Source: a virus
IMG/VR virus record: IMGVR_UViG_3300048591_000195
Span: 1 to 60,997 of that record
DNA: 60,997 bases
Strand: one strand, 5' to 3'
The notes beneath the pieces are model-generated. The model saw nothing but the letters and a program-made list of their open reading frames with translations, did no database searches and was not told the origin of the DNA. A program made the position numbers and the translations under genes. Shown here in pieces: positions 1 to 60,997 of this stretch. How positions within the stretch are numbered: the first letter of the stretch is position 1; every line of letters begins with the position of its first letter.

Positions 1-458
1 TCAATTACTACACGCTCACCCTTTTTGATCTTTATCTTTTTGCCGTCTTTGGTTACAATCTGAATATCCCTTACGGCTTCTGCGATAATATCGACCGTTC
101 CTTCCCATTCACTTACTGGCATTTTCTTTACCAGCTTATCCCCTACCGAAACAATCTTGAAGCCGATAAACATAGTGTCGCCCTCGGTAAAGAACCGCTT
201 GACGTACTTGGCATCGTTGTAAGCTTTTCGGTATGGCTCCATCATGTCCTTTCCTGATTTCATGTATTCAGGAACAGGAACCTTTCCTTCTTTAGGCAGG
301 GCACCTGTAAGGCAATACTCAAAGTACTGGCCTAACTTCATGGCCTTCGATGGATGGAGTAGTTTTCCATCAACCCAACAATGCCGAATAATGTTTCCGC
401 ACTTGTTTCCCTCAATGTATTCTTTAAAGGCTTTGTAAAATGATTGTGTGATTCTCAT
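1..458 (-). CDS. PD-(D/E)XK-type nuclease, N-terminal part (cut by window edge)
   Basis: The frame starts at ATG 458, whose first bases overlap the TGA of the upstream gene (ATGA), and is open to the window edge (152 codons plus two bases). Residues 36-50 (PSKAMKLGQYFEYCL) resemble the LGxxFE region of RecB/Cas4-like nucleases, and GTVDII at 120-125 matches the GxxD part of the catalytic core. The gene lies one small ORF downstream of the ERF annealing protein, the usual place for a partner exonuclease that resects double-stranded ends. The last two bases (GA) plus C at 60997 make a codon that continues in frame into the ORF at the right edge, so the two pieces are probably one gene of 266 aa. 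The family call comes from motif recognition only. Confidence 0.7.
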   Translation of the reverse strand, partial: MRITQSFYKAFKEYIEGNKCGNIIRHCWVDGKLLHPSKAMKLGQYFEYCLTGALPKEGKVPVPEYMKSGKDMMEPYRKAYNDAKYVKRFFTEGDTMFIGFKIVSVGDKLVKKMPVSEWEGTVDIIAEAVRDIQIVTKDGKKIKIKKGERVVI

Positions 459-640
459 ACAACATCCTTTAAAGCGTCCTTCAATATTTTCAGCTTCGAT
501 ACATCAGCCAATATGCCAACCTTTCGGCTTCCATCTGGAAGGTCAACGACAAAACTAAATTCAGGGCACGTTCCATGAGGGATAAATTCAATCTTCATCC
601 CCGGCTCCGATAACTGTATTGTGGTTCTTTTTCGTGTCAT
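455..640 (-). CDS. small hypothetical protein (61 aa)
   Basis: Short ORF between the ERF gene and the nuclease, with four-base ATGA overlaps on both sides, so it is translationally coupled to both. The sequence begins with basic residues (MTRKRTTIQL) and then reads like a small beta-rich domain (EFSFVVDLPDG, RKVGIL). No family recognised. Its position inside a recombination pair makes an accessory role in recombination possible, but that is context only. Confidence 0.7.
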   Translation of the reverse strand: MTRKRTTIQLSEPGMKIEFIPHGTCPEFSFVVDLPDGSRKVGILADVSKLKILKDALKDVV

Positions 641-1494
641 GGCTTCTTCTTTGATTGTTCGATTATTTCAAGTGCCTTCCTGCGTTCTTCTGACAAATCA
701 AAATGCTTTTCAATCTGTTCAATTGTCAACGGTTCTTTTTTCCCGTTATCAGGATTAACTCCTGATTGCATCCACTTCATACACTTCTTGAATTGTGAAT
801 CGCTCATGTCACGATCATTTACTGGCGGCTTCTTTCCTTCTTTTTCTTTTTTTCCACCATCATTGTCAGTATCAGCCGTAACCAATCCAAGCGCACCAAT
901 CAATGTATAACGCTCCAGGTAGGTAGTAGATGATCCGCGTGACTGAATCGCGTTCTTGAATCCCGAATAATCAACAGGCCCGGTCATTGTGGTTTCTTCT
1001 GAATGGCCTTGCTTATGTGTCAGGATGCACGTAACCTCAATATCTTTGTCGGTAATAATTTCACGTAAAACCTTTTCAAGCTGGCTCAACTTCTTTTTCT
1101 CGAAGTCATGCGCCTGTGCAACCGTGATAATCTGTTCAATTGTGTATGGGGTTTCTTTCTTTAAATCCCTGAATTTGTATTTGTAAGAAAAACCGCATTC
1201 ATACAAAGGTGCCTTAATCACCTCAACAATTTTATCCAGTTCGGCATAGGAGTATGTATTATCATACCCCTTTTTGTTTTTCTTAATCGCTGGAACAATT
1301 GATTGAAATTTGGATAGGGCTTCATCAAAAGCAGCCTTGGCCTGACGGGCCAGCCATTTCTCCTGCAAGGCCATTAGCTTTTCAAGTGTCTCAATACTTG
1401 CCCCTGATTCAATGGCCTTTGCCATCAATGTGTCGGGTGTTTGAATTACCAATGCGGCCTCTGATTGATCTGTTTTTTTAAGTGCTGTTTCCAT
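637..1494 (-). CDS. erf: ERF-family single-strand annealing protein
   Basis: 285 aa. Residues 50-110 contain the ERF-type segment with YSYAELDKIVEVI (81-93) and the P-L-x-x-x-GFSY turn. Residues 185-203 (SRGSSTTYLERYTLIGALG) followed by D-x-D-N-D-G at 208-213 match the characteristic C-terminal motif of the ERF core. ERF proteins bind single-stranded DNA and anneal complementary strands during phage recombination and genome circularisation. The C-terminal third (KKEKEGKKP and onward) is a charged linker plus a small tail domain. A PD-(D/E)XK nuclease sits just downstream, forming an annealase/exonuclease pair. The start is ATG 1494, nine bases downstream of the TCAACTAAC-type leader motif at 1504-1511. 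Confidence 0.9.
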   Translation of the reverse strand: METALKKTDQSEAALVIQTPDTLMAKAIESGASIETLEKLMALQEKWLARQAKAAFDEALSKFQSIVPAIKKNKKGYDNTYSYAELDKIVEVIKAPLYECGFSYKYKFRDLKKETPYTIEQIITVAQAHDFEKKKLSQLEKVLREIITDKDIEVTCILTHKQGHSEETTMTGPVDYSGFKNAIQSRGSSTTYLERYTLIGALGLVTADTDNDGGKKEKEGKKPPVNDRDMSDSQFKKCMKWMQSGVNPDNGKKEPLTIEQIEKHFDLSEERRKALEIIEQSKKKP

Positions 1495-1503
1495 GATTTA
1501 TTT

Positions 1504-1511
1504 GTTAGTTG
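1504..1511 (-). promoter_or_regulatory. leader motif CAACTAAC upstream of erf
   Basis: On the minus strand this reads CAACTAAC, followed by AAATAAATC and the erf ATG. It also supplies the TAA stop of the gene ending at 1505. It is one of at least nine exact minus-strand copies, eight of which sit 8-18 bases upstream of a start codon. Confidence 0.55.
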
Positions 1512-1771
1512 TTTGATTCCATAAATTCGGAATTTTTCCGGTCAAGTTCAAGGTTTTCGAGTAATTTATTCAGCGTGGTTATCTGACGGTTTACCCGCAC
1601 ATTTGTAAGCAGCATTTCAGATATACGCTTACCCGTTAGCCTTGCGTGTTTAGCTGCCCACCATTCAGGGCCAATCACAACCTGATTGTTTGAGAGCAGA
1701 ACCAGGTACTTTGTTTCCTTGCGCCTTAGTTTGCTTTTTAGAGGCTTGTTTGAGCAGGTTTGTATTTTCAT
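1505..1771 (-). CDS. hypothetical protein (88 aa)
   Basis: Small basic N-terminus (KSKLRRKETK) followed by a predicted alpha/beta stretch containing PEWWAAKHARLTGKRISEML and a C-terminal helix (NKLLENLELDR). Not recognised. It overlaps the downstream side of its upstream neighbour by four bases and ends inside the erf leader motif, so it is part of the same transcript as erf. Confidence 0.7.
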   Translation of the reverse strand: MKIQTCSNKPLKSKLRRKETKYLVLLSNNQVVIGPEWWAAKHARLTGKRISEMLLTNVRVNRQITTLNKLLENLELDRKNSEFMESNN

Positions 1772-1962
1772 AGTTCCAAAAGTTTTTTGATTTCAGGGTT
1801 AAAATTGATTGCCGCCAATGTGCTGCCAGCGTCATTTAGGGCTTTATCAATTTCCATCAAACGGGATAAATCAAAACCTGATTCACCGGTTAACGATACT
1901 TTATTAACAATATGCCGAACGTCTTGAATAGCAATGATCTGCTGCTGAATGGTGGTTTTCAT
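1768..1962 (-). CDS. hypothetical protein (64 aa)
   Basis: Short helical protein (QQIIAIQDVRHIVNKVSL; LMEIDKALNDAGSTLAAI). Four-base overlaps with both neighbours. No family recognised. Confidence 0.65.
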   Translation of the reverse strand: MKTTIQQQIIAIQDVRHIVNKVSLTGESGFDLSRLMEIDKALNDAGSTLAAINFNPEIKKLLEL

Positions 1963-2327
1963 TGCTGTAAAAGTTCAGGGTTCTCGTAGATGTTTCCGAT
2001 TACTTCAATGCCATCAGACTGGTTTTTTCGCCAAGCAAAATTCGTATTGTATTGAAAAGCAATAGTTATAATCTTTTCAACTGTATAACCAAAAGCGCCA
2101 TTACAAAACTCAACAACATGATTTGAAATATCAAAACACCTAACAATATCGCCTTCGTAAATGGGCACACCGTTCTTGTCGTGAAGACCGGTGAATTGCA
2201 ATAGTATCCCACACTCAGATATATTAGTAGGAACTCTATGTGCAAATTGATTTGCGGTAAAAGGCTGAGTCATTTTTTCACCCCATCCTTTCTTATACCA
2301 AATTTTGAATTTTATTTCCCTGCTCAT
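1959..2327 (-). CDS. YopX-family protein
   Basis: 122 aa, the usual length. It has the family's hallmark order: N-terminal REIKFKIWYKK, central LLQFTGLHDKNGVPIYEGDI (62-81 region) and C-terminal VIGNIYENPELL. YopX proteins are common in phages and prophages; their biochemical role is unknown. The gene is embedded in a run of small overlapping early genes (ATGA overlaps on both sides). Confidence 0.9.
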   Translation of the reverse strand: MSREIKFKIWYKKGWGEKMTQPFTANQFAHRVPTNISECGILLQFTGLHDKNGVPIYEGDIVRCFDISNHVVEFCNGAFGYTVEKIITIAFQYNTNFAWRKNQSDGIEVIGNIYENPELLQQ

Positions 2328-2509
2328 TTCGTTATTTCAATTTCAATTTTATCCTCCAATTCTTCCAAGTCTCTTATTACACTTTTGTAATCAAAGCCGG
2401 AGTACTTCTGTTGAATCTCCGCTATGTTTCGCGCGGAGGCTAAAAGCATTCTTAAATCCCGCAGACTTTCCTCGTCTCCGGTGATTTGTAGGTTTTCAAA
2501 GGTGGTCAT
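2324..2509 (-). CDS. hypothetical protein (61 aa)
   Basis: Acidic helical small protein (GDEESLRDLRMLLASARNIAE). ATGA overlap with both neighbours supports translation. Function unknown. Confidence 0.65.
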   Translation of the reverse strand: MTTFENLQITGDEESLRDLRMLLASARNIAEIQQKYSGFDYKSVIRDLEELEDKIEIEITK

Positions 2510-3021
2510 TTTAGTAGGGATAAAACAGAATCAGTTAAAAGCTCTCGACATATATTTGCCGTTTCAAGTTGGTTTTTAGTTCGAGCAGCAGCATAAGCAG
2601 CATAAGCAGCATCATCAGCAGCAGCATAAGCAGCATCAGCAGCAGCATAAGCAGCATAAGCAGCATCATCAGCAGCAGCATAAGCAGCATAAGCAGCAGC
2701 AGCATAAGCAGCATCAGCAGCAGCATAAGCAGCATCAGCAGCAGCATCCAGTTCATCGCGTGTGGCTAATCCGTCTGAAAACTTTAACGCTATCTCGCAA
2801 GCTTTTATGGAGCGTTCATCTTTCATTAAATGCCTAACGGTCAAGGCACACTTAGCTTTTGCTTTCGTTAGGATTTTAAAATCAACGTCCAAACGTTTGG
2901 CAAGCCAAAGCATCCAGTCACCGCGTGGACATTCATTCCATGCCTGTTCAAAAGATGAATATTTTGCCCGAAACTCTAAGGCATCACTGCATGGATCAAA
3001 TTTCTCTATTTCATATTTCAT
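2506..3021 (-). CDS. Ala/Tyr/Asp-repeat protein with WxxCPRGDWMLWLA N-terminal motif
   Basis: 171 aa. Residues 1-90 form a globular-looking part (SFEQAWNECPRGDWMLWLA at about 23-41). Residues about 92-146 are a low-complexity run of AAYAAADAAYAA-type units, then a normal C-terminal helix. The repeat units are multiples of three bases, so unit gain or loss changes the length of an Ala-rich helix without breaking the frame. I know phage and Bacteroidota proteins of this general type but no function. ATGA overlap with the downstream gene. Confidence 0.75.
   Translation of the reverse strand: MKYEIEKFDPCSDALEFRAKYSSFEQAWNECPRGDWMLWLAKRLDVDFKILTKAKAKCALTVRHLMKDERSIKACEIALKFSDGLATRDELDAAADAAYAAADAAYAAAAYAAYAAADDAAYAAYAAADAAYAAADDAAYAAYAAARTKNQLETANICRELLTDSVLSLLK
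2584..2749. repeat. trinucleotide-based tandem repeat inside a gene
   Basis: Runs of AGCAGCATAAGCAGCATC and close variants on the plus strand, encoding the Ala/Tyr/Asp repeat of the minus-strand gene. No stop codon appears in at least three of the reading frames across the tract, which explains long shadow ORFs rich in Leu/Met or Ser/Ile. Confidence 0.9.
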
Positions 3022-3022
3022 T

Positions 3023-3217
3023 TCAGTAGGGATTTAGCTTTTTGGATAACAAGGTTCTAATCTCAATAAGCTGTTTACTTTTGAGATAGATATGCCCATT
3101 GCACGAACACGCAACATCATACAAAATTTCCAACGCCTCCTCAAGCTGGGCAATGCGTTTTTCCTGATCCTGATTTTTCTTTATAAGTTGTTCTGCCAGT
3201 TGTTCGTATACTTTCAT
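3023..3217 (-). CDS. hypothetical coiled-coil protein (64 aa)
   Basis: Residues 5-35 (EQLAEQLIKKNQDQEKRIAQ and onward) have a heptad-like coiled-coil pattern, followed by YDVACSCNGHIYL with two close cysteines. ATGA overlap with the upstream gene. Function unknown. Confidence 0.65.
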   Translation of the reverse strand: MKVYEQLAEQLIKKNQDQEKRIAQLEEALEILYDVACSCNGHIYLKSKQLIEIRTLLSKKLNPY

Positions 3218-3627
3218 ATCTTCGATTGTTCATTGTACCATTTGATGAATTCGACTACAGCTTCGTAAGTTGCTTTGATAAGACTTTCATCTTCATGAAG
3301 TGTCATTCTGTTTATTCTTACCATAAACTTCCCTGAGTTATTAAGCATTGCAAATGTCCTCGGATATGCATAATCGTATTCGGTTATGTTTTTATAGCCG
3401 TTATTACTTTTAAATTCCTCATAGTAATACTTTGAAATCTTCTCAACCACAGGCATAAGCCAATCCCATGAGACATCAAAGAAAAATTTACCTTGTTGTT
3501 TTGTTGCCCATAGTGGAGGATTATCGTGATAATATAAATCACCATTAAGTATCTTTTTCCACCCCATAAATTCCGCTATTAGACAATTATTCTCCATAGT
3601 GGCAATCAATTCGTTGTCAGTTTTCAT
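3214..3627 (-). CDS. conserved phage protein, possible ABA-sandwich domain
   Basis: The start chosen is ATG 3627 (137 aa, MKTDNELIATME), not the upstream in-frame codon at 3642, because GGAGG lies about eight bases upstream and the ATG overlaps the TGA of the small gene 3624-3770. The sequence has the pattern IAEFMGWK, then a short aromatic strand region (YYHDNPPLWATK), then SWDWLMPVVEKISKYYYEE. This resembles small phage proteins with an alpha-beta-alpha sandwich. I am unsure of the family, and the function is unknown. Confidence 0.7.
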   Translation of the reverse strand: MKTDNELIATMENNCLIAEFMGWKKILNGDLYYHDNPPLWATKQQGKFFFDVSWDWLMPVVEKISKYYYEEFKSNNGYKNITEYDYAYPRTFAMLNNSGKFMVRINRMTLHEDESLIKATYEAVVEFIKWYNEQSKI

Positions 3628-3770
3628 ATCTGCACCCTCCATAGGTTAGGTAAATATTCTGTAACTATTCCACTAAATACATGAGCGAAAGTATCCGCTT
3701 CTCTTTTGTCGGTTGTGTAGTAAATCCTCCGGGACTTACCGTTCACAAAGTAGGTGTCATCGTAGTTCAT
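3624..3770 (-). CDS. small hypothetical protein (48 aa)
   Basis: ORF starting MNYDDTYFVNGKSRRIYYTT and ending LPNLWRVQI. Its ATG overlaps the TAA of the upstream gene by one base (TAATG), and its TGA overlaps the next ATG (ATGA). A GGAGG near its 3' end serves the next gene. The tight packing on both sides supports a real gene. Function unknown. Confidence 0.65.
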   Translation of the reverse strand: MNYDDTYFVNGKSRRIYYTTDKREADTFAHVFSGIVTEYLPNLWRVQI

Positions 3771-4369
3771 TAGTCAATTCCAATAAAAAAGTTTGTTAAT
3801 TCCCCGCTTGGGGGCGAGTCTATTTCCTGTTCCTGTTCTTGTGGTTTTGGCATATCCTGAATGGCCTCAATAAGTTTTTTCATTTCCCCTAAACATATTG
3901 AAAATCCTTTCTTATAGTACCTAAATGCTCTACTCATAGTGCTTGCTGGATACGTGATCTTGTTAACCATTAATTGCCTTTTAGCTAAATCAATAAAGGT
4001 TGTTTCACCAAAGTAGACTTTTTCATTATCCACCGCAAACATCGAAACAGTAAAATCAAAATTATCAATTGTAGCTTGAGGTGTGTCAAAGAACTTTTTA
4101 ACAAGGTCATAAGTTTTGCCTTTGTGTTTTACCTTCATCCCGTTATCACTTTCCCATTTCACCTCAGCGTTTTGTTTTTTGAAATGGTCTTTGGCTTTAT
4201 TGTATTCTACTTCATTCGGGAAAAACAAATCATAATCTGTTTTAATAGCAATTCCCATAAAGTAATCACGTAAAGCTCCACCAGCAAGCCAGCAATTTAT
4301 ACCAGCCTCTTTAAGCTCGGTAAGTATTATTTTACCGTAACGTTCGACTGCATTATCAAGTTGTATCAT
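3770..4369 (-). CDS. PcnB/CCA-adding-enzyme-like nucleotidyltransferase head domain
   Basis: 199 aa. Residues 28-47 contain the nucleotidyltransferase signature: LAGGALRDYFMG (GG plus RD) followed by TDYDLFF with the metal-binding D-x-D at 45-47. A third acidic position is plausible in NFDFTVSMF, about residues 102-110. The protein has only the catalytic head, without the RNA-binding body of tRNA nucleotidyltransferases. The C-terminus is a Q/E/P-rich tail. Such proteins transfer nucleotides to RNA or to other acceptors; the substrate cannot be told here. One-base overlap with both neighbours. The fold is fairly sure, the role unknown. Confidence 0.75.
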   Translation of the reverse strand: MIQLDNAVERYGKIILTELKEAGINCWLAGGALRDYFMGIAIKTDYDLFFPNEVEYNKAKDHFKKQNAEVKWESDNGMKVKHKGKTYDLVKKFFDTPQATIDNFDFTVSMFAVDNEKVYFGETTFIDLAKRQLMVNKITYPASTMSRAFRYYKKGFSICLGEMKKLIEAIQDMPKPQEQEQEIDSPPSGELTNFFIGID

Positions 4370-4662
4370 CAGTTCAAATGTTCAGTCGTTTCTAAAACCT
4401 CACCGGTGAATGAGTCGATAACCCTATCTATCAGTTCCTCGCGTACCTGATCACGGGCATACTTATCATCCCTAAATGATGCCCACTCGCTATGTGATTT
4501 CCTTTGCCTGTCGGCCTCAGCGTCTACTTCTTTTTCAAGATCGTAGGCCGCACCTACTAAAACGAACTCCTGAGCCTTGCCTTCTTCAATGCAAAATAAA
4601 ACGATGTTTCCGGCATCTATCGAAGCCTCGCATTCTAAGCCTTTAAATTTTACTGTTGTCAT
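4369..4662 (-). CDS. hypothetical protein (97 aa)
   Basis: Begins MTTVKFKGLECEASIDAGNI, then an acidic/basic helical region (KEVDAEADRQRK) and a C-terminal helix (VREELIDRVIDSFTG). No family recognised. It follows the leader motif at 4678-4685 by 15 bases, so it probably has its own translation or transcription signal after the HNH gene. Confidence 0.7.
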   Translation of the reverse strand: MTTVKFKGLECEASIDAGNIVLFCIEEGKAQEFVLVGAAYDLEKEVDAEADRQRKSHSEWASFRDDKYARDQVREELIDRVIDSFTGEVLETTEHLN

Positions 4663-4677
4663 AGTTGTTTGCGTTTT

Positions 4678-4685
4678 GTTAGTTG
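4678..4685 (-). promoter_or_regulatory. leader motif CAACTAAC, 15 bases upstream of ATG 4662
   Basis: Minus strand: TTTCAACTAACAAAACGC before the start. A GC-rich inverted repeat (ACCGG-CCGGT) lies immediately upstream of the motif. Confidence 0.5.
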
Positions 4686-4732
4686 AAACCGGTTCGCGGG
4701 TTGCCGGTGCCCGTCCTGAATGAAGGAAACGA

Positions 4733-5245
4733 TCAAGGAACCTCCTTCCAGGTAATTCTATTAATTATTCGTCTAACATTGGTTCTTGATATTTTAAAAG
4801 CAGAAGCAATCGTTTTAATTGAAACACCTTTATCAAAACAAGATCGTATGCAAATAATAGCATCCTTATTGAGTTTTGTATTCCAATGTGACTCACCAAT
4901 AAATGCTTTAAAGTTTTGCGGATTGCCCCTTCTTTTCCATAACTCAGGAGAGCGCTTCAATGAGTGCTGAATATTTTCAGATGGATTAACCCATTGTAAG
5001 TTTGATAAATTATTATTCAATTTATCAGCATCAATATGATTGACTTGTGGTTTGTTTTCAGGATTAGGAATGAATGCCTCGGCCAATATCCTGTGAACTA
5101 AAAAATTAACACTTTTACGATTGGCATCTTTTAAAACAACCGATTCATACCCACTTTTACTTACGTGAGTTTTAATAGGCTTTAAGGATGGGCTTAAAAT
5201 AAGCCCGTCCTTAGTAATTGAATATTCTCTAAAAAAGACTTTCAT
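4733..5245 (-). CDS. HNH homing endonuclease with C-terminal helix-turn-helix
   Basis: Start chosen at ATG 5245 (MKVFFREYSITKDG, 170 aa), which follows the TGA of the preceding small ORF by one base. An N-terminal NUMOD4-like segment is followed by the HNH core: VHRILAEAF (50-58), VNHIDADKLNNNLSNL (68-83) and the PSENIQHSL region. The C-terminal part (KGVSIKTIASAFKISRTNV) is a helix-turn-helix of the kind that helps target recognition. Free-standing HNH enzymes of this type spread by cutting homing sites in related phages. No intron ends are obvious around it. Confidence 0.85.
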   Translation of the reverse strand: MKVFFREYSITKDGLILSPSLKPIKTHVSKSGYESVVLKDANRKSVNFLVHRILAEAFIPNPENKPQVNHIDADKLNNNLSNLQWVNPSENIQHSLKRSPELWKRRGNPQNFKAFIGESHWNTKLNKDAIICIRSCFDKGVSIKTIASAFKISRTNVRRIINRITWKEVP

Positions 5246-5246
5246 A

Positions 5247-5423
5247 TCAGGAAACACTCAGGAGATTTGAAATTTCCTCAAGATGCCTAACTGTGTTGGC
5301 AATTGTATTATAATCTACCAGCTTATTTGCTTTTTGATTTTCAAAAGAATCTTCATGGAAATTCTTTAACTTATTAGCTACTGATTGAGCCATTTTTGCG
5401 AGTTGCTTTTTACTCTTTTTCAT
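5247..5423 (-). CDS. small hypothetical protein (58 aa), first gene of the early module
   Basis: ORF starting MKKSKKQLAKMAQSVANKLK and ending ISNLLSVS. Highly basic N-terminus, otherwise helical. It is the first minus-strand gene after the long gene-free tract, so it would be the most promoter-proximal early gene. A perfect CGGGG-CCCCG hairpin and the sequence AACTAAAAACG lie just upstream of its ATG. Function unknown. Confidence 0.6.
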   Translation of the reverse strand: MKKSKKQLAKMAQSVANKLKNFHEDSFENQKANKLVDYNTIANTVRHLEEISNLLSVS

Positions 5424-5544
5424 AATGATCGTTTTTAGTTCGGGGAATCGGCCCCGTCCGTTTGTTGTTGATGATTCAAAGTAAAGTATTTTTATTGACT
5501 TTTTAAAATATCCATAAAAATATTTTTCAACTTTTTTTCAGGAA

Positions 5545-5575
5545 TTTGGTTTTTAGGCTGTTTTCTGTACTTTTG
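5545..5575 (+). promoter_or_regulatory. Bacteroidota-type promoter (-33/-7) on the plus strand
   Basis: TTTG at 5545-5548, a 19-base spacer, then TACTTTTG at 5568-5575: an exact match to the TTTG / TAnnTTTG consensus. It points to the right, against all protein genes, and its expected start (about 5580) falls at the base of the first hairpin of the candidate RNA. Confidence 0.55.
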
Positions 5576-5579
5576 AAAC

Positions 5580-5682
5580 GATTGGGGCTGTCTGTATCTG
5601 TTATGGCATTGGCTAATACAGACACCCCAAAAGCATTAAGAGCCGATTTTTTGAGGATGCCACCGAAAAAAGTCGGCTTTTT
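5580..5682 (+). ncRNA. candidate small structured RNA, about 100 nt
   Basis: Starts just after the promoter at 5545-5575. Hairpin 1 pairs 5584-5597 (GGGGCTGTCTGTAT) with 5616-5628 (ATACAGACACCCC): 13 pairs with one bulged C. Hairpin 2 (5641-5678) is a terminator-like stem. A 28-codon ORF (ATG 5603 to TAA 5689) overlaps both hairpins but would end after the terminator, so a coding role is less likely. No known RNA family recognised; it is neither tmRNA, RNase P RNA nor 6S by inspection. Confidence 0.45.
5641..5682 (+). terminator. intrinsic terminator of the plus-strand small RNA
   Basis: AGCCGATTTTTT (5641-5652) pairs with AAAAAAGTCGGCT (5666-5678) with one bulge, followed by a run of five T at 5678-5682. 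The T-run is on the plus strand only. Confidence 0.55.
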
Positions 5683-6011
5683 GCTGTAATAAGTGGTTCG
5701 TTTACGGGAACGCTAAGCCTCGAACAGCAATAACAGGCAAAAAGCAAACCGGTTGAGATAAACTCAGCCATGAGCCCAGAGGACTCACGGCTGGTATAGG
5801 CAGGTGGATAAAATTCCGGGCAATGTACCAAAGGCGACAACCCGGCCGTAAAAAAATGACTCACCTCATTTCACCTGACCCCGGTACGGATTCCGGATGT
5901 TTATCGTCAGCCCGAACGATTTCGGATGCTAACAGGACAAAGATAATGCTTTTTATTCTTGTCTATCCCTAATCGTTAACCGTAACCTTTGTAATGAGGT
6001 TTTACGGATAG
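5681..6011. other. chain of hairpins, possible long structured RNA or origin
   Basis: Stems visible by eye: TTGCT/AGCAA plus GTTCG/CGAAC (5681-5730); CAGCC-TGAG/CTCA-GGCTG (5765-5793); a three-way junction with CAGGTG (5801) pairing CACCTG (5872) around CCGGG/CCCGG (5816/5841) and AAATGA/TCATTT (5854-5871); ATCGT/ACGAT (5903-5920); GACAAaGA/TCTTGTC (5936-5963); CTAT/ATAG around CCGTAA/TTACGG (5963-6011). The strand cannot be decided from pairing alone. Confidence 0.4.
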
Positions 6012-6061
6012 GCCTTAGTGTATCAAGTAACTAAGATAAAGAATCAAAAAAAGAAGTTCAG

Positions 6062-6100
6062 ATAATAAAAAAAAACCCCGGGACATCTCGTGAACCGGGG
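6062..6100 (-). terminator. terminator of the late (structural/lysis) module
   Basis: CCCCGG (6076-6081) pairs with CCGGGG (6095-6100). On the minus strand the stem is followed by a run of nine to ten T. It lies about 40 bases beyond the last late gene (6143). Confidence 0.8.
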
Positions 6101-6142
6101 CTAAACGCATGACAAAACAAAAAAGCTATCAGTACGACAAAC

Positions 6143-6556
6143 CTACAACATCAGAACCAATAAAACAACTATCACTGCACCCTCAATAAACACCACCCTG
6201 AAAAGCTGCTTTATTTTCGATTTAAACGCCTTGCGGTCTATATCGTGTATTTCCTTGGCTAACTCGTATTCGCGCTCCCAGCGGCTTATAACAAACAATA
6301 GCGCCTCGTTTTCGCCATCCTTTAACTGGATAGCCCGTGAATGCCCCGAAACAAGGTTATTCAGGTCGGCTATCTGTATAGCCTGCTCCCGCTGCAATGA
6401 ATCACATACCCGACCTTTTCTGACCTCAAAGACCATAGCATCAAAGACTTTTTCAGGCACCGGAAAGCCCTGGCCCTCGCACGTTTGAACTCCAAAAATG
6501 GAGCAAAACAATAACAGAAAAATAATTCCGACTATTACCCGGTCGGTCTTTGTCAT
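6143..6556 (-). CDS. membrane/secreted protein of the lysis region, two hydrophobic ends
   Basis: Start chosen at ATG 6556 (137 aa) because MTKTDRVIVGIIFLLLFCSI makes a normal signal anchor and AAAGGA precedes it. Other in-frame ATGs lie upstream (6589, 6658). The N-terminal hydrophobic segment ends near GVQTCEGQG, the middle is helical and soluble, and the C-terminus is a second hydrophobic segment (VVFIEGAVIVVLLVLML). Last gene of the late module, next to a spanin-like gene and downstream of holin and amidase genes, so a part in lysis (spanin or holin partner) is a reasonable guess. Confidence 0.6.
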   Translation of the reverse strand: MTKTDRVIVGIIFLLLFCSIFGVQTCEGQGFPVPEKVFDAMVFEVRKGRVCDSLQREQAIQIADLNNLVSGHSRAIQLKDGENEALLFVISRWEREYELAKEIHDIDRKAFKSKIKQLFRVVFIEGAVIVVLLVLML

Positions 6557-6575
6557 TTCCTTTTCGTGCCTTTCT

Positions 6576-6935
6576 TCATGGAAGTTCATAGAATTGTGGG
6601 TAAAGTTTCCGTAAAATTGAATCCCTTTGCGAATCGGTGTGGTATTGAACCCATACAACGTCTTTCAGGCTCTTATTCAGTTTGGATATGGTTTTATCCC
6701 GTCCTGAAATCTGACCCGCTAATGAGCGATTAACTTCGATCTGGATGTCGAAGCTATCACGAAACAATTTGGCTACCCTAAAAAGGCTATCTTTCTCAAA
6801 CCGAACCTGCTTTAACTCGGTTTCCAGCTTCTCCTTTTGTTCCTCGTGGAACCGGTTTACCTGCCTGTGTACGACAAATAAGGATACCAGCAGCCCAAGC
6901 GAGACGATGGATAGAATGATTACGGCTATTTTCAT
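6576..6935 (-). CDS. spanin-like protein (N-terminal membrane anchor, periplasmic coiled coil)
   Basis: 119 aa. Residues 1-22 are a membrane anchor (MKIAVIILSIVSLGLLVSLF), then about 85 residues of charged helix (RFHEEQKEKLETELKQVRFE) typical of an inner-membrane spanin that crosses the periplasm. It overlaps the start region of the next gene, which also has a signal segment; together they could act as an i-spanin/o-spanin pair. There is no direct sequence match to known spanins that I can name; the call rests on topology and place. Confidence 0.55.
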   Translation of the reverse strand: MKIAVIILSIVSLGLLVSLFVVHRQVNRFHEEQKEKLETELKQVRFEKDSLFRVAKLFRDSFDIQIEVNRSLAGQISGRDKTISKLNKSLKDVVWVQYHTDSQRDSILRKLYPQFYELP

Positions 6936-6937
6936 GG

Positions 6938-7087
6938 CTATTTGACTTTAAGCGTGTGTGTTTCCCCACAAGTAAGACACTTGAATGTGTAAATGTGTTC
7001 TACCGGCTGGCCAAACTCAAACCGGTCTTTGTATATCGCCTCATAGCTTACTTGGCGGGGTTTGTGGTTAGGGCATTTGGGGGTCAT
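6938..7087 (-). CDS. small zinc-ribbon-like protein (49 aa)
   Basis: MTPKCPNHKPRQ at the start and CLTCGETHTLKVK at the end give a C-P-N-H and C-x-x-C pair suited to bind one zinc ion. ATG overlaps the TGA of the upstream gene (ATGA). Function unknown. Confidence 0.65.
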   Translation of the reverse strand: MTPKCPNHKPRQVSYEAIYKDRFEFGQPVEHIYTFKCLTCGETHTLKVK

Positions 7088-7392
7088 AGGTTAATGACTT
7101 CTTTGAAGTAAAGAAAATGAGTTTTACCCTGTGGGTATTCATCAACATGAAACTTAAATTCAGGGTGCATTTTTTCAACAAGCTCTTTGGCTTGCTCCCG
7201 AAAATCAGCATTAACAACTATGCATATTCTCCCGCGCCTTCTTTCAAATGATGACTTAGCAAATCCTGAATCGGTATCCAATATCTTGTCATTCAAAATA
7301 CCGTTCGCTTTCAAAGCCTCATTCATTTCTTTTTGTAATTGCTTGTCATGCTTTCCTAAACATGAGTTTGCGATACCTGAATAATTTGTCAT
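7084..7392 (-). CDS. hypothetical protein (102 aa)
   Basis: Starts MTNYSGIANSCLGKHDKQL. The second half (ICIVVNADFREQAKELVEKM) looks like an alpha/beta fold. It lies between a hairpin-bearing gap (7393-7541) and the lysis genes. Not recognised. Confidence 0.65.
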   Translation of the reverse strand: MTNYSGIANSCLGKHDKQLQKEMNEALKANGILNDKILDTDSGFAKSSFERRRGRICIVVNADFREQAKELVEKMHPEFKFHVDEYPQGKTHFLYFKEVINL

Positions 7393-7457
7393 GATGTTTG
7401 TCTGTTAATTGATACCCTAAAAGTAATTATGTAGATTTTAAAAACCTAATAATATTT

Positions 7458-7535
7458 CAAGAAAATATCCGGTACGGCTCAAAATGGGTGAAAAATCAAC
7501 AGTACAACCAAATACCATGACCGAGCCGTACCGGA
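7458..7535 (-). terminator. perfect 13-bp inverted repeat with long loop after the holin-like gene
   Basis: TCCGGTACGGCTC (7468-7480) and GAGCCGTACCGGA (7523-7535) are exact inverse complements, 42 bases apart. On the minus strand the stem begins just after the stop at 7542 and is followed by TATTTTCTTG. It may be a terminator or an RNA-stability hairpin. Confidence 0.5.
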
Positions 7536-7541
7536 AATGCC

Positions 7542-7724
7542 TTACCAAACGCTCTTATTTCCACGTAGGCGATACAAAAAGTACAAGCCCGATTCAACCG
7601 CCAGCCCCGTAACAACTGCCGTTATAACGTGCCCTAAATCGAAATTAAAGAACCTGTAACCCAATGCCAACACGGCCAGTATTAGGATACCTAAACGAAT
7701 CCAATCAGTTTTTGTAAGTTTCAT
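7542..7724 (-). CDS. small two-helix membrane protein, putative holin
   Basis: 60 aa: short charged N-terminus (MKLTKTDWIR), hydrophobic helix 1 (LGILILAVLALGY), a turn (FFNFDLGH), hydrophobic helix 2 (VITAVVTGLAVESGLYFLY), then a basic tail (RLRGNK). This is the layout of class II holins, and the gene lies directly after the amidase. Holins open the inner membrane at the time of lysis. Call by topology and position. Confidence 0.6.
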   Translation of the reverse strand: MKLTKTDWIRLGILILAVLALGYRFFNFDLGHVITAVVTGLAVESGLYFLYRLRGNKSVW

Positions 7725-7771
7725 ATAGTTTTGGTTTATTTGTTACTTACAGTTCTCTTATTCTCACAGAA

Positions 7772-7800
7772 AGCCTGATTTAAGCGGTCAGGCTTTTTTA
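7772..7800. terminator. hairpin at the 3' end of the amidase gene, T-run on plus strand
   Basis: AGCCTG (7772-7777) pairs with CAGGCT (7789-7794); the stem extends to nine pairs. Six T follow on the plus strand. On the minus strand the hairpin starts right after the amidase TAA but its T-run is weak, so it could work in either direction. A perfect -7-like TAGTTTTG lies upstream on the plus strand at 7726-7733. Confidence 0.45.
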
Positions 7801-8433
7801 ATAACATAACTCAATCGACTTGATCGTATTAAACATACACTTCGCAGCCCTGTAAGCATACTGATCCGTGTTTATAATTTTAATCTCATCCTCATTGTCA
7901 AAAAATCCCCACTCAAACAAAATAGCACCCGAATTAGTACGTCCGAACTTTTTGAAGTTATCCTCTGCATCCCTGATTATCTTCCAGTCCGCTTCTTTGT
8001 CGTACTGATCCCCACCATAGAACCCACGAAACTTCATGTCAGGGAAATCCGACTTCATGTTCTTACCAAAAATAGTAGCGTATTCGTCCGACTTGGTTAC
8101 TCCTTTGGTAGTGAATATTTCCAGACCCTTACCATCATGGTTTGGGCTTGCATTGTGATGGATACTCAACAGAACAACCTCCCGGCCCTGCGCGAGTTCT
8201 GCCAGCTTCTTACCTCTTGTTGTAAGGGTTAAATCGATAACCGGGTCATGTACCTCTGTGGTTTCAATCCCGGCATCAATCAGCATAACCTTCAGAAGCA
8301 TGTCAATTCTTCTGTTCAGAACACCCTCATAAACAGGGCCATCCTTGTGAACAAACATCTTGCCCTGTGCCAGGCAATCGTATTCTCCCTTGCTGTTGAT
8401 TCCGCCATGTCCGGCATCTCTAACCCATAACAT
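7798..8433 (-). CDS. N-acetylmuramoyl-L-alanine amidase (Amidase_3 type), endolysin
   Basis: 211 aa, a single catalytic domain without signal peptide or wall-binding domain. Zinc ligands and catalytic Glu are all visible: DAGHGG (6-11, His9), Glu36 in VYEGVLN, SIHHNAS (90-96, His92) and Glu174 in ILFEWGFFDNEDE. The enzyme cleaves the bond between N-acetylmuramic acid and the stem peptide of peptidoglycan. It is placed between holin-like membrane proteins on both sides, as expected for a phage endolysin. Start ATG 8433 is followed by the first zinc motif almost at once, as is normal for this family. Confidence 0.92.
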   Translation of the reverse strand: MLWVRDAGHGGINSKGEYDCLAQGKMFVHKDGPVYEGVLNRRIDMLLKVMLIDAGIETTEVHDPVIDLTLTTRGKKLAELAQGREVVLLSIHHNASPNHDGKGLEIFTTKGVTKSDEYATIFGKNMKSDFPDMKFRGFYGGDQYDKEADWKIIRDAEDNFKKFGRTNSGAILFEWGFFDNEDEIKIINTDQYAYRAAKCMFNTIKSIELCY

Positions 8434-8464
8434 TGTATTATATTTTGGTTTTTAACTACTTTTG
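8433..8464 (+). promoter_or_regulatory. possible plus-strand promoter in the gap before the amidase
   Basis: TTG at 8433-8435, a 21-base spacer and a perfect TACTTTTG at 8457-8464. It is followed about 45 bases later by a terminator-like hairpin on the same strand. Could be chance in AT-rich sequence. Confidence 0.3.
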
Positions 8465-8508
8465 TGTATACCAATATCGGGGAAGATGGGTATCCCAAGC
8501 TAAAAGCG

Positions 8509-8534
8509 AACCGGAGCGGCCAACTCCGGTTTTT
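8509..8534. terminator. hairpin after the stop of gene 8537-8980, T-run on plus strand
   Basis: AACCGGAG (8509-8516) pairs exactly with CTCCGGTT (8524-8531), and TTTTT follows on the plus strand. On the minus strand the hairpin sits immediately after the TAA at 8537, followed by CGCTTTTAG. Confidence 0.45.
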
Positions 8535-8536
8535 CT

Positions 8537-8980
8537 TTACCTACCAATTACATGCCTTAAAAAACTCATTGAATTGTCGTACAACTCAGGATGGAAATAA
8601 CCGTAAATCATTCCTGCCGACACAACTCCGAGCGAGAATATCCTGCCCACAAAATGACCCCTGAATATCCAATCTAAAGCACGATCAAAAAAACCATCGC
8701 CAAGATGCGAGGCTTTCTTTCCGGTAACGAGATTCAAAACAGGGCTGAAGTATAGCCAGTGGTAAGACAGCGAACCAATAATGTAGAATACAAGGAGAAT
8801 GCGATACATCGGCAATTCAATCAAAACCGGAACAACAAGAACGGCCACGCGCAATAGCATCAATCGAATTTTTAGCCAAGACCATTTTCGATCGGGTGTC
8901 GGATCAATTCCTTTTTTGATGTACCTCCTGTGAACCCATATCTCAATGTTCAGCAGAATGAAGTAGTTAATCCAGATCAT
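8537..8980 (-). CDS. multi-pass membrane protein of the lysis region
   Basis: 147 aa with several hydrophobic stretches (INYFILLNIEIWV; LLRVAVLVVPVLIELPMY; ILLVFYIIGSLSYHWLYF; IFSLGVVSAGMIYGYF). Next to holin-like and amidase genes. It overlaps the start of the upstream gene by four bases. It may be a holin, an antiholin or a superinfection-exclusion protein; no family recognised. Confidence 0.65.
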   Translation of the reverse strand: MIWINYFILLNIEIWVHRRYIKKGIDPTPDRKWSWLKIRLMLLRVAVLVVPVLIELPMYRILLVFYIIGSLSYHWLYFSPVLNLVTGKKASHLGDGFFDRALDWIFRGHFVGRIFSLGVVSAGMIYGYFHPELYDNSMSFLRHVIGR

Positions 8981-9243
8981 TTTTCGTAGCGTTTAGATTC
9001 TTCTTTTTGTAGCTGCTCAATTTCAAACCTTACACGAACCTGCTCCATTTTTATAATAGTCACATCCTTTTGAATTGAGTCAAGTGATTTATCCATTTGT
9101 TCTTGTGTCTGCTTAACGTTATCCTTCAATGTCGTGTAAGCATCAACTGAAAGGAATCCTAAAACAGATAACAAAACAACAAACATTCCTTTTGCCGCGA
9201 TGCCCGTAAAGGCTTTCATTAATTCAATAGTTTCTTTGCTCAT
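8977..9243 (-). CDS. holin-like/XhlA-like protein with membrane helix and coiled coil
   Basis: 88 aa. One hydrophobic helix at about residues 15-38 (IAAKGMFVVLLSVLGFLSV), then a charged coiled coil (KDNVKQTQEQMDKSLDSIQK and on). Small proteins with this layout accompany amidases in phage lysis cassettes. Family call is tentative. Confidence 0.55.
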   Translation of the reverse strand: MSKETIELMKAFTGIAAKGMFVVLLSVLGFLSVDAYTTLKDNVKQTQEQMDKSLDSIQKDVTIIKMEQVRVRFEIEQLQKEESKRYEK

Positions 9244-9278
9244 GGTTTCAAAAAGTCAAGTTGTTCTATGCTCATACT

Positions 9279-12149
9279 TTATGGTTTAATGATTAGACCA
9301 ATAACTCCCCAGGGATCACTCGCTGTCATTACATAGGTTCCGCCTGTTATACTTCCGGCTGTGGCTAACTCTGCCGTCTGTACTGAATGCGCCCCTCCCG
9401 TTCCGCCTGTGTAAACATACGTTGCATCTTCTGTATAATCACCCCCGCTTTCACCGGTAAATGATCCGGTAACGTTATCATCTGCCACAGCAACAAATTG
9501 AACCGCAAGTGAAAGATTGGTTGTGCTTGTTACTGATTGCGCTGCATAAGTTGTACTTGTTCCCTGACCGGAAGCAATAGATTCAACTGCTGCCGCTACA
9601 CTTGTGGAATTGTTATTCTTGAACCGAAAACATCTTGCCATCTTGGTAACACCAAAATCATTCGGAAATGAAACCGTTACTGACCCTGTTTCTGTTCCAT
9701 CTGCAATCTTACCCCAAATATAAAATTCACCATTCGATGTAGTTCCCATTCGGTGAGTAGCTATCTGCGACCAACCTGAAGCAGCTATGTTTGTGGTTCC
9801 TCCGGTTGCCCGAATAGAAACCATACAGATCAGCAAATCACCTGCTGCAAAATCTCCACCCGTTACTGCCAATGGCGGGGTAAGTGTTCCTGTGGATGCT
9901 CGTTGTGTTACGCCTACTGTTCCGCTTGTTGTACCTATTTCAGCAAGGACAACCTGCGAAGCGCTTGAAACCGTACTGACCTCCACGCTATCAACTGCGC
10001 TTTGATTTCCGCTACCATCAACAACAACTGAAAATATCTCGTATGTGGTATCGCCCGTCAATCCGCTTACGGCCTGAGTTGTTGATTTACCAACGTCATT
10101 ACCGGAGTCCGTTGCCGGTGATCCGCTTGCATTGTTTCCGGCTATGATCTGCGCTGCCGATGGCTGACCTGAATTGTTTGGAACAATAACGAAATACTGA
10201 GTGCTGTTTTCGCTGGCGTAGATATTTACGTCCAACGTTGTTTCAAGAATATTTGAGGCTGTGACGCTATCAATAACCGGATTTGTAGTGTCTGGAATCC
10301 ACAACGTAATACCTGAATACGCGCCTGCCGTCCAACCTAAACCTAAATCAGGGCTTGTTCCTGTCTTGAGTGCATACCCGTCAATGTCGCGTTGCTCTGA
10401 CGGCATTGAATCGGAAAACCTTGTCGACCAATCAAATCCGCCACCAAACGCGGGTGACGCAACAGTGTCAGGTTTATATTCTGCATCAAGTAACAAATCA
10501 GCTTCATCGGCTGTGCGCTCCCATACGTTGCTGATAAACCAGTTTGAAGTGTTTGAAGGTGTGTTTACCCTGCGAAGTTCCGGCCATGTTGCTTGATCTG
10601 TTCCGCCAGTGCTTATGACGTTTCCGGCAAATGTGAAATTTTCTGACTCTGCAAACGAAACAACATTGTGTTGAATAGCGACCGGAGCAACCGAAACGTC
10701 AGGGCTGACTATTGTGTTGTTGACAAAATGATAATCAACAACTGCACTATCCAGCGCAAGGTAAGCGAATTGATTTCCTGTACCTGCTAAGATCGTTTCT
10801 CGCTGCCTTCCAAAGTTTGAAAAAATATAGTGATTGCCTGATCCGGTAGCACCGCTTTGAGCCGATATGAACAAGTCAGTTGAATCAACATGGTTCTGAT
10901 AAACGTATCCGGTTGCGTTTCCGTCATTCAAACTGAAAGCAGATATGTGAGATGCATTTGCTTCTTCTCCGGTATTCTTTATCGTGTTTCTGAAAATCTG
11001 ATACCCATCTGTGCTCGCCCATTGTGTTCCATCTCTGTGAGTTCTTTCAATTACGTTATCAAAAATTAGCAGATAACCCATTCTTGCAGGTCTTAAACCT
11101 GACTGTCTTGCATCTGAGAAATAACCTACATAAATGCCCTCTCCAAAATTGTCATGGATATAGCAGTTGTAAATTACTATGTACTCATAAGAGTAGTTTT
11201 CACCATTCTGCCCGACTGTTGGTGTTGGTGGTTGGATTTGTAAAGCAGCTCCACCACCTGTCGCTAAACTTCCAGGATCATTTTTGCGACCATCAATTTC
11301 AAGTTGTATGAATACAAGTCCTTTCGCGTCACTACCTTGAACAAAAACAATTTGTCCTGCCGTTGCTCCGGCTGTGTATCCTTCAAATTTAATCGAGTGG
11401 TGATCAGTACTGGAAGACGCACCATTAAACACAATGTGCTGTGGCCCACCTGTTAATTGAATAGCATAGGGTTGACTTCCATTCGTTGCAGTGAATACGG
11501 CTTGCCCCGTGGTTGGGCCTTGAATTGTTACAGGATGATCGTAACTCGATCCACGTAAACCGACTAAATTTATTCTGCCATTAAATGTGCCTTTGACGTA
11601 AATCTTAAAATCAGGTCTGACTACTCCGCCAAAGTCATACGCAAAGTTTGTAGTTCCATTTCCGGCAATGCTGGCATCGCCCAACGGATTTGAAAACGTT
11701 CCTGCTTCAATCGCGTCAAGGTCAAGAACCAAATCAGCATCGCCCTCCTCAAACGGTGGCGGACGTATTTTTAAACCATGTGGGAAATATCTGCTTAATA
11801 AATTGGAACGCTCCACAGATAAGTAAATGCTAAACAGTCCGACTGTATCAATATTGAACGAAGCTGTCTTTGTGAACGCTGAATCTATTGCTGTGTTGGT
11901 TGAATCTTTGAGCACCCAACGGAATGACCCTGCCGGATTTAATGACTCAAGCAGAACAACATTGCCCGAATCCCTTACAGAGAGATTTCCTGATATTCCA
12001 ATCTCTGTAACGTATAAAGAATAATCAGCACCACCCGCACCATAACTCAACAACGCTGGCGATTGGCCTGAGCAGCTTACACTGAATAAAAGGCCATAGA
12101 GTAACAGCCCAACAATTCCGGCAAGTATGTATGAAATTATTCGCTTCAT
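9279..12149 (-). CDS. tailspike-like protein: beta-helix, Ig/FN3-like and C-terminal beta domain, with signal sequence
   Basis: 956 aa. The N-terminus (MKRIISYILAGIVGLLLYGL, then SVSCSGQ) is a clear export or lipoprotein-type signal, which is odd for a virion protein. Residues about 150-520 contain repeats of right-handed beta-helix type (YIVIYNCYIHDNFGEGIYV; LLIFDNVIERTHRDGTQW; YQIFRNTIKNTG), as in pectate-lyase-like tailspikes that bind or cut polysaccharide. Around 620-735 is an Ig/FN3-like domain (NPVIDSVTASN to VSGLTGDTTYEIFS). The last 200 residues look like a jelly-roll domain. It overlaps the upstream fibre gene by four bases and is probably a receptor-binding or polysaccharide-degrading appendage. 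No catalytic residues assigned. Confidence 0.7.
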   Translation of the reverse strand: MKRIISYILAGIVGLLLYGLLFSVSCSGQSPALLSYGAGGADYSLYVTEIGISGNLSVRDSGNVVLLESLNPAGSFRWVLKDSTNTAIDSAFTKTASFNIDTVGLFSIYLSVERSNLLSRYFPHGLKIRPPPFEEGDADLVLDLDAIEAGTFSNPLGDASIAGNGTTNFAYDFGGVVRPDFKIYVKGTFNGRINLVGLRGSSYDHPVTIQGPTTGQAVFTATNGSQPYAIQLTGGPQHIVFNGASSSTDHHSIKFEGYTAGATAGQIVFVQGSDAKGLVFIQLEIDGRKNDPGSLATGGGAALQIQPPTPTVGQNGENYSYEYIVIYNCYIHDNFGEGIYVGYFSDARQSGLRPARMGYLLIFDNVIERTHRDGTQWASTDGYQIFRNTIKNTGEEANASHISAFSLNDGNATGYVYQNHVDSTDLFISAQSGATGSGNHYIFSNFGRQRETILAGTGNQFAYLALDSAVVDYHFVNNTIVSPDVSVAPVAIQHNVVSFAESENFTFAGNVISTGGTDQATWPELRRVNTPSNTSNWFISNVWERTADEADLLLDAEYKPDTVASPAFGGGFDWSTRFSDSMPSEQRDIDGYALKTGTSPDLGLGWTAGAYSGITLWIPDTTNPVIDSVTASNILETTLDVNIYASENSTQYFVIVPNNSGQPSAAQIIAGNNASGSPATDSGNDVGKSTTQAVSGLTGDTTYEIFSVVVDGSGNQSAVDSVEVSTVSSASQVVLAEIGTTSGTVGVTQRASTGTLTPPLAVTGGDFAAGDLLICMVSIRATGGTTNIAASGWSQIATHRMGTTSNGEFYIWGKIADGTETGSVTVSFPNDFGVTKMARCFRFKNNNSTSVAAAVESIASGQGTSTTYAAQSVTSTTNLSLAVQFVAVADDNVTGSFTGESGGDYTEDATYVYTGGTGGAHSVQTAELATAGSITGGTYVMTASDPWGVIGLIIKP

Positions 12150-14143
12150 CTACCTACATAATAAGAATCACCACTATCTTTTTTATACAGCCACAACCAG
12201 ATAAAATCAGTTGCTCCAGTTGTCGATGTTTTTCCGGACAGTACAACATTAGCGCCAGCCGAAAGTGTAACTGTTCCGGCACCCTCCTGCATTATTATAA
12301 TCACTGATCCAGTTTGTAAACCAGATGGAACAGTAACCGTAACCGCAGAACCATTCGAAGTGTATGTTCCTTGCGCTATATGTGAAGCATCTATTGTGAA
12401 TGACGTTCCACTTTCAACTTTAGGAGTAAGTTTGCCTGAAAGATTTATTTCAACACCTGACTCACTTAGTGAGAATAGATCACTTGAACCATCTACATCT
12501 TTTGCCCCGAAATAACTTGCGTTAGCCTGTTGAATAGTTGGGAACGTTGTGTTCGATACATACGCGGCACTATCCGGTGAAATACCTATACTTGATTCAA
12601 GTGATGTAAAGGACTGCCCGTATGATGTAATATTGACTGGACTTTCAGAACGCATCACTATTGAATTTTCTACGTTTATTTCAAGATAACCTAATCTCTG
12701 ACCAGCAGTATTTTTACCTAAAATAACTTCGTTTGCGTCATCACCAATAACCAAAACAGAATCAGCAGCATCTAATTCAATATTTGTAGATGATCCTATT
12801 CTATCACCGTCAATTGTTAATCCAGAAGCCTGTAAGGTACTTCCACCCGTTCCATCAGCCACCAGGATAGCATTGTCAGTCGATCCGGTTGAGCCGCCTA
12901 TGCCTCCTGATATTGTTTGCCAACTACCATCACCCCGTAAATAAGTACTTGACGATGGCGTACCTGTAATAGCTGAACTGAATAAAGGTATTCTGTTTGT
13001 TGCTATTTCCTGAACGGTTGCACCAGAACCTGTTGCATTTGCTAAGAATGAATTAGCGGCTACGTTTTGAATTTTTGCATAAGTTACAGCAGCGGTATCG
13101 ATAGTCCATGTTGCGCCACTACCTGACACTGTTATATCACCCTTATCGCCATCGGAAACACCACCGCTACTTGGAGTATATACCTCCCATGCTGTTCCTC
13201 CTGCGTTAACTCTTATTGATTGTCCAGCAGCAGGTGTTATTTCAGTAAGTACGTTAGCACTATTAGCAACAAAAGTTGAAAGTGCCGATATAGTGTCAGG
13301 AATTGTGAAAGTAGAATAAGCAGGTAATGTTGATCCAGCTCTTAATAAAGTACCCTCCACTCCCTTAGAAAGTCTATTGATAGAACCTGATGATCTCATA
13401 TAAAAATCTCCATCTGAAACTAATATTGATCTAAATGGGTAACGAGTATCATTATAGGAACGCGGCATAACTGACTCACCAATAGGGTTCAACGGAGTGG
13501 ATGCATATATTAATCCATTATTAAAGCCTTCGCCTCTTGTGTCAAGTATTCTTAATGCATAATTGAAATCTGCTGAATCATATTGAGACCCTACTATTAC
13601 TATTTTACCGTTGTCATCAGTACCCCTGACACCAAACTCAATATTACCAGTTGACCATCCAATATATGTTTTAGATTTAAGTGGGTATGGATTTACTAAA
13701 TGATCTGCAATCCAGTCACCCTGAATAAACAAACTTATACTGTCTGTGTCGTCAGTAAATATCATATCAACAACAGCATTGGATATAATTTTTGTTGTAT
13801 CTCTAACCTTCCAAAATAATGTCGTATCCATTCCAACAATGTCATCCAAAAACGCAACCGTTCCGCTTTTGTTTGGAAGTGTGACGTTGTAAGTTGTACC
13901 CGTTGGATGGCTTCCATGTAGAAACCATTTGATACGCTTGGTAATGTCGGCACTATCAAGAAATTCCGGTGTACGCTTGTTTACTTTGCTCAATATGCTT
14001 TGCTCAAACATATTTCCTACTCGCGTAGGTGTAAGCGTAGCGGTGAATATTGTATTGTTGTTTTGTGTGTTTAGTTCAACATCAGTCTTTTGACCAAAGG
14101 CAATAACAGAAACTAAACACAGAAGGAATATCAGATTTTTCAT
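12146..14143 (-). CDS. tail-fibre-like protein with Sec signal peptide
   Basis: 665 aa. The first 18-20 residues (MKNLIFLLCLVSVIAFGQ) form a textbook Sec signal peptide. The rest is Ser/Thr/Gly-rich and repetitive, as in phage fibres (LRAGSTLPAYSTF; GGVSDGDKGDITVSGSG, a phrase common in fibre proteins; TGSTDNAILVADGTGG). The C-terminal 120 residues look like a compact beta domain. It overlaps both neighbours by four bases (ATGA). A role as receptor-binding fibre is likely from composition and place; the signal peptide remains unexplained. Confidence 0.65.
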   Translation of the reverse strand: MKNLIFLLCLVSVIAFGQKTDVELNTQNNNTIFTATLTPTRVGNMFEQSILSKVNKRTPEFLDSADITKRIKWFLHGSHPTGTTYNVTLPNKSGTVAFLDDIVGMDTTLFWKVRDTTKIISNAVVDMIFTDDTDSISLFIQGDWIADHLVNPYPLKSKTYIGWSTGNIEFGVRGTDDNGKIVIVGSQYDSADFNYALRILDTRGEGFNNGLIYASTPLNPIGESVMPRSYNDTRYPFRSILVSDGDFYMRSSGSINRLSKGVEGTLLRAGSTLPAYSTFTIPDTISALSTFVANSANVLTEITPAAGQSIRVNAGGTAWEVYTPSSGGVSDGDKGDITVSGSGATWTIDTAAVTYAKIQNVAANSFLANATGSGATVQEIATNRIPLFSSAITGTPSSSTYLRGDGSWQTISGGIGGSTGSTDNAILVADGTGGSTLQASGLTIDGDRIGSSTNIELDAADSVLVIGDDANEVILGKNTAGQRLGYLEINVENSIVMRSESPVNITSYGQSFTSLESSIGISPDSAAYVSNTTFPTIQQANASYFGAKDVDGSSDLFSLSESGVEINLSGKLTPKVESGTSFTIDASHIAQGTYTSNGSAVTVTVPSGLQTGSVIIIMQEGAGTVTLSAGANVVLSGKTSTTGATDFIWLWLYKKDSGDSYYVGR

Positions 14144-14487
14144 TCTATCTTTTTTGTTATTTTTCTAACCTTTAACACAATGAAGATCAATAATTCAAGT
14201 GCTGCACCGGAACCAAGATAATACAGATCAGTCCACCCTAACTCATGCCCTGTAAGTGGAGCAAGTGGGTCAAGATTAAGACCTTTTGAGCCTATCCACA
14301 AAAGCATAAGACACGTTCCTATTGATCCTATCCAATAGTACTTTTTCTTTTGTGCAAATTGTGAAAAGTGAAAATTTGTATTTGGATCACCATCCTCATC
14401 AAGTTCTTCCTGACGAATTATAAGCTCCACAATATTCCATACGAACCAACCTAAAATTGCTCCGTAAAAATTGAAAAAAAAGTTCAT
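14140..14487 (-). CDS. membrane protein with three predicted helices
   Basis: 115 aa: helices at about 4-25 (FNFYGAILGWFVWNIVELII), 50-70 (YWIGSIGTCLMLLWIGSK) and 85-108 (LYYLGSGAALELLIFIVLKV), with a charged loop and a basic tail. It sits between fibre genes, overlapping the next by four bases. It could be a second holin or an envelope protein; unknown. Confidence 0.6.
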   Translation of the reverse strand: MNFFFNFYGAILGWFVWNIVELIIRQEELDEDGDPNTNFHFSQFAQKKKYYWIGSIGTCLMLLWIGSKGLNLDPLAPLTGHELGWTDLYYLGSGAALELLIFIVLKVRKITKKIE

Positions 14488-14508
14488 GGCGGTTTTTTTA
14501 TTTTAAAG

Positions 14509-14910
14509 TTACAAAATTCTCCATTTAGCCGGGTCTTGTGCCGGATTGTCGTCAAGTGCTATTAGTAAGGTTCCAACGGGTACGCCCTGCGATTCATCGG
14601 AACCAGGAACATAGCCAAATACTGAAACCTCAAACGCATTACCCTTTTGGATTGCTCCCGCTGCCCCCGTCCCGCCTGTGGATGGAAACAATGGCGATCC
14701 TATCGTTCCAACACTTGCATCATACGTATCATCCATAATAGAAACCATACCCGTAATCTTTGCAGCAAGTCTTAAAAACTCCCTCGGACTGATTTTCTTA
14801 TTTTTGTTTGGATCAGATGCGTTAACATCAACAATAGGAAAGAAGTCGTTATCCAAATCAACTTCGCTTCCCAGCATTGTTACAAACTCTGAAATCTTTC
14901 TATCTGCCAT
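14509..14910 (-). CDS. tail-fibre-associated protein (MADRKISEF type)
   Basis: 133 aa. The opening MADRKISEFVTMLGSEVDLD followed by FFPIVDV and KKISPREFLRLA matches a module often found at the start of phage fibre proteins. The C-terminal half (GVPVGTLLIALDDNPAQDPAKWRIL) resembles small carbohydrate-binding or chitin-binding-like beta modules with a WR ending. Probably a virion appendage part. Shares one base with the upstream gene. Confidence 0.55.
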   Translation of the reverse strand: MADRKISEFVTMLGSEVDLDNDFFPIVDVNASDPNKNKKISPREFLRLAAKITGMVSIMDDTYDASVGTIGSPLFPSTGGTGAAGAIQKGNAFEVSVFGYVPGSDESQGVPVGTLLIALDDNPAQDPAKWRIL

Positions 14911-15338
14911 TATAAAATAATTTTAAACCCGTTTTCCTGCAATACATAGAAATCATCTTCCGTAAGTAGGTAATCACCTGTAACTATCGCAGAAGATGCC
15001 GCCTCCCTCAAATACTTCTCATTACTCGCAAATCCGTTCCACTCAAAAATACTCACATACCACAAACCAGCCTTTAATCCTGAAAGTGAAAAAGAATCTA
15101 CATCTCCCCTTACTATTATTCGCTGGCCGTCTTTAAAAAGTTTTCCGGTTGGATAAGTAACCCTGTCCAGCGGTTTGAACGTAACCGGAAATCCATAACT
15201 CGCCACTACTATCCTACCGCGTCCGTTGCCTTTGGTAAACGTATACTCTCCATCACCTTCCGTTATATCACTTGAAGCAATGGTCGGCCTTTGGGTTTCC
15301 AAGTCAGATGTTGTGCCGTATATGTTTACTCTTCTCAT
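14910..15338 (-). CDS. hypothetical appendage protein (142 aa)
   Basis: Beta-rich sequence (GEYTFTKGNGRGRIVVASYG; GQRIIVRGDVDSFSLSGL) ending with TEDDFYVLQENGFKIIL. It lies between a hydrolase-like appendage gene and a fibre module gene, so it is likely part of the tail tip. No family recognised. Confidence 0.6.
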   Translation of the reverse strand: MRRVNIYGTTSDLETQRPTIASSDITEGDGEYTFTKGNGRGRIVVASYGFPVTFKPLDRVTYPTGKLFKDGQRIIVRGDVDSFSLSGLKAGLWYVSIFEWNGFASNEKYLREAASSAIVTGDYLLTEDDFYVLQENGFKIIL

Positions 15339-15341
15339 ACT

Positions 15342-16691
15342 TTAAACATTATTTAAAATATAGTTAATATCTCCTGCATGGTATCCATGTACAGCCTCAT
15401 CAGAATCAGTGTTTACCCATTGAATGTACTGCCCTGGAAAGTTCTGCGCTGCAAAGTGCTGCTGCATTTCGTACTCTGGTATTTCGTTGTACCAGCCCTT
15501 CCAACAGCAACTATCTATTTCGTGTGTCATGTGGTGAAACTCTACGCCACTGGCTACTGCCATTCCGTACCAATCTAAACGAGTATGTTTTAACATACTT
15601 GCTAAAACTCTTGGCCCACTATTGCCCTCATTTGTATCATAATCTCCTTTGTCGAGCGCACCAGACCCTTGCTCAAAATCACCTCCTCCGAATGGCTGTG
15701 AACGTGGCCCTGTACCCCTAACAGCAAATACTTTACTTCCAGAAACTAAATCAGTAATAGGATCAATAGCCTGCCACAAGGCAACCATCTGAGCGCCACC
15801 ACTTATTCCGGTAATTATTACTTTACTGTATGATTTATTGTTTAATAACCATCTCAAACCTTTAACCAAATGAAACAGAAATAGACTTCTTGCATCAAAA
15901 TCTGCATTATCAACTCCTGCTGTGAGTAATTGGTTATGTCTATCAACAGGGAAACTTATTGTAATATTCGGATTATTTGTTATCGGATAAGTTAATTCTG
16001 CAACAGCGTAATCATAACCAGCATCCATACAGGCATCGTATAATTCTTGATGGCCCGGTTCTCCATGCCCATTACAATCAAACACCAGCACCGTAGCAGA
16101 TGGATTAAAGTCCGCGCCTACCTGTGCCTCATAATAATATCCATCCGCGTCATTTTTTCTATAATACAACAGAACAGAAGATGCTCCATTTACATTATCA
16201 AATGTTACTCCGTTTGCCCCTGCTGGATTATTTGTCACTGAATATGGTGTAAAATCTGTATCAATTGTATCTTTAAACAAATCATTGATAAGATCATTTC
16301 GCTTACTTGTTAACTGGCCTAATGTAAACGTAGGGACTTCAAGTTTCCATGTACTTACACCATCCATAAGCATACGGTATACTCTGTAATTACTACCAGT
16401 TACTTGTATGTGGCTACTTGTAACCCAAACATCAAAAACAATATCAGAATATCCAGAACAAGTCAATGTAACTTGTCTTACTTTTCTTCCTGCTTGTGTG
16501 GTATTTGCTAACAGGGAGATAGATACACCATTAACTGCTTCTGTTGGAGTTATTTCTTTTGATACAGTAGTTATTAAATCACCCGTTGCTTCAATAGTAA
16601 CATTTCCAACTGGTGCATCCTCAAACGAAACTCCAACAACTAATGGGTAAATATCTGTTAATATCGGTATTTTAGGAACGTTAACTCTCAT
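15342..16691 (-). CDS. alpha/beta-hydrolase-fold appendage protein, putative esterase/depolymerase
   Basis: Start ATG 16691 (449 aa) overlaps the TGA of the upstream gene (ATGA). Residues 1-105 are beta domains with Ig-like pattern (VGVSFEDAPVGNVTIEA; VTLTCSGYSDIVF). The remainder has an alpha/beta-hydrolase layout: VLVFDCNGHG (about 201-210), the nucleophile elbow TGISGGAQ with Ser at about 297, and a C-terminal His in DEAVHGYHAGD (about 432-441). This triad pattern suggests a serine esterase, perhaps removing acetyl groups from host surface polysaccharide. Position among fibre genes supports a virion role. The substrate is not known. Confidence 0.6.
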   Translation of the reverse strand: MRVNVPKIPILTDIYPLVVGVSFEDAPVGNVTIEATGDLITTVSKEITPTEAVNGVSISLLANTTQAGRKVRQVTLTCSGYSDIVFDVWVTSSHIQVTGSNYRVYRMLMDGVSTWKLEVPTFTLGQLTSKRNDLINDLFKDTIDTDFTPYSVTNNPAGANGVTFDNVNGASSVLLYYRKNDADGYYYEAQVGADFNPSATVLVFDCNGHGEPGHQELYDACMDAGYDYAVAELTYPITNNPNITISFPVDRHNQLLTAGVDNADFDARSLFLFHLVKGLRWLLNNKSYSKVIITGISGGAQMVALWQAIDPITDLVSGSKVFAVRGTGPRSQPFGGGDFEQGSGALDKGDYDTNEGNSGPRVLASMLKHTRLDWYGMAVASGVEFHHMTHEIDSCCWKGWYNEIPEYEMQQHFAAQNFPGQYIQWVNTDSDEAVHGYHAGDINYILNNV

Positions 16692-17491
16692 TTCATAAAA
16701 TATTTTGTCACATCCCAAGCATCCGAATTATTTAAAATATCGGTAACTGCACAATAAAATACATCTCTGTAGTAAGTAGCTTGCCCAACTACTGAATTAC
16801 CTGAGTTATAAGAACCAATAGCAAACGGAAAACCACCTACATAGTAAGTTGGATTCCAAGAACTTATTGCCACCCCACTTACTAATTCAGTTGCAAATTC
16901 TCCACCATTAACCCACACTCTAAATGTGTCATTTTCAAAATCAACTTGAGTTCTAATATGCATTGGTGCGTAAAATCTCCTTCCTTGTGAACCAGTACCA
17001 TAAACTATTCCGTTTACTGTTCTAACGATTGATTCCCCACTTGAAGAAAAGCGACATCTTAATACGAGTCTACCAGATGTATCTATGTATAATGCATATA
17101 CTGTTGTACTGTTTGCAACACCAGCTAAATAAATATCATTAAACAAATATCCAGCGACTACTATATGAAATTCATGGCTTTGTCTTAATAATGTATTATG
17201 TGGTTGTGGTAAAAACAGTCCATTCAACTCAGCCCTGTAAACACCTTTTCTTGAATAATCAGCAAATCTATAATCATAGTATTCTACTCCTGAAAAATCA
17301 AAAGGACTTTGTGTTGGTGTTAAATCCCAACCATTACCAGTTAAATCAGATTGCGTTGTTATTTCACCTATTCCATTAAATTTCCAGAATACTCTCGCAT
17401 TATCAATTAAGAACTGTTCAGTAGGGTCAACAGCTCGATGTTTGTTTTGCAATATTATCGCGTTAGCTATATTTAAAAGCCTTTTGTTCAT
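16688..17491 (-). CDS. LamG/concanavalin-like appendage protein with shared N-terminal tag
   Basis: 267 aa. Residues 1-16 (MNKRLLNIANAIILQN) nearly repeat the start of the next upstream gene. The body (ARVFWKFNGIGEITTQSDLT; FHIVVAGYLFND; RVWVNGGEFATEL) has the strand pattern of laminin-G-like lectin domains that bind sugars. Its ATG overlaps the TGA of its upstream neighbour. A tail-tip adhesin is likely. Confidence 0.6.
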   Translation of the reverse strand: MNKRLLNIANAIILQNKHRAVDPTEQFLIDNARVFWKFNGIGEITTQSDLTGNGWDLTPTQSPFDFSGVEYYDYRFADYSRKGVYRAELNGLFLPQPHNTLLRQSHEFHIVVAGYLFNDIYLAGVANSTTVYALYIDTSGRLVLRCRFSSSGESIVRTVNGIVYGTGSQGRRFYAPMHIRTQVDFENDTFRVWVNGGEFATELVSGVAISSWNPTYYVGGFPFAIGSYNSGNSVVGQATYYRDVFYCAVTDILNNSDAWDVTKYFMK

Positions 17492-18315
17492 AATAAAGAT
17501 AACGCAGTTAAGTAGTTTTCAATTGCTGTCTCAACATCACCAAGTTCATCAATGCAATTGGCTCCATAAAAAACAAATGCTGATTTGTCATTACCAGCCC
17601 TACAATTTCTAAATGACGTTGCAGCGAGCGCTGGCGTTCCACCATGATTAGATGATGATATTTCTTCTGTGCCCTTATACAACCTAACAGGATTAGTTAA
17701 TGCACTATCATATTGAGCTGACCATAAATGGTTTCCGTCATCTGATTGCGCAGGAACTTGCAATACTGAATTATTTACTTTTAAGTAAGCAAAATTTGTT
17801 GATCTTCTCGGCTGAAGCCTGCAATAATCAACAGTTTGATCGTCTGATATATGTCCTCCTGTAACACTAAGGCTTTGACCGCCTGTTTTATAATACCCGA
17901 ATGAGCAATCATTTACCCCGTAATTAATAGCGTCAGCTGAAGGAGTGTAGTTATCCAATATATAACTTGTACCAGCCCCGGCAGTAAATCCTAATGTTAC
18001 AGAATATGTCAGGCTTCCTACTATCTCAGCTAAAAAAGCTGATGGATCTTTCAAATTAATTAACCCAAAGTTTGTATTGCCATTTTGAGCGTATAATCTT
18101 ATAATATCCATCTTATCCCAAAACGGAGTAGCTTTAAGTGCAACTATTAAATCATTAATCAGTGTTAAATTCTCTGGAGTTGGATGTGTATATCCGAGTA
18201 ATGTGGCTTCTGTTAATACAGCTTCTAAAGAAGGATCGTAGGTAGGGCCGATTCCTCCTATACTATTCTGTAATAGTATTGCATTAGCTATATTTAAAAG
18301 CCTTCTTTTGTCCAT
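17488..18315 (-). CDS. appendage protein with shared N-terminal tag
   Basis: 275 aa. Starts MDKRRLLNIANAILLQNSIG, almost the same as the neighbouring LamG-like protein. Residues 30-70 are helical (EATLLGYTHPTPENLTLI), and the rest is beta-rich (SVTLGFTAGAGTSYILDNYT; FVFYGANCIDELGDVETAIE at the end). The shared tag suggests that both proteins dock at the same virion site. Receptor binding is likely by context. Confidence 0.6.
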   Translation of the reverse strand: MDKRRLLNIANAILLQNSIGGIGPTYDPSLEAVLTEATLLGYTHPTPENLTLINDLIVALKATPFWDKMDIIRLYAQNGNTNFGLINLKDPSAFLAEIVGSLTYSVTLGFTAGAGTSYILDNYTPSADAINYGVNDCSFGYYKTGGQSLSVTGGHISDDQTVDYCRLQPRRSTNFAYLKVNNSVLQVPAQSDDGNHLWSAQYDSALTNPVRLYKGTEEISSSNHGGTPALAATSFRNCRAGNDKSAFVFYGANCIDELGDVETAIENYLTALSLL

Positions 18316-18626
18316 TACTTCAAAATTTGAATAATAGCACTTGATGATGCCCCAAACTCAACAAAACAAACAGTTGGCCTTTTGCTTGAAGTTACAAATA
18401 TCTTTGCTGAATCTTCTTCGGCAGTATGTACCGGTGAATCGTCACCGACTACACCCTCGGTATTTACCTTCAATGTTCCTGCTGTTACAAGGATATACAA
18501 ATACAATTCACCGCTTTTGAACTTGCTGAACTCTCCTTTTGCATCCACAGGAAGTTTAATTGCGTGTTGTGTGTTGTTTCCCGAAATACTCATCGGGTTA
18601 GCTGTTAATATTATGTCTTCTCCCAT
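18315..18626 (-). CDS. small appendage/tail protein (103 aa)
   Basis: Beta-rich protein (LTANPMSISGNNTQHAIKL; LYLYILVTAGTLKVNTEG). Shares its last base with the start of the next gene. No family recognised; a virion role is inferred from position. Confidence 0.6.
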   Translation of the reverse strand: MGEDIILTANPMSISGNNTQHAIKLPVDAKGEFSKFKSGELYLYILVTAGTLKVNTEGVVGDDSPVHTAEEDSAKIFVTSSKRPTVCFVEFGASSSAIIQILK

Positions 18627-18644
18627 TGTCTTTTTTATTTAAAG

Positions 18645-19877
18645 TTAAAATACATTCGTGTAAAAATTATCATCCATTTGTGTCAGCCATACACTACCGG
18701 AAAACAATCCGAAACTTTCGTTAATCTCATTTATCTCGTAGTTGTCCTCCTGTACCCATGATCGGTTGCCTTCGTAAACTGAATTATGTTGTAATATTAA
18801 AATTAGTTTATGATGCCAGTATGGTGGCCCCGGATCAACCACTAATTGCTTTTGCTTCTTGGATGAGCTTGAAAGCTTAATAACATTACCCTCCGCATCC
18901 GGCTCGCTCTCTGTTTCCTGTTGGTTTCTTGGAGTGTAGAATTTACTCTTTACCCGTATGTGAAACGTAGGAGGATAATCTACATCGTACTGGATGCCGG
19001 CAAAGTCGAGTTCGTTTGTGTAGGATATTAGACGGGTGTCTAAGTGGTTTTCCTGGATGTCTTGTAAATCTGAATACGCAATATCTCTAAATGATCTTAC
19101 TAAAACAGATTTTATCCAATATGTTCTGGTTCCGCCTGACCTGGTGCCTACTATTTCTATTTCTTCAGCCCCATTAATTTGAACGTAGGATAATTCTAAT
19201 TCAATAACAGATGTTGATGAATACTCAGCAGAGGTATACAAAACATTACCCAATGCATCTTTAAGCCTTACCTTTAAATTTCCAAACCCACCACTCTGCT
19301 CCTGATCAATTGTTATATAATGAGTTGAATTTTCAGTAACTGTTAGTGATTTAGAAAATATCTCAGGCTGATCTGTTCCGCTTGATACACATTTTGCTGA
19401 ACCACTTAAATCAGATGAATGTACCCAAGGATCGCTAAATGTTGAAGTTTCACTTGTCCACCCATCTAAATCACTATCAAATTCATCATCTATTATCGTT
19501 AAGTCTTGATCAATCTTAAAATAAATTAATTTATCACAAATGTTTAATTCTGACAATGTAAACTCAACAATTCCATAATCACCAGATATTTCAAAATTTA
19601 GTGTTTCAAGTAATTGTGAATCTTCATCATAAATCTTTAATGTATAACCATTACCATCTACCGGAATTTGTATCTTTATCTCATCATCACAATTCCACGG
19701 TTGATAAAAACAAATCTTATCCACCCCCGCCTCGTCCAACTCGTTGAAAGAGGGCTCACCATTTAACCAAAACTGAACCGGTATCGCGTCACTTATTAAC
19801 ATAAAACAAGTTTTTACTTTGAAATCCTCTTTTCCGCACGATAAGAGAAACATTAACCCTATGAAAATTAACCTCAT
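18645..19877 (-). CDS. tail-region protein with lipoprotein-type signal sequence
   Basis: 410 aa. The start MRLIFIGLMFLLSCGKED looks like a Bacteroidota lipoprotein signal (LLSC-GK). The body is beta-sandwich-like: a galactose-binding-like domain around 130-265 (DSDLDGWTSETSTFSDPW; LKVRLKDALGNVLYTS) and a C-terminal part with a Trp-rich strand (VWLTQMDDNFYTNVF). Its ATG overlaps the TGA of the large tail protein upstream. An alternative start (MLISDAIPVQF, about residue 27) would remove the signal. Tail adhesin or exported protein; undecided. Confidence 0.6.
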   Translation of the reverse strand: MRLIFIGLMFLLSCGKEDFKVKTCFMLISDAIPVQFWLNGEPSFNELDEAGVDKICFYQPWNCDDEIKIQIPVDGNGYTLKIYDEDSQLLETLNFEISGDYGIVEFTLSELNICDKLIYFKIDQDLTIIDDEFDSDLDGWTSETSTFSDPWVHSSDLSGSAKCVSSGTDQPEIFSKSLTVTENSTHYITIDQEQSGGFGNLKVRLKDALGNVLYTSAEYSSTSVIELELSYVQINGAEEIEIVGTRSGGTRTYWIKSVLVRSFRDIAYSDLQDIQENHLDTRLISYTNELDFAGIQYDVDYPPTFHIRVKSKFYTPRNQQETESEPDAEGNVIKLSSSSKKQKQLVVDPGPPYWHHKLILILQHNSVYEGNRSWVQEDNYEINEINESFGLFSGSVWLTQMDDNFYTNVF

Positions 19878-22216
19878 ACATCTGTATTTTCTCCTAAAAG
19901 TACCAACATTTCGGCATATCCGCCAACGAGCTTGTAATCCAACTCCATGATAAAAGCCGCTACATGGTTCTCCGTTGTTCTGCTTATGCCTATTGCTTTT
20001 TTTCTTGTGGCTACTATCGTTTTATACTTTGCCCATGACATTGGAACCTTGCACTTGTAAAGTTTAGGGATGAATATAAAATCGGTAGTTACGTCTATGT
20101 CCTGATCTTCGGCCAAACCATAATCAACATCTTCCGGTGAAACCTCACAATCGCCCGAACTCAAAAGCGACTGCATGGAGTAGTTACCCTCACCGCTTGC
20201 AAAATATATCTTTTCTCCTGTGGTGTGTTGTAAGCACCCTTGTAAGAACGGCTGCCAACGCTTTACAATCCGTGCAACTGAATCACGAATGTTATACCGG
20301 AAATCAGGATTTAACAGGTTTGTAACTGAATCAAAGTTTTCTGAAAATTCAGGGGTGTAACCTGCTTCATATTCTGTCAGGCAAATGGATATTATCTCCT
20401 CATCATTTCGATCATCTTTGCCCAACTCTACCCGATTACGCCTTGATCTTTCAATAGCAAGCGAAGCCGCTAACCACTTACACAGTATTTTCAACTCCTG
20501 ACCTATGGTCGCAAACTTTGTGCGGTAGTTTCTTTTTGTTTGTGGATCATCAATGCCTGAATCAGATTCGGAACTCCATTTCTGAAAACCGATTTCTATT
20601 GCCTTGAAAATCTTATCCTGATCGTATGTCCTGACTAAATCTGAAACATTGTCGAATGTTACTGTAAAATCAGGATCATAAAAGTCTGAAATAGGCTCTA
20701 TCTCTATTTTAGGATTTCCGCCAACCTCAGTATATCCAAGCCCCAAGAATAGCAAAGGATTTGCACCCTCAAACCATTCATCGAACTTCATAAAAAATTC
20801 CTTGTTCAAATCAGGGTTTGAATTACCCGACATATTGTAGCCCCTTACATGCTTACCTCTCATAATTGCGCGTAGGCGTTTACAGGTATTGGTAAGGACA
20901 TCAGACTTTACAACAGAATCACGGCCTACTATTTTTGATAGTATGGATTCGGCTGCGTCTTTGATTAGGTAGGCATCGGTTTCTGTTTCATCAAAAATAG
21001 TATTACCTGTTAAATCAATGTATGTAGGTATATTCTCACCACTTGGAATATTTGGAAATGTAAACTCATCAAAATGAATTATTGTCAATTGATTTGTTAC
21101 ACTCGACTCAAACCATCTTACAAATAAACTTCTGTTTCTGCCCCAAACTATTAACGTCTCAATTGTTCCTCCCACATCACCGGAAGCAGCAAATGAACTT
21201 ATAATATCTCCATAAAAAGAAACTTCATCTCCTTTATTTAAATTAATACTGGAAAGTTCAATTTCAAAAGTAGAACTATTAAACTCTGTTATTGAAACTC
21301 GCCATCTTAATGGAAATCCTCCTGATTCAGGTAATGGAAGATAAGCTGAACCGTCATTATCCGTTTTAATAAAATTACCGGATAACGGAATTGGAATTTC
21401 ACCATTAACACGATACCTAAATTCAATTTCACCTATACCTTCTCCGATAGAAAGTATTCTATATTCATCCAGCGGATAGTTTGCTATTGATTGAAGAATA
21501 GAAACTTCTAATGAAATTTTAATTGAGTGTTCCCCTGAATAATCAGCTTGATAAGTATAGATAGGTTGACCTGTATTTATACCTGTTCCAAGATTTGAAA
21601 CTGTTTTCAATTCATCAATTTCAACCGTATCAGTACCAATCTGAACCAAATATCCAGCATTCAGTGCGGGAACCACACCAAGCCCAACCATACCTGCCTC
21701 ACCAAAATCAAGAAGTCTGTAATTTCTTTGCCTTAACATCTGACTCGGCAACGGCAAAACAATCTTACTAACAGGTGTGCGCGCATTGCCGTCTAAATCT
21801 ACCGTAGCCTCTAAATCAACAGGTGTACTTTTACGATTAATAAACTTAGCCCAAAAATCATCCCTGATAATCGGAGCCTGCTGTTTATAAAAGCTTCCTG
21901 CCTTCGCTATGTCCTCCTGCTGTGAAATATCTATCAGCCCATCAAAAACGGTTTCAAAGCCTGCCCCATACGTTACTTCTATCAAACACCTTAACTCCGC
22001 TTCCGGCCCCTGATCGTCCTCAACCTCGCGGATAACCTGACGGGCCAATCCATACCACAGGAACGAACCTTTAAAATATTCAACAAGCGAATGGTATTCT
22101 TTATGCCTTTCAAGGGAAATAGATGCGTTTTGCCAACCTAATGGAGCTGGAACTATTACACCAATTGGATATAGTGTATTATAAAAAGTAAATTTAAATT
22201 GAGGTGTTCCGGTCAT
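19874..22216 (-). CDS. large tail/baseplate protein following the tape measure
   Basis: 780 aa. Position directly after the tape measure gene is that of the distal tail and tail-associated (Dit/Tal-like) genes. The sequence starts MTGTPQFKFTFYNTLYPIGV and contains regular beta segments in the first 350 residues (ISLEVSILQSIANYPLDEYR), then mixed regions. I do not recognise catalytic motifs. It probably forms the tail tip and connects the tube to the adhesins encoded downstream. Confidence 0.65.
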   Translation of the reverse strand: MTGTPQFKFTFYNTLYPIGVIVPAPLGWQNASISLERHKEYHSLVEYFKGSFLWYGLARQVIREVEDDQGPEAELRCLIEVTYGAGFETVFDGLIDISQQEDIAKAGSFYKQQAPIIRDDFWAKFINRKSTPVDLEATVDLDGNARTPVSKIVLPLPSQMLRQRNYRLLDFGEAGMVGLGVVPALNAGYLVQIGTDTVEIDELKTVSNLGTGINTGQPIYTYQADYSGEHSIKISLEVSILQSIANYPLDEYRILSIGEGIGEIEFRYRVNGEIPIPLSGNFIKTDNDGSAYLPLPESGGFPLRWRVSITEFNSSTFEIELSSINLNKGDEVSFYGDIISSFAASGDVGGTIETLIVWGRNRSLFVRWFESSVTNQLTIIHFDEFTFPNIPSGENIPTYIDLTGNTIFDETETDAYLIKDAAESILSKIVGRDSVVKSDVLTNTCKRLRAIMRGKHVRGYNMSGNSNPDLNKEFFMKFDEWFEGANPLLFLGLGYTEVGGNPKIEIEPISDFYDPDFTVTFDNVSDLVRTYDQDKIFKAIEIGFQKWSSESDSGIDDPQTKRNYRTKFATIGQELKILCKWLAASLAIERSRRNRVELGKDDRNDEEIISICLTEYEAGYTPEFSENFDSVTNLLNPDFRYNIRDSVARIVKRWQPFLQGCLQHTTGEKIYFASGEGNYSMQSLLSSGDCEVSPEDVDYGLAEDQDIDVTTDFIFIPKLYKCKVPMSWAKYKTIVATRKKAIGISRTTENHVAAFIMELDYKLVGGYAEMLVLLGENTDV

Positions 22217-22253
22217 CTAACTCTTTGTATTTTTTCATATTTGGCCTTTTTCA

Positions 22254-25200
22254 TTAGTACCCCATTGATTTACGCCTGATTAATTTCTTAGAGCCGTCTA
22301 CCCTCCTTTTAGCCTCATATACGAGACTTCCCTGACTTACCAGGTCTCCGGGGGCACTTTCAATAACTGCCTTTATAAGGGCTTTATTGCCGTCTCTGAT
22401 CTCGCTCTTTAAACCGTCAATATGAGCATACAAGGCATAATCCGCCCTAACGCTATCAACCCGTCTTAGTGAACCCATAGCGAGCATTTTCAATGTCTCA
22501 TCATGTGGGAATATTTCAGTGCCAACGGGCAACTTCATTACCGTAGCCGTGTCGGGTGTGATGCCAAACTTTCCGGATGGAGTTCGGTACAACTCGGAAC
22601 CGGCTTCACCGGCTATAATTGTAGGTGTTTTGGTAACACCACCCTCCTCGAATTGTGGGATTGGCTTAGCCGCAATAGTGGCCACTTGAATGGCACCTAA
22701 AGCAGCCGCAAGAGCCATTAAAGCAAAATTAGGGAATGCCTCTACAACGTTAATAGCTGTCTGAATCCCTACAGATACAATCCCCTGAGCCTTCTCCAAT
22801 CTGGCCTGCTTCTGCTGCTCTGCTCTCCTTTTGCGCTCAAGATTAGCTTTTCTTGCCTCTGCGTTCCTCTCAATCTGTTCCTTTGCCCTGTCGTTATCTC
22901 CGGCTAATTCAATTTCCCTCCTTGTTTGTTCTTCAAGTGCTTTAATTTCCAAGTCAATGTTTTGAAGCCTTCTGGCAGAAATAGCACCAAATAAGTTTAC
23001 GATTGTAACTGAATACTCCTCAAATGCAGCCTGTAATTTTTGTAAAAACTCATGAGTTTGCTCGAGTTGCGTCTTTTCTCTATCCTGCTGCTGATTAAAT
23101 ACAGCATCGTTCAAGTCCATCTTTAACTTTGCCAAAGCCCTTTCAAGCGCTGCCCTTTCATCTGTTCCTTCTTCTGTCAAGGCTATTATTGCCTCCATCG
23201 TCTGTATTTCGATGGCAATGAAATTATCAGCAAAAGACCTTCTGATTTTCGCTATCTCATCCTCGCCCTGCTGAATGGTTAATTTCCGATTCTTAACATC
23301 GTTTTGAACCTGAACGATTTGAGCGTTCATGTTATCGACTTCTTCCTGAATTAACTTCTCGCCCCTTTCCTTCGCTTTGTCAATTTCAGTTTTTGTACGA
23401 TCGTCATTTCCTTTTGAAATAATCTCGTTGATTCTGGCCTGTGTCTGCTCAATTATAGCCAATTCCTGATCAGAACCGGATTTGATGCCTCTTAATTTTT
23501 CAGATAGCAGCAACATTTCAAGTTCTATTTCCTTGTCTACACGCTGCTCTACATCGGTTGTTCTTTTTATGTCCTGCTCTATGTTGAATTTTGCTAACTC
23601 AAATCTTGCCTTTCTCTCTGCTTCGAGAAACTTCTTTTGTTCTTCCGTGATTCTTTGAGCAGCTTTAAATCTACTTTCTTCCTCACTTTTTATTTTAGTT
23701 AAATCATTGAAATAGTCATTATTTGTTGAATTGAAAAGCCCAAGACTTTTTGTTAAATCTTCAGACAATGAAATTAACTCCTCTTGAAGATTTACTCTTT
23801 TTTGTTCTTCTGATCTTATACCGACATTCAAATCAAAAATTCTTGATTGCATCGCTTCAAATTGACGACCATCTTCACGTCCACCAAGCTGCGGGCCTTG
23901 ATCAACTTTTTCTTGGAGTTCTGCGATTTCTTTTCGCATATCCCTTTCATTGATTAATGATTCTGTTATTTGTTTTTGAACTTTAGCAAGTTCTTCTTCA
24001 GCAGAAGTTAGCGCAATCTTTCTTAGAAACTGATCGTTTACCTCCTTCATTCTTGCTGAAATTTCTTCATTTGAAACTTTCTCATCATCCAAGTTTTTAA
24101 GAAAGCTTGGATATTTAGACTGAAGTTCATCAATTAATGTCTTTCTCGCTTCTTGCGTTATGTTAACATCTGTTATCGCTCTTGTTAAAACATTCAATTC
24201 AGCCTGCTCTCTTATCAAACCATCCGATAATCTATTTATCGGTGTTATAAGACTTAAAAATCCAGTAGCTAATTGTGTTACAGACCTAAGTAACTTTGAA
24301 AACTGACTATCGCCAGCTGTAAGAGCCAAAACCAATCCCTCCCAAGCTGACTTTAATAAAAGAACATCGCCCCTCAAATTATCACCCATCGTTCTGGCCA
24401 TATCCTCGGCTGCCCCTTCCGCGTTGTTCAAAGTCTTTTCCAACTTAGTAACGCTGTCAACTCCATCAACCAATGAAAGAAAAGCACTAACAGACCTTTG
24501 GTCGGTTAAATCAAATGCCTCTGATAAATCAATGTTTTCATCTTTCAACTGACGCAACCCGCGTAACAATGAAGGAATGTCTTTTACAGGTTCCTTTAAA
24601 CTTTGTGAAAGAGCACCGCCTGAATCAGCCAATTTTAAAAATATGTTTCTTAAAGTCGTTCCGATTGTGGAAGCCTGGAATCCCCTATTCGCAAGCTCGC
24701 CCATCAATGCAGCCGTGCCCTCTAATGATATTCCAAGTGTCTTTGCGTTGGCAGCAACGTAAGGCATAGCGGTTGCAAGCTTCTGAAAATCTAAACCGGA
24801 TGATGCAGTTGCCTTAGACAACACATCATTAACACGGGTTATTTCCTTTGCTTCTAATCCAAATGCCCTTAACGTGGCACCGGACAAAGCCGCCTGTTCA
24901 CCAAGATCACTACCCAAAGCAAGTGCAGCATCTGCCGTTGATTTGGTCATTTCCTTTACATCTGAAATAGGAAAACCAAGTTTTGCAAGCTCTACCTGTA
25001 ATTGTGCGTACTGGCTGGCCGTGAATTGTGTTGTACGGCCTAACTCTTGTTGTTGTTGGGCAAGTTCTGCTGCTTCTAATTTTGTTGCGCCTAATACCGC
25101 TTTTAATCTTGAATTTTGATATTCATAATCAATGGTAAGCTGGACGGCTCCCTTCAATACGCGGGCGAAAATAGCAACTCCACCAATTAAACCAAATGCA

Positions 25201-25928
25201 CCTAAAAAGCCACGCAATGATGACGCTGCGGCTCCAAAGGTTCCGGCATAATTACCAACGTTCCTCTGGAATTGGCCTACCGCATTATCAATAGCTTGAA
25301 CCCTCGCATTCAGTTGTGTTACTACGGCCTGTTGCGCCTTCAATTGCTGCGTACTTGCCGTACCGGATGCCGCAAGGTTTTTATAGGATGTACGGGCCTT
25401 TTCAAGGGCTACGGTTAATTTTTGATATTCTCCTCCTACTGTTTTTGTAAGTAATATTTCTTGCTTTGTTTCTCTATTCAGTTGCTGAATCCTTTGACGG
25501 TATTCTGCTATCCTTACATTAGCATCATTAATACGCTTGGTATATTCCTGACGGGTTAAAGTTCCCTGTTTAAGAAGTTGTAAATCCTCCTTTTGGTCTT
25601 TTAACTGTTCCCGGATTCTCTGCTTCAATGATTCACGCTTCTGTATCAACTGATCGAGTGAAGCTGATTCCTGTGAGTACCTCTGCTTTGCGCTGGCAGC
25701 TATGTTTTTTTGAAGGCTCTCCAATTCCTTCTGAGAATCGGTCAGCTTCTTGGTTTCATTCGATACCTGATTGATTGACTTCGCTACAAGAATATTCGCC
25801 TCTGACTGCTTGCCTAACTTCAATAACTTCTCCAATGAAGCAATAGCCTCATCAATGTTCTGCTTAAGACGCCTCGGTGAATCTGCCGCGCCTTGCGAAA
25901 TTATATCGTTATCAGTTATTTCAGCCAT
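22254..25928 (-). CDS. tail tape measure protein (TP901 type)
   Basis: 1224 aa. Residues 1-220 are coiled coil (SLDQLIQKRESLKQRIREQL). About 290-560 match the TP901 tape-measure core (AQLQVELAKLGFPISDVKEM; LDFQKLATAMPYVAANAKTL; MGELANRGFQASTIGTTLRN). A second long coiled coil spans about 640-1050, and a hydrophobic patch (GIQTAINVVEAFPNFALMAL) lies near 1080-1105. The protein sets tail length and helps DNA passage; at about 0.15 nm per residue the tail would be near 180 nm. Start overlaps the upstream chaperone-like ORF by eight bases. Confidence 0.93.
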   Translation of the reverse strand: MAEITDNDIISQGAADSPRRLKQNIDEAIASLEKLLKLGKQSEANILVAKSINQVSNETKKLTDSQKELESLQKNIAASAKQRYSQESASLDQLIQKRESLKQRIREQLKDQKEDLQLLKQGTLTRQEYTKRINDANVRIAEYRQRIQQLNRETKQEILLTKTVGGEYQKLTVALEKARTSYKNLAASGTASTQQLKAQQAVVTQLNARVQAIDNAVGQFQRNVGNYAGTFGAAASSLRGFLGAFGLIGGVAIFARVLKGAVQLTIDYEYQNSRLKAVLGATKLEAAELAQQQQELGRTTQFTASQYAQLQVELAKLGFPISDVKEMTKSTADAALALGSDLGEQAALSGATLRAFGLEAKEITRVNDVLSKATASSGLDFQKLATAMPYVAANAKTLGISLEGTAALMGELANRGFQASTIGTTLRNIFLKLADSGGALSQSLKEPVKDIPSLLRGLRQLKDENIDLSEAFDLTDQRSVSAFLSLVDGVDSVTKLEKTLNNAEGAAEDMARTMGDNLRGDVLLLKSAWEGLVLALTAGDSQFSKLLRSVTQLATGFLSLITPINRLSDGLIREQAELNVLTRAITDVNITQEARKTLIDELQSKYPSFLKNLDDEKVSNEEISARMKEVNDQFLRKIALTSAEEELAKVQKQITESLINERDMRKEIAELQEKVDQGPQLGGREDGRQFEAMQSRIFDLNVGIRSEEQKRVNLQEELISLSEDLTKSLGLFNSTNNDYFNDLTKIKSEEESRFKAAQRITEEQKKFLEAERKARFELAKFNIEQDIKRTTDVEQRVDKEIELEMLLLSEKLRGIKSGSDQELAIIEQTQARINEIISKGNDDRTKTEIDKAKERGEKLIQEEVDNMNAQIVQVQNDVKNRKLTIQQGEDEIAKIRRSFADNFIAIEIQTMEAIIALTEEGTDERAALERALAKLKMDLNDAVFNQQQDREKTQLEQTHEFLQKLQAAFEEYSVTIVNLFGAISARRLQNIDLEIKALEEQTRREIELAGDNDRAKEQIERNAEARKANLERKRRAEQQKQARLEKAQGIVSVGIQTAINVVEAFPNFALMALAAALGAIQVATIAAKPIPQFEEGGVTKTPTIIAGEAGSELYRTPSGKFGITPDTATVMKLPVGTEIFPHDETLKMLAMGSLRRVDSVRADYALYAHIDGLKSEIRDGNKALIKAVIESAPGDLVSQGSLVYEAKRRVDGSKKLIRRKSMGY

Positions 25929-26139
25929 TTCTTATAACCTCTACTTTCAAATTCTTTATTATCTGCTTACCAAAACAAACCCAGTAATGCGGGTCAAATA
26001 CTTTCTTCTCCCCATTAGAATACTCTACCGTTGTCGGGCCAAACTTGTCGTAGATCATATTCAACTCAGTATCACTACTGCATTTCTCAATAGAATCCTG
26101 TAAACCGTCAATCTCTTTTATCAAATCCTCGTTTGTCAT
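25921..26139 (-). CDS. small protein before the tape measure, possible tail assembly chaperone part
   Basis: 72 aa (MTNEDLIKEIDGLQDSIEKC). It lies in the place where many phages encode the second tail assembly chaperone, often reached by frameshift from the previous ORF. Here its ATG overlaps the TGA of the previous ORF and I see no clear slippery heptamer, so plain re-initiation is more likely. Confidence 0.55.
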   Translation of the reverse strand: MTNEDLIKEIDGLQDSIEKCSSDTELNMIYDKFGPTTVEYSNGEKKVFDPHYWVCFGKQIIKNLKVEVIRNG

Positions 26140-26852
26140 TTCTTGCGCTTAACTTTCTCATTCAAAGCATCGGCTTTTTGCTTTGCCCGCTTCTTTAATC
26201 GGTTGTACTTGGCAAGGGTAATGTTATCACCCACAGTCCAACCTAATGAAAATTCAAGGTCGGCTATCAAATCCTCATACCCATCTCTCTTAGCCCCATG
26301 ATGAACAGCGGAAAACTTCTCCAATTCATTTTTTTTGCTCTTGATTTTTGTAACTAATGCCCCGGACTTACTAACTGCTTTGGCAAGTGAATCAGAATAA
26401 CTATCATCATCGGTATCGTCAATCTTGTATCCTTTCTTTCTCAACTCCTCAATGATTGCAGGGTCTTTCTTTAACGACAAAATCATAAACATGACTTTGC
26501 AATTAAACTCTTGCGCAACCAACAAACTGTAACCCTGATAAAGCGAAAAATAGGACTGATATTGAAAAGATGAATTCTCCTCGGAGTTCCTTTGAATGAT
26601 TGCCTCCCAACACTCAATAAGATACTCAAGCGTTGCCTCTCCCTCAATTACCAACTTCTCAAACTCATTTGTTTCGGCTATATCCAAAAACAACCGGAAA
26701 GGAATATCATCATAACGATATACCCTAACGGCCCCGGATGGTTTGCCTGACAAAGGCTTGGAGGTCTGGAAGGATGTAGTTCCTTGCAAGGTCTCTGAGG
26801 TTTGCTTTGTTGAGTCCGAATATTTCTGTTGGTTCTGCATTTCTTCTTTCAT
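26136..26852 (-). CDS. putative tail assembly chaperone/neck-region protein
   Basis: Up to 238 aa. Located between tail tube and tape measure, the usual place of tail assembly chaperones. The core (FRLFLDIAETNEFEKLVIEG; ATLEYLIECWEAIIQR) is helical and acidic, and the C-terminus is a basic helix (LKKRAKQKADALNEKVKRKK). With the ATG at 26852 it overlaps the upstream gene by 128 bases, which is unusual; a non-ATG start further down (a TTG in the PLSGKPSG region) would remove most of the overlap. Confidence 0.55.
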   Translation of the reverse strand: MKEEMQNQQKYSDSTKQTSETLQGTTSFQTSKPLSGKPSGAVRVYRYDDIPFRLFLDIAETNEFEKLVIEGEATLEYLIECWEAIIQRNSEENSSFQYQSYFSLYQGYSLLVAQEFNCKVMFMILSLKKDPAIIEELRKKGYKIDDTDDDSYSDSLAKAVSKSGALVTKIKSKKNELEKFSAVHHGAKRDGYEDLIADLEFSLGWTVGDNITLAKYNRLKKRAKQKADALNEKVKRKK

Positions 26853-27177
26853 CCAATCTTTGAAGTATCACGGTCGTTTTACTGTCTCGTGAATCGAATA
26901 TCGCCCTACCTCCTTCTATCCTTACAAAAAAGCCTCTGTAAAACTCCCCGGTGTCAAACAACCTCCACGGCCCCGCTGGCTTACCGAAAATATTTACAGA
27001 GGCATCACTATACTCAGGCAATAATAGCCCTTGTGAATCTCTACCGCTAAAAAGCTGGTCAGTATTCAGGTTAGTCGCTGTCTGCTCGTGAACCTTCACC
27101 AAAGAGACCGCTTTCGCCTTCATTACCTCCGGTGTGAGCCTTCCGAGCCTTTGGCTTAGTTCCTTTAACTTTCCCAT
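26725..27177 (-). CDS. putative tail completion/minor tail protein (HK97 gp10-like)
   Basis: 150 aa. Contains GPWRLFDTGEFYRGFFVRIE (about 70-88) and a C-terminal basic segment, which recalls HK97 gp10-like tail completion proteins. The order of genes (tube, this gene, chaperone, tape measure) is compatible. It overlaps the upstream gene by 107 bases unless the start is the later ATG at 27123. Confidence 0.5.
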   Translation of the reverse strand: MGKLKELSQRLGRLTPEVMKAKAVSLVKVHEQTATNLNTDQLFSGRDSQGLLLPEYSDASVNIFGKPAGPWRLFDTGEFYRGFFVRIEGGRAIFDSRDSKTTVILQRLDERRNAEPTEIFGLNKANLRDLARNYILPDLQAFVRQTIRGR

Positions 27178-27328
27178 CTTCTGCTTTCTTTCCTGTGAGC
27201 CTGAAATACTCCGATCTCAGTTTCTCCATCCGCTTGGGTTCATAAGAAATAGGAAAGAAGTTCCCGTACTCTGACAGGAACTCCTCCCATGTTATACCCT
27301 TGCGGACTTTAAGTATCCGCTTTGCCAT
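27071..27328 (-). CDS. hypothetical protein (85 aa) after the tail tube
   Basis: MAKRILKVRKGITWEEFLSE, then SYEPKRMEKLRSEYFRLTGKK: a small basic helical protein with a disordered Gly/Glu/Ser-rich tail. The tail is encoded in the stretch shared with the next gene. ATG overlaps the TAG/TAA region of the tube gene by one base. Function unknown. Confidence 0.5.
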   Translation of the reverse strand: MAKRILKVRKGITWEEFLSEYGNFFPISYEPKRMEKLRSEYFRLTGKKAEDGKVKGTKPKARKAHTGGNEGESGLFGEGSRADSD

Positions 27329-28206
27329 TAGGTAGTAATTACAACAGGTGTTGCGTATGCCTGAAGGGCCAAAGTATCAACGATACTCAAATCGGCTGGA
27401 TCATCAAGATTGATTGTTCCGTTAACCCATCCTGAACCGGTAAGCGTGTAAATACCCTCATCAGTTTCGGTTGCTCCTCCAATTGATTGTGCTGCACCAT
27501 CACCATCCAACAGAACGAAGTCAGCGGCTTCAAGGCCCTCGACAGGGGTTCCATCGCACTCGATAGTAACCGAAACAACAATCTCATCATCTGCCGCGCT
27601 AATCACCGTCAACTTAACATCGGTCAACTTGTTAACCGTGTTAAAGAATGGCGCTGAAATGATACTTCCCGCTGCATCCAACTCCTTGTTATCACGCAAG
27701 GCCAGGTAAATAGGCGATTTGGTTGCAACTGTTCCGTCTGAAAGCATCAGCTTCTCAGTATGAAGCAATTGAACGCTAAAGCCCAACAAGTTACCATCTG
27801 AATCGGAGGTACCGATTAACTGATTTTCACTATCAATCAGAAACACCCGACCACTCTTTGAGCGGTGTGTGAACATCTTGGTGTGAAGGCACATGCTCTG
27901 CGCAATACCGAAACGGAAACGATAGTTACCGTCACGAACCGGAAGGATACCCAAAGGCAGTTCCTCATAAACCGGATCTTCTGAAACGTTCTCAAACGTA
28001 TCAAAGAACGGCCACGCATGAATACGGTTCAATCCTGTTGCCAGAATAGCCGCCTGCATCGCTGCCTCAACCGTTCCGTTCTCTACCTGCTCTGCTGTGA
28101 ATTTAAAGCTCGGACTCGTAGTAATCATACTACGAATGAGCTGCGGCAATTGGGTACATTCACCAACCCCCAACGCACGTTTTACTACTGAACAAACACT
28201 CGACAT
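27328..28206 (-). CDS. putative major tail (tube) protein with C-terminal Ig-like domain
   Basis: 292 aa. The first 200 residues (LPQLIRSMITTSPSFKFTAE; YRFRFGIAQSMCLHTKMFTH) fit a tail-tube-like fold. Residues about 200-290 (DVKLTVISAADDEIVVSVTI; ADFVLLDGDGAAQSIGG) look like an Ig-like domain of the kind that decorates tube proteins. Located between head-tail joining genes and the tape measure, as a tube gene should be. No exact family recognised. Confidence 0.6.
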   Translation of the reverse strand: MSSVCSVVKRALGVGECTQLPQLIRSMITTSPSFKFTAEQVENGTVEAAMQAAILATGLNRIHAWPFFDTFENVSEDPVYEELPLGILPVRDGNYRFRFGIAQSMCLHTKMFTHRSKSGRVFLIDSENQLIGTSDSDGNLLGFSVQLLHTEKLMLSDGTVATKSPIYLALRDNKELDAAGSIISAPFFNTVNKLTDVKLTVISAADDEIVVSVTIECDGTPVEGLEAADFVLLDGDGAAQSIGGATETDEGIYTLTGSGWVNGTINLDDPADLSIVDTLALQAYATPVVITT

Positions 28207-28224
28207 TTTCTTAATATTTTTTCG

Positions 28225-28809
28225 TTAACAAATTTTTACTCTCTGAGATAATTCAAGATTCTCAATCTCAATGCAATCCAACGGATCAGCAAACACGTTC
28301 CTTTGTGTGCCTTCTCCTGATTCGGTTACTCCCCAAAATGGTTTTATTGTGGCCTCATGGTCAGGAACTTCATTGCTGTCCCTGTTGGTAAACAGAAATA
28401 ACCCTGAATCCTTTATCTCCTTTAAAAACCTGTAATAAAGTGGGAACAAAACAGGATAAAATACCTGCTCCATTCTTTGCTCTGCATTCAGGTTCTTTTT
28501 AGTAGATGCTATGATTGCCACATTCAGGCGATACGTCCAAAGGTTTCCCACCCGCGTTGCCGGAATGTTCATCCGCAAGGCTATCAATGGGTACTTCTTG
28601 AACTTGTAGGTTGAATCTTTCCCCTTCTGCAATAACCGATTAGATATTTCAAGCCTGTGACCATACATGTAAAATGGCTTTTCAGACAAATTACTGTTTT
28701 CCTTTATGCCATTCAGATAATCAACCATAGGCTGACCGTAACTGACATCTAAAGGACGCATAGCTTCAACGACTTTTCTAATCTCCTCGGTTACGTATTT
28801 GGTGCTCAT
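28225..28809 (-). CDS. putative head-tail joining/tail terminator protein
   Basis: 194 aa, second gene after the connector-like protein and just before the tube. Sequence: KPFYMYGHRLEISNRLLQKG; YPLIALRMNIPATRVGNLWT; NLNAEQRMEQVFYPVLFPLY. The pattern of a mixed alpha/beta fold with a strand-rich middle suits a tail terminator, but the assignment rests on gene order. ATGA overlap with the connector gene. Confidence 0.5.
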   Translation of the reverse strand: MSTKYVTEEIRKVVEAMRPLDVSYGQPMVDYLNGIKENSNLSEKPFYMYGHRLEISNRLLQKGKDSTYKFKKYPLIALRMNIPATRVGNLWTYRLNVAIIASTKKNLNAEQRMEQVFYPVLFPLYYRFLKEIKDSGLFLFTNRDSNEVPDHEATIKPFWGVTESGEGTQRNVFADPLDCIEIENLELSQRVKIC

Positions 28810-29333
28810 AGATTAAACCTGTTCATTGAACCTATGTCTGTAAAATCCCAATCAGGATAATCAGCTTCATTTGCTATCATAAAACCGTATAGGCTATTCT
28901 CCTGATTATTGCAGTTACCCTGCCTTTTCCAAAAGTCATTATGCGCCTGCACGATTCTTAAAGCCGGTGAGATCATTTCCGCGTTCTCTACCTTTGAAAC
29001 TGATATTCCGGTGCTCGCATGGTTATCGTATGTATCTCTTAGCCAATGGGCATAAATGAAAGGGATTAGAAGTTTTTCCAACCCCTCCCATTCATAAGTA
29101 ACCCCATGACATTCGTACTCCGATCCATCACGTAACAAAACCCATTTTTCAGCCGGATAATCGTCCTCCAATGCTGTCATAAACTGACTGTATAACTTTA
29201 CACCGAGTATCTTTTTCAAGATCATTTCAACCTTCATATCCATGTAGTTCTGAAACGAATCAGAATTAACCTGATCGGCAGGAACATTGTATGGTGTATT
29301 GTTGAAATTACTGGGTGTAATGAAGTCGTTCAT
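28806..29333 (-). CDS. putative head-tail connector protein
   Basis: 175 aa. Helical N-terminal half (NYMDMKVEMILKKILGVKLY) followed by YEWEGLEKLLIPFIYAHWLR and a helical C-terminus, as in gp6-like connectors of Bacteroidota phages. It is downstream of the major capsid gene. Its ATG overlaps or abuts the stop of the 74-aa gene. Confidence 0.55.
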   Translation of the reverse strand: MNDFITPSNFNNTPYNVPADQVNSDSFQNYMDMKVEMILKKILGVKLYSQFMTALEDDYPAEKWVLLRDGSEYECHGVTYEWEGLEKLLIPFIYAHWLRDTYDNHASTGISVSKVENAEMISPALRIVQAHNDFWKRQGNCNNQENSLYGFMIANEADYPDWDFTDIGSMNRFNL

Positions 29334-29558
29334 CTATTCAGCTTTCTTTGGACGGCCCTTCGGCTTATTGGATTTGAGTTTGGCAATCTCGGCTTTCAGG
29401 TCTGCGTTTTCCTCGACCAAATCAACTATAGTACCGGATAAAACTTCACCGGCATTTAATAGGCCTGATTCATAGGCGTGAAACTTCACACCCAACGAAC
29501 GGAAACGCGCCTGAATAATACCTAACTGCTTTTGAGAACCTTCTACTACTATCTTCAT
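29334..29558 (-). CDS. small capsid-adjacent protein (74 aa)
   Basis: Residues 45-62 form a heptad-like helix (VDLVEENADLKAEIAKLK) and the end is basic with an AT-hook-like GRPKKAE. It may be a minor head protein or assembly factor; unknown. Confidence 0.55.
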   Translation of the reverse strand: MKIVVEGSQKQLGIIQARFRSLGVKFHAYESGLLNAGEVLSGTIVDLVEENADLKAEIAKLKSNKPKGRPKKAE

Positions 29559-29570
29559 AAGTCGCTATGT

Positions 29571-31154
29571 TTAAGTTTCGATAGTTTCTGCAATGGCTGC
29601 TTTTGCTGTTACAAAATCACCAACAATAAACATGTACTTATTGTAGATAGGGAACAGGATTTCCTCCTGTACGATTGCCATTACCGTATTGGTAAGCTTT
29701 TCGTTTGTGCTCTCAGAGAATTCCAGCATAAGGCCAGTAAATTCAAACAGCGCACAAGCCATTCTCCAATCACCGACAGCAAATTTACCGGAAGGCATAG
29801 CAGTTGTTTCAACAACAGGAACCCCGGCAATGGTAAGGATGCCGCTTTCCAGACGCTGAACGTCCAGATAGTGCTCATCATTACCTTTCAGCAATTCGAT
29901 CTTAGTTGCATCGTCAGGGTGCAATACGATACCGGTACAAGAATATTCCTGACGGGTAACAAGTGTTTTTGCAACCTTCAAAACATCAATTTCCTGTGCT
30001 GCAAATACCGCATTTTTGAACTTGCTGTTTACAACAAACGTCCAATCAGAAACATCACCATCAGCTACATAAGCCTCCTCAATCACAATCTGACGAGGGC
30101 CAACAACAATAGCGGTATGTGAATCATTGTAACCGGATGGAGTAGCATTGGCAAACGTAATTGTATCACCGTTGTTTATGTTCTGGTTGGCTGTAAAGTT
30201 TACAATAGTTTTTGCTCCACCGTCATAAGTGGCGATAGAAGAAACGCTGCCGGCTAAACCTGTAATGGTAGTATTGATAACAGTCGCAAAATCATCTGCC
30301 ACTTCAAAAATACCGGTCGGGTTGTTTCCAAGACCATCACCAAACAACAGGTAAAAATCCTCATTGTATCGAACCTGTGCAGGCAATCTGCTTGCCAAGT
30401 GTGATTCGATGAATGAAGAAGATTTCAGCATACGCTTTGAAATAGGCAAAGAAGTACCGATACGCTTCACCTGTGCTGTGGCTTCTCTTACTTTGAAAGA
30501 AGATTGTGCCAGTGATTCATTTTCAGAGTGAGGGCGAACAGCGCGAACCCAGTCATACACTTCAAGAAATGCCAGATAAGGCAGGTCTGTAGGTGCAACG
30601 GTAAGCAAATCACGGATGTTCAACCGTACTACCTGCGGGTGATCTACAACCCTACCGTCACGGGTGGTAATGTGAACAAGGCTGGTTCCTGTGTAATCAG
30701 ATGTTACCGAAACAGTCTTTAGTTCTTCAAGGTTGTCTTTGCTGAACGATGCCTTACGCTTTCCGTTTGAATCGACAAACTCTTTCCACTGGTCGGTCTT
30801 AAGTGCCTTTGAAACAGCCTCCATAAGAGTATGTTTCTTTTCGCCCTGACCGATGCCGGATTCTTTCAGCTTCTTCAATTCCAAATCCTGTTTTTCGGCT
30901 GCTGCTGTCAAATCAGCAAGCTTTGTTTCGTAAGCCTTGAACTTTTCAGGGTCGATCTTTGCAAGGTTTTCGGTGATCTCTTTCAGCTTTGCGTTGAAAA
31001 CTTCATCGCTGATCATTCCCGTTTTCGCTTGGGCTGCAAGGTTTTTGAATTCTTCTTTGAACTCGTCAATCTTTTTCTTAGCAGCCTCCGCAGACTCACT
31101 CTTTACTTTTTCGAGTAAAGCCGTCTGCTCTTTCAATTTTTCATTTTCTTCCAT
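29571..31154 (-). CDS. major capsid protein, HK97 fold, with N-terminal coiled-coil (scaffold-like) domain
   Basis: 527 aa. Residues 1-105 are a long coiled coil (ENEKLKEQTALLEKVKSESA) like the HK97 delta domain, which is removed by the prohead protease. The remainder fits an HK97-type capsid protein: VRLNIRDLLTVAPTDLPYLA; ISKRMLKSSSFIESHLASRL; EYSCTGIVLHPDDATKIELL; VETTAMPSGKFAVGDWRM. An inserted beta domain lies around 285-365 (GDTITFANATPSGYNDSHTA). Directly downstream of the protease gene, as in HK97-like phages. Confidence 0.9.
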   Translation of the reverse strand: MEENEKLKEQTALLEKVKSESAEAAKKKIDEFKEEFKNLAAQAKTGMISDEVFNAKLKEITENLAKIDPEKFKAYETKLADLTAAAEKQDLELKKLKESGIGQGEKKHTLMEAVSKALKTDQWKEFVDSNGKRKASFSKDNLEELKTVSVTSDYTGTSLVHITTRDGRVVDHPQVVRLNIRDLLTVAPTDLPYLAFLEVYDWVRAVRPHSENESLAQSSFKVREATAQVKRIGTSLPISKRMLKSSSFIESHLASRLPAQVRYNEDFYLLFGDGLGNNPTGIFEVADDFATVINTTITGLAGSVSSIATYDGGAKTIVNFTANQNINNGDTITFANATPSGYNDSHTAIVVGPRQIVIEEAYVADGDVSDWTFVVNSKFKNAVFAAQEIDVLKVAKTLVTRQEYSCTGIVLHPDDATKIELLKGNDEHYLDVQRLESGILTIAGVPVVETTAMPSGKFAVGDWRMACALFEFTGLMLEFSESTNEKLTNTVMAIVQEEILFPIYNKYMFIVGDFVTAKAAIAETIET

Positions 31155-31159
31155 TGTTG

Positions 31160-32002
31160 TTAAAGTTTTAATTTAAAATTGTCAGCTAAATAACCGTAGT
31201 CAATCGCCTTTACAGTGTCATTTGACGGCTGTTCGGAGGAAGTGTCAAGGACGGCTCCCTTTAAATCGTACATGGTAGGGGTTACGTTGTTTGATCCCTC
31301 AATTACAGCAGAACCCTCTTTATATATTTCTGCTTCAATCACGGCAAAAAAGTAACCCTGTTTATCAGCTTTTTCCTTGTTTACTATTTGTGGGTAAAAT
31401 TTATCCCAATTCGCTTTTTCCTCCTTGAATGATTCGTCTTTGCTGTTTACTGCAAATGCTACTTTATGATAACGCATCCGGATAGAATGCTGAATCGGGT
31501 CGTTTTCTTTGTAGGCTAAAAAAGCATCTCGGTTTGATCTCTCAGTTAACTTTGACTTGAATATCAACGCCTCAGTTTCTCCACTGTAACTCGCTCCAAG
31601 TTCATCCCAAGTGATTGACTTTATCATGGGAGTAACATCTTTAGGCCAACTGATAATGTATCCTATTTCAAGCTTGTGGCTGGCAACATGGTAAACCTTT
31701 CCAGTTTGTTCTTTTACCGACTTACCCCAAAGGCCAGGAATATGAACGTCATCGTGCGAATCCAAATAATTCGTTGTATTGATAACCGGAAAAACATAAT
31801 CACCATATCCGATTGTTTTTGATGGATTAAGTGACTTAACTGTTTCACCGTTTTGAGTAACTGAAAAGTTGTAAGGAATACAATCACTTTCCTTAATGAT
31901 TGCCTTTTTTATGGATATAATTTCCTCCTTGTTGTGCTTTAAAGCATGAAATAGTTCATCCTGCTCCTTATACCACTTATTCAAAATCTTACAATAAATC
32001 AT
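31160..32002 (-). CDS. putative prohead maturation protease
   Basis: 280 aa between portal and major capsid protein. DYVFPVINTTNYLDSHDDVH (about 68-87) and VYHVASHKLEIG, then SIRMRYHKVAFAVNSKDE, recall the active-site region of capsid proteases in Bacteroidota phages; His/Ser residues suit an S78-like enzyme, though I cannot fix the catalytic pair. The C-terminal part is a probable self-assembly tail. The enzyme would cleave the N-terminal coiled coil of the capsid protein. Confidence 0.65.
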   Translation of the reverse strand: MIYCKILNKWYKEQDELFHALKHNKEEIISIKKAIIKESDCIPYNFSVTQNGETVKSLNPSKTIGYGDYVFPVINTTNYLDSHDDVHIPGLWGKSVKEQTGKVYHVASHKLEIGYIISWPKDVTPMIKSITWDELGASYSGETEALIFKSKLTERSNRDAFLAYKENDPIQHSIRMRYHKVAFAVNSKDESFKEEKANWDKFYPQIVNKEKADKQGYFFAVIEAEIYKEGSAVIEGSNNVTPTMYDLKGAVLDTSSEQPSNDTVKAIDYGYLADNFKLKL

Positions 32003-32124
32003 TTCTCGATTATTTTATTGTTCTTCAAAGCATCAATTTTCTTATCAATAGCAGTTTTCATACTTTCTTCAGTTGTCTTTTTCTTTGCCTCCTCAAGGCT
32101 TTTTATCTGTTCCTGCTTCGACAT
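31999..32124 (-). CDS. small coiled-coil protein between portal and protease (41 aa)
   Basis: MSKQEQIKSLEEAKKKTTEE and onward: a single charged helix. Its TGA overlaps the protease ATG (ATGA), and it begins two bases after the portal stop region. It may help scaffold assembly. Function unknown. Confidence 0.55.
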   Translation of the reverse strand: MSKQEQIKSLEEAKKKTTEESMKTAIDKKIDALKNNKIIEK

Positions 32125-32125
32125 A

Positions 32126-33622
32126 TCAATTAAGAATAGTATCCTTCAAATGACCGTTTAAACTCTTTGCACCGGAACCGGAATTAGTTTCTGCCCCAGC
32201 GTTTGCCTCTCCCGTATTCAATGAACCACCTTTCAATGATTCTAAAATCAGAGTCCTTGTCGCTTCGTCCATTTCAACTATGGTCTGATCTGCATACGGC
32301 TGCTTTATTGGCTTCATGCCGATAGAATCTAACCATGTGTTAAGTGTAATGGCACCGGCTTTAAATAGCGATAGTGAATAAATAGAAATTCGCTGATTGC
32401 TCTCCGCCTTATCTTTTTCGGACTTCTGTAATGCAGGTATGTGATCCCAATACCCCTTAATCCTCCAATCAGTTTGATTCAAACCCAAGAAATCATTCAG
32501 GCCGGCCAAGTCATTTTCCGCCTCTGGAATCAATGTTCCCTGATATAATCGCCTTAAACTTGCCTCCTGATTCTCAAAGGTTGCACCTTCCAAATAAAGC
32601 TTCAAAAGTATTTCAGGAACCCCGAACACATTGGCAATTATCATCCCATCAGTGGCGATTTCTTCAAATAGACCAAGTTTGCGAACGTCTTGGTCAATTG
32701 CCTGATATTTCAAAGGAACGGATGAAAAAAGAAATTGTATTTGTTCTTCAAGTGTTCCGTATTTCTCCATCGCCTTTTCAACGAGTTCCTTTTCATCTTC
32801 AAGCAATGGGATGGTTCCATCCATGTCACCCTTTCCGGATGAAATTATGCCCCTCATGCCCCGGCCCTTTATAATCACATTACGCGACTCGTAGGCCATG
32901 TCAATATTTGTGAGTGGTTTGATGAGGGATAGGGCTTTTGCGTGTCCTATAATCAATTTATCGAACGTAGGACTCGTACTTGGTTCGGATTGATGTAATA
33001 CCTGATCGGGTGTCCATGTTTTTTTATAGTCACCCATTTTAAACACCCACTCTTTAACGATCTCGTCTATTTCGGTAGCCTCAAAGAACTTTCCTGCCAG
33101 CTTAAACTCCATGAACTGAGGCCAAGCGTTGAAAAGTGTCTTTATGTTTGTGGGGCTCTTTCCAAATGAGGTAGGGAAATTTGCATAAGTGAAACTATTT
33201 CCGGTGGCCTCTCTCAATACTTTTCTTTCAAACCAAAAATCCCAGGTTGTCTTTATTGGATTCGGTTTCTGAAATAATCGGTAAATAGCTGCCGGAATAT
33301 CCTTTCTTGTGTCAATAGGCTCAATCTCTCCGTTTTTGATGTTTTCTACAACTACCTTCATGTTCGCGGATTCCCTCGCCTTAATGTCAATAACTGCCTT
33401 TAAGACCGGATTTGACTGATAAACATCTATCAGGGTTTGAAGGCCAGACAACCGATGCCAGTTAGCCCGATCTGTAAATGCTGAATAGTTTGAGTAATAG
33501 TAGGTGGAAAGAAGCCCTCGAAGTAATTGAGCGCGCTCGTAAAGGGGTAAGCTGCCCTGACCGGTGTTCGTCATTGAACCCTTAGATGCAGTCTTTTTTA
33601 ATTCGTATCCGAATAACTTCAA
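32126..33622 (-). CDS. portal protein (HK97 type)
   Basis: 498 aa. Motifs in order: VYQSNPVLKAVIDIKARESA (about 68-87), the PNPIKTTWDFWFERKVLREA region, the helical stem, and GVPEILLKLYLEGATFENQEA (about 340-365), a typical portal sequence, followed by a C-terminal crown with Gly/Ala/Asn-rich tail. Forms the dodecameric channel for DNA entry and exit. Upstream of protease and capsid genes in the normal order. Two AT-rich hairpins precede its ATG. Confidence 0.9.
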   Translation of the reverse strand: MKLFGYELKKTASKGSMTNTGQGSLPLYERAQLLRGLLSTYYYSNYSAFTDRANWHRLSGLQTLIDVYQSNPVLKAVIDIKARESANMKVVVENIKNGEIEPIDTRKDIPAAIYRLFQKPNPIKTTWDFWFERKVLREATGNSFTYANFPTSFGKSPTNIKTLFNAWPQFMEFKLAGKFFEATEIDEIVKEWVFKMGDYKKTWTPDQVLHQSEPSTSPTFDKLIIGHAKALSLIKPLTNIDMAYESRNVIIKGRGMRGIISSGKGDMDGTIPLLEDEKELVEKAMEKYGTLEEQIQFLFSSVPLKYQAIDQDVRKLGLFEEIATDGMIIANVFGVPEILLKLYLEGATFENQEASLRRLYQGTLIPEAENDLAGLNDFLGLNQTDWRIKGYWDHIPALQKSEKDKAESNQRISIYSLSLFKAGAITLNTWLDSIGMKPIKQPYADQTIVEMDEATRTLILESLKGGSLNTGEANAGAETNSGSGAKSLNGHLKDTILN

Positions 33623-33623
33623 A

Positions 33624-33686
33624 GCTGTTTTTTACACAATAACAGCCTTTTGGTGTGAAAAATAAAAATTTAGAATTTTTTACACC
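33624..33686. promoter_or_regulatory. two hairpins directly upstream of the portal gene
   Basis: GCTGTT/AACAGC (33624-33646) and GGTGT-(A)-AAAAAT... paired with ATTTTT-(C)-ACACC (33652-33686). The first lies two bases from the portal ATG and could mask the ribosome site. The second may be a transcription or processing signal between the methyltransferase block and the head genes. Confidence 0.4.
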
Positions 33687-33705
33687 TTTTAAGCCTGTAA
33701 AAAGT

Positions 33706-33933
33706 TCACGGCCTACGGAATACTTTTACTTTTTTTGGTGGTGGTTTTGGTTTGCCCTTTGGCTGCTTAAGCTTGTTGGTCTTAAAAAAAAGATGGAATG
33801 AGTTATAAATCTCCTCGTTCCTGTCCTTGCTCCATCGCTTGATAGTTGATTCAGATACACCGACTATTTTTGCAGCAGCTACCTTTGAAACGTTTTCAAA
33901 TACCTGGCGGGTTTGTGTGTTAAGAACTACCAT
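33706..33933 (-). CDS. NUMOD1-like helix-turn-helix protein (stand-alone)
   Basis: 75 aa. FENVSKVAAAKIVGVSESTI (12-31) followed by KRW is a NUMOD1-type DNA-binding module as found at the ends of HNH and GIY-YIG homing enzymes, here without a nuclease domain. The C-terminal 30 residues are a Lys/Pro-rich tail. It overlaps the 3' end of the Dcm gene. It may be a relic of a homing endonuclease or a small DNA-binding protein. Confidence 0.6.
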   Translation of the reverse strand: MVVLNTQTRQVFENVSKVAAAKIVGVSESTIKRWSKDRNEEIYNSFHLFFKTNKLKQPKGKPKPPPKKVKVFRRP

Positions 33934-34786
33934 GAAGTATATTTATTGCTTTAAATATCTGCAAAGCTACTTGCGGCACTATGGCGTTACCGTAGGCTTT
34001 GATTGATTCTGATCTCCATTTAGGAAAGGTAATTCCGTCCAGTCGGGAGGAAATCCCATCATCTCCCCTACAAATCGGGGATTGAGTTGGGAACCGCTCC
34101 CAACCGGTGCGAGCATGTTTAGATTTTCCTGATGGCTGTTGCTCGTTGTCTTGAACCCGTCCGCTGCGGATGGTGTTGGTAGTAGCCCCTCCGCCATGAA
34201 GTGTGTCAGGCTCATTGAATGAAATCCTACCTCGCTTACGGTTGCATCCTTCCTTAGATTCTTTATTCCAGTTCCGTCCTGTGCCGCTGGCGTTGGATAT
34301 AAGCCTCGATACAAACCAGATTCTATCCCTTCTGTGCGGAGCATTGACGGCACAAGCTGGAAGTAAAAACGGTGTGACTTCGTAGCCTTCAGCTTCCAAA
34401 TCAGCCTGCACTTCATCGAATACCATCCCTCCATTCCAATTAGTAAGGCCGCGAACGTTCTCGCCCACAACCCAGGTCGGTTGAATTTCTCGAATTGCTC
34501 TAAGCATTTCCGGCCAGAGGTGGCGGTCATCTTCCTTTCCAAGTCGCTTCCCTGCTGCGCTGTATGGCTGGCAAGGGAATCCGCCTGTGAAGATGTCAAT
34601 TGTTCCTCTGTGAATAGTGAAGTCTGTTTTGGTAATGTCATGGTAACTAATTGCGTTAGGCCAATAATATTTTAACACTCTTTGCCCGAAAGAATTCCAC
34701 TCGCAATGAAATACGTTTTCCCATCCCATCCATTCGGCAGCAAGATCAAAGCCTCCGATTCCTGAAAATAGAGAACCGTGCCTCAT
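33920..34786 (-). CDS. dcm: C5-cytosine DNA methyltransferase
   Basis: 288 aa with the full set of C5-methyltransferase motifs in order: FSGIGG (7-12, cofactor binding), GGFPCQPYS (68-76, catalytic Cys72), GENV (108-111), RRDRIWFVS (152-160) and YGNAIVPQVA (264-273). The target-recognition part (about 165-250) is short and rich in Arg, Gly, Asn. It methylates cytosine in phage DNA, likely to avoid host restriction. No restriction enzyme is next to it. A second long ORF in the +1 frame lies wholly inside this gene (33979-34641). Confidence 0.93.
   Translation of the reverse strand: MRHGSLFSGIGGFDLAAEWMGWENVFHCEWNSFGQRVLKYYWPNAISYHDITKTDFTIHRGTIDIFTGGFPCQPYSAAGKRLGKEDDRHLWPEMLRAIREIQPTWVVGENVRGLTNWNGGMVFDEVQADLEAEGYEVTPFLLPACAVNAPHRRDRIWFVSRLISNASGTGRNWNKESKEGCNRKRGRISFNEPDTLHGGGATTNTIRSGRVQDNEQQPSGKSKHARTGWERFPTQSPICRGDDGISSRLDGITFPKWRSESIKAYGNAIVPQVALQIFKAINILHGSS
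33979..34641 (-). CDS. possible overprinted protein inside dcm (220 aa)
   Basis: Same strand as dcm, other frame. Starts MTLPKQTSLFTEEQLTSSQA. It contains phrases that look like a real protein: RSYxFQLVPS-type (HRFYFQLVPSMLRTEG), twice a G-L-x-P-T-P-x-A motif (GLYPTPAAQDG; GLLPTPSAADGF) and LNPRFVGEMMGFPPDWTELP. I recall similar sequences in other Bacteroidota phages beside Dcm. Conservation of the Dcm frame could alone preserve such a shadow, so this is a hypothesis. Confidence 0.35.
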   Translation of the reverse strand: MTLPKQTSLFTEEQLTSSQADSLASHTAQQGSDLERKMTATSGRKCLEQFEKFNRPGLWARTFAALLIGMEGWYSMKCRLIWKLKATKSHRFYFQLVPSMLRTEGIESGLYRGLYPTPAAQDGTGIKNLRKDATVSEVGFHSMSLTHFMAEGLLPTPSAADGFKTTSNSHQENLNMLAPVGSGSQLNPRFVGEMMGFPPDWTELPFLNGDQNQSKPTVTP

Positions 34787-35340
34787 TTCAAGTGGGATTT
34801 ATCCTTAATGTTCGATTTATTCAGCCTGTACGAATGAAACACATACGCCCCCCTGATAATCTTTACCCCGCCCTTTACGTTTCCTGCCGGTCGGGTGAAG
34901 TTGTAATCAAAGAACGCCCCGCGCTTGTCGATTATCCTTTCCTGAAACTTGTGTTTCTCCCAATACGACTTCCTGAATAAAAGAAAGAACCCCGCACAAA
35001 ATTTAACGTTCTGCTTACAATCCCCGTCTTTGTACTTCTCAGCCTGCTGCTCCGCTATCTTTATGTGATGCCGGATAGAATCGTTCTCGTCAATTACAGC
35101 CCCGGTAAGCCTTTGGTAAGATACCCCTACCCTGTTTGTCATGGCACCAAATACCAACGTTTCAGGATAGCGCCTTATTGCGGTTTCAATTACTTCATAA
35201 GTTTTTGGAGTAAGTATCATGCAGTCGTAATCGAGTAACAATATCCAATCATCCGAATTTGGTACAAGGCTGATATGTGAATTGTATTCTATACCAAACT
35301 TTGATTTATCTGTGGTGAATGGCTGAAACTTCCAAATCAT
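34783..35340 (-). CDS. GT-A-like glycosyltransferase
   Basis: 185 aa. DDWILLLDYDCMI (31-43) has a D-x-D metal/nucleotide-sugar motif (37-39). A C-terminal YVFHSYR is compatible with small GT-A enzymes. It overlaps the upstream glycosyltransferase and the Dcm start by four bases each, so it belongs to one cluster of surface-sugar genes. The protein lacks a membrane segment. Confidence 0.7.
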   Translation of the reverse strand: MIWKFQPFTTDKSKFGIEYNSHISLVPNSDDWILLLDYDCMILTPKTYEVIETAIRRYPETLVFGAMTNRVGVSYQRLTGAVIDENDSIRHHIKIAEQQAEKYKDGDCKQNVKFCAGFFLLFRKSYWEKHKFQERIIDKRGAFFDYNFTRPAGNVKGGVKIIRGAYVFHSYRLNKSNIKDKSHLK

Positions 35341-35969
35341 ACCTTATCCCAATTCTTTAACCATCCGCGAGGCCCGTTGCCCCTGTTTAAGCCCCTCGTT
35401 CCCTTCCAGTCGTGGTGAATGTAGTCCTTTACCGGAAACTCATGCAAAAGAATATCGCTCATTTCAGCCTCATGGATTTCTTTCATTGCTTTAATCATAG
35501 GGCTGCCGTGATTGATTGCTTTATGCCAACTGAAATACATGGTTCTGTCAATCAAACAAAAGTATGGGTGAAGATACTTTATATGTTGCTCTCCGTTGGT
35601 GATGGTAAACCCGTTGTCGTTGGTGTTAACCATTTCACCGATTCCGTAAAACATACCCGCGCCTACCTGCTTTAGCATTTCCTCAATAACCCCTCCACAC
35701 ATTACCTCAATGTCTGAGTCCATGAAGATTGCATATTTAGTATCTATCCTTTTCATCGCGAAATGTAAGGCCGGCCCGTGCCCGATGTTTTGCCTTAAAT
35801 CGTATAGGGTTGTATTTGGGTATAATCCCTCATACTTACTTCCATCTGTGGAACCATTATTAACAATACAAATATGAATTTCTGGATAGTACTTATGGAA
35901 AGATGTAACCGTCCGATGAAGCAACTGCGGGGTGTTGTGTACTACGGTGATGGCTGTTATTGATTTCAA
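35337..35969 (-). CDS. family 2 glycosyltransferase
   Basis: 210 aa. Opening TAITVVHNTPQLLHRTV, VNNGSTDGS (37-45), the NIGHGPALHFAM helix and FMDSDIEV with D-x-D at 84-86 are classic for GT2 enzymes. Transfers a sugar from a nucleotide donor; acceptor unknown. The start is TTG 35969, which overlaps the TGA of the upstream small ORF (TTGA). Confidence 0.85.
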   Translation of the reverse strand: MKSITAITVVHNTPQLLHRTVTSFHKYYPEIHICIVNNGSTDGSKYEGLYPNTTLYDLRQNIGHGPALHFAMKRIDTKYAIFMDSDIEVMCGGVIEEMLKQVGAGMFYGIGEMVNTNDNGFTITNGEQHIKYLHPYFCLIDRTMYFSWHKAINHGSPMIKAMKEIHEAEMSDILLHEFPVKDYIHHDWKGTRGLNRGNGPRGWLKNWDKV

Positions 35970-36103
35970 AGTTGGCCTCTTAAAACCTTCAATTCGTTTA
36001 TCTTAATCCTCAATACCCGCTTCTTGTCCTTGTCTGCCTCTGCCTTCAATTTATTCCTCAGGATGGGTAAGTATTCAGTTATCTTTTGCTTTAGATCGCT
36101 CAT
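35966..36103 (-). CDS. small basic helical protein (45 aa)
   Basis: MSDLKQKITEYLPILRNKLK, then KDKKRVLRIKINELKVLRGQ. It overlaps both neighbours and was placed by the ATG at 36103 and the TGA at 35966. Function unknown. Confidence 0.55.
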   Translation of the reverse strand: MSDLKQKITEYLPILRNKLKAEADKDKKRVLRIKINELKVLRGQL

Positions 36104-36236
36104 GGCTGATTGTCTTGGCTAAATTAATCATTTTCCTGATCGCAAAAAGTGTTTCGTTGTCCATCTTGGATAAATCCCCGTTGATGTGAACCTTTACACC
36201 GTCTATTACTCCGTAGGTACATTTGGATTTACACAT
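36075..36236 (-). CDS. small hypothetical protein (53 aa)
   Basis: MCKSKCTYGVIDGVKVHING, then MDNETLFAIRKMINLAK. Two cysteines at the N-terminus. It overlaps the next ORF by 29 bases. Function unknown. Confidence 0.55.
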   Translation of the reverse strand: MCKSKCTYGVIDGVKVHINGDLSKMDNETLFAIRKMINLAKTISHERSKAKDN

Positions 36237-36241
36237 AAGCG

Positions 36242-36406
36242 TTAGTTTAAATTTTCACCAAACGGAATTAAACAATGAATACACGAATCATTATATCTAC
36301 AATTTTCTGAATGACATTTGATACAGTAAATAGATGTGTGCTCAATACGTTTAAAAATTGAATCACAAAATTCATCAGCTTCCTTTCTTATTTCTTCCTC
36401 ACTCAT
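36242..36406 (-). CDS. small Cys-rich protein (54 aa)
   Basis: After MSEEEIRKEADEFCDSIFKR come CIKCHSENC and CIHCL, giving a cluster of cysteines and a histidine suited to bind zinc. It overlaps the stop of the acyltransferase gene by eight bases. Function unknown. Confidence 0.6.
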   Translation of the reverse strand: MSEEEIRKEADEFCDSIFKRIEHTSIYCIKCHSENCRYNDSCIHCLIPFGENLN

Positions 36407-37169
36407 ACGGAATAAATTTGGCCCTGTCTGGTAAAAGGAACTTCATAAAATCAACTTCATCCGGGGAGCCTGTTTTCTTGTACTTCCGGTCATTGATGCA
36501 AAAGTAGGAAATATCGTTCTCAAAGTTGATCTCGGACTTATCCATTACAACCAATACGTTTTTGGCGTTTGATTCCGAAAGGTATCCGATCATCTTCTCA
36601 AATTTCTGTTCCTGTGTAGGGTTCCCGAATTGCTTCCATTCTGTGGCCTCTGCGGGGCATCCCTTGTAGACTGTGTTTTCCTCCATGTCACGGGTGATAA
36701 CGCTTCCAAGTAATGCCATTGACCTCCTATGGGCTGTTATTGGCGATACGCACACATGGCCGACAAACCAGCAATCGTCCTCAATTATTAGTGGCTTTTC
36801 ACTTTTGTAGATACACCCCTCCAATGTATCACCGTACTTGATATGGCTCCATAGCTGCGAGTGTGCCCCCACCCCTACGTTATCACCAATCGTAAGCCCT
36901 CCAATGCTGTCGAGTATAGAATACTGACCGCACCAAAAGTTATACCCTATCTTGCATGGATTGTACCCATGTACGGTAGTGCCGTTCATTATCTTACCGT
37001 AATCCATCATTCGGAAGTCATCACAAATAATTTGAACGTCTTTCCCGATCAGGCAATTATCACCTATTACAATGGATTTGGCGTTACCGTTTATTCCCCT
37101 GATCTCTGCCGATGGGTGAATGTATGTGCCCTTGCCTATATGAATGAAATCTGCTTTTATGTTTTGCAT
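36399..37169 (-). CDS. left-handed beta-helix (hexapeptide) acyltransferase
   Basis: 256 aa. Residues 10-165 show hexapeptide turns (IVIGDNCLIGKDVQIICD; LTIGDNVGVGAHSQLWSH; PLIIEDDCWFVGHVCVSP; ALLGSVITRDMEENTVYKG) of the LbetaH fold. His in AHSQLWSH could be catalytic. Such enzymes acetylate sugars with acetyl-CoA, often together with DegT-type aminotransferases. The C-terminal 80 residues are an extra domain. Part of the sugar gene cluster. Confidence 0.85.
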   Translation of the reverse strand: MQNIKADFIHIGKGTYIHPSAEIRGINGNAKSIVIGDNCLIGKDVQIICDDFRMMDYGKIMNGTTVHGYNPCKIGYNFWCGQYSILDSIGGLTIGDNVGVGAHSQLWSHIKYGDTLEGCIYKSEKPLIIEDDCWFVGHVCVSPITAHRRSMALLGSVITRDMEENTVYKGCPAEATEWKQFGNPTQEQKFEKMIGYLSESNAKNVLVVMDKSEINFENDISYFCINDRKYKKTGSPDEVDFMKFLLPDRAKFIPYE

Positions 37170-37175
37170 AGGATT

Positions 37176-37802
37176 TTATTTGGTCGCAATCAAAAAACCG
37201 GCCTTGTACGCTGGCTCCTTAAACATTACCACTTTCTTAAATACCCCCGACCGCTTGTAAATATCCTGAATGTATGGATACAAAAAACAATCGTGGGCAA
37301 AAACCATCTTCAATGAATCCATCTTCCCGAATAGCTTAACCTCTGCCTCTACCGCGTTGCGTGAGTGGTTGCCGTCCTGAAATATGAAATCGTAGTTGCC
37401 CTTCTTTAACAAAGCAAATGAACCCTTTAACGAAACCTTAAACTTTGGAAACTGCTCAAAGTGAGATACGGTAAATCCAGGTTCGTGATCCTCTACGTCA
37501 ACGGTGGTAAATTCAGGCTCATGGCCTTTTTGTTTGAGTACTTTTGAGGCCAGTAAAATATGCCTTGTACTGTTTCCTCGGTAGGTTCCTATTTCAAGTA
37601 TGTTCTTTGGCTGCTGTAACACAATAGCAGCGTAAAGCATCTTCAACTCCCTGCGACCTCCTGCATGGTTGTGTCCGGCTTCTTCCCATCCTCCTATATA
37701 ATCCTGATTTACTATTTCAGCTAAATCTAATGCGGTTACGTGAGGGAATATCTCGTTGAATGGCTTTGCGTAGTGTTGGATTATTAACTGATTGTCGCTC
37801 AT
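37176..37802 (-). CDS. class I SAM-dependent methyltransferase
   Basis: 208 aa. ILEIGTYRGNSTR (68-80) is the SAM-binding motif I. TTVDVEDH follows as the acidic end of strand 2, and YDFIFQDGNHSRNAVEAEV fits strand 4 and motif IV of the Methyltransf_24 type. The likely substrate is a sugar, given the neighbours. ATG overlaps the stop of the next upstream ORF by four bases. Confidence 0.8.
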   Translation of the reverse strand: MSDNQLIIQHYAKPFNEIFPHVTALDLAEIVNQDYIGGWEEAGHNHAGGRRELKMLYAAIVLQQPKNILEIGTYRGNSTRHILLASKVLKQKGHEPEFTTVDVEDHEPGFTVSHFEQFPKFKVSLKGSFALLKKGNYDFIFQDGNHSRNAVEAEVKLFGKMDSLKMVFAHDCFLYPYIQDIYKRSGVFKKVVMFKEPAYKAGFLIATK

Positions 37803-37984
37803 GGTATCAAAACAGTATCCACAGGGTAACGCTTAACCATAAAACTCCCATCCGTGTTGATCGTATGAAATTTTCCGGTGTCCATGTTCTCCGCTATCCA
37901 GTAGTTATCATGGGTCTTGGATTTGGATATTACCATGTTCCCGCTGATGTACTTTGTTGGGTAGTTTGATCTGCTTGCTATCAT
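37799..37984 (-). CDS. small hypothetical protein (61 aa)
   Basis: Start chosen at ATG 37984 (MIASRSNYPTKYISGNMVIS) rather than the in-frame codon at 38062, because the leader motif variant CAACTAAT lies ten bases upstream and the longer form would overlap a better small ORF. Mostly beta-like. ATGA overlap with the methyltransferase. Function unknown. Confidence 0.6.
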   Translation of the reverse strand: MIASRSNYPTKYISGNMVISKSKTHDNYWIAENMDTGKFHTINTDGSFMVKRYPVDTVLIP

Positions 37985-37994
37985 ATTCGTTTTG

Positions 37995-38002
37995 ATTAGT
38001 TG
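37995..38002 (-). promoter_or_regulatory. leader motif variant CAACTAAT
   Basis: Reads TTATCAACTAATCAAAACG before ATG 37984 on the minus strand: one mismatch to the exact motif. It supplies the TAA of the 52-aa upstream ORF, as the exact motif does at 1505, 41050 and 51774. Confidence 0.4.
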
Positions 38003-38154
38003 ATAAGATTGTTTCCGAAATATATTAAAGAAATGCCAATTAGAATACCTGCCGCCAGACAAAATGCAAACCGCAGAATGTGAATGTCGATAGTGTTTTC
38101 GTCATTCTCCATTTGTTTTTTTATGTCCGATAGTTTAATGCTTTGCTTTTTCAT
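37996..38154 (-). CDS. small membrane protein (52 aa)
   Basis: MKKQSIKLSDIKKQMENDEN followed by one hydrophobic helix (FAFCLAAGILIGISLIYFG). One-base overlap with the aminotransferase stop (TAATG). A single-pass membrane protein in the sugar gene cluster; function unknown. Confidence 0.6.
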   Translation of the reverse strand: MKKQSIKLSDIKKQMENDENTIDIHILRFAFCLAAGILIGISLIYFGNNLIN

Positions 38155-38804
38155 TACCCAATGGTTTTATAGTCCTTAAAAACTGTGTACTCTGTCAGGT
38201 CTTTGTAATCGCCAGGCTCTCCAATGTCGGGTAAATTTTTTGGTAATTGTTGGAGGAGTACTAAACCCCTTGCGGCCTGTTCGGGAGTCATGTAATGATT
38301 GAAACCGATCATGGTAATATCATCTTCCTTGTAAAACACTTCCCCGCGCCCCTCATACCTCATGCGCTTGAACCATTCGACTGCATCCTTGTTGTCGGTT
38401 AGAATCATTCCACCCTTCCCAATGTTCAATCTTTTCTTTACGTGGAATGAAAGGCATTGATATTGTTTAGGACGATACATCCCGGATGTTAAACGCTTGG
38501 CACTATCCCAAACCCATAAAGGCCAAAGCTGATATTCGCCTTTCCAATTGTTCGTTTTTTTTGTCTTATCGAATACAGGTGTAAATCCAGCCTGAATAAT
38601 CGACATAGGAACGGATAGGTACGTTTTGGATGGAATAACTATTTCAGGTTCTTCATCTTCATCAATGTTATTTTCTGTGCGTTTCCAAAGAAGGCATAGT
38701 TTTATGGCATTAGTACACGAATCCACAGCTACCGCATACGGTGCCCCCGTGTAATCGGCCATCGCCTGCTCAAAGTCGCTGATTATGGTGTATGGGTTTT
38801 TCAT
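38154..38804 (-). CDS. DegT/DnrJ/EryC1-type sugar aminotransferase, short form
   Basis: 216 aa, against about 370 for full enzymes. It keeps the N-terminal family features: FEQAMADYTGAPYAVAVDSC (11-30), PSKTYLSVPMSIIQAGFTPV (58-77) and the PLP-lysine region SFHVKKRLNIGKGG (119-132). The C-terminal small domain is mostly missing; the protein ends after NHYMTPEQAARGLVLLQQL. Full enzymes make amino sugars from keto sugars. The short form may still bind PLP or work with a partner. ATGA overlap with the next upstream gene. Confidence 0.75.
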   Translation of the reverse strand: MKNPYTIISDFEQAMADYTGAPYAVAVDSCTNAIKLCLLWKRTENNIDEDEEPEIVIPSKTYLSVPMSIIQAGFTPVFDKTKKTNNWKGEYQLWPLWVWDSAKRLTSGMYRPKQYQCLSFHVKKRLNIGKGGMILTDNKDAVEWFKRMRYEGRGEVFYKEDDITMIGFNHYMTPEQAARGLVLLQQLPKNLPDIGEPGDYKDLTEYTVFKDYKTIG

Positions 38805-39571
38805 TTCCAGTAATCAATTTTTAACCATTCATTAGTGCTTACTACAAAATCCTTCGCTTGTTGGTGAACCTCTTTCGGGTCGGGTGGCTGATTTTTTACC
38901 TTACGAATATAGGCAATAGCGTCAACAATGCTACTAAATCCCCTGCAAAATGGAGCCTGATAGTTTGATATGCTAACCCTGCCCATGTGAGCCATTTCGA
39001 GTGATGTAGTAAACCCTGCCATAGGATTCAACTGAACATTTACAAAGGCATTGGAATAGTACTGTTCCTTCACGTATTCCATAGGTTTACCGTGATAGCC
39101 GATTATTACCATGCTCGGCCCGAAGTACTCTGTAATGCGCTGTAATTCCTTGTAGAAGTACTTAGCCTTGTTTCCCTCTGTCATTTGGTTTTGATAGCAG
39201 TATATTTTATCCCCAAGCGGAGCAGGATCAAATCCAGAATAGTCCTTCCATGCCACCCTTATAAATTTGTCGATCTTACCGGAATAGTATTTCTTTAGCC
39301 TGTGGGTGTAGCTGAATTGATCGACTACTATCTTAAAGTTTCCTTTCAGCCTTCCCACGTTAGGCATATCAGCACCTCCGAATAAAGCCAGCTTGAATCC
39401 TTTGTGATTGTTGAATAAGGATATGTCGGTGTGATTGTAGAAACCAACAAATAAAGCCGGTGCCTCTGGATTGGTGTATGCTGATAAATTCCACTTCGAC
39501 CGGAATACGTCATGGAAGTAAATAAGGCTGCTTGATATGTGGGATTGGGTTATCATTTTATTGGTTAGCAT
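38801..39571 (-). CDS. GT-B-like glycosyltransferase (tentative)
   Basis: 256 aa (or 251 from ATG 39556). The second half, SMVIIGYHGKPMEYVKEQYY, then FVNVQLNPMAGFTTSLEMAH and GRVSISNYQAPFC, fits the C-terminal nucleotide-sugar domain of GT-B enzymes. The N-terminal half is less clear. Overlaps the aminotransferase by four bases. Part of the sugar gene cluster. Confidence 0.55.
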   Translation of the reverse strand: MLTNKMITQSHISSSLIYFHDVFRSKWNLSAYTNPEAPALFVGFYNHTDISLFNNHKGFKLALFGGADMPNVGRLKGNFKIVVDQFSYTHRLKKYYSGKIDKFIRVAWKDYSGFDPAPLGDKIYCYQNQMTEGNKAKYFYKELQRITEYFGPSMVIIGYHGKPMEYVKEQYYSNAFVNVQLNPMAGFTTSLEMAHMGRVSISNYQAPFCRGFSSIVDAIAYIRKVKNQPPDPKEVHQQAKDFVVSTNEWLKIDYWK

Positions 39572-39990
39572 CCGTTACGGTACTTCTTTTCAAGTTCTGA
39601 AAATGATTCTTTTATTGTTAGTTCTTGTCCGGTTAATGCAAAGTAAAGGTTTTGCAGATGGTGAACGCTATTGAATGCAATTCCAAATTGCACACCTTCA
39701 AGTCCTGTGTAATGGTATCCGTCATGAAACAGGCTAATTGCAAAATCGCCTTGCTTAACCCACTCGCTACCAATTTTCTGGAATCCAAACTCAAACAGCC
39801 ATTCCTCGGTGAGGGGGATAAAGTCATGTTTTGTGATGTGTCCCTTTGGATTTTCAATGTAAGATAGTATTTGTAAATCAACCTTAATAATTTCATCTCC
39901 ATCTGGATCAGCAACAATATCACCGTTACTGTTCTCATCCCACCCGAGTGAATTAATAAGATTACCTATACGTAATTCGCTTGCTTTCAT
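39565..39990 (-). CDS. conserved phage protein of ELRIGN/LTEEWLxxFGF type
   Basis: 141 aa. Starts MKASELRIGNLINSLGWDEN, has PLTEEWLFEFGFQKIGSEW (about 59-77) and SVHHLQNLYFALTGQEL (about 108-124). This signature is common in phages and prophages of the Bacteroidota and is one of the clues to the host. Function unknown. Confidence 0.8.
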   Translation of the reverse strand: MKASELRIGNLINSLGWDENSNGDIVADPDGDEIIKVDLQILSYIENPKGHITKHDFIPLTEEWLFEFGFQKIGSEWVKQGDFAISLFHDGYHYTGLEGVQFGIAFNSVHHLQNLYFALTGQELTIKESFSELEKKYRNGC

Positions 39991-39994
39991 ATTT

Positions 39995-40225
39995 CTACCA
40001 CTTTGACCCGTCAGGGTGTTCGCATTTGATGTTCTTGTCCGTTAGTGTCGTTTTAGCCGGCATCCAGCATGAACAGGCTAAACACCAACCATTTTTTAAC
40101 TTATCGCAACCATTACAGATAGCCATACGCTCATCGCTTAGTTTCTTGTTCCGGTTCAATAGCTTATTGGCATAGGCTTTGGCTATCTGAATTACTTTTA
40201 ACTGTCCGCAGCAAAGACCGGCCAT
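39995..40225 (-). CDS. Cys-rich zinc-binding small protein (76 aa)
   Basis: Cysteine-rich C-terminal half: RMAICNGCDKLKNGWCLACS, then CWMPAKTTL and KCEHPDGSKW. The spacing suits two zinc sites. A common accessory protein of Bacteroidota phages; role unknown. Confidence 0.7.
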   Translation of the reverse strand: MAGLCCGQLKVIQIAKAYANKLLNRNKKLSDERMAICNGCDKLKNGWCLACSCWMPAKTTLTDKNIKCEHPDGSKW

Positions 40226-40636
40226 TTACTTTACTCTTAAACTTGTAGGCTCAAAGCTATCAAGTATTCCTGCCAACGTGCTGTCCGGCTCGGTATTCAA
40301 TAACTCTTTTGCCCTGTCAATGTATTTTTTATTGATAGCATTGTTGTCTAACAACTCCTGCAAGAATGGTTTTAGGTGCTTTACTTGACCCAATTGTAAT
40401 TCCATTTTCAGGATGGCTTTTTGTAACTCAAATATCTTACGTTTTTTTAAATCCTGATCTTGAATTTGCTCCCTCAGCTTAGACTCCAAAGTACGAAGTT
40501 GGGTATAGTATGAGTTTTTAAATTCCTCCCGAAAAGAATCAATTTCTTCTTCTACAAAAGCTTTAATCTTCTTTATGGCTTGCTGATTGGATAACGACCT
40601 GCGGTTTATCCTTTCGATTTTGTCTGATTGTTTCAT
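40226..40636 (-). CDS. coiled-coil protein (136 aa)
   Basis: Nearly all helical with heptad pattern (QLRTLESKLREQIQDQDLKK; IFELQKAILKMELQLGQVKH). Leader motif at 40647-40654 lies ten bases upstream of its ATG. Function unknown. Confidence 0.65.
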   Translation of the reverse strand: MKQSDKIERINRRSLSNQQAIKKIKAFVEEEIDSFREEFKNSYYTQLRTLESKLREQIQDQDLKKRKIFELQKAILKMELQLGQVKHLKPFLQELLDNNAINKKYIDRAKELLNTEPDSTLAGILDSFEPTSLRVK

Positions 40637-40646
40637 ATTGATTTTA

Positions 40647-40654
40647 GTTAGTTG
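40647..40654 (-). promoter_or_regulatory. leader motif CAACTAAC, 10 bases upstream of ATG 40636
   Basis: Minus strand: AAATCAACTAACTAAAATC before the start. Confidence 0.5.
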
Positions 40655-40659
40655 ATTTT

Positions 40660-41037
40660 TTACTTACACTCGTGTTTTAGTGGGCCTATCTCTTTTCCGC
40701 AGTTGATGCAGATATGTTCAACAGTATAAATCATTACACTTTTATCGGGTGGTAAAACGGGTGGATTTTTAAGCACTTCTTTACAATTAAATTCAAATGT
40801 GAATGTGCGTGGTTTTCTTGTTAGCCACTCCCAGAATGTTGGGCGTTCACGGTAAACTGTTAATGTCTTTTTCTCATTCAATCGAGCCATTACAAAAGCG
40901 TTTAACCGAACTGTAAGCGTATTCTTAATAAAATCATCTTCTGTTTTCGTAGCCTGAATGCTAATATTATTCATCAGTAATTCTGAAAACCTTGCATCTA
41001 TTGCAATTTGTTCTTTATAAAATTTGATTTCTTTCAT
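40660..41037 (-). CDS. hypothetical protein with C-terminal zinc ribbon half
   Basis: 125 aa. The N-terminal 90 residues are mixed (RFSELLMNNISIQATKTEDD), and the end EHICINCGKEIGPLKHECK holds a C-x-x-C and a distal H-x-C. Leader motif at 41049-41056 is 11 bases upstream. Function unknown. Confidence 0.65.
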   Translation of the reverse strand: MKEIKFYKEQIAIDARFSELLMNNISIQATKTEDDFIKNTLTVRLNAFVMARLNEKKTLTVYRERPTFWEWLTRKPRTFTFEFNCKEVLKNPPVLPPDKSVMIYTVEHICINCGKEIGPLKHECK

Positions 41038-41048
41038 GTGATATTTTA

Positions 41049-41056
41049 GTTAGTTG
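41049..41056 (-). promoter_or_regulatory. leader motif CAACTAAC, 11 bases upstream of ATG 41037
   Basis: Minus strand: ATCAACTAACTAAAATATC. The motif contains the TAA stop of the tandem glycosyltransferase gene. Confidence 0.5.
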
Positions 41057-42309
41057 ATCTCCGTCTTTCCGTGGCTCGGTTTGCCCCCCGTACTACTCAC
41101 CACCTTATCCAACCAATACACTTTTGGGTTATGTTTGAATATTTCGTTGATGAACTGAAAATCTCCGCATACCCGATGCCCGAAATGATGGATAAATTTA
41201 GCAAATATTTCTTTCCGTACAATAAAACAACCCGTTCCTATTTGAGCTATCAATGGCTTTTTTCCCCAAACGTTAGGACTCGGATACAAATTGCCATAGT
41301 TCCCGTTCTGAATTATCATCCGGCACATAATCACATCAGGCCCGTGCTCCGCCTCAATACGTTCGATTTCCGGCACTATCTCGGATAGGGTCATAGCATC
41401 GTCATCATCAAGGCAGTAAACCCACCTGCCCGAAATAGCAGGCACTGAAAGCATAAAGGCGTGGTTGGCCATGCCTACCCCTAAACCTTTTTTATCCTTG
41501 ATAAATATCTGCTCAAACCTACCCACTAACCCCGATACGCTTTCCTGATTTCTCGCAAAGCCTTTCGGCCTCCTATCCCCATGCTGGCGGGTTATGATCG
41601 AAAGGACAGGACTACTATCTCCAACGTAGTAAATCTTGCTTATGCTGTAATTTTCACTCACTGTCATTATCCGGTAAAAGGCCGCATCCTGACCTATCCA
41701 CTTTTCAAGCTGCTTCAATCCGGTATCTGAATGCTGATATTTAATCCAGTCCTTTCCATGCCCTGCTCCCGCTACCTGTGTCAAGCCGTGCTTTATTCCA
41801 ATAACCAATAACCCATTTGGGGTAAATGTCTTTCGGGTGAACTTTGGATTTGTCCATATCCTGTAATCCAAATAAGGATCTGAATAGTCAAACTTGTGCT
41901 CGAGTACCTTTCGGGTTACCAGCGTAGAGTTCATGCTCGATCTGCCTGGATGCTTGAATAATGAAAACTTTCCGCTTATGTGATAGTAAAGGCTCCTGTC
42001 GATTCCGAATACATCGGGCTTTCCGGCTTTCTCCCATTCGGTTAGCATGGTTTGGAGGTATTTTGGAGAATACCAATCGTCATTCTCCATCACTATAACC
42101 ACATCACATTTTTGGTTTTCAAACAGGTCTTTGAAGCCAATGTGATAACGATATGTAATGTCTACCTTATCCCTGAATGATTCCGGCATTGTGTCGTTTA
42201 CCAGCCTGACGGTGTAGGATTGAAACGTCTGCCTTTCCAAATACTGAAAACACTTTGAAAGGAATAAAGGCCTGTCGCCTTTGTCGCAAATTATAATACC
42301 TACTTTCAT
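41050..42309 (-). CDS. two-domain family 2 glycosyltransferase
   Basis: 419 aa built from two GT-A modules. The first (1-225) has VVIVMENDDWYSPKYLQTML with acidic residues at 75-78. The second (234-419) starts VLSIITRQHGDRRPKGFARN and has the YCLDDDDAMTLSEI metal site (299-310) and HGKTEIN at the end. Two active sites could add two sugars in turn. First gene of the sugar block after the attC-like element. No membrane helices. Confidence 0.8.
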   Translation of the reverse strand: MKVGIIICDKGDRPLFLSKCFQYLERQTFQSYTVRLVNDTMPESFRDKVDITYRYHIGFKDLFENQKCDVVIVMENDDWYSPKYLQTMLTEWEKAGKPDVFGIDRSLYYHISGKFSLFKHPGRSSMNSTLVTRKVLEHKFDYSDPYLDYRIWTNPKFTRKTFTPNGLLVIGIKHGLTQVAGAGHGKDWIKYQHSDTGLKQLEKWIGQDAAFYRIMTVSENYSISKIYYVGDSSPVLSIITRQHGDRRPKGFARNQESVSGLVGRFEQIFIKDKKGLGVGMANHAFMLSVPAISGRWVYCLDDDDAMTLSEIVPEIERIEAEHGPDVIMCRMIIQNGNYGNLYPSPNVWGKKPLIAQIGTGCFIVRKEIFAKFIHHFGHRVCGDFQFINEIFKHNPKVYWLDKVVSSTGGKPSHGKTEIN

Positions 42310-42376
42310 TTTGGGTTAATTATCGTCCTTTTGTTGATTTAGCTGTTTGTAATCGGAATAGTGGCATGTATTCAAT

Positions 42377-42539
42377 TGTTATAAACAAGCCGCCCCGCCA
42401 ATTGCGGCTCAAACCCCATCTGGAACCCACCCGCATGTTGGCCAGACGGTGGACTCACAAACCTCAATGTTTGTGCAAGCCAACGTTGCCACCGCACATG
42501 TTTGGCCGCGCCACGCTTCGGGTCGGCCAGTTTATAACA
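42377..42539. repeat. integron attC-like imperfect palindrome (163 bp)
   Basis: TGTTATAAAC (42377-42386) and GTTTATAACA (42530-42539) are exact inverse complements at the ends. Just inside, GCCGCCCC pairs with GGGTCGGC (7 of 8), after a short unpaired spacer. The centre holds CGGTGG/CCACCG and a CACAAAC/GTTTGTG hairpin. Two pairs of end boxes separated by a spacer plus a variable centre is the plan of an integron attC site. It is visibly richer in G+C than the phage sequence around it and lies directly after a small minus-strand gene, where a cassette's attC would be. Confidence 0.5.
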
Positions 42540-42581
42540 TGCAAGTTTATCCAATTAAAAAGCGTCATAGTGTGTGCGTAT

Positions 42582-42815
42582 CTATTTATCTACTGCTTCT
42601 TGACGGTAAATTGAAAATCCGTTTTCAGCAAAATTTATTCTGCCTTTGTTTATGCATTCCTGACAATAATGATGGTAAACGGTTTTGTGTGGCACCCACT
42701 TGGACACCGTAGTAAAATTTTGCTTTACTTCACCATCATAACTGACAACGTTCCCACATGAATCACAATCTATTTCTTCAATGGTTGGGAACTTCTTTTC
42801 AATTTCTCGTATCAT
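42582..42815 (-). CDS. zinc-ribbon protein, candidate gene-cassette cargo (77 aa)
   Basis: CDSCGNVVSYDGE (17-29) and YHHYCQECINKGR (48-60) give two C-x-x-C knuckles for zinc binding; start MIREIEKKFPTIEEI. It lies between the attC-like element (42377-42539) at its 3' side and a partial similar element (42852-42890) at its 5' side. The neighbouring broken gene (42923-43136) encodes a similar CDSCG knuckle. Function unknown. Confidence 0.65.
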   Translation of the reverse strand: MIREIEKKFPTIEEIDCDSCGNVVSYDGEVKQNFTTVSKWVPHKTVYHHYCQECINKGRINFAENGFSIYRQEAVDK

Positions 42816-42851
42816 AATCTTTACTTATTTAGTTTGTGTTCGCTTTTTAAC

Positions 42852-42890
42852 TGTATAAACTTGCCGCTACATTAGCGGTAATGCCAGTGA
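42852..42890. repeat. partial attC-like end
   Basis: TGTATAAACTTGCCGCTACA (42852-42871) then TTAGCGGTAATGCC resembles the left end of the 42377 element (TATAAAC, two bases, GCCGC...GCGG). No matching right end is visible, so it may be a remnant. Confidence 0.35.
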
Positions 42891-42922
42891 GCCAAGAGCA
42901 AAACCTGCTGCTGATGCTACGC

Positions 42923-43136
42923 TCAAATCAAATCAAAAAGACCACCGTTATTTAATGCATCTTTAACGTCTTTGTCAAGGTCTTTCATTTTAGCCAAATC
43001 CACGCTCATGGTTTTGTCCACCGCGCCACTGGCACGCGCAACTAACCTTCCACAACTATCACATATTTGATTTTCAAAATCTGCTGTTACTTCTCCATTT
43101 CGGTTTCATACCATTGTTTTCTTTTTCGTTTGTCAT
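42923..43136 (-). pseudogene. frameshifted small zinc-ribbon gene
   Basis: ATG 43136 reads MTNEKENNGMKPKWRSNSRF and stops. In the next frame the stretch NGEVTADFENQICDSCGRLV, then MSVDLAKMKDLDKDVKDALN, GGLFDLI is a convincing protein end with a CDSCG knuckle, but it lacks its own start codon. A one-base change around 43090-43105 would join the two. Either a pseudogene or a sequencing error. Confidence 0.45.
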
Positions 43137-43139
43137 TTC

Positions 43140-43706
43140 TCAACCTTTTAATGTCCACTCATAACACCTGCGAACGGCTTTTATATCATCCAATGCCCTG
43201 TGAGAATTAAACCACTCGCCAAATAGTTTCTTATGTAACTCAAATAAAGTTAACCATTTCCCGCCTGAAATTTCCTTTTTCTTCTGAAATATTCTAATCA
43301 AATCTACTCGCTTTTCCTTGTGCAAGGCCTGAATCATTGCGGTAATTTCCTTTGAGCCTTCACCGAAAACATTCAACGTCTCTGCCTTTATTACCGAGGT
43401 GTCAAAATATGTATTGTGCCCGATTATCTTGGATGCCTCCAATGCGTCCATAATGAACCAGGTTAAAACATCTTTTGCCGAATGGGTTCTTGTGGGGTCG
43501 TTCGCTGCCTGCGTTGTAATGCCGTGTATTGACGTGGATTCAGGTGGAACTTCTCGTCCCTCCTGATGAATGAAATATTCCTTTGGTGGATTGTCTCCCA
43601 ACTGCCATGCAATTGATACCATGCGGGGGAATTGTTTGTAGTCCTTTTCCCAAGAGTAGCCCCTTTGGATTAGGCCGGTGGTTTCGGTGTCGATATAAAG
43701 ATTCAT
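43140..43706 (-). CDS. DnaQ-like (DEDDh) 3'-5' exonuclease
   Basis: 188 aa. ExoI YIDTETTGL (Asp6, Glu8), ExoII GHNTYFDTSVI (Asp102) and ExoIII FNSHRALDD (His169, Asp173/174) are all present, so the enzyme should be active as an exonuclease on DNA or RNA. It is a stand-alone domain, not fused to a polymerase. The leader motif lies 18 bases upstream. Role in phage DNA metabolism or host DNA breakdown is likely. Confidence 0.88.
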   Translation of the reverse strand: MNLYIDTETTGLIQRGYSWEKDYKQFPRMVSIAWQLGDNPPKEYFIHQEGREVPPESTSIHGITTQAANDPTRTHSAKDVLTWFIMDALEASKIIGHNTYFDTSVIKAETLNVFGEGSKEITAMIQALHKEKRVDLIRIFQKKKEISGGKWLTLFELHKKLFGEWFNSHRALDDIKAVRRCYEWTLKG

Positions 43707-43724
43707 TTTTGATGTTTTGTTATT

Positions 43725-43732
43725 GTTAGTTG
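43725..43732 (-). promoter_or_regulatory. leader motif CAACTAAC, 18 bases upstream of ATG 43706
   Basis: Minus strand: CTTCAACTAACAATAACAAA before the start, preceded by a GC-rich stretch with GAAGCGC/GCGCTTC as an inverted pair (the left arm near 43812). Confidence 0.45.
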
Positions 43733-43817
43733 AAGCGCACGACCCCGATCCGCCTGACCGAGGCCGTTGTTATCACCTTTTAAATTACCGTTATGCTACA
43801 AGTAAATAATTCGCGCT

Positions 43818-44282
43818 TCATGTTAATTCTATTTCACCATCGTAAAAACCAACTCCCTGCTTGCCTCTGAATTCAAATGGTTTGATGCGGCATACATTCT
43901 CGAACCTCAAACCCCATAGAACATGATCGTCAACCGTGATCGGTGCATTTGACTCCCACAAAGTAAGATCAGTATCGATGTATGCTGAAGGCTCCAATAC
44001 CGGTGTCATTAGAATCAATTCAACCAAATCACCAACAGCAATAGCATATCCACACAAGTCTGCGGTTGGCTCATCCTTCAGGATAGTCTTCGCTTCAAAT
44101 GCCATTCTACCAGCAACGTAATTAAATTCAGCATCAGAATATCTTTTCTTGGTGGAGTAAATCAAATACTTACCAAGAGGGAATGGTGGCTTTTTCCCCT
44201 TTTGAACCCACCTGCTTTCCAGCTTTCCGTGAAGCATTAGGGATGCGTATGGTTGATATAAGCCGATTGTTCTGATTTTCAT
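43818..44282 (-). CDS. ASCH-domain protein
   Basis: 154 aa. KIRTIGLYQPYASLMLHGKL (2-21) with ESRW and, later, DHVLWGLRFENVCRIKPFEF is the ASCH (PUA-like beta-barrel) pattern. Such domains bind R NA or modified nucleic acid; some hydrolyse modified nucleosides. Leader motif eight bases and a promoter-like sequence about 25 bases upstream suggest its own expression signal. A second ASCH protein lies on the other side of the large terminase gene. Confidence 0.75.
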   Translation of the reverse strand: MKIRTIGLYQPYASLMLHGKLESRWVQKGKKPPFPLGKYLIYSTKKRYSDAEFNYVAGRMAFEAKTILKDEPTADLCGYAIAVGDLVELILMTPVLEPSAYIDTDLTLWESNAPITVDDHVLWGLRFENVCRIKPFEFRGKQGVGFYDGEIELT

Positions 44283-44290
44283 TTTTATTT

Positions 44291-44298
44291 GTTAGTTG
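44291..44298 (-). promoter_or_regulatory. leader motif CAACTAAC, 8 bases upstream of ATG 44282
   Basis: Minus strand: TGTCAACTAACAAATAAAA before the start. It begins six bases after a -7-like box, i.e. about where transcription should start. Confidence 0.55.
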
Positions 44299-44304
44299 AC
44301 ACAA

Positions 44305-44335
44305 CAATAGTAAGGACTAAAATTTAAAAATCAAA
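44305..44335 (-). promoter_or_regulatory. promoter-like sequence upstream of the ASCH gene
   Basis: Minus strand: TTTG (44335-44332), a 19-base spacer, TACTATTG (44312-44305), one mismatch to TAnnTTTG. The leader motif follows directly. Confidence 0.5.
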
Positions 44336-44347
44336 TAAATTTTACAC

Positions 44348-45553
44348 TTATTTCACCTCCCAGCGGGTGCCTCGGCTCATTAGGATGTATCTGGTTAAAT
44401 CAATAATGTGATCTGGCTGACCATCTTCGGGTATGCCCAAAATCTCATTGGTTTTCTTATCCCGCTTGTAACGGTAGTTATCCAACTCATTGTAGGCATC
44501 ATTTGAGCCCTCTACAACATAAATATCGTAATCGTGGAATAACCGGATACTCGTTTCTACGCTCTTTTTCTTTACCCGCTCAACGTAGAACCCCGCTGCC
44601 CTCATGTCGTTTACCGCCCTCGGATCGGCTGACTCGGCTATTATCCGGTGTTTGGGATTGACTCCTTTTGACTTCAAAATATCGCACAGGTTCACAACCC
44701 CATTACCCTGCGCGTTAATGCTCAACTTTGTATCGTAGACTATCTGCTGAATATACAGGCTATCCTTAACCCCTCCCCGTTTTATCCACAACCGGCAAAA
44801 GGCAGTAGGATCAGGGAAAAAACCGAAATCTAACCCAGAAGGTATCTCAACGGCATCATCCGGCACTTTCGACACCCACTTGATAAACGGCATTATGCGC
44901 TCCTCCAATAGTACCCCGTCCTGACCCAAGCCGTATACCTTCCACCAGTAATCCCACCAAGGATCGGTTCTCGACAATTCCTTTGCTCTTAAAATGTACT
45001 CAAGGCGCTTTTTAGGTAGGAACTCCAAATTGTCTACAAAAGTGGAATGAATGACTTTTGTCTTTGGGTCGTTCACTACGTTTTGCGTCTGCAGCCAAAA
45101 TTTGTGGGAAGGATTGTAGTCGATAAAGATTACCTCATCCGTCCGCTGGCTAAGTTGAACGTAGGACTCCCAGCTTATTCCCCTGTTTGGTTCATTCACC
45201 CAAAGTATATCCCGGGAAGGCCCGACCGCCCGGCTGGCATCATCACCCAAAGAGAAATATTCAATTATCGAATTATTGATAAGATACTCCCGCCTGCTTG
45301 GCACATGGGTACGCTGGAAGCCCTCCCGCCTCATGTACTTGGAATATTCGGTTATTACCCCGCGCCTTAAGTGATCGTTTGTCTGGCTGACTATTGAGGT
45401 TTTACGCGACTTCTTGGAGTGGGCTGAAATCCAGTCCTGCAACTGAATCAGGCTATGAGTTTTTGAGGAACCGGTGCCCCCCTTGTTTATGATGGTGGTG
45501 TAACCGTCCCGATAAGCTTTTAGATTCTTGAAAAAGACTTCAGTGACTTTCAA
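44348..45553 (-). CDS. terL: terminase large subunit (Terminase_3 type)
   Basis: 401 aa. ATPase: Walker A GGTGSSKT (25-32), Walker B DILWVNE (115-121). Nuclease: LDFGFFPDPT with Asp242, AESAD (306-310) and DHIIDLTRY with Asp385, the three acidic sites of the RNase H-like domain. It cuts and packages DNA through the portal. The start is TTG 45553, since an in-frame stop lies just upstream and no ATG is available; MKVTEVFFKNL then begins as in related proteins. The type is compatible with headful packaging, which would fit a circularly permuted genome. Confidence 0.92.
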   Translation of the reverse strand: MKVTEVFFKNLKAYRDGYTTIINKGGTGSSKTHSLIQLQDWISAHSKKSRKTSIVSQTNDHLRRGVITEYSKYMRREGFQRTHVPSRREYLINNSIIEYFSLGDDASRAVGPSRDILWVNEPNRGISWESYVQLSQRTDEVIFIDYNPSHKFWLQTQNVVNDPKTKVIHSTFVDNLEFLPKKRLEYILRAKELSRTDPWWDYWWKVYGLGQDGVLLEERIMPFIKWVSKVPDDAVEIPSGLDFGFFPDPTAFCRLWIKRGGVKDSLYIQQIVYDTKLSINAQGNGVVNLCDILKSKGVNPKHRIIAESADPRAVNDMRAAGFYVERVKKKSVETSIRLFHDYDIYVVEGSNDAYNELDNYRYKRDKKTNEILGIPEDGQPDHIIDLTRYILMSRGTRWEVK

Positions 45554-45583
45554 TTTGCAATCTGTTTCTTAAGTTTGTTACCT

Positions 45584-45859
45584 TCATCCAAGTTTTATCT
45601 CAAAAACATCTACAGGATTACAGCCGAAAAACTTATGCTCAATTGTAACAATTTCAATGCTAACTATTTTTTTTCTTATTCGAGGTGCGTTTTTGGCATA
45701 TCCCAATTGAAAAGTTACATGCTTCCATTGTTTTGACGTTAGCCTGTTAAGCCAATATTCTGTTAGCAGTCTATACTCAGATGTTTTTCTTCCAGACTTT
45801 ATATAGTCAAAATATTCACTTTTTAGAATCAGAAACAAATCTTTCATTGAATTTATCAT
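45584..45859 (-). CDS. ASCH-domain protein, small (91 aa)
   Basis: LFLILKSEYFDYIKSGRKTS (7-26) plus EYRLLTEYW, then VTFQLGYAKNAPRIRKKIVS and a final VFEIKLG, match small ASCH domains. Start ATG 45859 or the fourth-codon-later ATG 45847. Its stop is 30 bases upstream of terL. Probable nucleic-acid binding; role unknown. Confidence 0.75.
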   Translation of the reverse strand: MINSMKDLFLILKSEYFDYIKSGRKTSEYRLLTEYWLNRLTSKQWKHVTFQLGYAKNAPRIRKKIVSIEIVTIEHKFFGCNPVDVFEIKLG

Positions 45860-45893
45860 TTACATGATTATTAATTATTTGCTGGATATAACA

Positions 45894-46004
45894 TCAGACA
45901 CTTGCAGGGGTTTCGTTGTTGTGTAATCCAGCTTCAATGAAATTACAAACTTGACCATTAACTGAAACTGATTGTTTTTCGATGTTGATTGTGATTGTTT
46001 TCAT
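45894..46004 (-). CDS. very small hypothetical protein (36 aa)
   Basis: MKTITINIEKQSVSVNGQVC and onward. Its ATG overlaps the TGA of the upstream ORF (ATGA). The length makes it uncertain. Confidence 0.45.
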   Translation of the reverse strand: MKTITINIEKQSVSVNGQVCNFIEAGLHNNETPASV

Positions 46005-46207
46005 ATCTTTTTTGTTTTGTTTAATTTTTTTCGGATGACGGGTACACGATAAAGAGTAACCTCAGCATCTAAGTACGGGCGTTCGTTGCGTGACAAATGA
46101 TATTGAATAGTCTCGTAATTTCGCCCTGGATAATATTCAAGGAAAACAGTTAAGGTCGAGTAGCATTCTACCCGACCGTCTGACCATTGCGCGATGATTA
46201 CTCTCAT
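46001..46207 (-). CDS. small hypothetical protein (68 aa)
   Basis: MRVIIAQWSDGRVECYSTLT, then YYPGRNYETIQYHLSRNERP. A small alpha/beta protein with basic tail (RKKLNKTKKI). ATGA overlap on both sides. Not recognised. Confidence 0.6.
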   Translation of the reverse strand: MRVIIAQWSDGRVECYSTLTVFLEYYPGRNYETIQYHLSRNERPYLDAEVTLYRVPVIRKKLNKTKKI

Positions 46208-46365
46208 CCTATCTGATTTTTTGAAAGGCGAAGCGTACCTTTTTCTATCTCTCTTCCGCCTTCTTTCAAGCGTTCACGAGCTTCGCGAATATTGTTTGCC
46301 CGAATTTCAGTTGTAACCCACTGATCTTTTTCGTTTGAGCGTGTCCATGCTGTGTACTTTTTCAT
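46204..46365 (-). CDS. small hypothetical protein (53 aa)
   Basis: MKKYTAWTRSNEKDQWVTTE, then IRANNIREARERLKEGG. It follows a promoter-like sequence (46391-46420), so it may be the first gene of a unit reading toward terL. Function unknown. Confidence 0.6.
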   Translation of the reverse strand: MKKYTAWTRSNEKDQWVTTEIRANNIREARERLKEGGREIEKGTLRLSKNQIG

Positions 46366-46390
46366 AACTGTGTTTGTTTAAATTGTTACG

Positions 46391-46420
46391 TAAATATACA
46401 CATAAAAACGTAAAAGTCAA
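46391..46420 (-). promoter_or_regulatory. promoter-like sequence reading toward terL
   Basis: Minus strand: TTG (46420-46418), a 19-base spacer, TATATTTA (46398-46391), one mismatch to TAnnTTTG. It lies 26 bases upstream of ATG 46365 in a gap of about 150 bases without a gene. Confidence 0.5.
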
Positions 46421-46518
46421 TAGGTGGTTACCGAAATAGTATAATATTTTAGTAAATATTTTCAAAACCTTTTAAATTAGGGTAAAAACGAAGATTGTAA
46501 GAATCTCTTAATTTAGTA

Positions 46519-46960
46519 TCAAATTGAGGCTTTGTACTCAAATGAGGCTGTTATTCGATTTGAGGATATAGTGGATTTAAATGAATTTGAGATACTATTA
46601 CTATTACTTTTTCTGCTAACCGTTTTACACAGCCAATTTTGATGCCTTTTTAAACCAAACACAAGCGCTGGAGATGATGTTGTAATACCTATTCTAAACC
46701 CTTGTTGTACCAGAATTTTAGCAATTTCAGTTAAAAATAGTATGCCGATTGATGCTCCTTGATAGTCGGGCAATATGACAAGACGATGTATTTTCCTCAT
46801 GTTTTGTACCCTTGGATGAGGGAAATGAATAACACTGCAATACCCACAAACTTGATTGTTTATTATAGCTATATATACTTTTGCGGAATTAGCGTGATCT
46901 GAACTCAGATAATGATGTCGAGCAAACCTGAAATTTAACGCTAAATTTAACTTTCTTCAT
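46519..46960 (-). pseudogene. GNAT-type acetyltransferase, 5' part frameshifted
   Basis: An open frame without its own start reads RHHYLSSDHANSAKVYIAII, CGYCSVIHFPHPRVQNMRKI, HRLVILPDYQGASIGILFLT, with the acetyl-CoA-binding P-D-Y-Q-G-A-S-I-G, and ends with SNRITASFEYKASI, as in a known group of phage/prophage GNAT proteins. The ATG at 46960 (MKKVKFSVKF) is in another frame. A one-base shift near 46925-46940 would restore it. The ATG at 46800 gives only the C-terminal 93 aa. Confidence 0.5.
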
Positions 46961-47016
46961 TAATTTCAAAATATTATTTCGTTTTAGCGGTAACCATACG
47001 GTGGTGAACAGTCATT

Positions 47017-47586
47017 TTATTCTGCCTTATCTATGTTCGACTGCTCTATTATCGCCTTATCCGAGGGGTCTAACTGGGCCATCACCTCCTTCAACAGCTC
47101 CGCCCGCGTCTTATCCGATACCTCCGGCTCCGGCTTCTGAACTACCGTAGCGTCTATAACCTGGCGCATCATTACCTTTCCGAATGACCTGTCCATGATT
47201 CTGTCCAACATCTCCATACCCCTCGGTGAACCCATGTACTTTGCAACCAACCTTAGAAAATATGGCTTTTTTTTGTCTTTTAGGATGTCTTTTACCCCGT
47301 TTTCATCCAATTGGAGTAGCATTTGGTAGGCATCAACAATCTGGCTTTCCGTTACCGGTTGGTATCCCTGCTCGCGTAATTCTTGTACGATGTGGTGGAT
47401 TAGTTTGGGAGGACGGCCCTTTTTGTTGATTCTTTCGGGGTGTGTGTGGAAGCCCTGACCCTCAATGTTTTCTGTTCCTGGTTTCTTTCCGTTGTTCGTC
47501 CGTTGTTTAATTTGGCCTTTATTTGCGTTCTGCGGGGCTTTCTCTTTTGGGGTGGCTTTATGTGTCTTACTCGAAGATGGTGCCAT
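47017..47586 (-). CDS. putative terminase small subunit
   Basis: 189 aa. Basic disordered N-terminus (THKATPKEKAPQNANKGQ), then NKKGRPPKLIHHIVQELREQ (54-73) and a helical domain (ESQIVDAYQMLLQLDENG; RLVAKYMGSPRGMEMLDRIM). The R-I-N-K-K-G-R-P-P-K-L signature is typical of small terminase-like proteins next to terL in Bacteroidota phages. It would recognise the packaging start on phage DNA. Short accessory genes separate it from terL. Confidence 0.65.
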   Translation of the reverse strand: MAPSSSKTHKATPKEKAPQNANKGQIKQRTNNGKKPGTENIEGQGFHTHPERINKKGRPPKLIHHIVQELREQGYQPVTESQIVDAYQMLLQLDENGVKDILKDKKKPYFLRLVAKYMGSPRGMEMLDRIMDRSFGKVMMRQVIDATVVQKPEPEVSDKTRAELLKEVMAQLDPSDKAIIEQSNIDKAE

Positions 47587-47605
47587 AGGGGGCTTATTTT
47601 AAGTT

Positions 47606-47782
47606 TTACAGGATGTAGTTTCCTACTTGCGTGTTCTCGGTTGCTTTCTTGAAATCCTGAATGTTTTCTTCAATGGTGAATATTTTTATCAGTAGGCATT
47701 TTAGGTAGCTTTCTGATCTTGGAGAATTTACATAACGGTTTATTAGGGTGTCCTGCATTATCTGTAATTCTTTGAGGGTCAT
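47606..47782 (-). CDS. small helical protein (58 aa)
   Basis: Start chosen at ATG 47782 (MTLKELQIMQDTLINRYVNS), just after the TAA of the previous gene; an upstream in-frame TTG (47797) would overlap it. Helical, function unknown. Upstream of the small terminase. Confidence 0.6.
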   Translation of the reverse strand: MTLKELQIMQDTLINRYVNSPRSESYLKCLLIKIFTIEENIQDFKKATENTQVGNYIL

Positions 47783-47783
47783 T

Positions 47784-47960
47784 TTAGTTCTGGCCAAGCT
47801 GGTAAAAAATTAAAGGGTCGGTTTTTGATTGGTAGAACTCAAAGGCCATGCAGGAACGGTGATACTCTTTCAGGACTTGTTTGGCCTGCCGCCTTTCTGT
47901 TTCCTTTGAGAAGCCTCCGAGTTTTTTGAACTCGTTCCATAGGTCTACTGGATTGTTCAT
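47784..47960 (-). CDS. small hypothetical protein (58 aa), first gene of the late module
   Basis: MNNPVDLWNEFKKLGGFSKE, then YHRSCMAFEFYQSKTDPLIF. It begins directly after the candidate late promoter, so the transcript may be nearly leaderless. Function unknown. Confidence 0.6.
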   Translation of the reverse strand: MNNPVDLWNEFKKLGGFSKETERRQAKQVLKEYHRSCMAFEFYQSKTDPLIFYQLGQN

Positions 47961-47964
47961 AGTG

Positions 47965-47996
47965 CCAATTTATAGGATTTGGGGCTATTTACCAAA
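47965..47996 (-). promoter_or_regulatory. candidate late promoter
   Basis: Minus strand: TTTG (47996-47993), a 20-base spacer, TAAATTGG (47972-47965), one mismatch to TAnnTTTG. It lies immediately after the terminators and a few bases upstream of ATG 47960. Confidence 0.4.
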
Positions 47997-48030
47997 AAAA
48001 AGAAACCGGAGGGACATCACCCCCTCCGGT
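47994..48030 (-). terminator. strong terminator of the early module (second)
   Basis: ACCGGAGGG (48005-48013) pairs exactly with CCCTCCGGT (48022-48030). The minus strand continues with TTTCTTTTTTTT. Confidence 0.8.
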
Positions 48031-48101
48031 ACTATCAACTAACAAACGGTTGAGCATGGGATGCTCTTGGCGTGCGATTCAAAACTAAAAAACATACAGT
48101 T

Positions 48102-48131
48102 AAAAAACAAAGCGGGGTTTTTAGGCCCCGC
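48102..48131 (-). terminator. strong terminator of the early module (first)
   Basis: GCGGGG (48112-48117) pairs with CCCCGC (48126-48131) and the minus strand continues TTTGTTTTTT. Two terminators in a row keep early and late transcription apart. Confidence 0.75.
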
Positions 48132-48317
48132 CTTAATTGCTACTCTGTTCTTATTTTGCCTGATTGCTGACATACCCCTATGGCCAAGTCTAATTTGTAT
48201 GCTTGGAATTTATTTGCCGAAATGTTGCTATCGCATAGGTCACTAAGTTCAGGGAAGAAGTAGAAAGACAGAGAGCAAATTTTTTATCCATTCGTAGCGG
48301 TTGTTGGTGGTTTTTAA

Positions 48318-48854
48318 TTACGCGACTTTCATTAACTGAAATCCAGGGAACAAAGGCATCTGGCCCTGTTCGTCCATCTTGCCGGATAGGTAGCTGTATG
48401 CCTCTTCAACCAAATCCTCAAATACGGCCTGTAACTTGTCAGCGTTAGCGTACTTTACACTATCGTCTGATTGTGGGTACAAAGTGCATTGAGGTGTTTT
48501 TATCTGGATGATCTTTCCGGTTGACTTTACCAGCTTGAATAGCGTCATGGTTATCCGGCACTGCTGCAATAGGTAATCGCCATCTACTTTTACCTCGCTT
48601 ATGCCCCATTGGTTTATGTCCTTTGAATCGACTGCGATTTCACATAGTTCTAAGGCGTGTTTCCTTAGTTTCTTCATGCAATCTACAAAATCCTTGTGTG
48701 GCCGGTTCGGGGATTTGACCTTGTAAGAATGAGGTTTGGCTGGGGCATCTTCCGATTCCTCGCTGTCGTTCGATGTTACTACATCAAAGTGAATTTCAAC
48801 TGAATCCAATTCAGGTGAAATCTTGATTTTACGGGGTTGTTTTTCCTGTGTCAT
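48318..48854 (-). CDS. hypothetical protein with possible clamp-binding tail (178 aa)
   Basis: Acidic N-terminus (DVVTSNDSEESEDAPAKPHS), a helical middle (VDCMKKLRKHALELCEIAVD) and the C-terminal tail DEQGQMPLFPGFQLMKVA. QMPLF fits the Q-x-x-L-F sliding-clamp-binding motif, so the protein may attach to the host beta clamp. Last gene before the early terminators; ATGA overlap with the acyl carrier protein gene. Confidence 0.65.
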   Translation of the reverse strand: MTQEKQPRKIKISPELDSVEIHFDVVTSNDSEESEDAPAKPHSYKVKSPNRPHKDFVDCMKKLRKHALELCEIAVDSKDINQWGISEVKVDGDYLLQQCRITMTLFKLVKSTGKIIQIKTPQCTLYPQSDDSVKYANADKLQAVFEDLVEEAYSYLSGKMDEQGQMPLFPGFQLMKVA

Positions 48855-49090
48855 ATTGGCTCTTTTACGTGATCTTGCAAGTACTCAATTAGCTGGCGGG
48901 GTGTAACAAGTTCGACCGCCTTGTCATCTGGAATCATAATATCAAACTCTTTTTCACAGGTCATTATCAGTTCCACCTGATCGAGTGAGTCTATACCCAA
49001 ATTGTTGAAAGGCTGATCGAGGTCGTAATCTTCAATCTTATTGAATCCCATTTGCTCAAGTTGTTCGTTGATTTTTGATTTATAGTCCAT
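48851..49090 (-). CDS. acpP: acyl carrier protein
   Basis: 79 aa, the full length of an ACP. The phosphopantetheine site GIDSLDQVELIM holds Ser35, followed by CEKEFDIMIPDDKAVELVTP, the normal helix III-IV region. Helix I is MDYKSKINEQLEQMG. Host enzymes would load it with 4'-phosphopantetheine to carry acyl chains. An ACP gene in a phage, next to resolvase and exonuclease genes, is uncommon. No fatty-acid or polyketide enzyme is nearby, but a hexapeptide acyltransferase is encoded in the sugar block. Confidence 0.9.
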   Translation of the reverse strand: MDYKSKINEQLEQMGFNKIEDYDLDQPFNNLGIDSLDQVELIMTCEKEFDIMIPDDKAVELVTPRQLIEYLQDHVKEPI

Positions 49091-49092
49091 TG

Positions 49093-49608
49093 TTATAAGT
49101 TTAAATCTTGGATTGCATAGTGATACAAATGTAAGGCATCCGCTTCATCATCAGATTCAATATTTGCCTTGTACTTTCTTGCTGCCTCAATCATTTTTGC
49201 CTTATTAGCGTTCCCGTTTCCGGTTGCAAATTTCTTTATTTCCTTTGCTGAATATGCCTTGTACTCAATCTGGTTTTCTTCACAGAATAGTTTGAGTACC
49301 CCTATCAATTCAGCCGCTACAATTATAGCGTTTTTATGGAAACCAGATACACGCTCAAAGACAATCATTCTTATTCCTTCAATAGCGCATATCTCTTTTA
49401 GTTTTCCCTTAAACCTGATTACCCGCATACCCGCACTTTCATCACGCTTTGGGGTAAAATTCCATACCCCGCTGGCAGTATCACAACAGAATCCGGTATG
49501 AGTGGCAACGTCAAGGGCAAGTAATCGGGTTGATCTTTTGCCTTCAAATGGATTTGCTATTGTATCAGCGTTTTGAAACAATTCTCCTAAAGTTATTTTT
49601 TTAGACAT
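49093..49608 (-). CDS. RuvC-like Holliday junction resolvase
   Basis: 171 aa. RNase H-fold resolvase motifs: LLALDVATHTGF (Asp33), VFERVSGF (Glu85) and SDDEADALHLYHY (Asp153-157), with SAKEIKKFATGNGNANKAKM (about 120-139) as the conserved basic loop. Resolves branched DNA before packaging. It overlaps the exonuclease gene by eight bases. Confidence 0.85.
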   Translation of the reverse strand: MSKKITLGELFQNADTIANPFEGKRSTRLLALDVATHTGFCCDTASGVWNFTPKRDESAGMRVIRFKGKLKEICAIEGIRMIVFERVSGFHKNAIIVAAELIGVLKLFCEENQIEYKAYSAKEIKKFATGNGNANKAKMIEAARKYKANIESDDEADALHLYHYAIQDLNL

Positions 49609-50368
49609 AAATCACCTGTTCTTCCTTTATCAAATCGTATCCCCGTAATTTCGCGTAAACGTTAGCCAAAGTTATAACATCAGCAGCGCAATAACTACCG
49701 ATTTTCTTTAGAACAGATTCCTCTTTGTCGAAAGGTAAATCCTCATTTGGAAGGTCAAACATCGAGTAATACAACTCACCTACCTTTGAGCCGCCAAGTA
49801 CTTCTTTCGGATTCGGTAAGCCTAAAAGATTAGACAATAATTCAAGCGAAATGTTATGCTTCCATTGCATGTGGCTCCAAATCTTCATAGTATCCAATAG
49901 CTGATCCTGAACGTCCCAAACTTTCTTGCCAACTATAGACAACATAGGAGGAACCGGAAGTCCGTTTAAAATGTACCTCCTGTAAAGAAACGGATAGTCA
50001 AATTCTATTCCATTGTGAGCTGCCAGCATGGAGGATTTTGAAAGGGAATCAGATAAGGTTTTCAGCAACTCCATTTCATCCTTTCCGCAAATTGTTTTCA
50101 GATAAAATTTATCTCCTTGTAACCTACCCAAACACACACAAACAACCTTACCAAATTCAGCGTAAAGACCGGCTTTTTCTTTGTAAATCTTTCCAGCCTC
50201 TAAAATATATTCCAGGTTATTTGCATCGAAATCAGTTTGTTCTTTGCACCTGCTTTCTATTTCGTGGTTAAACTTCTTGCAGAATAATTCATTCAATCCG
50301 GATGAAACCTGATCTAATGACCTTTTACCGGAGACTGTTTCAATATCAATAAATGTGATGTTTTGCAT
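49601..50368 (-). CDS. 3'-5' exonuclease of the DnaQ superfamily (polymerase-B exonuclease-like)
   Basis: 255 aa. ExoI FIDIET (Asp8, Glu10), ExoII AAHNGIEFDYPF (Asp124), ExoIII YCAADVITLANVY (Tyr226, Asp230): a DEDDy set. Length and layout fit the group named after the predicted B-type polymerase exonuclease. No polymerase gene is present in the window. Works in phage DNA replication or repair. Confidence 0.85.
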   Translation of the reverse strand: MQNITFIDIETVSGKRSLDQVSSGLNELFCKKFNHEIESRCKEQTDFDANNLEYILEAGKIYKEKAGLYAEFGKVVCVCLGRLQGDKFYLKTICGKDEMELLKTLSDSLSKSSMLAAHNGIEFDYPFLYRRYILNGLPVPPMLSIVGKKVWDVQDQLLDTMKIWSHMQWKHNISLELLSNLLGLPNPKEVLGGSKVGELYYSMFDLPNEDLPFDKEESVLKKIGSYCAADVITLANVYAKLRGYDLIKEEQVIYV

Positions 50369-50371
50369 GGG

Positions 50372-50647
50372 CTACGGGTTTTCGATTGGACTTACTTCAA
50401 AAACATGAAATACCAAACCATTACTAAGTTGAAAAGTATCAATATAAAGGTAATCAATAGGCCAAAATGGATTACCTGTACCAATAATAGCTAAAGTTAT
50501 TTTATCTTTTGCATTATCGGTGTCAACAAGAGCCCACAACACAGGTGTACCGTTTTGAACCTGAACGCTAAGTATTTCAGCAAACTTATAGCTCTCAATC
50601 TGAATTTTATCAGATATTTCTAAGGTGTATTTATGTATTGTCCTCAT
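50372..50647 (-). CDS. hypothetical protein (91 aa)
   Basis: Beta-rich: KYTLEISDKIQIESYKFAEI, then VQNGTPVLWALVDTD and LVFHVFEVSPIENP. Function unknown. ATGA overlap with the upstream gene. Confidence 0.65.
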   Translation of the reverse strand: MRTIHKYTLEISDKIQIESYKFAEILSVQVQNGTPVLWALVDTDNAKDKITLAIIGTGNPFWPIDYLYIDTFQLSNGLVFHVFEVSPIENP

Positions 50648-51762
50648 AATTTTTCAGCGTTATCCCTAATATACTTTTCTGTTTTCTCAAGCAACACAAT
50701 AGCATTGAGAAGGATTTTTGCTGCATCTTCATCTTTCAGACTACACATTGAAAAAATGTTTTTCTTATCATTGATTTCATCTGCAATCAGAATTAGCTTA
50801 TCCTTGTCAGGTGCACGTTTCGATTTTCTTTCAGCAGCTTGCTTTGCCTTGCGTTCACGTTCTAAAATTTCATCGCGTTCGCGGGCTTCTTTCTCCAATC
50901 GAATACGTTCATCACGCTCTTTCTGTAATTTGGATTCCAGTGCTTCTTTCTTTTTTTGTTCAGCCTGATTAAACTTGTTTACCATCTTAGATAAATCCGC
51001 AAACAATGATTCAAACTCTTCCGAATCCATCTTCTGAATTTTCGACTTTAGTAAACCATATTGAATACCTTCATGGTTGTAAGAGGTCGAAGTTTCATTG
51101 TATTTAAAATCAATTGAAGTAAGTCGATTCACACGAGTTTGCAGCACCTTTAATTTTTCGTTCTCTCTCCTGATTCGTTCCTGCTCTTTTCGTTCTTTTT
51201 CCTCGCGCTCAATTCGTTCCTGTTCAATCCGCTTTGCCTCCGCTATCTTTTGCTCATGCGCTAATTTCTGGCCGGATAACAGAAAATTAAAAGCATCCTC
51301 ATTCATGTCTGCCAACGGCATAGAATGAACATTGTCACCCATAAAAGGAAATAGTAATTCTAACCTTTCAGATTGAAGTTTTAACTTCCTTTCCTGTTCC
51401 CTTAGTTTTACAAAATCCTCCTGCTCCTGCAAATGCTTCTCAATAGGTTCGATCATTCCGGTTAATGTCCTTTTGATTGAATCCAAAAGCTGACCTTTCT
51501 TTAATACATCGGCTTTCAATTCCTTGTGCTTTTTGTCAACCGATACCCTAATATTTTTCAGGGCTAATCGTGCCTCCCGCGCTGACCTCATTAAGTCAAC
51601 TTGGCTTTCGTCTGTAACCACTAATTCACCGGCCTTTTCTTTCCATTCGTTTGCCTGTTCTTCAAAAGGCAGAAAATGGTTCTTTAAGGAAATGGCGGTT
51701 TCCGCTTCTGCATGGGCTTCGTCAATCTGAATGACGATAGCCGATTGTTTTGTGTCTGTCAT
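50644..51762 (-). CDS. coiled-coil phage protein (372 aa)
   Basis: A small helical N-domain (EANWKEKAGELVV region; SAREARLALKNIRVSVDKKH, about 59-78), then long charged coiled coils with many E/R/K residues (about 165-215 and 275-325), and a helical end. The N-terminal part resembles phage proteins found beside recombination genes. It is often labelled TolA-like only because of the coiled coil. Leader motif ten bases upstream. Function unknown. Confidence 0.65.
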   Translation of the reverse strand: MTDTKQSAIVIQIDEAHAEAETAISLKNHFLPFEEQANEWKEKAGELVVTDESQVDLMRSAREARLALKNIRVSVDKKHKELKADVLKKGQLLDSIKRTLTGMIEPIEKHLQEQEDFVKLREQERKLKLQSERLELLFPFMGDNVHSMPLADMNEDAFNFLLSGQKLAHEQKIAEAKRIEQERIEREEKERKEQERIRRENEKLKVLQTRVNRLTSIDFKYNETSTSYNHEGIQYGLLKSKIQKMDSEEFESLFADLSKMVNKFNQAEQKKKEALESKLQKERDERIRLEKEARERDEILERERKAKQAAERKSKRAPDKDKLILIADEINDKKNIFSMCSLKDEDAAKILLNAIVLLEKTEKYIRDNAEKL

Positions 51763-51772
51763 TGGTGTGATG

Positions 51773-51780
51773 GTTAGTTG
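51773..51780 (-). promoter_or_regulatory. leader motif CAACTAAC, 10 bases upstream of ATG 51762
   Basis: Minus strand: TTATCAACTAACCATCACAC. It includes the TAA of the methyltransferase gene. Confidence 0.5.
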
Positions 51781-52772
51781 ATAAGTGATAATTGATTATT
51801 GGTTTTAAATCGAGATTTAACTGACTCAAGATTTAATTTCGCTTGCTTAAAATAACTTTCTTTTAGTTCAACTCCTATAGCTTTCCGTCCCAATGAAACG
51901 GGGCTATAAACCTCACTTCCAACTCCCATAAATGGAGTTAATACAACTTCATCAGGATTGGTGTATAAATACACTAATCTATCAATAACATCTAACTGCA
52001 ATGGATGAACATGCTTTTCATCGTCATCCTCCTTGCTTTCCTTAAAAGGCAAAACATTATTTCCCCTTATATCATCCCACACACTTGAAGCATAACGCTG
52101 CCATGTAATATGAGATAACTTATTTACCGATGGATCACCTTCAAAATTTATCCACTTCTTTTTAAATAGTTCGTATTTACCATATTGTTCTTCATGCATA
52201 GGCAAAAATGGTGATGAGCCAAAATAATCAAAATCAGTCAATCCATTTTTATGAGTAACAGGCACTTTATTTTCACCGCCTTTTCTGAATATTAAAACAT
52301 AATCAGGAATAGCCGTAAAACATCTTGTTGAATCTTCAACAATGTTTTTATGTGTTAATGACTGCACCATTGTTCTCATTCTAACCTCCAAAGGTTCCTT
52401 CCATATTGTTATTCTATTGTTATAAGTAAATCCATATTTTAAATGCAACTTAATAACCTCATGAGGAAAATCCCAAAGATTATGCTTAGTTGTTTGGACA
52501 ATAATATCCTGACAATGTACTGCACATATACGACCAGGTTTTAAAACCCTTGAAACTTCATTTACTAAAAACTCATATTGAATTAAAAAATCTTCAAAAC
52601 TTTCATTATTACTCATATCTCTTTTATCCGAAGAGTAAATATAAAGCCCAGCAAAAGGAGGCGAGTAAACACATAAATCAATTGAATCATCAGGCAATTG
52701 AGGTATTACATCCATGCAATCACCGTTATAAATACTGTATTTATCCGTGTTGATCTGTTCTTTTACTTTCAT
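51774..52772 (-). CDS. N6-adenine/N4-cytosine DNA methyltransferase (beta order)
   Basis: 332 aa. Catalytic SPPF (37-40) comes first and the SAM-binding motif TPFMGVGSE (279-287) with GVEL (300-303) comes last: the order of the beta class. SPPF is more frequent in N4-cytosine enzymes, but N6-adenine cannot be excluded. It overlaps the helicase gene by four bases, a pairing seen in phages and in some restriction-like systems. Probably protects phage DNA. Confidence 0.85.
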   Translation of the reverse strand: MKVKEQINTDKYSIYNGDCMDVIPQLPDDSIDLCVYSPPFAGLYIYSSDKRDMSNNESFEDFLIQYEFLVNEVSRVLKPGRICAVHCQDIIVQTTKHNLWDFPHEVIKLHLKYGFTYNNRITIWKEPLEVRMRTMVQSLTHKNIVEDSTRCFTAIPDYVLIFRKGGENKVPVTHKNGLTDFDYFGSSPFLPMHEEQYGKYELFKKKWINFEGDPSVNKLSHITWQRYASSVWDDIRGNNVLPFKESKEDDDEKHVHPLQLDVIDRLVYLYTNPDEVVLTPFMGVGSEVYSPVSLGRKAIGVELKESYFKQAKLNLESVKSRFKTNNQLSLIN

Positions 52773-54127
52773 AAAAATGATGGTTTTATTATTTGTTTAT
52801 CAAATGGCTTTACGCTTAGATCAATTTGCTTATTAACCGCCTTATTTATTGTTTCTGAAAAATCTTTAGCTTTATTTTTTTTATATAAAAGAGTTTCAAT
52901 AACTCGCTTTTGTCCATCAGAAATAACTAAATCTACCGTAACTGGTTTAGTCTGACCAAATCTCCAAAATCTTCTAATAGCCTGATAGTATTGTTCATAA
53001 CTCCATGTTGGAAAATAAATGGTGTGATTACAATGCTGCCAGTTTAATCCGAATGAAGTTATTTTGGGCTTTGTTATCAATTTTTTAATTTGACCATTAA
53101 CAAACCCTAAAAGTATTTCTTCCTTCTTTTCTAATTGCATCGAGCCTTTTATTTGGCAGGCATCTTTATCAATTTCATCTAATAAATCTCCTTCATCATT
53201 AAAATTACACCAATAAACACAAACATCAGAGGATAATTCAAAAGCCTTTTCACATCTTTCTTTTACTGTTCCCTGTTGTTCCTGCCTAACCTCTGACATT
53301 GTTTTTGCCACAGTATTAAACATCATGACCTGACCGTCAATAATCCAGTTATTCACATTGTAAACGCGGTGTATATTCTCAATTAATTCAGGTAACAAAT
53401 GCCTTTCATCACTAAAACCTAAATCAGATGGTTTCTTCATGTGTATGCTCCATGTAGTAAGCCAAGAAAAAAAATACTCTTTAGCGTGTGGCTTTAAATA
53501 CCATTTACTTCCAATATCTTGAGGTCGTATGTTATTTTCATTGTTTCTAAAAAATTTTTGAAGCATGTCCATATAAGGTAAACTCCCTAATGCTTCAGAA
53601 CTTGTGCCAAATTCTATATAATCATTCGGAGCTGGTGTAGCTGTAAATAAATACCGATACTTTACTTTTTTAAGAAATGCCGTAACCTTGTTTTTAATTG
53701 CGCCTTCAAAGTTCTTGAGTATTGAGCTTTCATCAAGAATAACACACTCAAAATCCTGCCAGTTAAATTTATCTAAACGCTCATAATTACAAACCACTAT
53801 TTTAGTTTTGTAGCTTCCATCCTTTGAGTATTCAATATCATCTATCTGAAACTTTTCAGCCTCTTTAATAAATTGGAAGGCAACCGCAAGAGGGGTAATA
53901 ATTAAAACAGGCTTATTTGTTTCCTGAATGTAGTTTTTGGCTATTGTCAATTCAATAATTGTCTTGCCTAAACCAGTATCAAGAAACACAGCGCAACGAC
54001 CTTTTTTTATTGCGTATTCAGTTACATACTTTTGGTAATCAAACATTGAATCAGGCAACCAGTTAGGTTTTATGCCATAATCATTTGATGTATGCCTTTT
54101 ACTTTCAATAAACTGATCGTATGTCAT
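52769..54127 (-). CDS. SNF2-like superfamily 2 helicase/translocase
   Basis: 452 aa. Walker A DTGLGKT (50-56), motif II DESS (132-135), motif III TATPAPND (162-169) and, near the end, SYEQYYQAIRRFWRFGQ as motif VI. Such enzymes move along double-stranded DNA. The gene forms a pair with the following methyltransferase. A leader motif and a perfect -7-like TAGATTTG (54160-54153) lie upstream. Confidence 0.88.
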   Translation of the reverse strand: MTYDQFIESKRHTSNDYGIKPNWLPDSMFDYQKYVTEYAIKKGRCAVFLDTGLGKTIIELTIAKNYIQETNKPVLIITPLAVAFQFIKEAEKFQIDDIEYSKDGSYKTKIVVCNYERLDKFNWQDFECVILDESSILKNFEGAIKNKVTAFLKKVKYRYLFTATPAPNDYIEFGTSSEALGSLPYMDMLQKFFRNNENNIRPQDIGSKWYLKPHAKEYFFSWLTTWSIHMKKPSDLGFSDERHLLPELIENIHRVYNVNNWIIDGQVMMFNTVAKTMSEVRQEQQGTVKERCEKAFELSSDVCVYWCNFNDEGDLLDEIDKDACQIKGSMQLEKKEEILLGFVNGQIKKLITKPKITSFGLNWQHCNHTIYFPTWSYEQYYQAIRRFWRFGQTKPVTVDLVISDGQKRVIETLLYKKNKAKDFSETINKAVNKQIDLSVKPFDKQIIKPSFL

Positions 54128-54138
54128 TGATTGTTGAT

Positions 54139-54146
54139 GTTAGTTG
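54139..54146 (-). promoter_or_regulatory. leader motif CAACTAAC, 11 bases upstream of ATG 54127
   Basis: Minus strand: TAGATTTG, six bases, then CAACTAACATCAACAATC and ATG. The spacing between -7 box and motif is the same as at 44291, which would put the motif at the 5' end of the RNA. Confidence 0.5.
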
Positions 54147-54157
54147 ATGAAACAAAT

Positions 54158-54697
54158 CTAAATATTATTCTGAAATTTTTGGTATAACTCAAAATCATTT
54201 TTTTCGATAAAATCCAAACATTCTTCAATATTAGCCAGTTCCTTCCATTTCTGGCCTTTCGGGTTCTCAATCGCTGAATTGCAACCGTAACATGAAGGGA
54301 AAAAGTTACCTAATGCCCATATAAGCTCCGTATGGCCTATCTGCTTGCACCTGGCCTGCGGTATGATGTGAGCAAAGCAAACGGCAAGATCACCGCACCC
54401 AGCGCATTTAAGGCTATCACAGACTTGCCTTTTTTGATCGTATGCCTTTTGGCGATAGGCGTTTATTTGGGTTTGGTTTACGCGCTCCCCGTCCGAACAA
54501 ATCCACGTATTTGAATCCCCTACTTTCTTGATTTTAACAGGCTGATTTTTATCTTTTACCTGTCTGGCTTTTGCTATGGCCTTTTGAGAATCTTTCATTG
54601 CTTGTTGTTCTGCCTTTCTCATAGCCCTCCCACAGGATGCACAATATCCGGTGCGTTCGGGGATATTATCGCAATCAGGAGTGAGGCATGTATTCAT
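54158..54697 (-). CDS. HNH/NinG-like zinc protein
   Basis: 179 aa. N-terminal zinc knuckle (CLTPDCDN; YCASCGRAM). C-terminal part CAGCGDLAVCFAHIIPQARC and GNFFPSCYGCNSAIENPKG gives the His and CxxC pattern of an HNH-type nuclease. NinG proteins of recombination regions have a similar layout. It follows NinB directly (four-base overlap), as NinB and NinG do in lambda-like phages. Confidence 0.65.
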   Translation of the reverse strand: MNTCLTPDCDNIPERTGYCASCGRAMRKAEQQAMKDSQKAIAKARQVKDKNQPVKIKKVGDSNTWICSDGERVNQTQINAYRQKAYDQKRQVCDSLKCAGCGDLAVCFAHIIPQARCKQIGHTELIWALGNFFPSCYGCNSAIENPKGQKWKELANIEECLDFIEKNDFELYQKFQNNI

Positions 54698-55143
54698 ACT
54701 GATTGAAACATTTTATCGTACATTTCTTTTACTTCTTGAGACCATGCGTTATAGGCTCTATCTTCCGGCTCTGGAATGTAATGCACTTCGAGAATTGTTT
54801 TTGCAAACTCCTTCACTTTCTTGAGGTAAATTGCAAATTCATTAGTATCTAAATTCTTTGTGCTTTGTCCGATTATTTCTCCTTGAACCTCTTTTGAAAG
54901 ATATTTTTTCTTGAAAAACTCGTGCAAATCATCTGCTGTATCGCCTGTATGATTTGCAATCGCCTGTAAGACTATCCACATATAAGAATTGGCAGAAACG
55001 CTTCTTACCGGCCTATTCTTCTTAATCGTTACCAAGTATTCAATCTGCTTTCCTTTGTCCTTGTCCTTCAGATAGGCAAAGTATGAGCGCATGATGTTGT
55101 TGCTCTTTGGGTCGTTCGTTCTGTATAGAATTGTTTTGCTCAT
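54694..55143 (-). CDS. NinB-like recombination protein
   Basis: 149 aa. VTIKKNRPVRSVSANSYMWI (about 38-57), then GDTADDLHEFFKKKYL and a helical end fit the NinB/Orf family, which binds single-stranded DNA and helps load recombination proteins. Neighbours (HNH/NinG-like, helicase, ERF further on) agree. Confidence 0.7.
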   Translation of the reverse strand: MSKTILYRTNDPKSNNIMRSYFAYLKDKDKGKQIEYLVTIKKNRPVRSVSANSYMWIVLQAIANHTGDTADDLHEFFKKKYLSKEVQGEIIGQSTKNLDTNEFAIYLKKVKEFAKTILEVHYIPEPEDRAYNAWSQEVKEMYDKMFQSV

Positions 55144-55373
55144 TGCAAGAATGTTTTAAACGGTTTATTCCTACGTCTGAAAAGTATGCCCTTGTCGATT
55201 GCCAGTTTGATCTTCTCTGACTCCCAAAATTGATCGTGTTCAATAACCATCAAATGCCAATCGCCTATCTTGTTGTAATACAAATACGCCTTTTCATTGC
55301 GTTCAATGAAAGTACAAAGGTCTTCCCATTGAACCGGAACTAAATCTTTTATTTGATCTTCTGTGAACTTCAT
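55140..55373 (-). CDS. hypothetical protein (77 aa)
   Basis: MKFTEDQIKDLVPVQWEDLC, then YYNKIGDWHLMVIEHDQFWE. Four-base overlap with the NinB gene. Not recognised. Confidence 0.65.
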   Translation of the reverse strand: MKFTEDQIKDLVPVQWEDLCTFIERNEKAYLYYNKIGDWHLMVIEHDQFWESEKIKLAIDKGILFRRRNKPFKTFLQ

Positions 55374-55376
55374 ATC

Positions 55377-57503
55377 TTAAAATGGTGGGTCTTCCGGTAA
55401 CGGTGCGTTCATGTTTGGCTTTGCCTGTTTCATCTTTGCGTAATGGTTCTCGTACTTCATTTCAGATTGATGCCCCTTCAATAATGAGCCGTCAATCGGA
55501 CAAACACCATTAAAAAAAAACCTGTTTGTTAATTCATCAAAATGAATCTGATCGAAGTATCCTAACTTTGTCGTTAATTCCTGACTGCGTTGCTTCAATG
55601 TGTAAAAACTGCCTTTCGGGCTATTTGGGTTTATATGCTTCTCATGCCTGTGGTACGAAAATATTCCATCCATTGAATTATCCCAAGCAGAGCCACCCAA
55701 CAAATCATGCTGTGTTACTACCTTATATTCTCCATTAAGTTTTCCGTTCTTTCTCATTCGCCTTTCGTCCATGCTTTTCGGGTGAGCAATTAAGTTTCCG
55801 ACCATATCCGTATCAAGAACCAAATCCTCAAATTCACCAAACACCCTTTCAAGAACCACGTCCTTTGTTGTCTTTCCTTCATCTATCGTTAAGTTCTTCC
55901 ACGGGTCAAGTAAGAATCCATCCGTTCCAAAAGTTTCATATAGGTTTTTAAATCCTTCAATTACTGTTTTTGGTGCCCGGTCTTTGTGAGTATCCAATAC
56001 AAAAAAATGCTGCTCTATCCATAACATCGCAGCCTGATATTCTGCCAAAGTCATTTGATTGCCTTTGTGTTTGTATGGGTTCTTTCCCGTGTACGCATGA
56101 ATCAGAATATTATAAATCTTGTGCGCTGATCTTACCATTCTGCCGTCCGAATTTTTTACCGAATCAATCATTTCAGGACTCCATATCGCCCACTTCCAAT
56201 CGTCAATAACAGACTTCACCAACATCAAGAAAAGCACGAGGCCAGTATTATGTGTTGGAACAAACGATCGGCCTGATAGATACAGATGACTTGGGGAATC
56301 AACCTGAATACATTTTACAGGAACACTATTTATAGGATCACATGAAACAATACTTCTGTACCGACAATTCAATCTTATTTCTTTTGAAAGTCTTTTTTTC
56401 TTTCTTGGTAAAGAGAAAACATCTTTGTTAGTTTTAAAAGTTATTCTATATCGATCCGATGTTTTTCTGCCATATAATTTAGCATCATATTTTTTAGAAT
56501 AACATTTGATGCCTAATGAATTTATCAGTGTATAAACATGGTTAGATAAATTAAAATTTGTACTGGTAAACTCCATATTTCCTGTTTTTGAAGCTGTGCC
56601 GTCAGAATCCATTAACCCCCTTAATAACTCCATTCTATCACTTTCATCACTAAATAAATAAATATCTGGAATATGTTTATTGTGCAGTAATTTCAATTCA
56701 ACCATTTGTTTTCTTACTCCATGAATCGTGAATTCTCCACAGTTTCTATTCCTCTTATCTGGCCTAAAAGTACCAACCTCATAACCTAATGATGTTAATT
56801 TTTGTAAATAAAAATTGTAATCATCAAAAGAGCTTGTTATTGAATTTGTTCTTGAATTTCCATCACCAAGCCATAAACCAATTATATAAGGATGAACAGG
56901 TAAATTATTTTTACTACATTTTATTGGTTTCGCAACAGGAACATAATGTTTATATCTTTTATTACCATTAACATCAATTCTATCGATCAATGTTCGACTA
57001 ATTTCATAAGTAGTGACAATTGATGGTTGTACCATCTTATATGATTGATCGGTTCCTCTTAATTTAAGAGGCCCTCTCCTTTCGTTTCTATATAGGCTAT
57101 TAACAGCATGAGAACTATATGTTTTCCATAAATGATCCTCACAACAAATTTCCTCAGTTCCATCACTAAATGTAATTTTATAGCATCTTTTATTAAACTG
57201 AACTTCGGTTACGAACGTAACATTACATTGATTACCATTTTCATCAAAGACGATATCACCTGCTTTTAAATCCAACATCTTTTTAAACCCGTTTGGAGTT
57301 GGTATTTCTGTATGTATCCACTGAGCTTTCCCGAAACCCGCAAATCCAGTAAACGCATTTAAAAAACCACGCATCCAACTGAATATATTTTCCAAGTCAG
57401 AAATACGGCACTTATCCGCAATCTTTCCTCCCTCCTTAAAATCAACTATTAATCGTGATATGTTTGGAGGTAAGTACCCGCCTATGTTTCCGTTATCTGA
57501 CAT
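55377..57503 (-). CDS. dnaB: DnaB-type replicative helicase, ATPase domain, with intein
   Basis: 708 aa precursor; about 348 aa after splicing. The P-loop GFAGFGK (53-59) is cut by the intein (60-419) exactly before its Thr (420). The ATPase continues with LVLFLMLVKSVIDDWKWAIW, a Walker-B-like DGFLLDPW and SYHRHEKHINPN, as in DnaB-like RecA folds. The N-terminal domain is in a separate gene upstream (57493-58182), overlapping by 11 bases in another frame. The helicase unwinds DNA at the phage fork; it works only after the intein is removed, as the P-loop is otherwise broken. Confidence 0.85.
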   Translation of the reverse strand: MSDNGNIGGYLPPNISRLIVDFKEGGKIADKCRISDLENIFSWMRGFLNAFTGFAGFGKAQWIHTEIPTPNGFKKMLDLKAGDIVFDENGNQCNVTFVTEVQFNKRCYKITFSDGTEEICCEDHLWKTYSSHAVNSLYRNERRGPLKLRGTDQSYKMVQPSIVTTYEISRTLIDRIDVNGNKRYKHYVPVAKPIKCSKNNLPVHPYIIGLWLGDGNSRTNSITSSFDDYNFYLQKLTSLGYEVGTFRPDKRNRNCGEFTIHGVRKQMVELKLLHNKHIPDIYLFSDESDRMELLRGLMDSDGTASKTGNMEFTSTNFNLSNHVYTLINSLGIKCYSKKYDAKLYGRKTSDRYRITFKTNKDVFSLPRKKKRLSKEIRLNCRYRSIVSCDPINSVPVKCIQVDSPSHLYLSGRSFVPTHNTGLVLFLMLVKSVIDDWKWAIWSPEMIDSVKNSDGRMVRSAHKIYNILIHAYTGKNPYKHKGNQMTLAEYQAAMLWIEQHFFVLDTHKDRAPKTVIEGFKNLYETFGTDGFLLDPWKNLTIDEGKTTKDVVLERVFGEFEDLVLDTDMVGNLIAHPKSMDERRMRKNGKLNGEYKVVTQHDLLGGSAWDNSMDGIFSYHRHEKHINPNSPKGSFYTLKQRSQELTTKLGYFDQIHFDELTNRFFFNGVCPIDGSLLKGHQSEMKYENHYAKMKQAKPNMNAPLPEDPPF
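56247..57326 (-). mobile_element. class 3 intein with LAGLIDADG endonuclease (360 aa)
   Basis: Starts with Ala60 (KAQWIHTEIPTPNGFKK), not Cys or Ser, and ends THN before Thr420. The three marks of class 3 inteins are present: Trp126 in EDHLWKT (block B), Cys398 in VKCIQVDSPSHLYLSG (block F) and Thr420 at the +1 place. A homing endonuclease domain with two LAGLIDADG motifs lies inside: PYIIGLWLGDG (205-215) and ELLRGLMDSDG (292-302). It sits in the helicase P-loop, a known favoured place for inteins. Confidence 0.9.
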
Positions 57504-58182
57504 TCAATTCCTCTATTTCTTTTAGTTCCTTTTTGCATTTATCCAGTTGAACAAATACGTCCACAGTATCGTCATAGCAATCCTGATGTATCTTGCTACC
57601 GTATTCAATCAGTTTTCTTTTGATAGCCATTTCAATAACACAACGCGCATGGTATTCTAAGTTTGCAGCACTCGATACCTTTGAGGTTAATTCAGCGATG
57701 TAATGCGCTCCGCCAATCATTTCCAGTTTACCCGACTTTCTTAAGGCCATTACCACAGTACGCATATCAATTGCCATGTTTTCAGCCTTCATTTTTTGTA
57801 GGGTTGAAAATATCTCCTGATGGGCCGGATTGTAAAAGCTATCAGGATTCATAATTAAAAGCACCTTTTCGGTTTGGTCGTTGTTCTCCAACATCAATGC
57901 CCCAAGTATTGCCTCCTCCAAGTCAATCGCCTGCGGGGGTATCTTTCCTAAATCATCACGCTTTTTTATTTCATCTTCATAGGCTCGGAGTAGCTTTTCA
58001 ACTACGTTAATGAATAGGTTATTTTCCTGGATTTTGATTTTAATCTTTTGCGATGGTTCCTTGTATCGTTCCAGTAATTCAACGGAGTTCTTGAATTTCT
58101 TTAAATAGAAACTAACTTCGTCCTTTAAGTCTTGCAGGCGAGGCTTTTGCTTGTACGTTGATGTTTTGTTAGTTGATTGCAT
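57493..58182 (-). CDS. DnaB N-terminal domain as a separate protein
   Basis: 229 aa. Residues 1-75 are a helical extension (RLQDLKDEVSFYLKKFKNSV). About 82-190 form the DnaB N-terminal helical domain: PPQAIDLEEAILGALMLENN; NPAHQEIFSTLQKMKAENM; MIGGAHYIAELTSKVSSAAN; EYHARCVIEMAIKRKLIEYG. In bacteria this domain is fused to the ATPase and shapes the hexamer. Here it ends at LNVR, with the ATPase ORF starting inside its last codons. The leader-motif sequence occupies codons 2-5. Confidence 0.82.
   Translation of the reverse strand: MQSTNKTSTYKQKPRLQDLKDEVSFYLKKFKNSVELLERYKEPSQKIKIKIQENNLFINVVEKLLRAYEDEIKKRDDLGKIPPQAIDLEEAILGALMLENNDQTEKVLLIMNPDSFYNPAHQEIFSTLQKMKAENMAIDMRTVVMALRKSGKLEMIGGAHYIAELTSKVSSAANLEYHARCVIEMAIKRKLIEYGSKIHQDCYDDTVDVFVQLDKCKKELKEIEELNVR
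58168..58175 (-). promoter_or_regulatory. CAACTAAC inside the first codons of gene 57493-58182
   Basis: Here the motif follows the ATG (ATGCAATCAACTAACAAAAC). Either the motif works within the coding start, or the copy is by chance. Confidence 0.3.
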
Positions 58183-58190
58183 TTGTTATT

Positions 58191-58538
58191 TCACCACGTC
58201 ATAGTATTCAACTTATAACCGTTTCCTGTTTTCTCCAACCGCCTCAATCCTTCAATGATGTTCTGGATGCCCCTGTCTTTGTCGTATTCCAAGTTACCTA
58301 AAATTAACTGATCTATTACAAATTCAATCGCCTTTGTTTCAACCTCCGGCATGAGGCGCAAGATAGTGTCTTTCCATTTGATGCAATCCCAAAAGTCTAA
58401 CTTGAAACTTCTAAGCTGGTTGAATTGGTCTAAGGAATTAAGAACGGCTAACTCTCTTTTGGTTAGCTTGCTGATTACCAATTCACGCTTTTCAACTTCG
58501 GTTAAACTCGCTTGGGTTTTCTTTACCAAACCACTCAT
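58191..58538 (-). CDS. hypothetical replication-region protein (115 aa)
   Basis: Start ATG 58538 (MSGLVKKTQASLTEVEKREL) chosen over a TTG nine bases upstream. Helical; contains LDFWDCIKWKDTILRLMP and GIQNIIEGLRRLEKTG. Next to the helicase genes. Role in replication is possible; not recognised. Confidence 0.6.
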   Translation of the reverse strand: MSGLVKKTQASLTEVEKRELVISKLTKRELAVLNSLDQFNQLRSFKLDFWDCIKWKDTILRLMPEVETKAIEFVIDQLILGNLEYDKDRGIQNIIEGLRRLEKTGNGYKLNTMTW

Positions 58539-58543
58539 ATCAA

Positions 58544-58909
58544 TCAAACAAGATGCCCGTACTTCTGACTAAATACATGGCTGCTGTTGTAATCGTTCAA
58601 ACTCTTTTTCGTTCCGGTTTGGATTTGGTACACGATCTCGTTGTACTTACTGTCAATTACCTGCAAGTCCTTATCCTTGAACCAATCCGGTAAACGCTGG
58701 CAAAGCATCCTGAATGAATTAATTACCAATTCATCCGTTGGCTGTAATTGCTTCGGAGAGGTTTTGATCGAATGCTCTATCTTTTTTATGATAGATTTCA
58801 TTTTCTTACCATGTACCGCGCTGAATGTCCAATCGGGGTGTATCTCTTTCAGCCAAATACGAACACATTCAGTATAAACTACGTCCTTTTGTTTGTCAGT
58901 CTTTTTCAT
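58544..58909 (-). CDS. hypothetical replication-region protein (121 aa)
   Basis: YTECVRIWLKEIHPDWTFSA; GKKMKSIIKKIEHSI; LCQRLPDWFKDKDLQVIDSK; YNEIVYQIQTG. I have seen this pattern in proteins of Bacteroidota phages near helicase genes; it may be a helicase loader or replication organiser, but this is a guess from place. Confidence 0.6.
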   Translation of the reverse strand: MKKTDKQKDVVYTECVRIWLKEIHPDWTFSAVHGKKMKSIIKKIEHSIKTSPKQLQPTDELVINSFRMLCQRLPDWFKDKDLQVIDSKYNEIVYQIQTGTKKSLNDYNSSHVFSQKYGHLV

Positions 58910-58912
58910 GGC

Positions 58913-59194
58913 TCAAAGATTTACCTTTTGAACTTTGGAAGCAGTTATCCTTTTTCTTTTGGTAGGCTCTTTAAATTCAATGTTCCATCCCGGGTGCCTC
59001 TTTCTTATCCGCTTTCTGAAAATCTTCATGGAGTCGATTAAATATTTGTGATCGTAATTACAAACATTGAAACCGTCCTCCAAGATTTTATCCGGTGGCT
59101 TGTTGTTGATTGCTTTATACCTTGTGGCGAACCGTAAGCCGATTTTGAATCGCTGTCTTTCAGTTAAGTTGGGGAAAAACTCTTTGATTGTCAT
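58913..59194 (-). CDS. hypothetical basic protein (93 aa)
   Basis: MTIKEFFPNLTERQRFKIGL, later MKIFRKRIRKRHPGWNIEFK and a Lys/Arg-rich end (PTKRKRITASKVQKVNL). Probable nucleic-acid binding because of charge. ATG overlaps the TGA of the broken ORF upstream. Confidence 0.6.
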   Translation of the reverse strand: MTIKEFFPNLTERQRFKIGLRFATRYKAINNKPPDKILEDGFNVCNYDHKYLIDSMKIFRKRIRKRHPGWNIEFKEPTKRKRITASKVQKVNL

Positions 59195-59520
59195 AGTCCA
59201 AGTCTGTTTATTTCGTTAACCATTTTAACAACTTTCTTTGTTGCGACTCTCATGTTAAGAGCCTGCAAGTAAACCAATTCAGGTCTTTGATTTACCTTGT
59301 GATGTATTGTGTCTGTTATTTGTCCTTTAACCTTTACCTCAAATTCAATTTTTGTTTCGATTAATTCAATTGATCCGGTTACAGGATTCCAACCGAATAA
59401 ACTAAGTCAGGGTATTTTTCTCATTCTCGCATTTAGTTTGTATTCATGCGGGACAGGTACCTCAAGAATTGTATTTAACTTTTCCTGATTTAAGTTTGTT
59501 GGGTTTAGTTGATTGTCCAT
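59191..59520 (-). pseudogene. gene with an in-frame TGA (109 codons)
   Basis: ATG 59520 reads MDNQLNPTNLNQEKLNTILE, VPVPHEYKLNARMRKIP, then TGA (59409-59407), then stays open in the same frame: LSLFGWNPVTGSIELIETKI, EFEVKVKGQITDTIHHKVNQ, RPELVYLQALNMRVATKKVV and on to a TGA that overlaps the next ATG (ATGA). Both halves look like one protein. TGA is used as normal stop elsewhere in this genome. A mutation, a sequencing error or stop-codon read-through (context TGA-C) are the options. Confidence 0.55.
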
Positions 59521-59529
59521 GTCATTAAG

Positions 59530-59712
59530 TTAATATCCTATAAACTCGCTCGTTTGCTTATCTAAATTCATCCGGCTGTTTCTGCTGGCCTTGTTGATGC
59601 ACGACTGGCAACGCCTCTCCTTGTGAACGTAACGCGAAATGCTGCCGTCTTTCTTTGTGTAGTAAGTTACAATGTCAGTTCCTTTTGATGGATTTCCGCA
59701 GATGCACGTCAT
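59530..59712 (-). CDS. small zinc-binding protein (60 aa)
   Basis: TCICGNPSKG at the N-terminus and RRCQSCINKASRN further on provide four cysteines for one zinc ion. Function unknown. Confidence 0.6.
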   Translation of the reverse strand: MTCICGNPSKGTDIVTYYTKKDGSISRYVHKERRCQSCINKASRNSRMNLDKQTSEFIGY

Positions 59713-59721
59713 AACCCAAAT

Positions 59722-60093
59722 TTAAGATTTTACATTCAAAACCTCCATCATTTTCCGAACTATTCCAGTAATGTTCTTTCGCTTGCCGTCTAAAATCTGG
59801 TAAACGGTCGCTGACTTGAATTGTGGGTACGCCTCACAAAACGCCAACACACTACCGAATTTCTCATTTATAGCCTCTGTAAGCCCGTTTCTCAATCCCT
59901 CCGTAATCTCATTACCCCCAAAGGTATCTTTCGTCTTAAGGGCTTTATCGTAGATTTTAGCCAACTCCATTCCTGAGTTCTTAAGACTCAATACCTTTTG
60001 AAGCTCATACCGGTCATAACCCGCCAACCGGCAAAACCGTGACATGGTGCCGAATTTCTTTTTTATGAATTGTTTTACCTTTTCTGGTTTCAT
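59722..60093 (-). CDS. double helix-turn-helix protein, possible regulator
   Basis: 123 aa with two similar halves: FGTMSRFCRLAGYDRYELQK (about 14-33) and FGSVLAFCEAYPQFKSATVY (about 79-98), the second followed by QILDGKRKNITGIVRKMMEV. Both resemble Cro/XRE-type helix-turn-helix units. It could be an early-gene regulator; no operator identified. Confidence 0.6.
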   Translation of the reverse strand: MKPEKVKQFIKKKFGTMSRFCRLAGYDRYELQKVLSLKNSGMELAKIYDKALKTKDTFGGNEITEGLRNGLTEAINEKFGSVLAFCEAYPQFKSATVYQILDGKRKNITGIVRKMMEVLNVKS

Positions 60094-60110
60094 TTTGCTT
60101 TAATTTATCG

Positions 60111-60437
60111 TTACAATATAGGCAACCTTATACCCCTGAAATCAAAGCCGCCTGAAATAGCCCTCAAATCAATCTTATCAACACTTTCAAAACACTCATC
60201 CCAAAATCCAGCATCGAACGCGTCAAATAGTTCTGAGTACTCCTTTAGGCTTATGTGGTTTTTCTCTTTCAATAAATACCGATCAACGGTTACAATCTCG
60301 TTCACCGATGGGCCTTGCCCGAAGAATGAACAGTAATTGAACATATCCGACCGATTCCATGGGTCGTATCTGCAAACCACAGTTTCACCGGATTTGAATT
60401 TACGCAGGCCAAGAACTGATTTTATTACCTGAATCAT
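60111..60437 (-). CDS. hypothetical protein (108 aa)
   Basis: MIQVIKSVLGLRKFKSGETV, then VTVDRYLLKEKNHISLKEYS and GGFDFRGIRLPIL. The GETVVCRYDPW region resembles small SH3-like barrels. Function unknown. Four-base overlap upstream. Confidence 0.6.
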   Translation of the reverse strand: MIQVIKSVLGLRKFKSGETVVCRYDPWNRSDMFNYCSFFGQGPSVNEIVTVDRYLLKEKNHISLKEYSELFDAFDAGFWDECFESVDKIDLRAISGGFDFRGIRLPIL

Positions 60438-60652
60438 TTCCTTCTCAGCTTAACATCATCAATCAGTATAACCACTTCTATGTATGGCGCTCCATCTTTG
60501 AATGAGTAAGTATAATCGTCCTGCAACCACCTTGCGCCTCTAAAATCAACATCCTGAGAATCCAATTCTTTCTCAATGTGTTTTCTTAAAATTTCCTCAA
60601 TTTCCCTTTTGGAAAAAGTCTTTTCGATTGATACATATTTTTTAAAGATCAT
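60434..60652 (-). CDS. hypothetical protein (72 aa)
   Basis: MIFKKYVSIEKTFSKREIEE, then RWLQDDYTYSFKDGAPYIEV and a short end (VILIDDVKLRRK). Just downstream of the nuclease gene. Not recognised. Confidence 0.6.
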   Translation of the reverse strand: MIFKKYVSIEKTFSKREIEEILRKHIEKELDSQDVDFRGARWLQDDYTYSFKDGAPYIEVVILIDDVKLRRK

Positions 60653-60654
60653 TT

Positions 60655-60997
60655 TTAATCGGTGTTTACGTTTACAACCTCAATATTTGGTGTGAATGTC
60701 CGGTCTTTGCATTCATCTTTTAACGGGCACTTGTTACAGGATGACAAAGAAGGACGCGCTGCAAATCCGATTGACTTTTCAAAGTTGAATTTTTTAAGCA
60801 GGTAATCCCCTTCATTCAGGTGCATTTCAACCATATCAGCATCAACCGGAATATACATGAACTTTATATCTGGATTGATCGGGTTTCCTTCTTCATCTTT
60901 TTCTTTATGGCTTGAATCAACAACCAAATAAAAAAACTTCAAATCTGATATAAGGTGATACTGAATAGCCTGAATCTTGTGATGTTCTTTCTGGATG
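60655..60997 (-). CDS. PD-(D/E)XK-type nuclease, C-terminal part (cut by window edge)
   Basis: The open frame begins at the window edge (IQKEHHKIQAIQYHLISDLK) with a Q-A-x-x-Y helix typical of RecB-like nucleases, then DSSHKEKDEEGNP, and ends with SSCNKCPLKDECK, a cysteine cluster often seen at the end of such enzymes. It joins in frame with the gene cut at position 1 (GA plus C = Asp), making a 266-aa protein. The normal lysine of the (D/E)xK motif and the usual spacer before the Q-x-x-x-Y helix are not seen at the join, so a few codons may be missing between the ends. Confidence 0.65.
   Translation of the reverse strand, partial: IQKEHHKIQAIQYHLISDLKFFYLVVDSSHKEKDEEGNPINPDIKFMYIPVDADMVEMHLNEGDYLLKKFNFEKSIGFAARPSLSSCNKCPLKDECKDRTFTPNIEVVNVNTD

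Follow-up and report, generated by a model that had tools for sequence, protein, structure and literature searches.

The window analyzed here is the whole of virus record IMGVR_UViG_3300048591_000195 (60,997 bases), which carries a tailed-phage gene set comprising terminase, portal, major head protein, tape measure, Erf, and a DnaB-like helicase. The terminase was closest to those of Bacteroides and Parabacteroides phages, at ~33% identity, and because these are its nearest counterparts the phage probably infects a member of the Bacteroidota. The locus of concern lies near 42 kb, where a 163-nt GC-rich palindrome, hereafter element A (42377-42539), occupies an intergenic gap upstream of a co-oriented glycosyltransferase gene (42309-41050). 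As an earlier note on this DNA had stated, the element is located directly 3′ of a small minus-strand gene, an ORF of 77 aa (42582-42815) that contains two CxxC motifs and is zinc-ribbon-like. Protein searches returned no homologues of this ORF at useful scores, the best match being phrog_17187 (E 0.0065), a family of unknown function. The next gene is broken: a remaining frame (...CDSCGRLV...) is present at 42923-43105 on the minus strand, and the frame neighbouring it is full of stops. The same note had described its product as a CDSCG protein similar to that of the small ORF; the gene is indeed broken, but the likeness extends over only nine residues. A replication origin at this locus was considered and not favoured, as the skew is unchanged at 42 kb.

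The end boxes of element A are exact inverse complements over 10 nt, with TGTTATAAAC on the plus strand at 42377-42386 and again on the minus strand at 42530-42539, where the plus strand reads GTTTATAACA. Interior to these, and preceded by a 2-nt spacer (AA), the inner box GCCGCCCCG (42389-42397, plus strand) pairs at eight of nine positions with CGGGTCGGC (42519-42527, plus strand), which is followed by a 2-nt spacer of its own (CA). Folding further exposed a second stem tier, in which GCGGCTCAAAC (42404-42414, plus strand) is joined to GTTTGGCCGC (42500-42509), and a central hairpin with seven perfect base pairs, CACAAAC-CTCAAT-GTTTGTG (42456-42475, plus strand), the centre as a whole being branched. 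Sequence and folding together thus confirm the palindrome as first described, with its exact inverse ends, spacers, inner box pair, and structured centre. The hexamer TTATAA is present on both sides of the element, at 42379-42384 and 42532-42537. GC content is 56% in the hairpin, 36% in the small gene, and 40% in the phage.

The boxes recur around the small gene. Exactly three copies of TATAAACNNGCCG are present in the window, all within 42380-42866 (<490 bp), with no one-mismatch copy elsewhere in it, and TATAAACNNGCCGC was absent from all other loci fetched for comparison. Further box copies are found at 42550 and 42854. The latter, TATAAACTTGCCGC (42854-42867, plus strand), lies 5′ of the small gene, adjoins a small hairpin (CCGCTA-CAT-TAGCGG, 42864-42878), and repeats TATAAACAAGCCGC at 42380-42393, so that the partial second end proposed for this side of the gene is real. 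The half-site GCGGCNNGTTTATA occurs twice in one polarity with respect to the gene, once on its 5′ side and once at the hairpin's 3′ end. Read along the minus strand, the locus comprises in turn GCGGC-AA-GTTTATA, the ORF, a box GGATAAAC, and the hairpin, which ends in GCGGC-TT-GTTTATA; the R''-like box beside the hairpin is doubled. Overlooked at first reading was a 24-nt inverted repeat that encloses the 77-aa ORF, its left arm being GCAAGTTTATCCAATTAAAAAGCG (42541-42564) and its right arm CGCTTTTTAACTGTATAAACTTGC (42841-42864). The arms match at 22 of 24 positions, while the best of eight shuffles reached no more than 19.

Folding of the single strand, suggested previously as a check, paired the outer and inner boxes on both strands. 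As ssDNA, the minus strand folded at -42.2 kcal/mol (z -4.15) and the plus strand at -36.4 kcal/mol (z -3.4), with the end boxes closed in each. Element A ranked first among 1353 windows of the record, at 4.9 SD below GC expectation, and was also the best site of its plan in ~0.95 Mb of viral DNA, from loci that had been pre-picked for GTTATAAAC boxes. By itself, the match between the arms (18/21 in 200 nt) was reached in six of 20 shuffled windows as well; since shuffles attain it this often, the significance of the locus rests on the whole fold together with the repeated boxes.

Element A had been proposed to be an integron attC site. Such sites, with CALIN cassettes, have been published from the virulent phages Polaribacter P12002L, Pseudoalteromonas PH101, and Tetrasphaera TJE1 (Qi et al. 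2023, PMC9892861), and working cassette sites in virulent phages have been reported (PMC9892861). The attC R-R' box conforms to G|TTRRRY (PMC9892861), and imperfections of the palindrome, namely an unpaired central spacer and extrahelical bases, set strand choice (PMC8946536). The earlier statement that the window lacks an integrase held within the reach of our searches: neither integrase nor transposase was detected among the ~35 record ORFs scanned with Pfam and/or PHROGs (small ORFs being partly covered), and a six-frame search of the record revealed no integron integrase.

For comparison, 84,980 genomes were scanned for box pairs of element A's plan, which yielded four loci. Among these was a 3-kb contig named Bacteroidetes bacterium (L106), with two copies of the plan, which we read as a cassette array, the contig having no integrase. 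Across positions 1-3010 of this MAG contig, attC-like hairpins are located at ~90-211, 1395-1524, 1669-1789, and 1953-2085, and the bodies between them have complementary ends; in two short homologous bodies (1522-1671 and 1786-1955), a tiny ORF reads through the end box (..RLFITS). In the phylum of the genome to which L106 belongs (G005), a TIGR02249 integrase scored above cut-off in 105 of 395 sampled genomes. We took attC-like sites from 40 integrase loci (L154-L193) using a purpose-made box-and-stem finder with thresholds of our own choosing, and built a covariance model, R1, from 37 aligned attC-like sites adjoining integron integrases. Only sites with TAAC/GTTA boxes were kept for training, a bias that we declare, and the E-values are rough, the calibration having been short.

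R1 recovered 26 sites in integrase loci outside its training set, down to E 9e-26. Five more hits fell in PH101 (Pseudoalteromonas phage H101; four sites) and TJE1 (one site), their coordinates not being matched to those of the paper. It found one of the four attC-like sites in L106, and no site in P12002L, although attC2 of that phage is reported to be active (PMC9892861). When R1 was run on the window with filters on, nothing was returned at E 10, and with filters off, over 2.5 kb, there was no match over element A.

The architecture of the element also departed from that of sites beside integrases. Its spacers are 2/2 in either polarity and on both strands, as opposed to 1-2/4-6, and its boxes are AAAC/GTTT, as opposed to TAAC/GTTA. 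When the box filter was lifted, GTTA was still present in 34 of the 36 hairpins that lie near confirmed sites and have 1-2/4-6 spacers, and 2/2 spacing was nearly absent there, while hairpins elsewhere had no such preference; because GTTA-based tools were also what located the confirmed sites, the contrast lends support without being independent. In cassette polarity the R' box of element A is GTTTATA, which does not conform to G|TTRRRY. Read in the opposite polarity, the box is GTTATAA, which likewise does not fit RRRY, and no attC then follows on either side, for which reason we set aside the palindrome as a cassette body with an outer attC, as in L106. Of the attC features tested, four failed, including unequal spacers and a cluster of at least two sites or a nearby integrase (the locus has one hairpin and one half-site, with no integrase found), and one was present, an ssDNA hairpin in which the outer (R) and the inner (L) boxes pair. 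Element A is not a canonical attC, and its identification as an attC is not supported. A covariance search of the kind proposed in the earlier note, run here with R1, was silent although its positive controls worked, and the outcome that the note had named as counting against its attC plan, a fold without the attC hairpin and its extrahelical-base asymmetry, is largely what the symmetric spacers represent. Its comparison to a captured gene cassette fared better in part, in that the layout (tiny ORF, 3′ hairpin, 5′ half-site, and polarity) was retained and the attC identity was lost.

We also pursued relatives of the locus. There was no second copy of element A in the window, blastn of the element and its surroundings returned no match in phages and plasmids, and two further scans, one with the 24-nt arm and one with the core of the hairpin, likewise gave no match. 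In 395 genomes of one phylum, blastn identified no second copy; two short matches were located in a single genome, and the one viewed looks coding. Scans of viral contigs for the boxes recovered only chance or unrelated palindromes. Overall, no relative of the hairpin, the gene, or the repeat was found, which is weak evidence because the record's near relatives are left out of these collections. As a result no empty site was compared, the terminase relatives, considered for this purpose, being too distant at ~33% identity. Palindromes of other kinds were seen during this work. An AT-rich palindrome of 192 nt with GTTATAAAC/GTTTATAAC ends is conserved in four viral contigs (L017 2744-2935, L031 317-508, L067 3192-3383, and L088 1125-1316), where it is intergenic, with genes for an HNH protein and a helicase-like protein nearby. 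Clustered GTTATAAAC-box palindromic repeats, probably of REP type, were present in a Dehalococcoidia MAG and Kordia jejudonensis (L108 6848-7170 and L105 4446-4760, respectively).

The best explanation of the locus, to which we assign a probability of roughly 30%, is a small, probably acquired gene unit that arrived as a cassette-like insertion and is possibly now a relic. The putative unit is the zinc-ribbon-like ORF, bounded 5′ by one TATAAACNNGCCGC box and 3′ by the long hairpin with the same box at both ends, and this succession of half-site, gene, and a single-strand-folding site is the layout of a gene cassette. The boxes, inverted repeats, fold, GC contrast, and orientation are observed; the unit may have moved as a whole, with the folded strand as the substrate. 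Insertion would most likely have occurred by recombination at folded box pairs, using an enzyme from outside the phage, and the unit would since have decayed and now be inactive; decay is suggested by the lack of a second complete site, the doubling of the R''-like box, and the broken CDSCG neighbour. In favour of this history are the three clustered TATAAACNNGCCG copies, the half-sites of like polarity, the strength of the fold, and the working cassette sites published from virulent phages. The complementary ends of the gene unit recall the cassette-body ends in L106, and the composition of gene, hairpin, and phage fits acquired DNA. Against a cassette, the complementarity between start and end (22/24) exceeds that in 30 measured cassettes, which are paired mainly over ~9 nt, and the upstream half has no complete site. 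The doubled R''-like box, the silence of R1, the 2/2 spacers and GTTT boxes, and the failure to find an integrase or any relative also count against it.

Known cassette systems provide partial parallels. The attC/CALIN cassettes of phages (PMC9892861) are alike in that small genes are accompanied by recombination sites that fold, the phage itself having no integrase. They differ in having G|TTRRRY boxes and clusters of at least two sites, and the PH101 and TJE1 sites score with R1 whereas element A does not. Cassettes beside the TIGR02249 integrases, and those of L106, share with our locus the paired outer and inner boxes, the complementary cassette start and end, and a GC-rich site by a small gene, but their spacers are 1-2/4-6 and their boxes GTTA, in contrast to 2/2 and GTTT in element A. 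That the locus exemplifies a cassette system distinct from integrons, with tiny genes bounded by TATAAACNNGCCG boxes and symmetric long hairpins and transferred between Bacteroidota phages by a recombinase other than IntI, seems to us very unlikely.

Level with the cassette-like insertion, and thus equally tentative, we place a structured element native to the phage, acting either at the RNA level or as a DNA cruciform. Pairing of the 24-nt arms, one in each untranslated region (5′ and 3′), would close the transcript of the small gene, and the large branched hairpin would set that transcript apart from the glycosyltransferase gene, for example by stabilising or processing mRNA. This is consistent with the intergenic position, ahead of a gene read in the same direction, and with the minus-strand RNA of 42370-42880, which folds at z -5.2, the ORF lying inside the arms and the hairpin making up a domain of its own; in a different phage group, four contigs share a distinct long GTTATAAAC...GTTTATAAC palindrome at the same intergenic position. 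On the other hand, on the minus strand the hairpin stands out more when folded as DNA (z -4.15) than when folded as RNA (z -2.7), no Rfam family matches at element A, no intrinsic terminator is listed there and a T-tract is absent, and the GC contrast suggests foreign DNA. Near these two, though somewhat less probable, stands a non-autonomous mobile palindrome or host repeat of the MITE/REP type, acquired by the phage, with terminal inverted repeats ACNNGCCGNCCCG and TTATAA as the duplicated target. Element A is like such palindromes in being long and imperfect, its imperfect terminal inverted repeats are flanked by a direct repeat of TTATAA, it is GC-rich relative to the phage, and GTTATAAAC-box palindromes are clustered repeats in other bacteria (L105 and L108). 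Unlike them it is single copy, with neither a transposase nor a second copy found in the window, phages, plasmids, viral contigs, or the 395 genomes of one phylum. Target duplication also leaves the box copies at 42550 and 42854 unexplained, and as TTATAA is inside the palindrome and self-complementary, a duplicated target here is indistinguishable from an inverted box.

Two further explanations were judged less favourably. That the locus is a true integron attC and cassette, decayed or unusual and so beyond the reach of R1, is unlikely: the layout is cassette-like, R1 was trained on TAAC/GTTA boxes, and it misses both P12002L and three of the four attC-like sites in L106, but the spacers are symmetric, the boxes are GTTT, a second site is absent, and the model gave no match even with filters off. 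Improbable to a greater degree is an invertible, shufflon-like segment in which four ATAAACNNGC boxes serve as crossover sites for flipping the hairpin or the gene. The order and orientation of these boxes (+ - - +) and the 24-nt inverted repeat around the gene are as such a segment would have them, yet the central dinucleotides differ among the boxes (AA, TG, TT, and TT) and no site-specific recombinase was found in the window.

If the unit did move as a cassette, phages would carry hairpin-bounded genes that are missed by standard attC searches. Because virulent phages with attC and CALIN cassettes are already on record (PMC9892861), such an outcome would extend a known kind; only the demonstration of another recombinase would make it a new one. 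If the unit did not move in this way, then a perfect-looking R/L box palindrome by a small gene is insufficient to call an attC, and it is spacer asymmetry and a control-checked covariance model that tell attC from look-alikes.

Finally, we noted other features in the window. The region 5430-6140 comprises ~700 bp without a convincing gene and has the second-strongest folds of the window, with a terminator-like hairpin at its right end; Rfam searches of this region returned nothing above chance. A dense AGCAGCAT-type repeat is present at 2563-2781, within the ORF at 2506-3021. At 55377-58182, an ORF with a DnaB N-terminal domain has as its neighbour an ORF of 708 aa that contains a LAGLIDADG homing-endonuclease domain, which suggests an intein or insertion in the replicative helicase.
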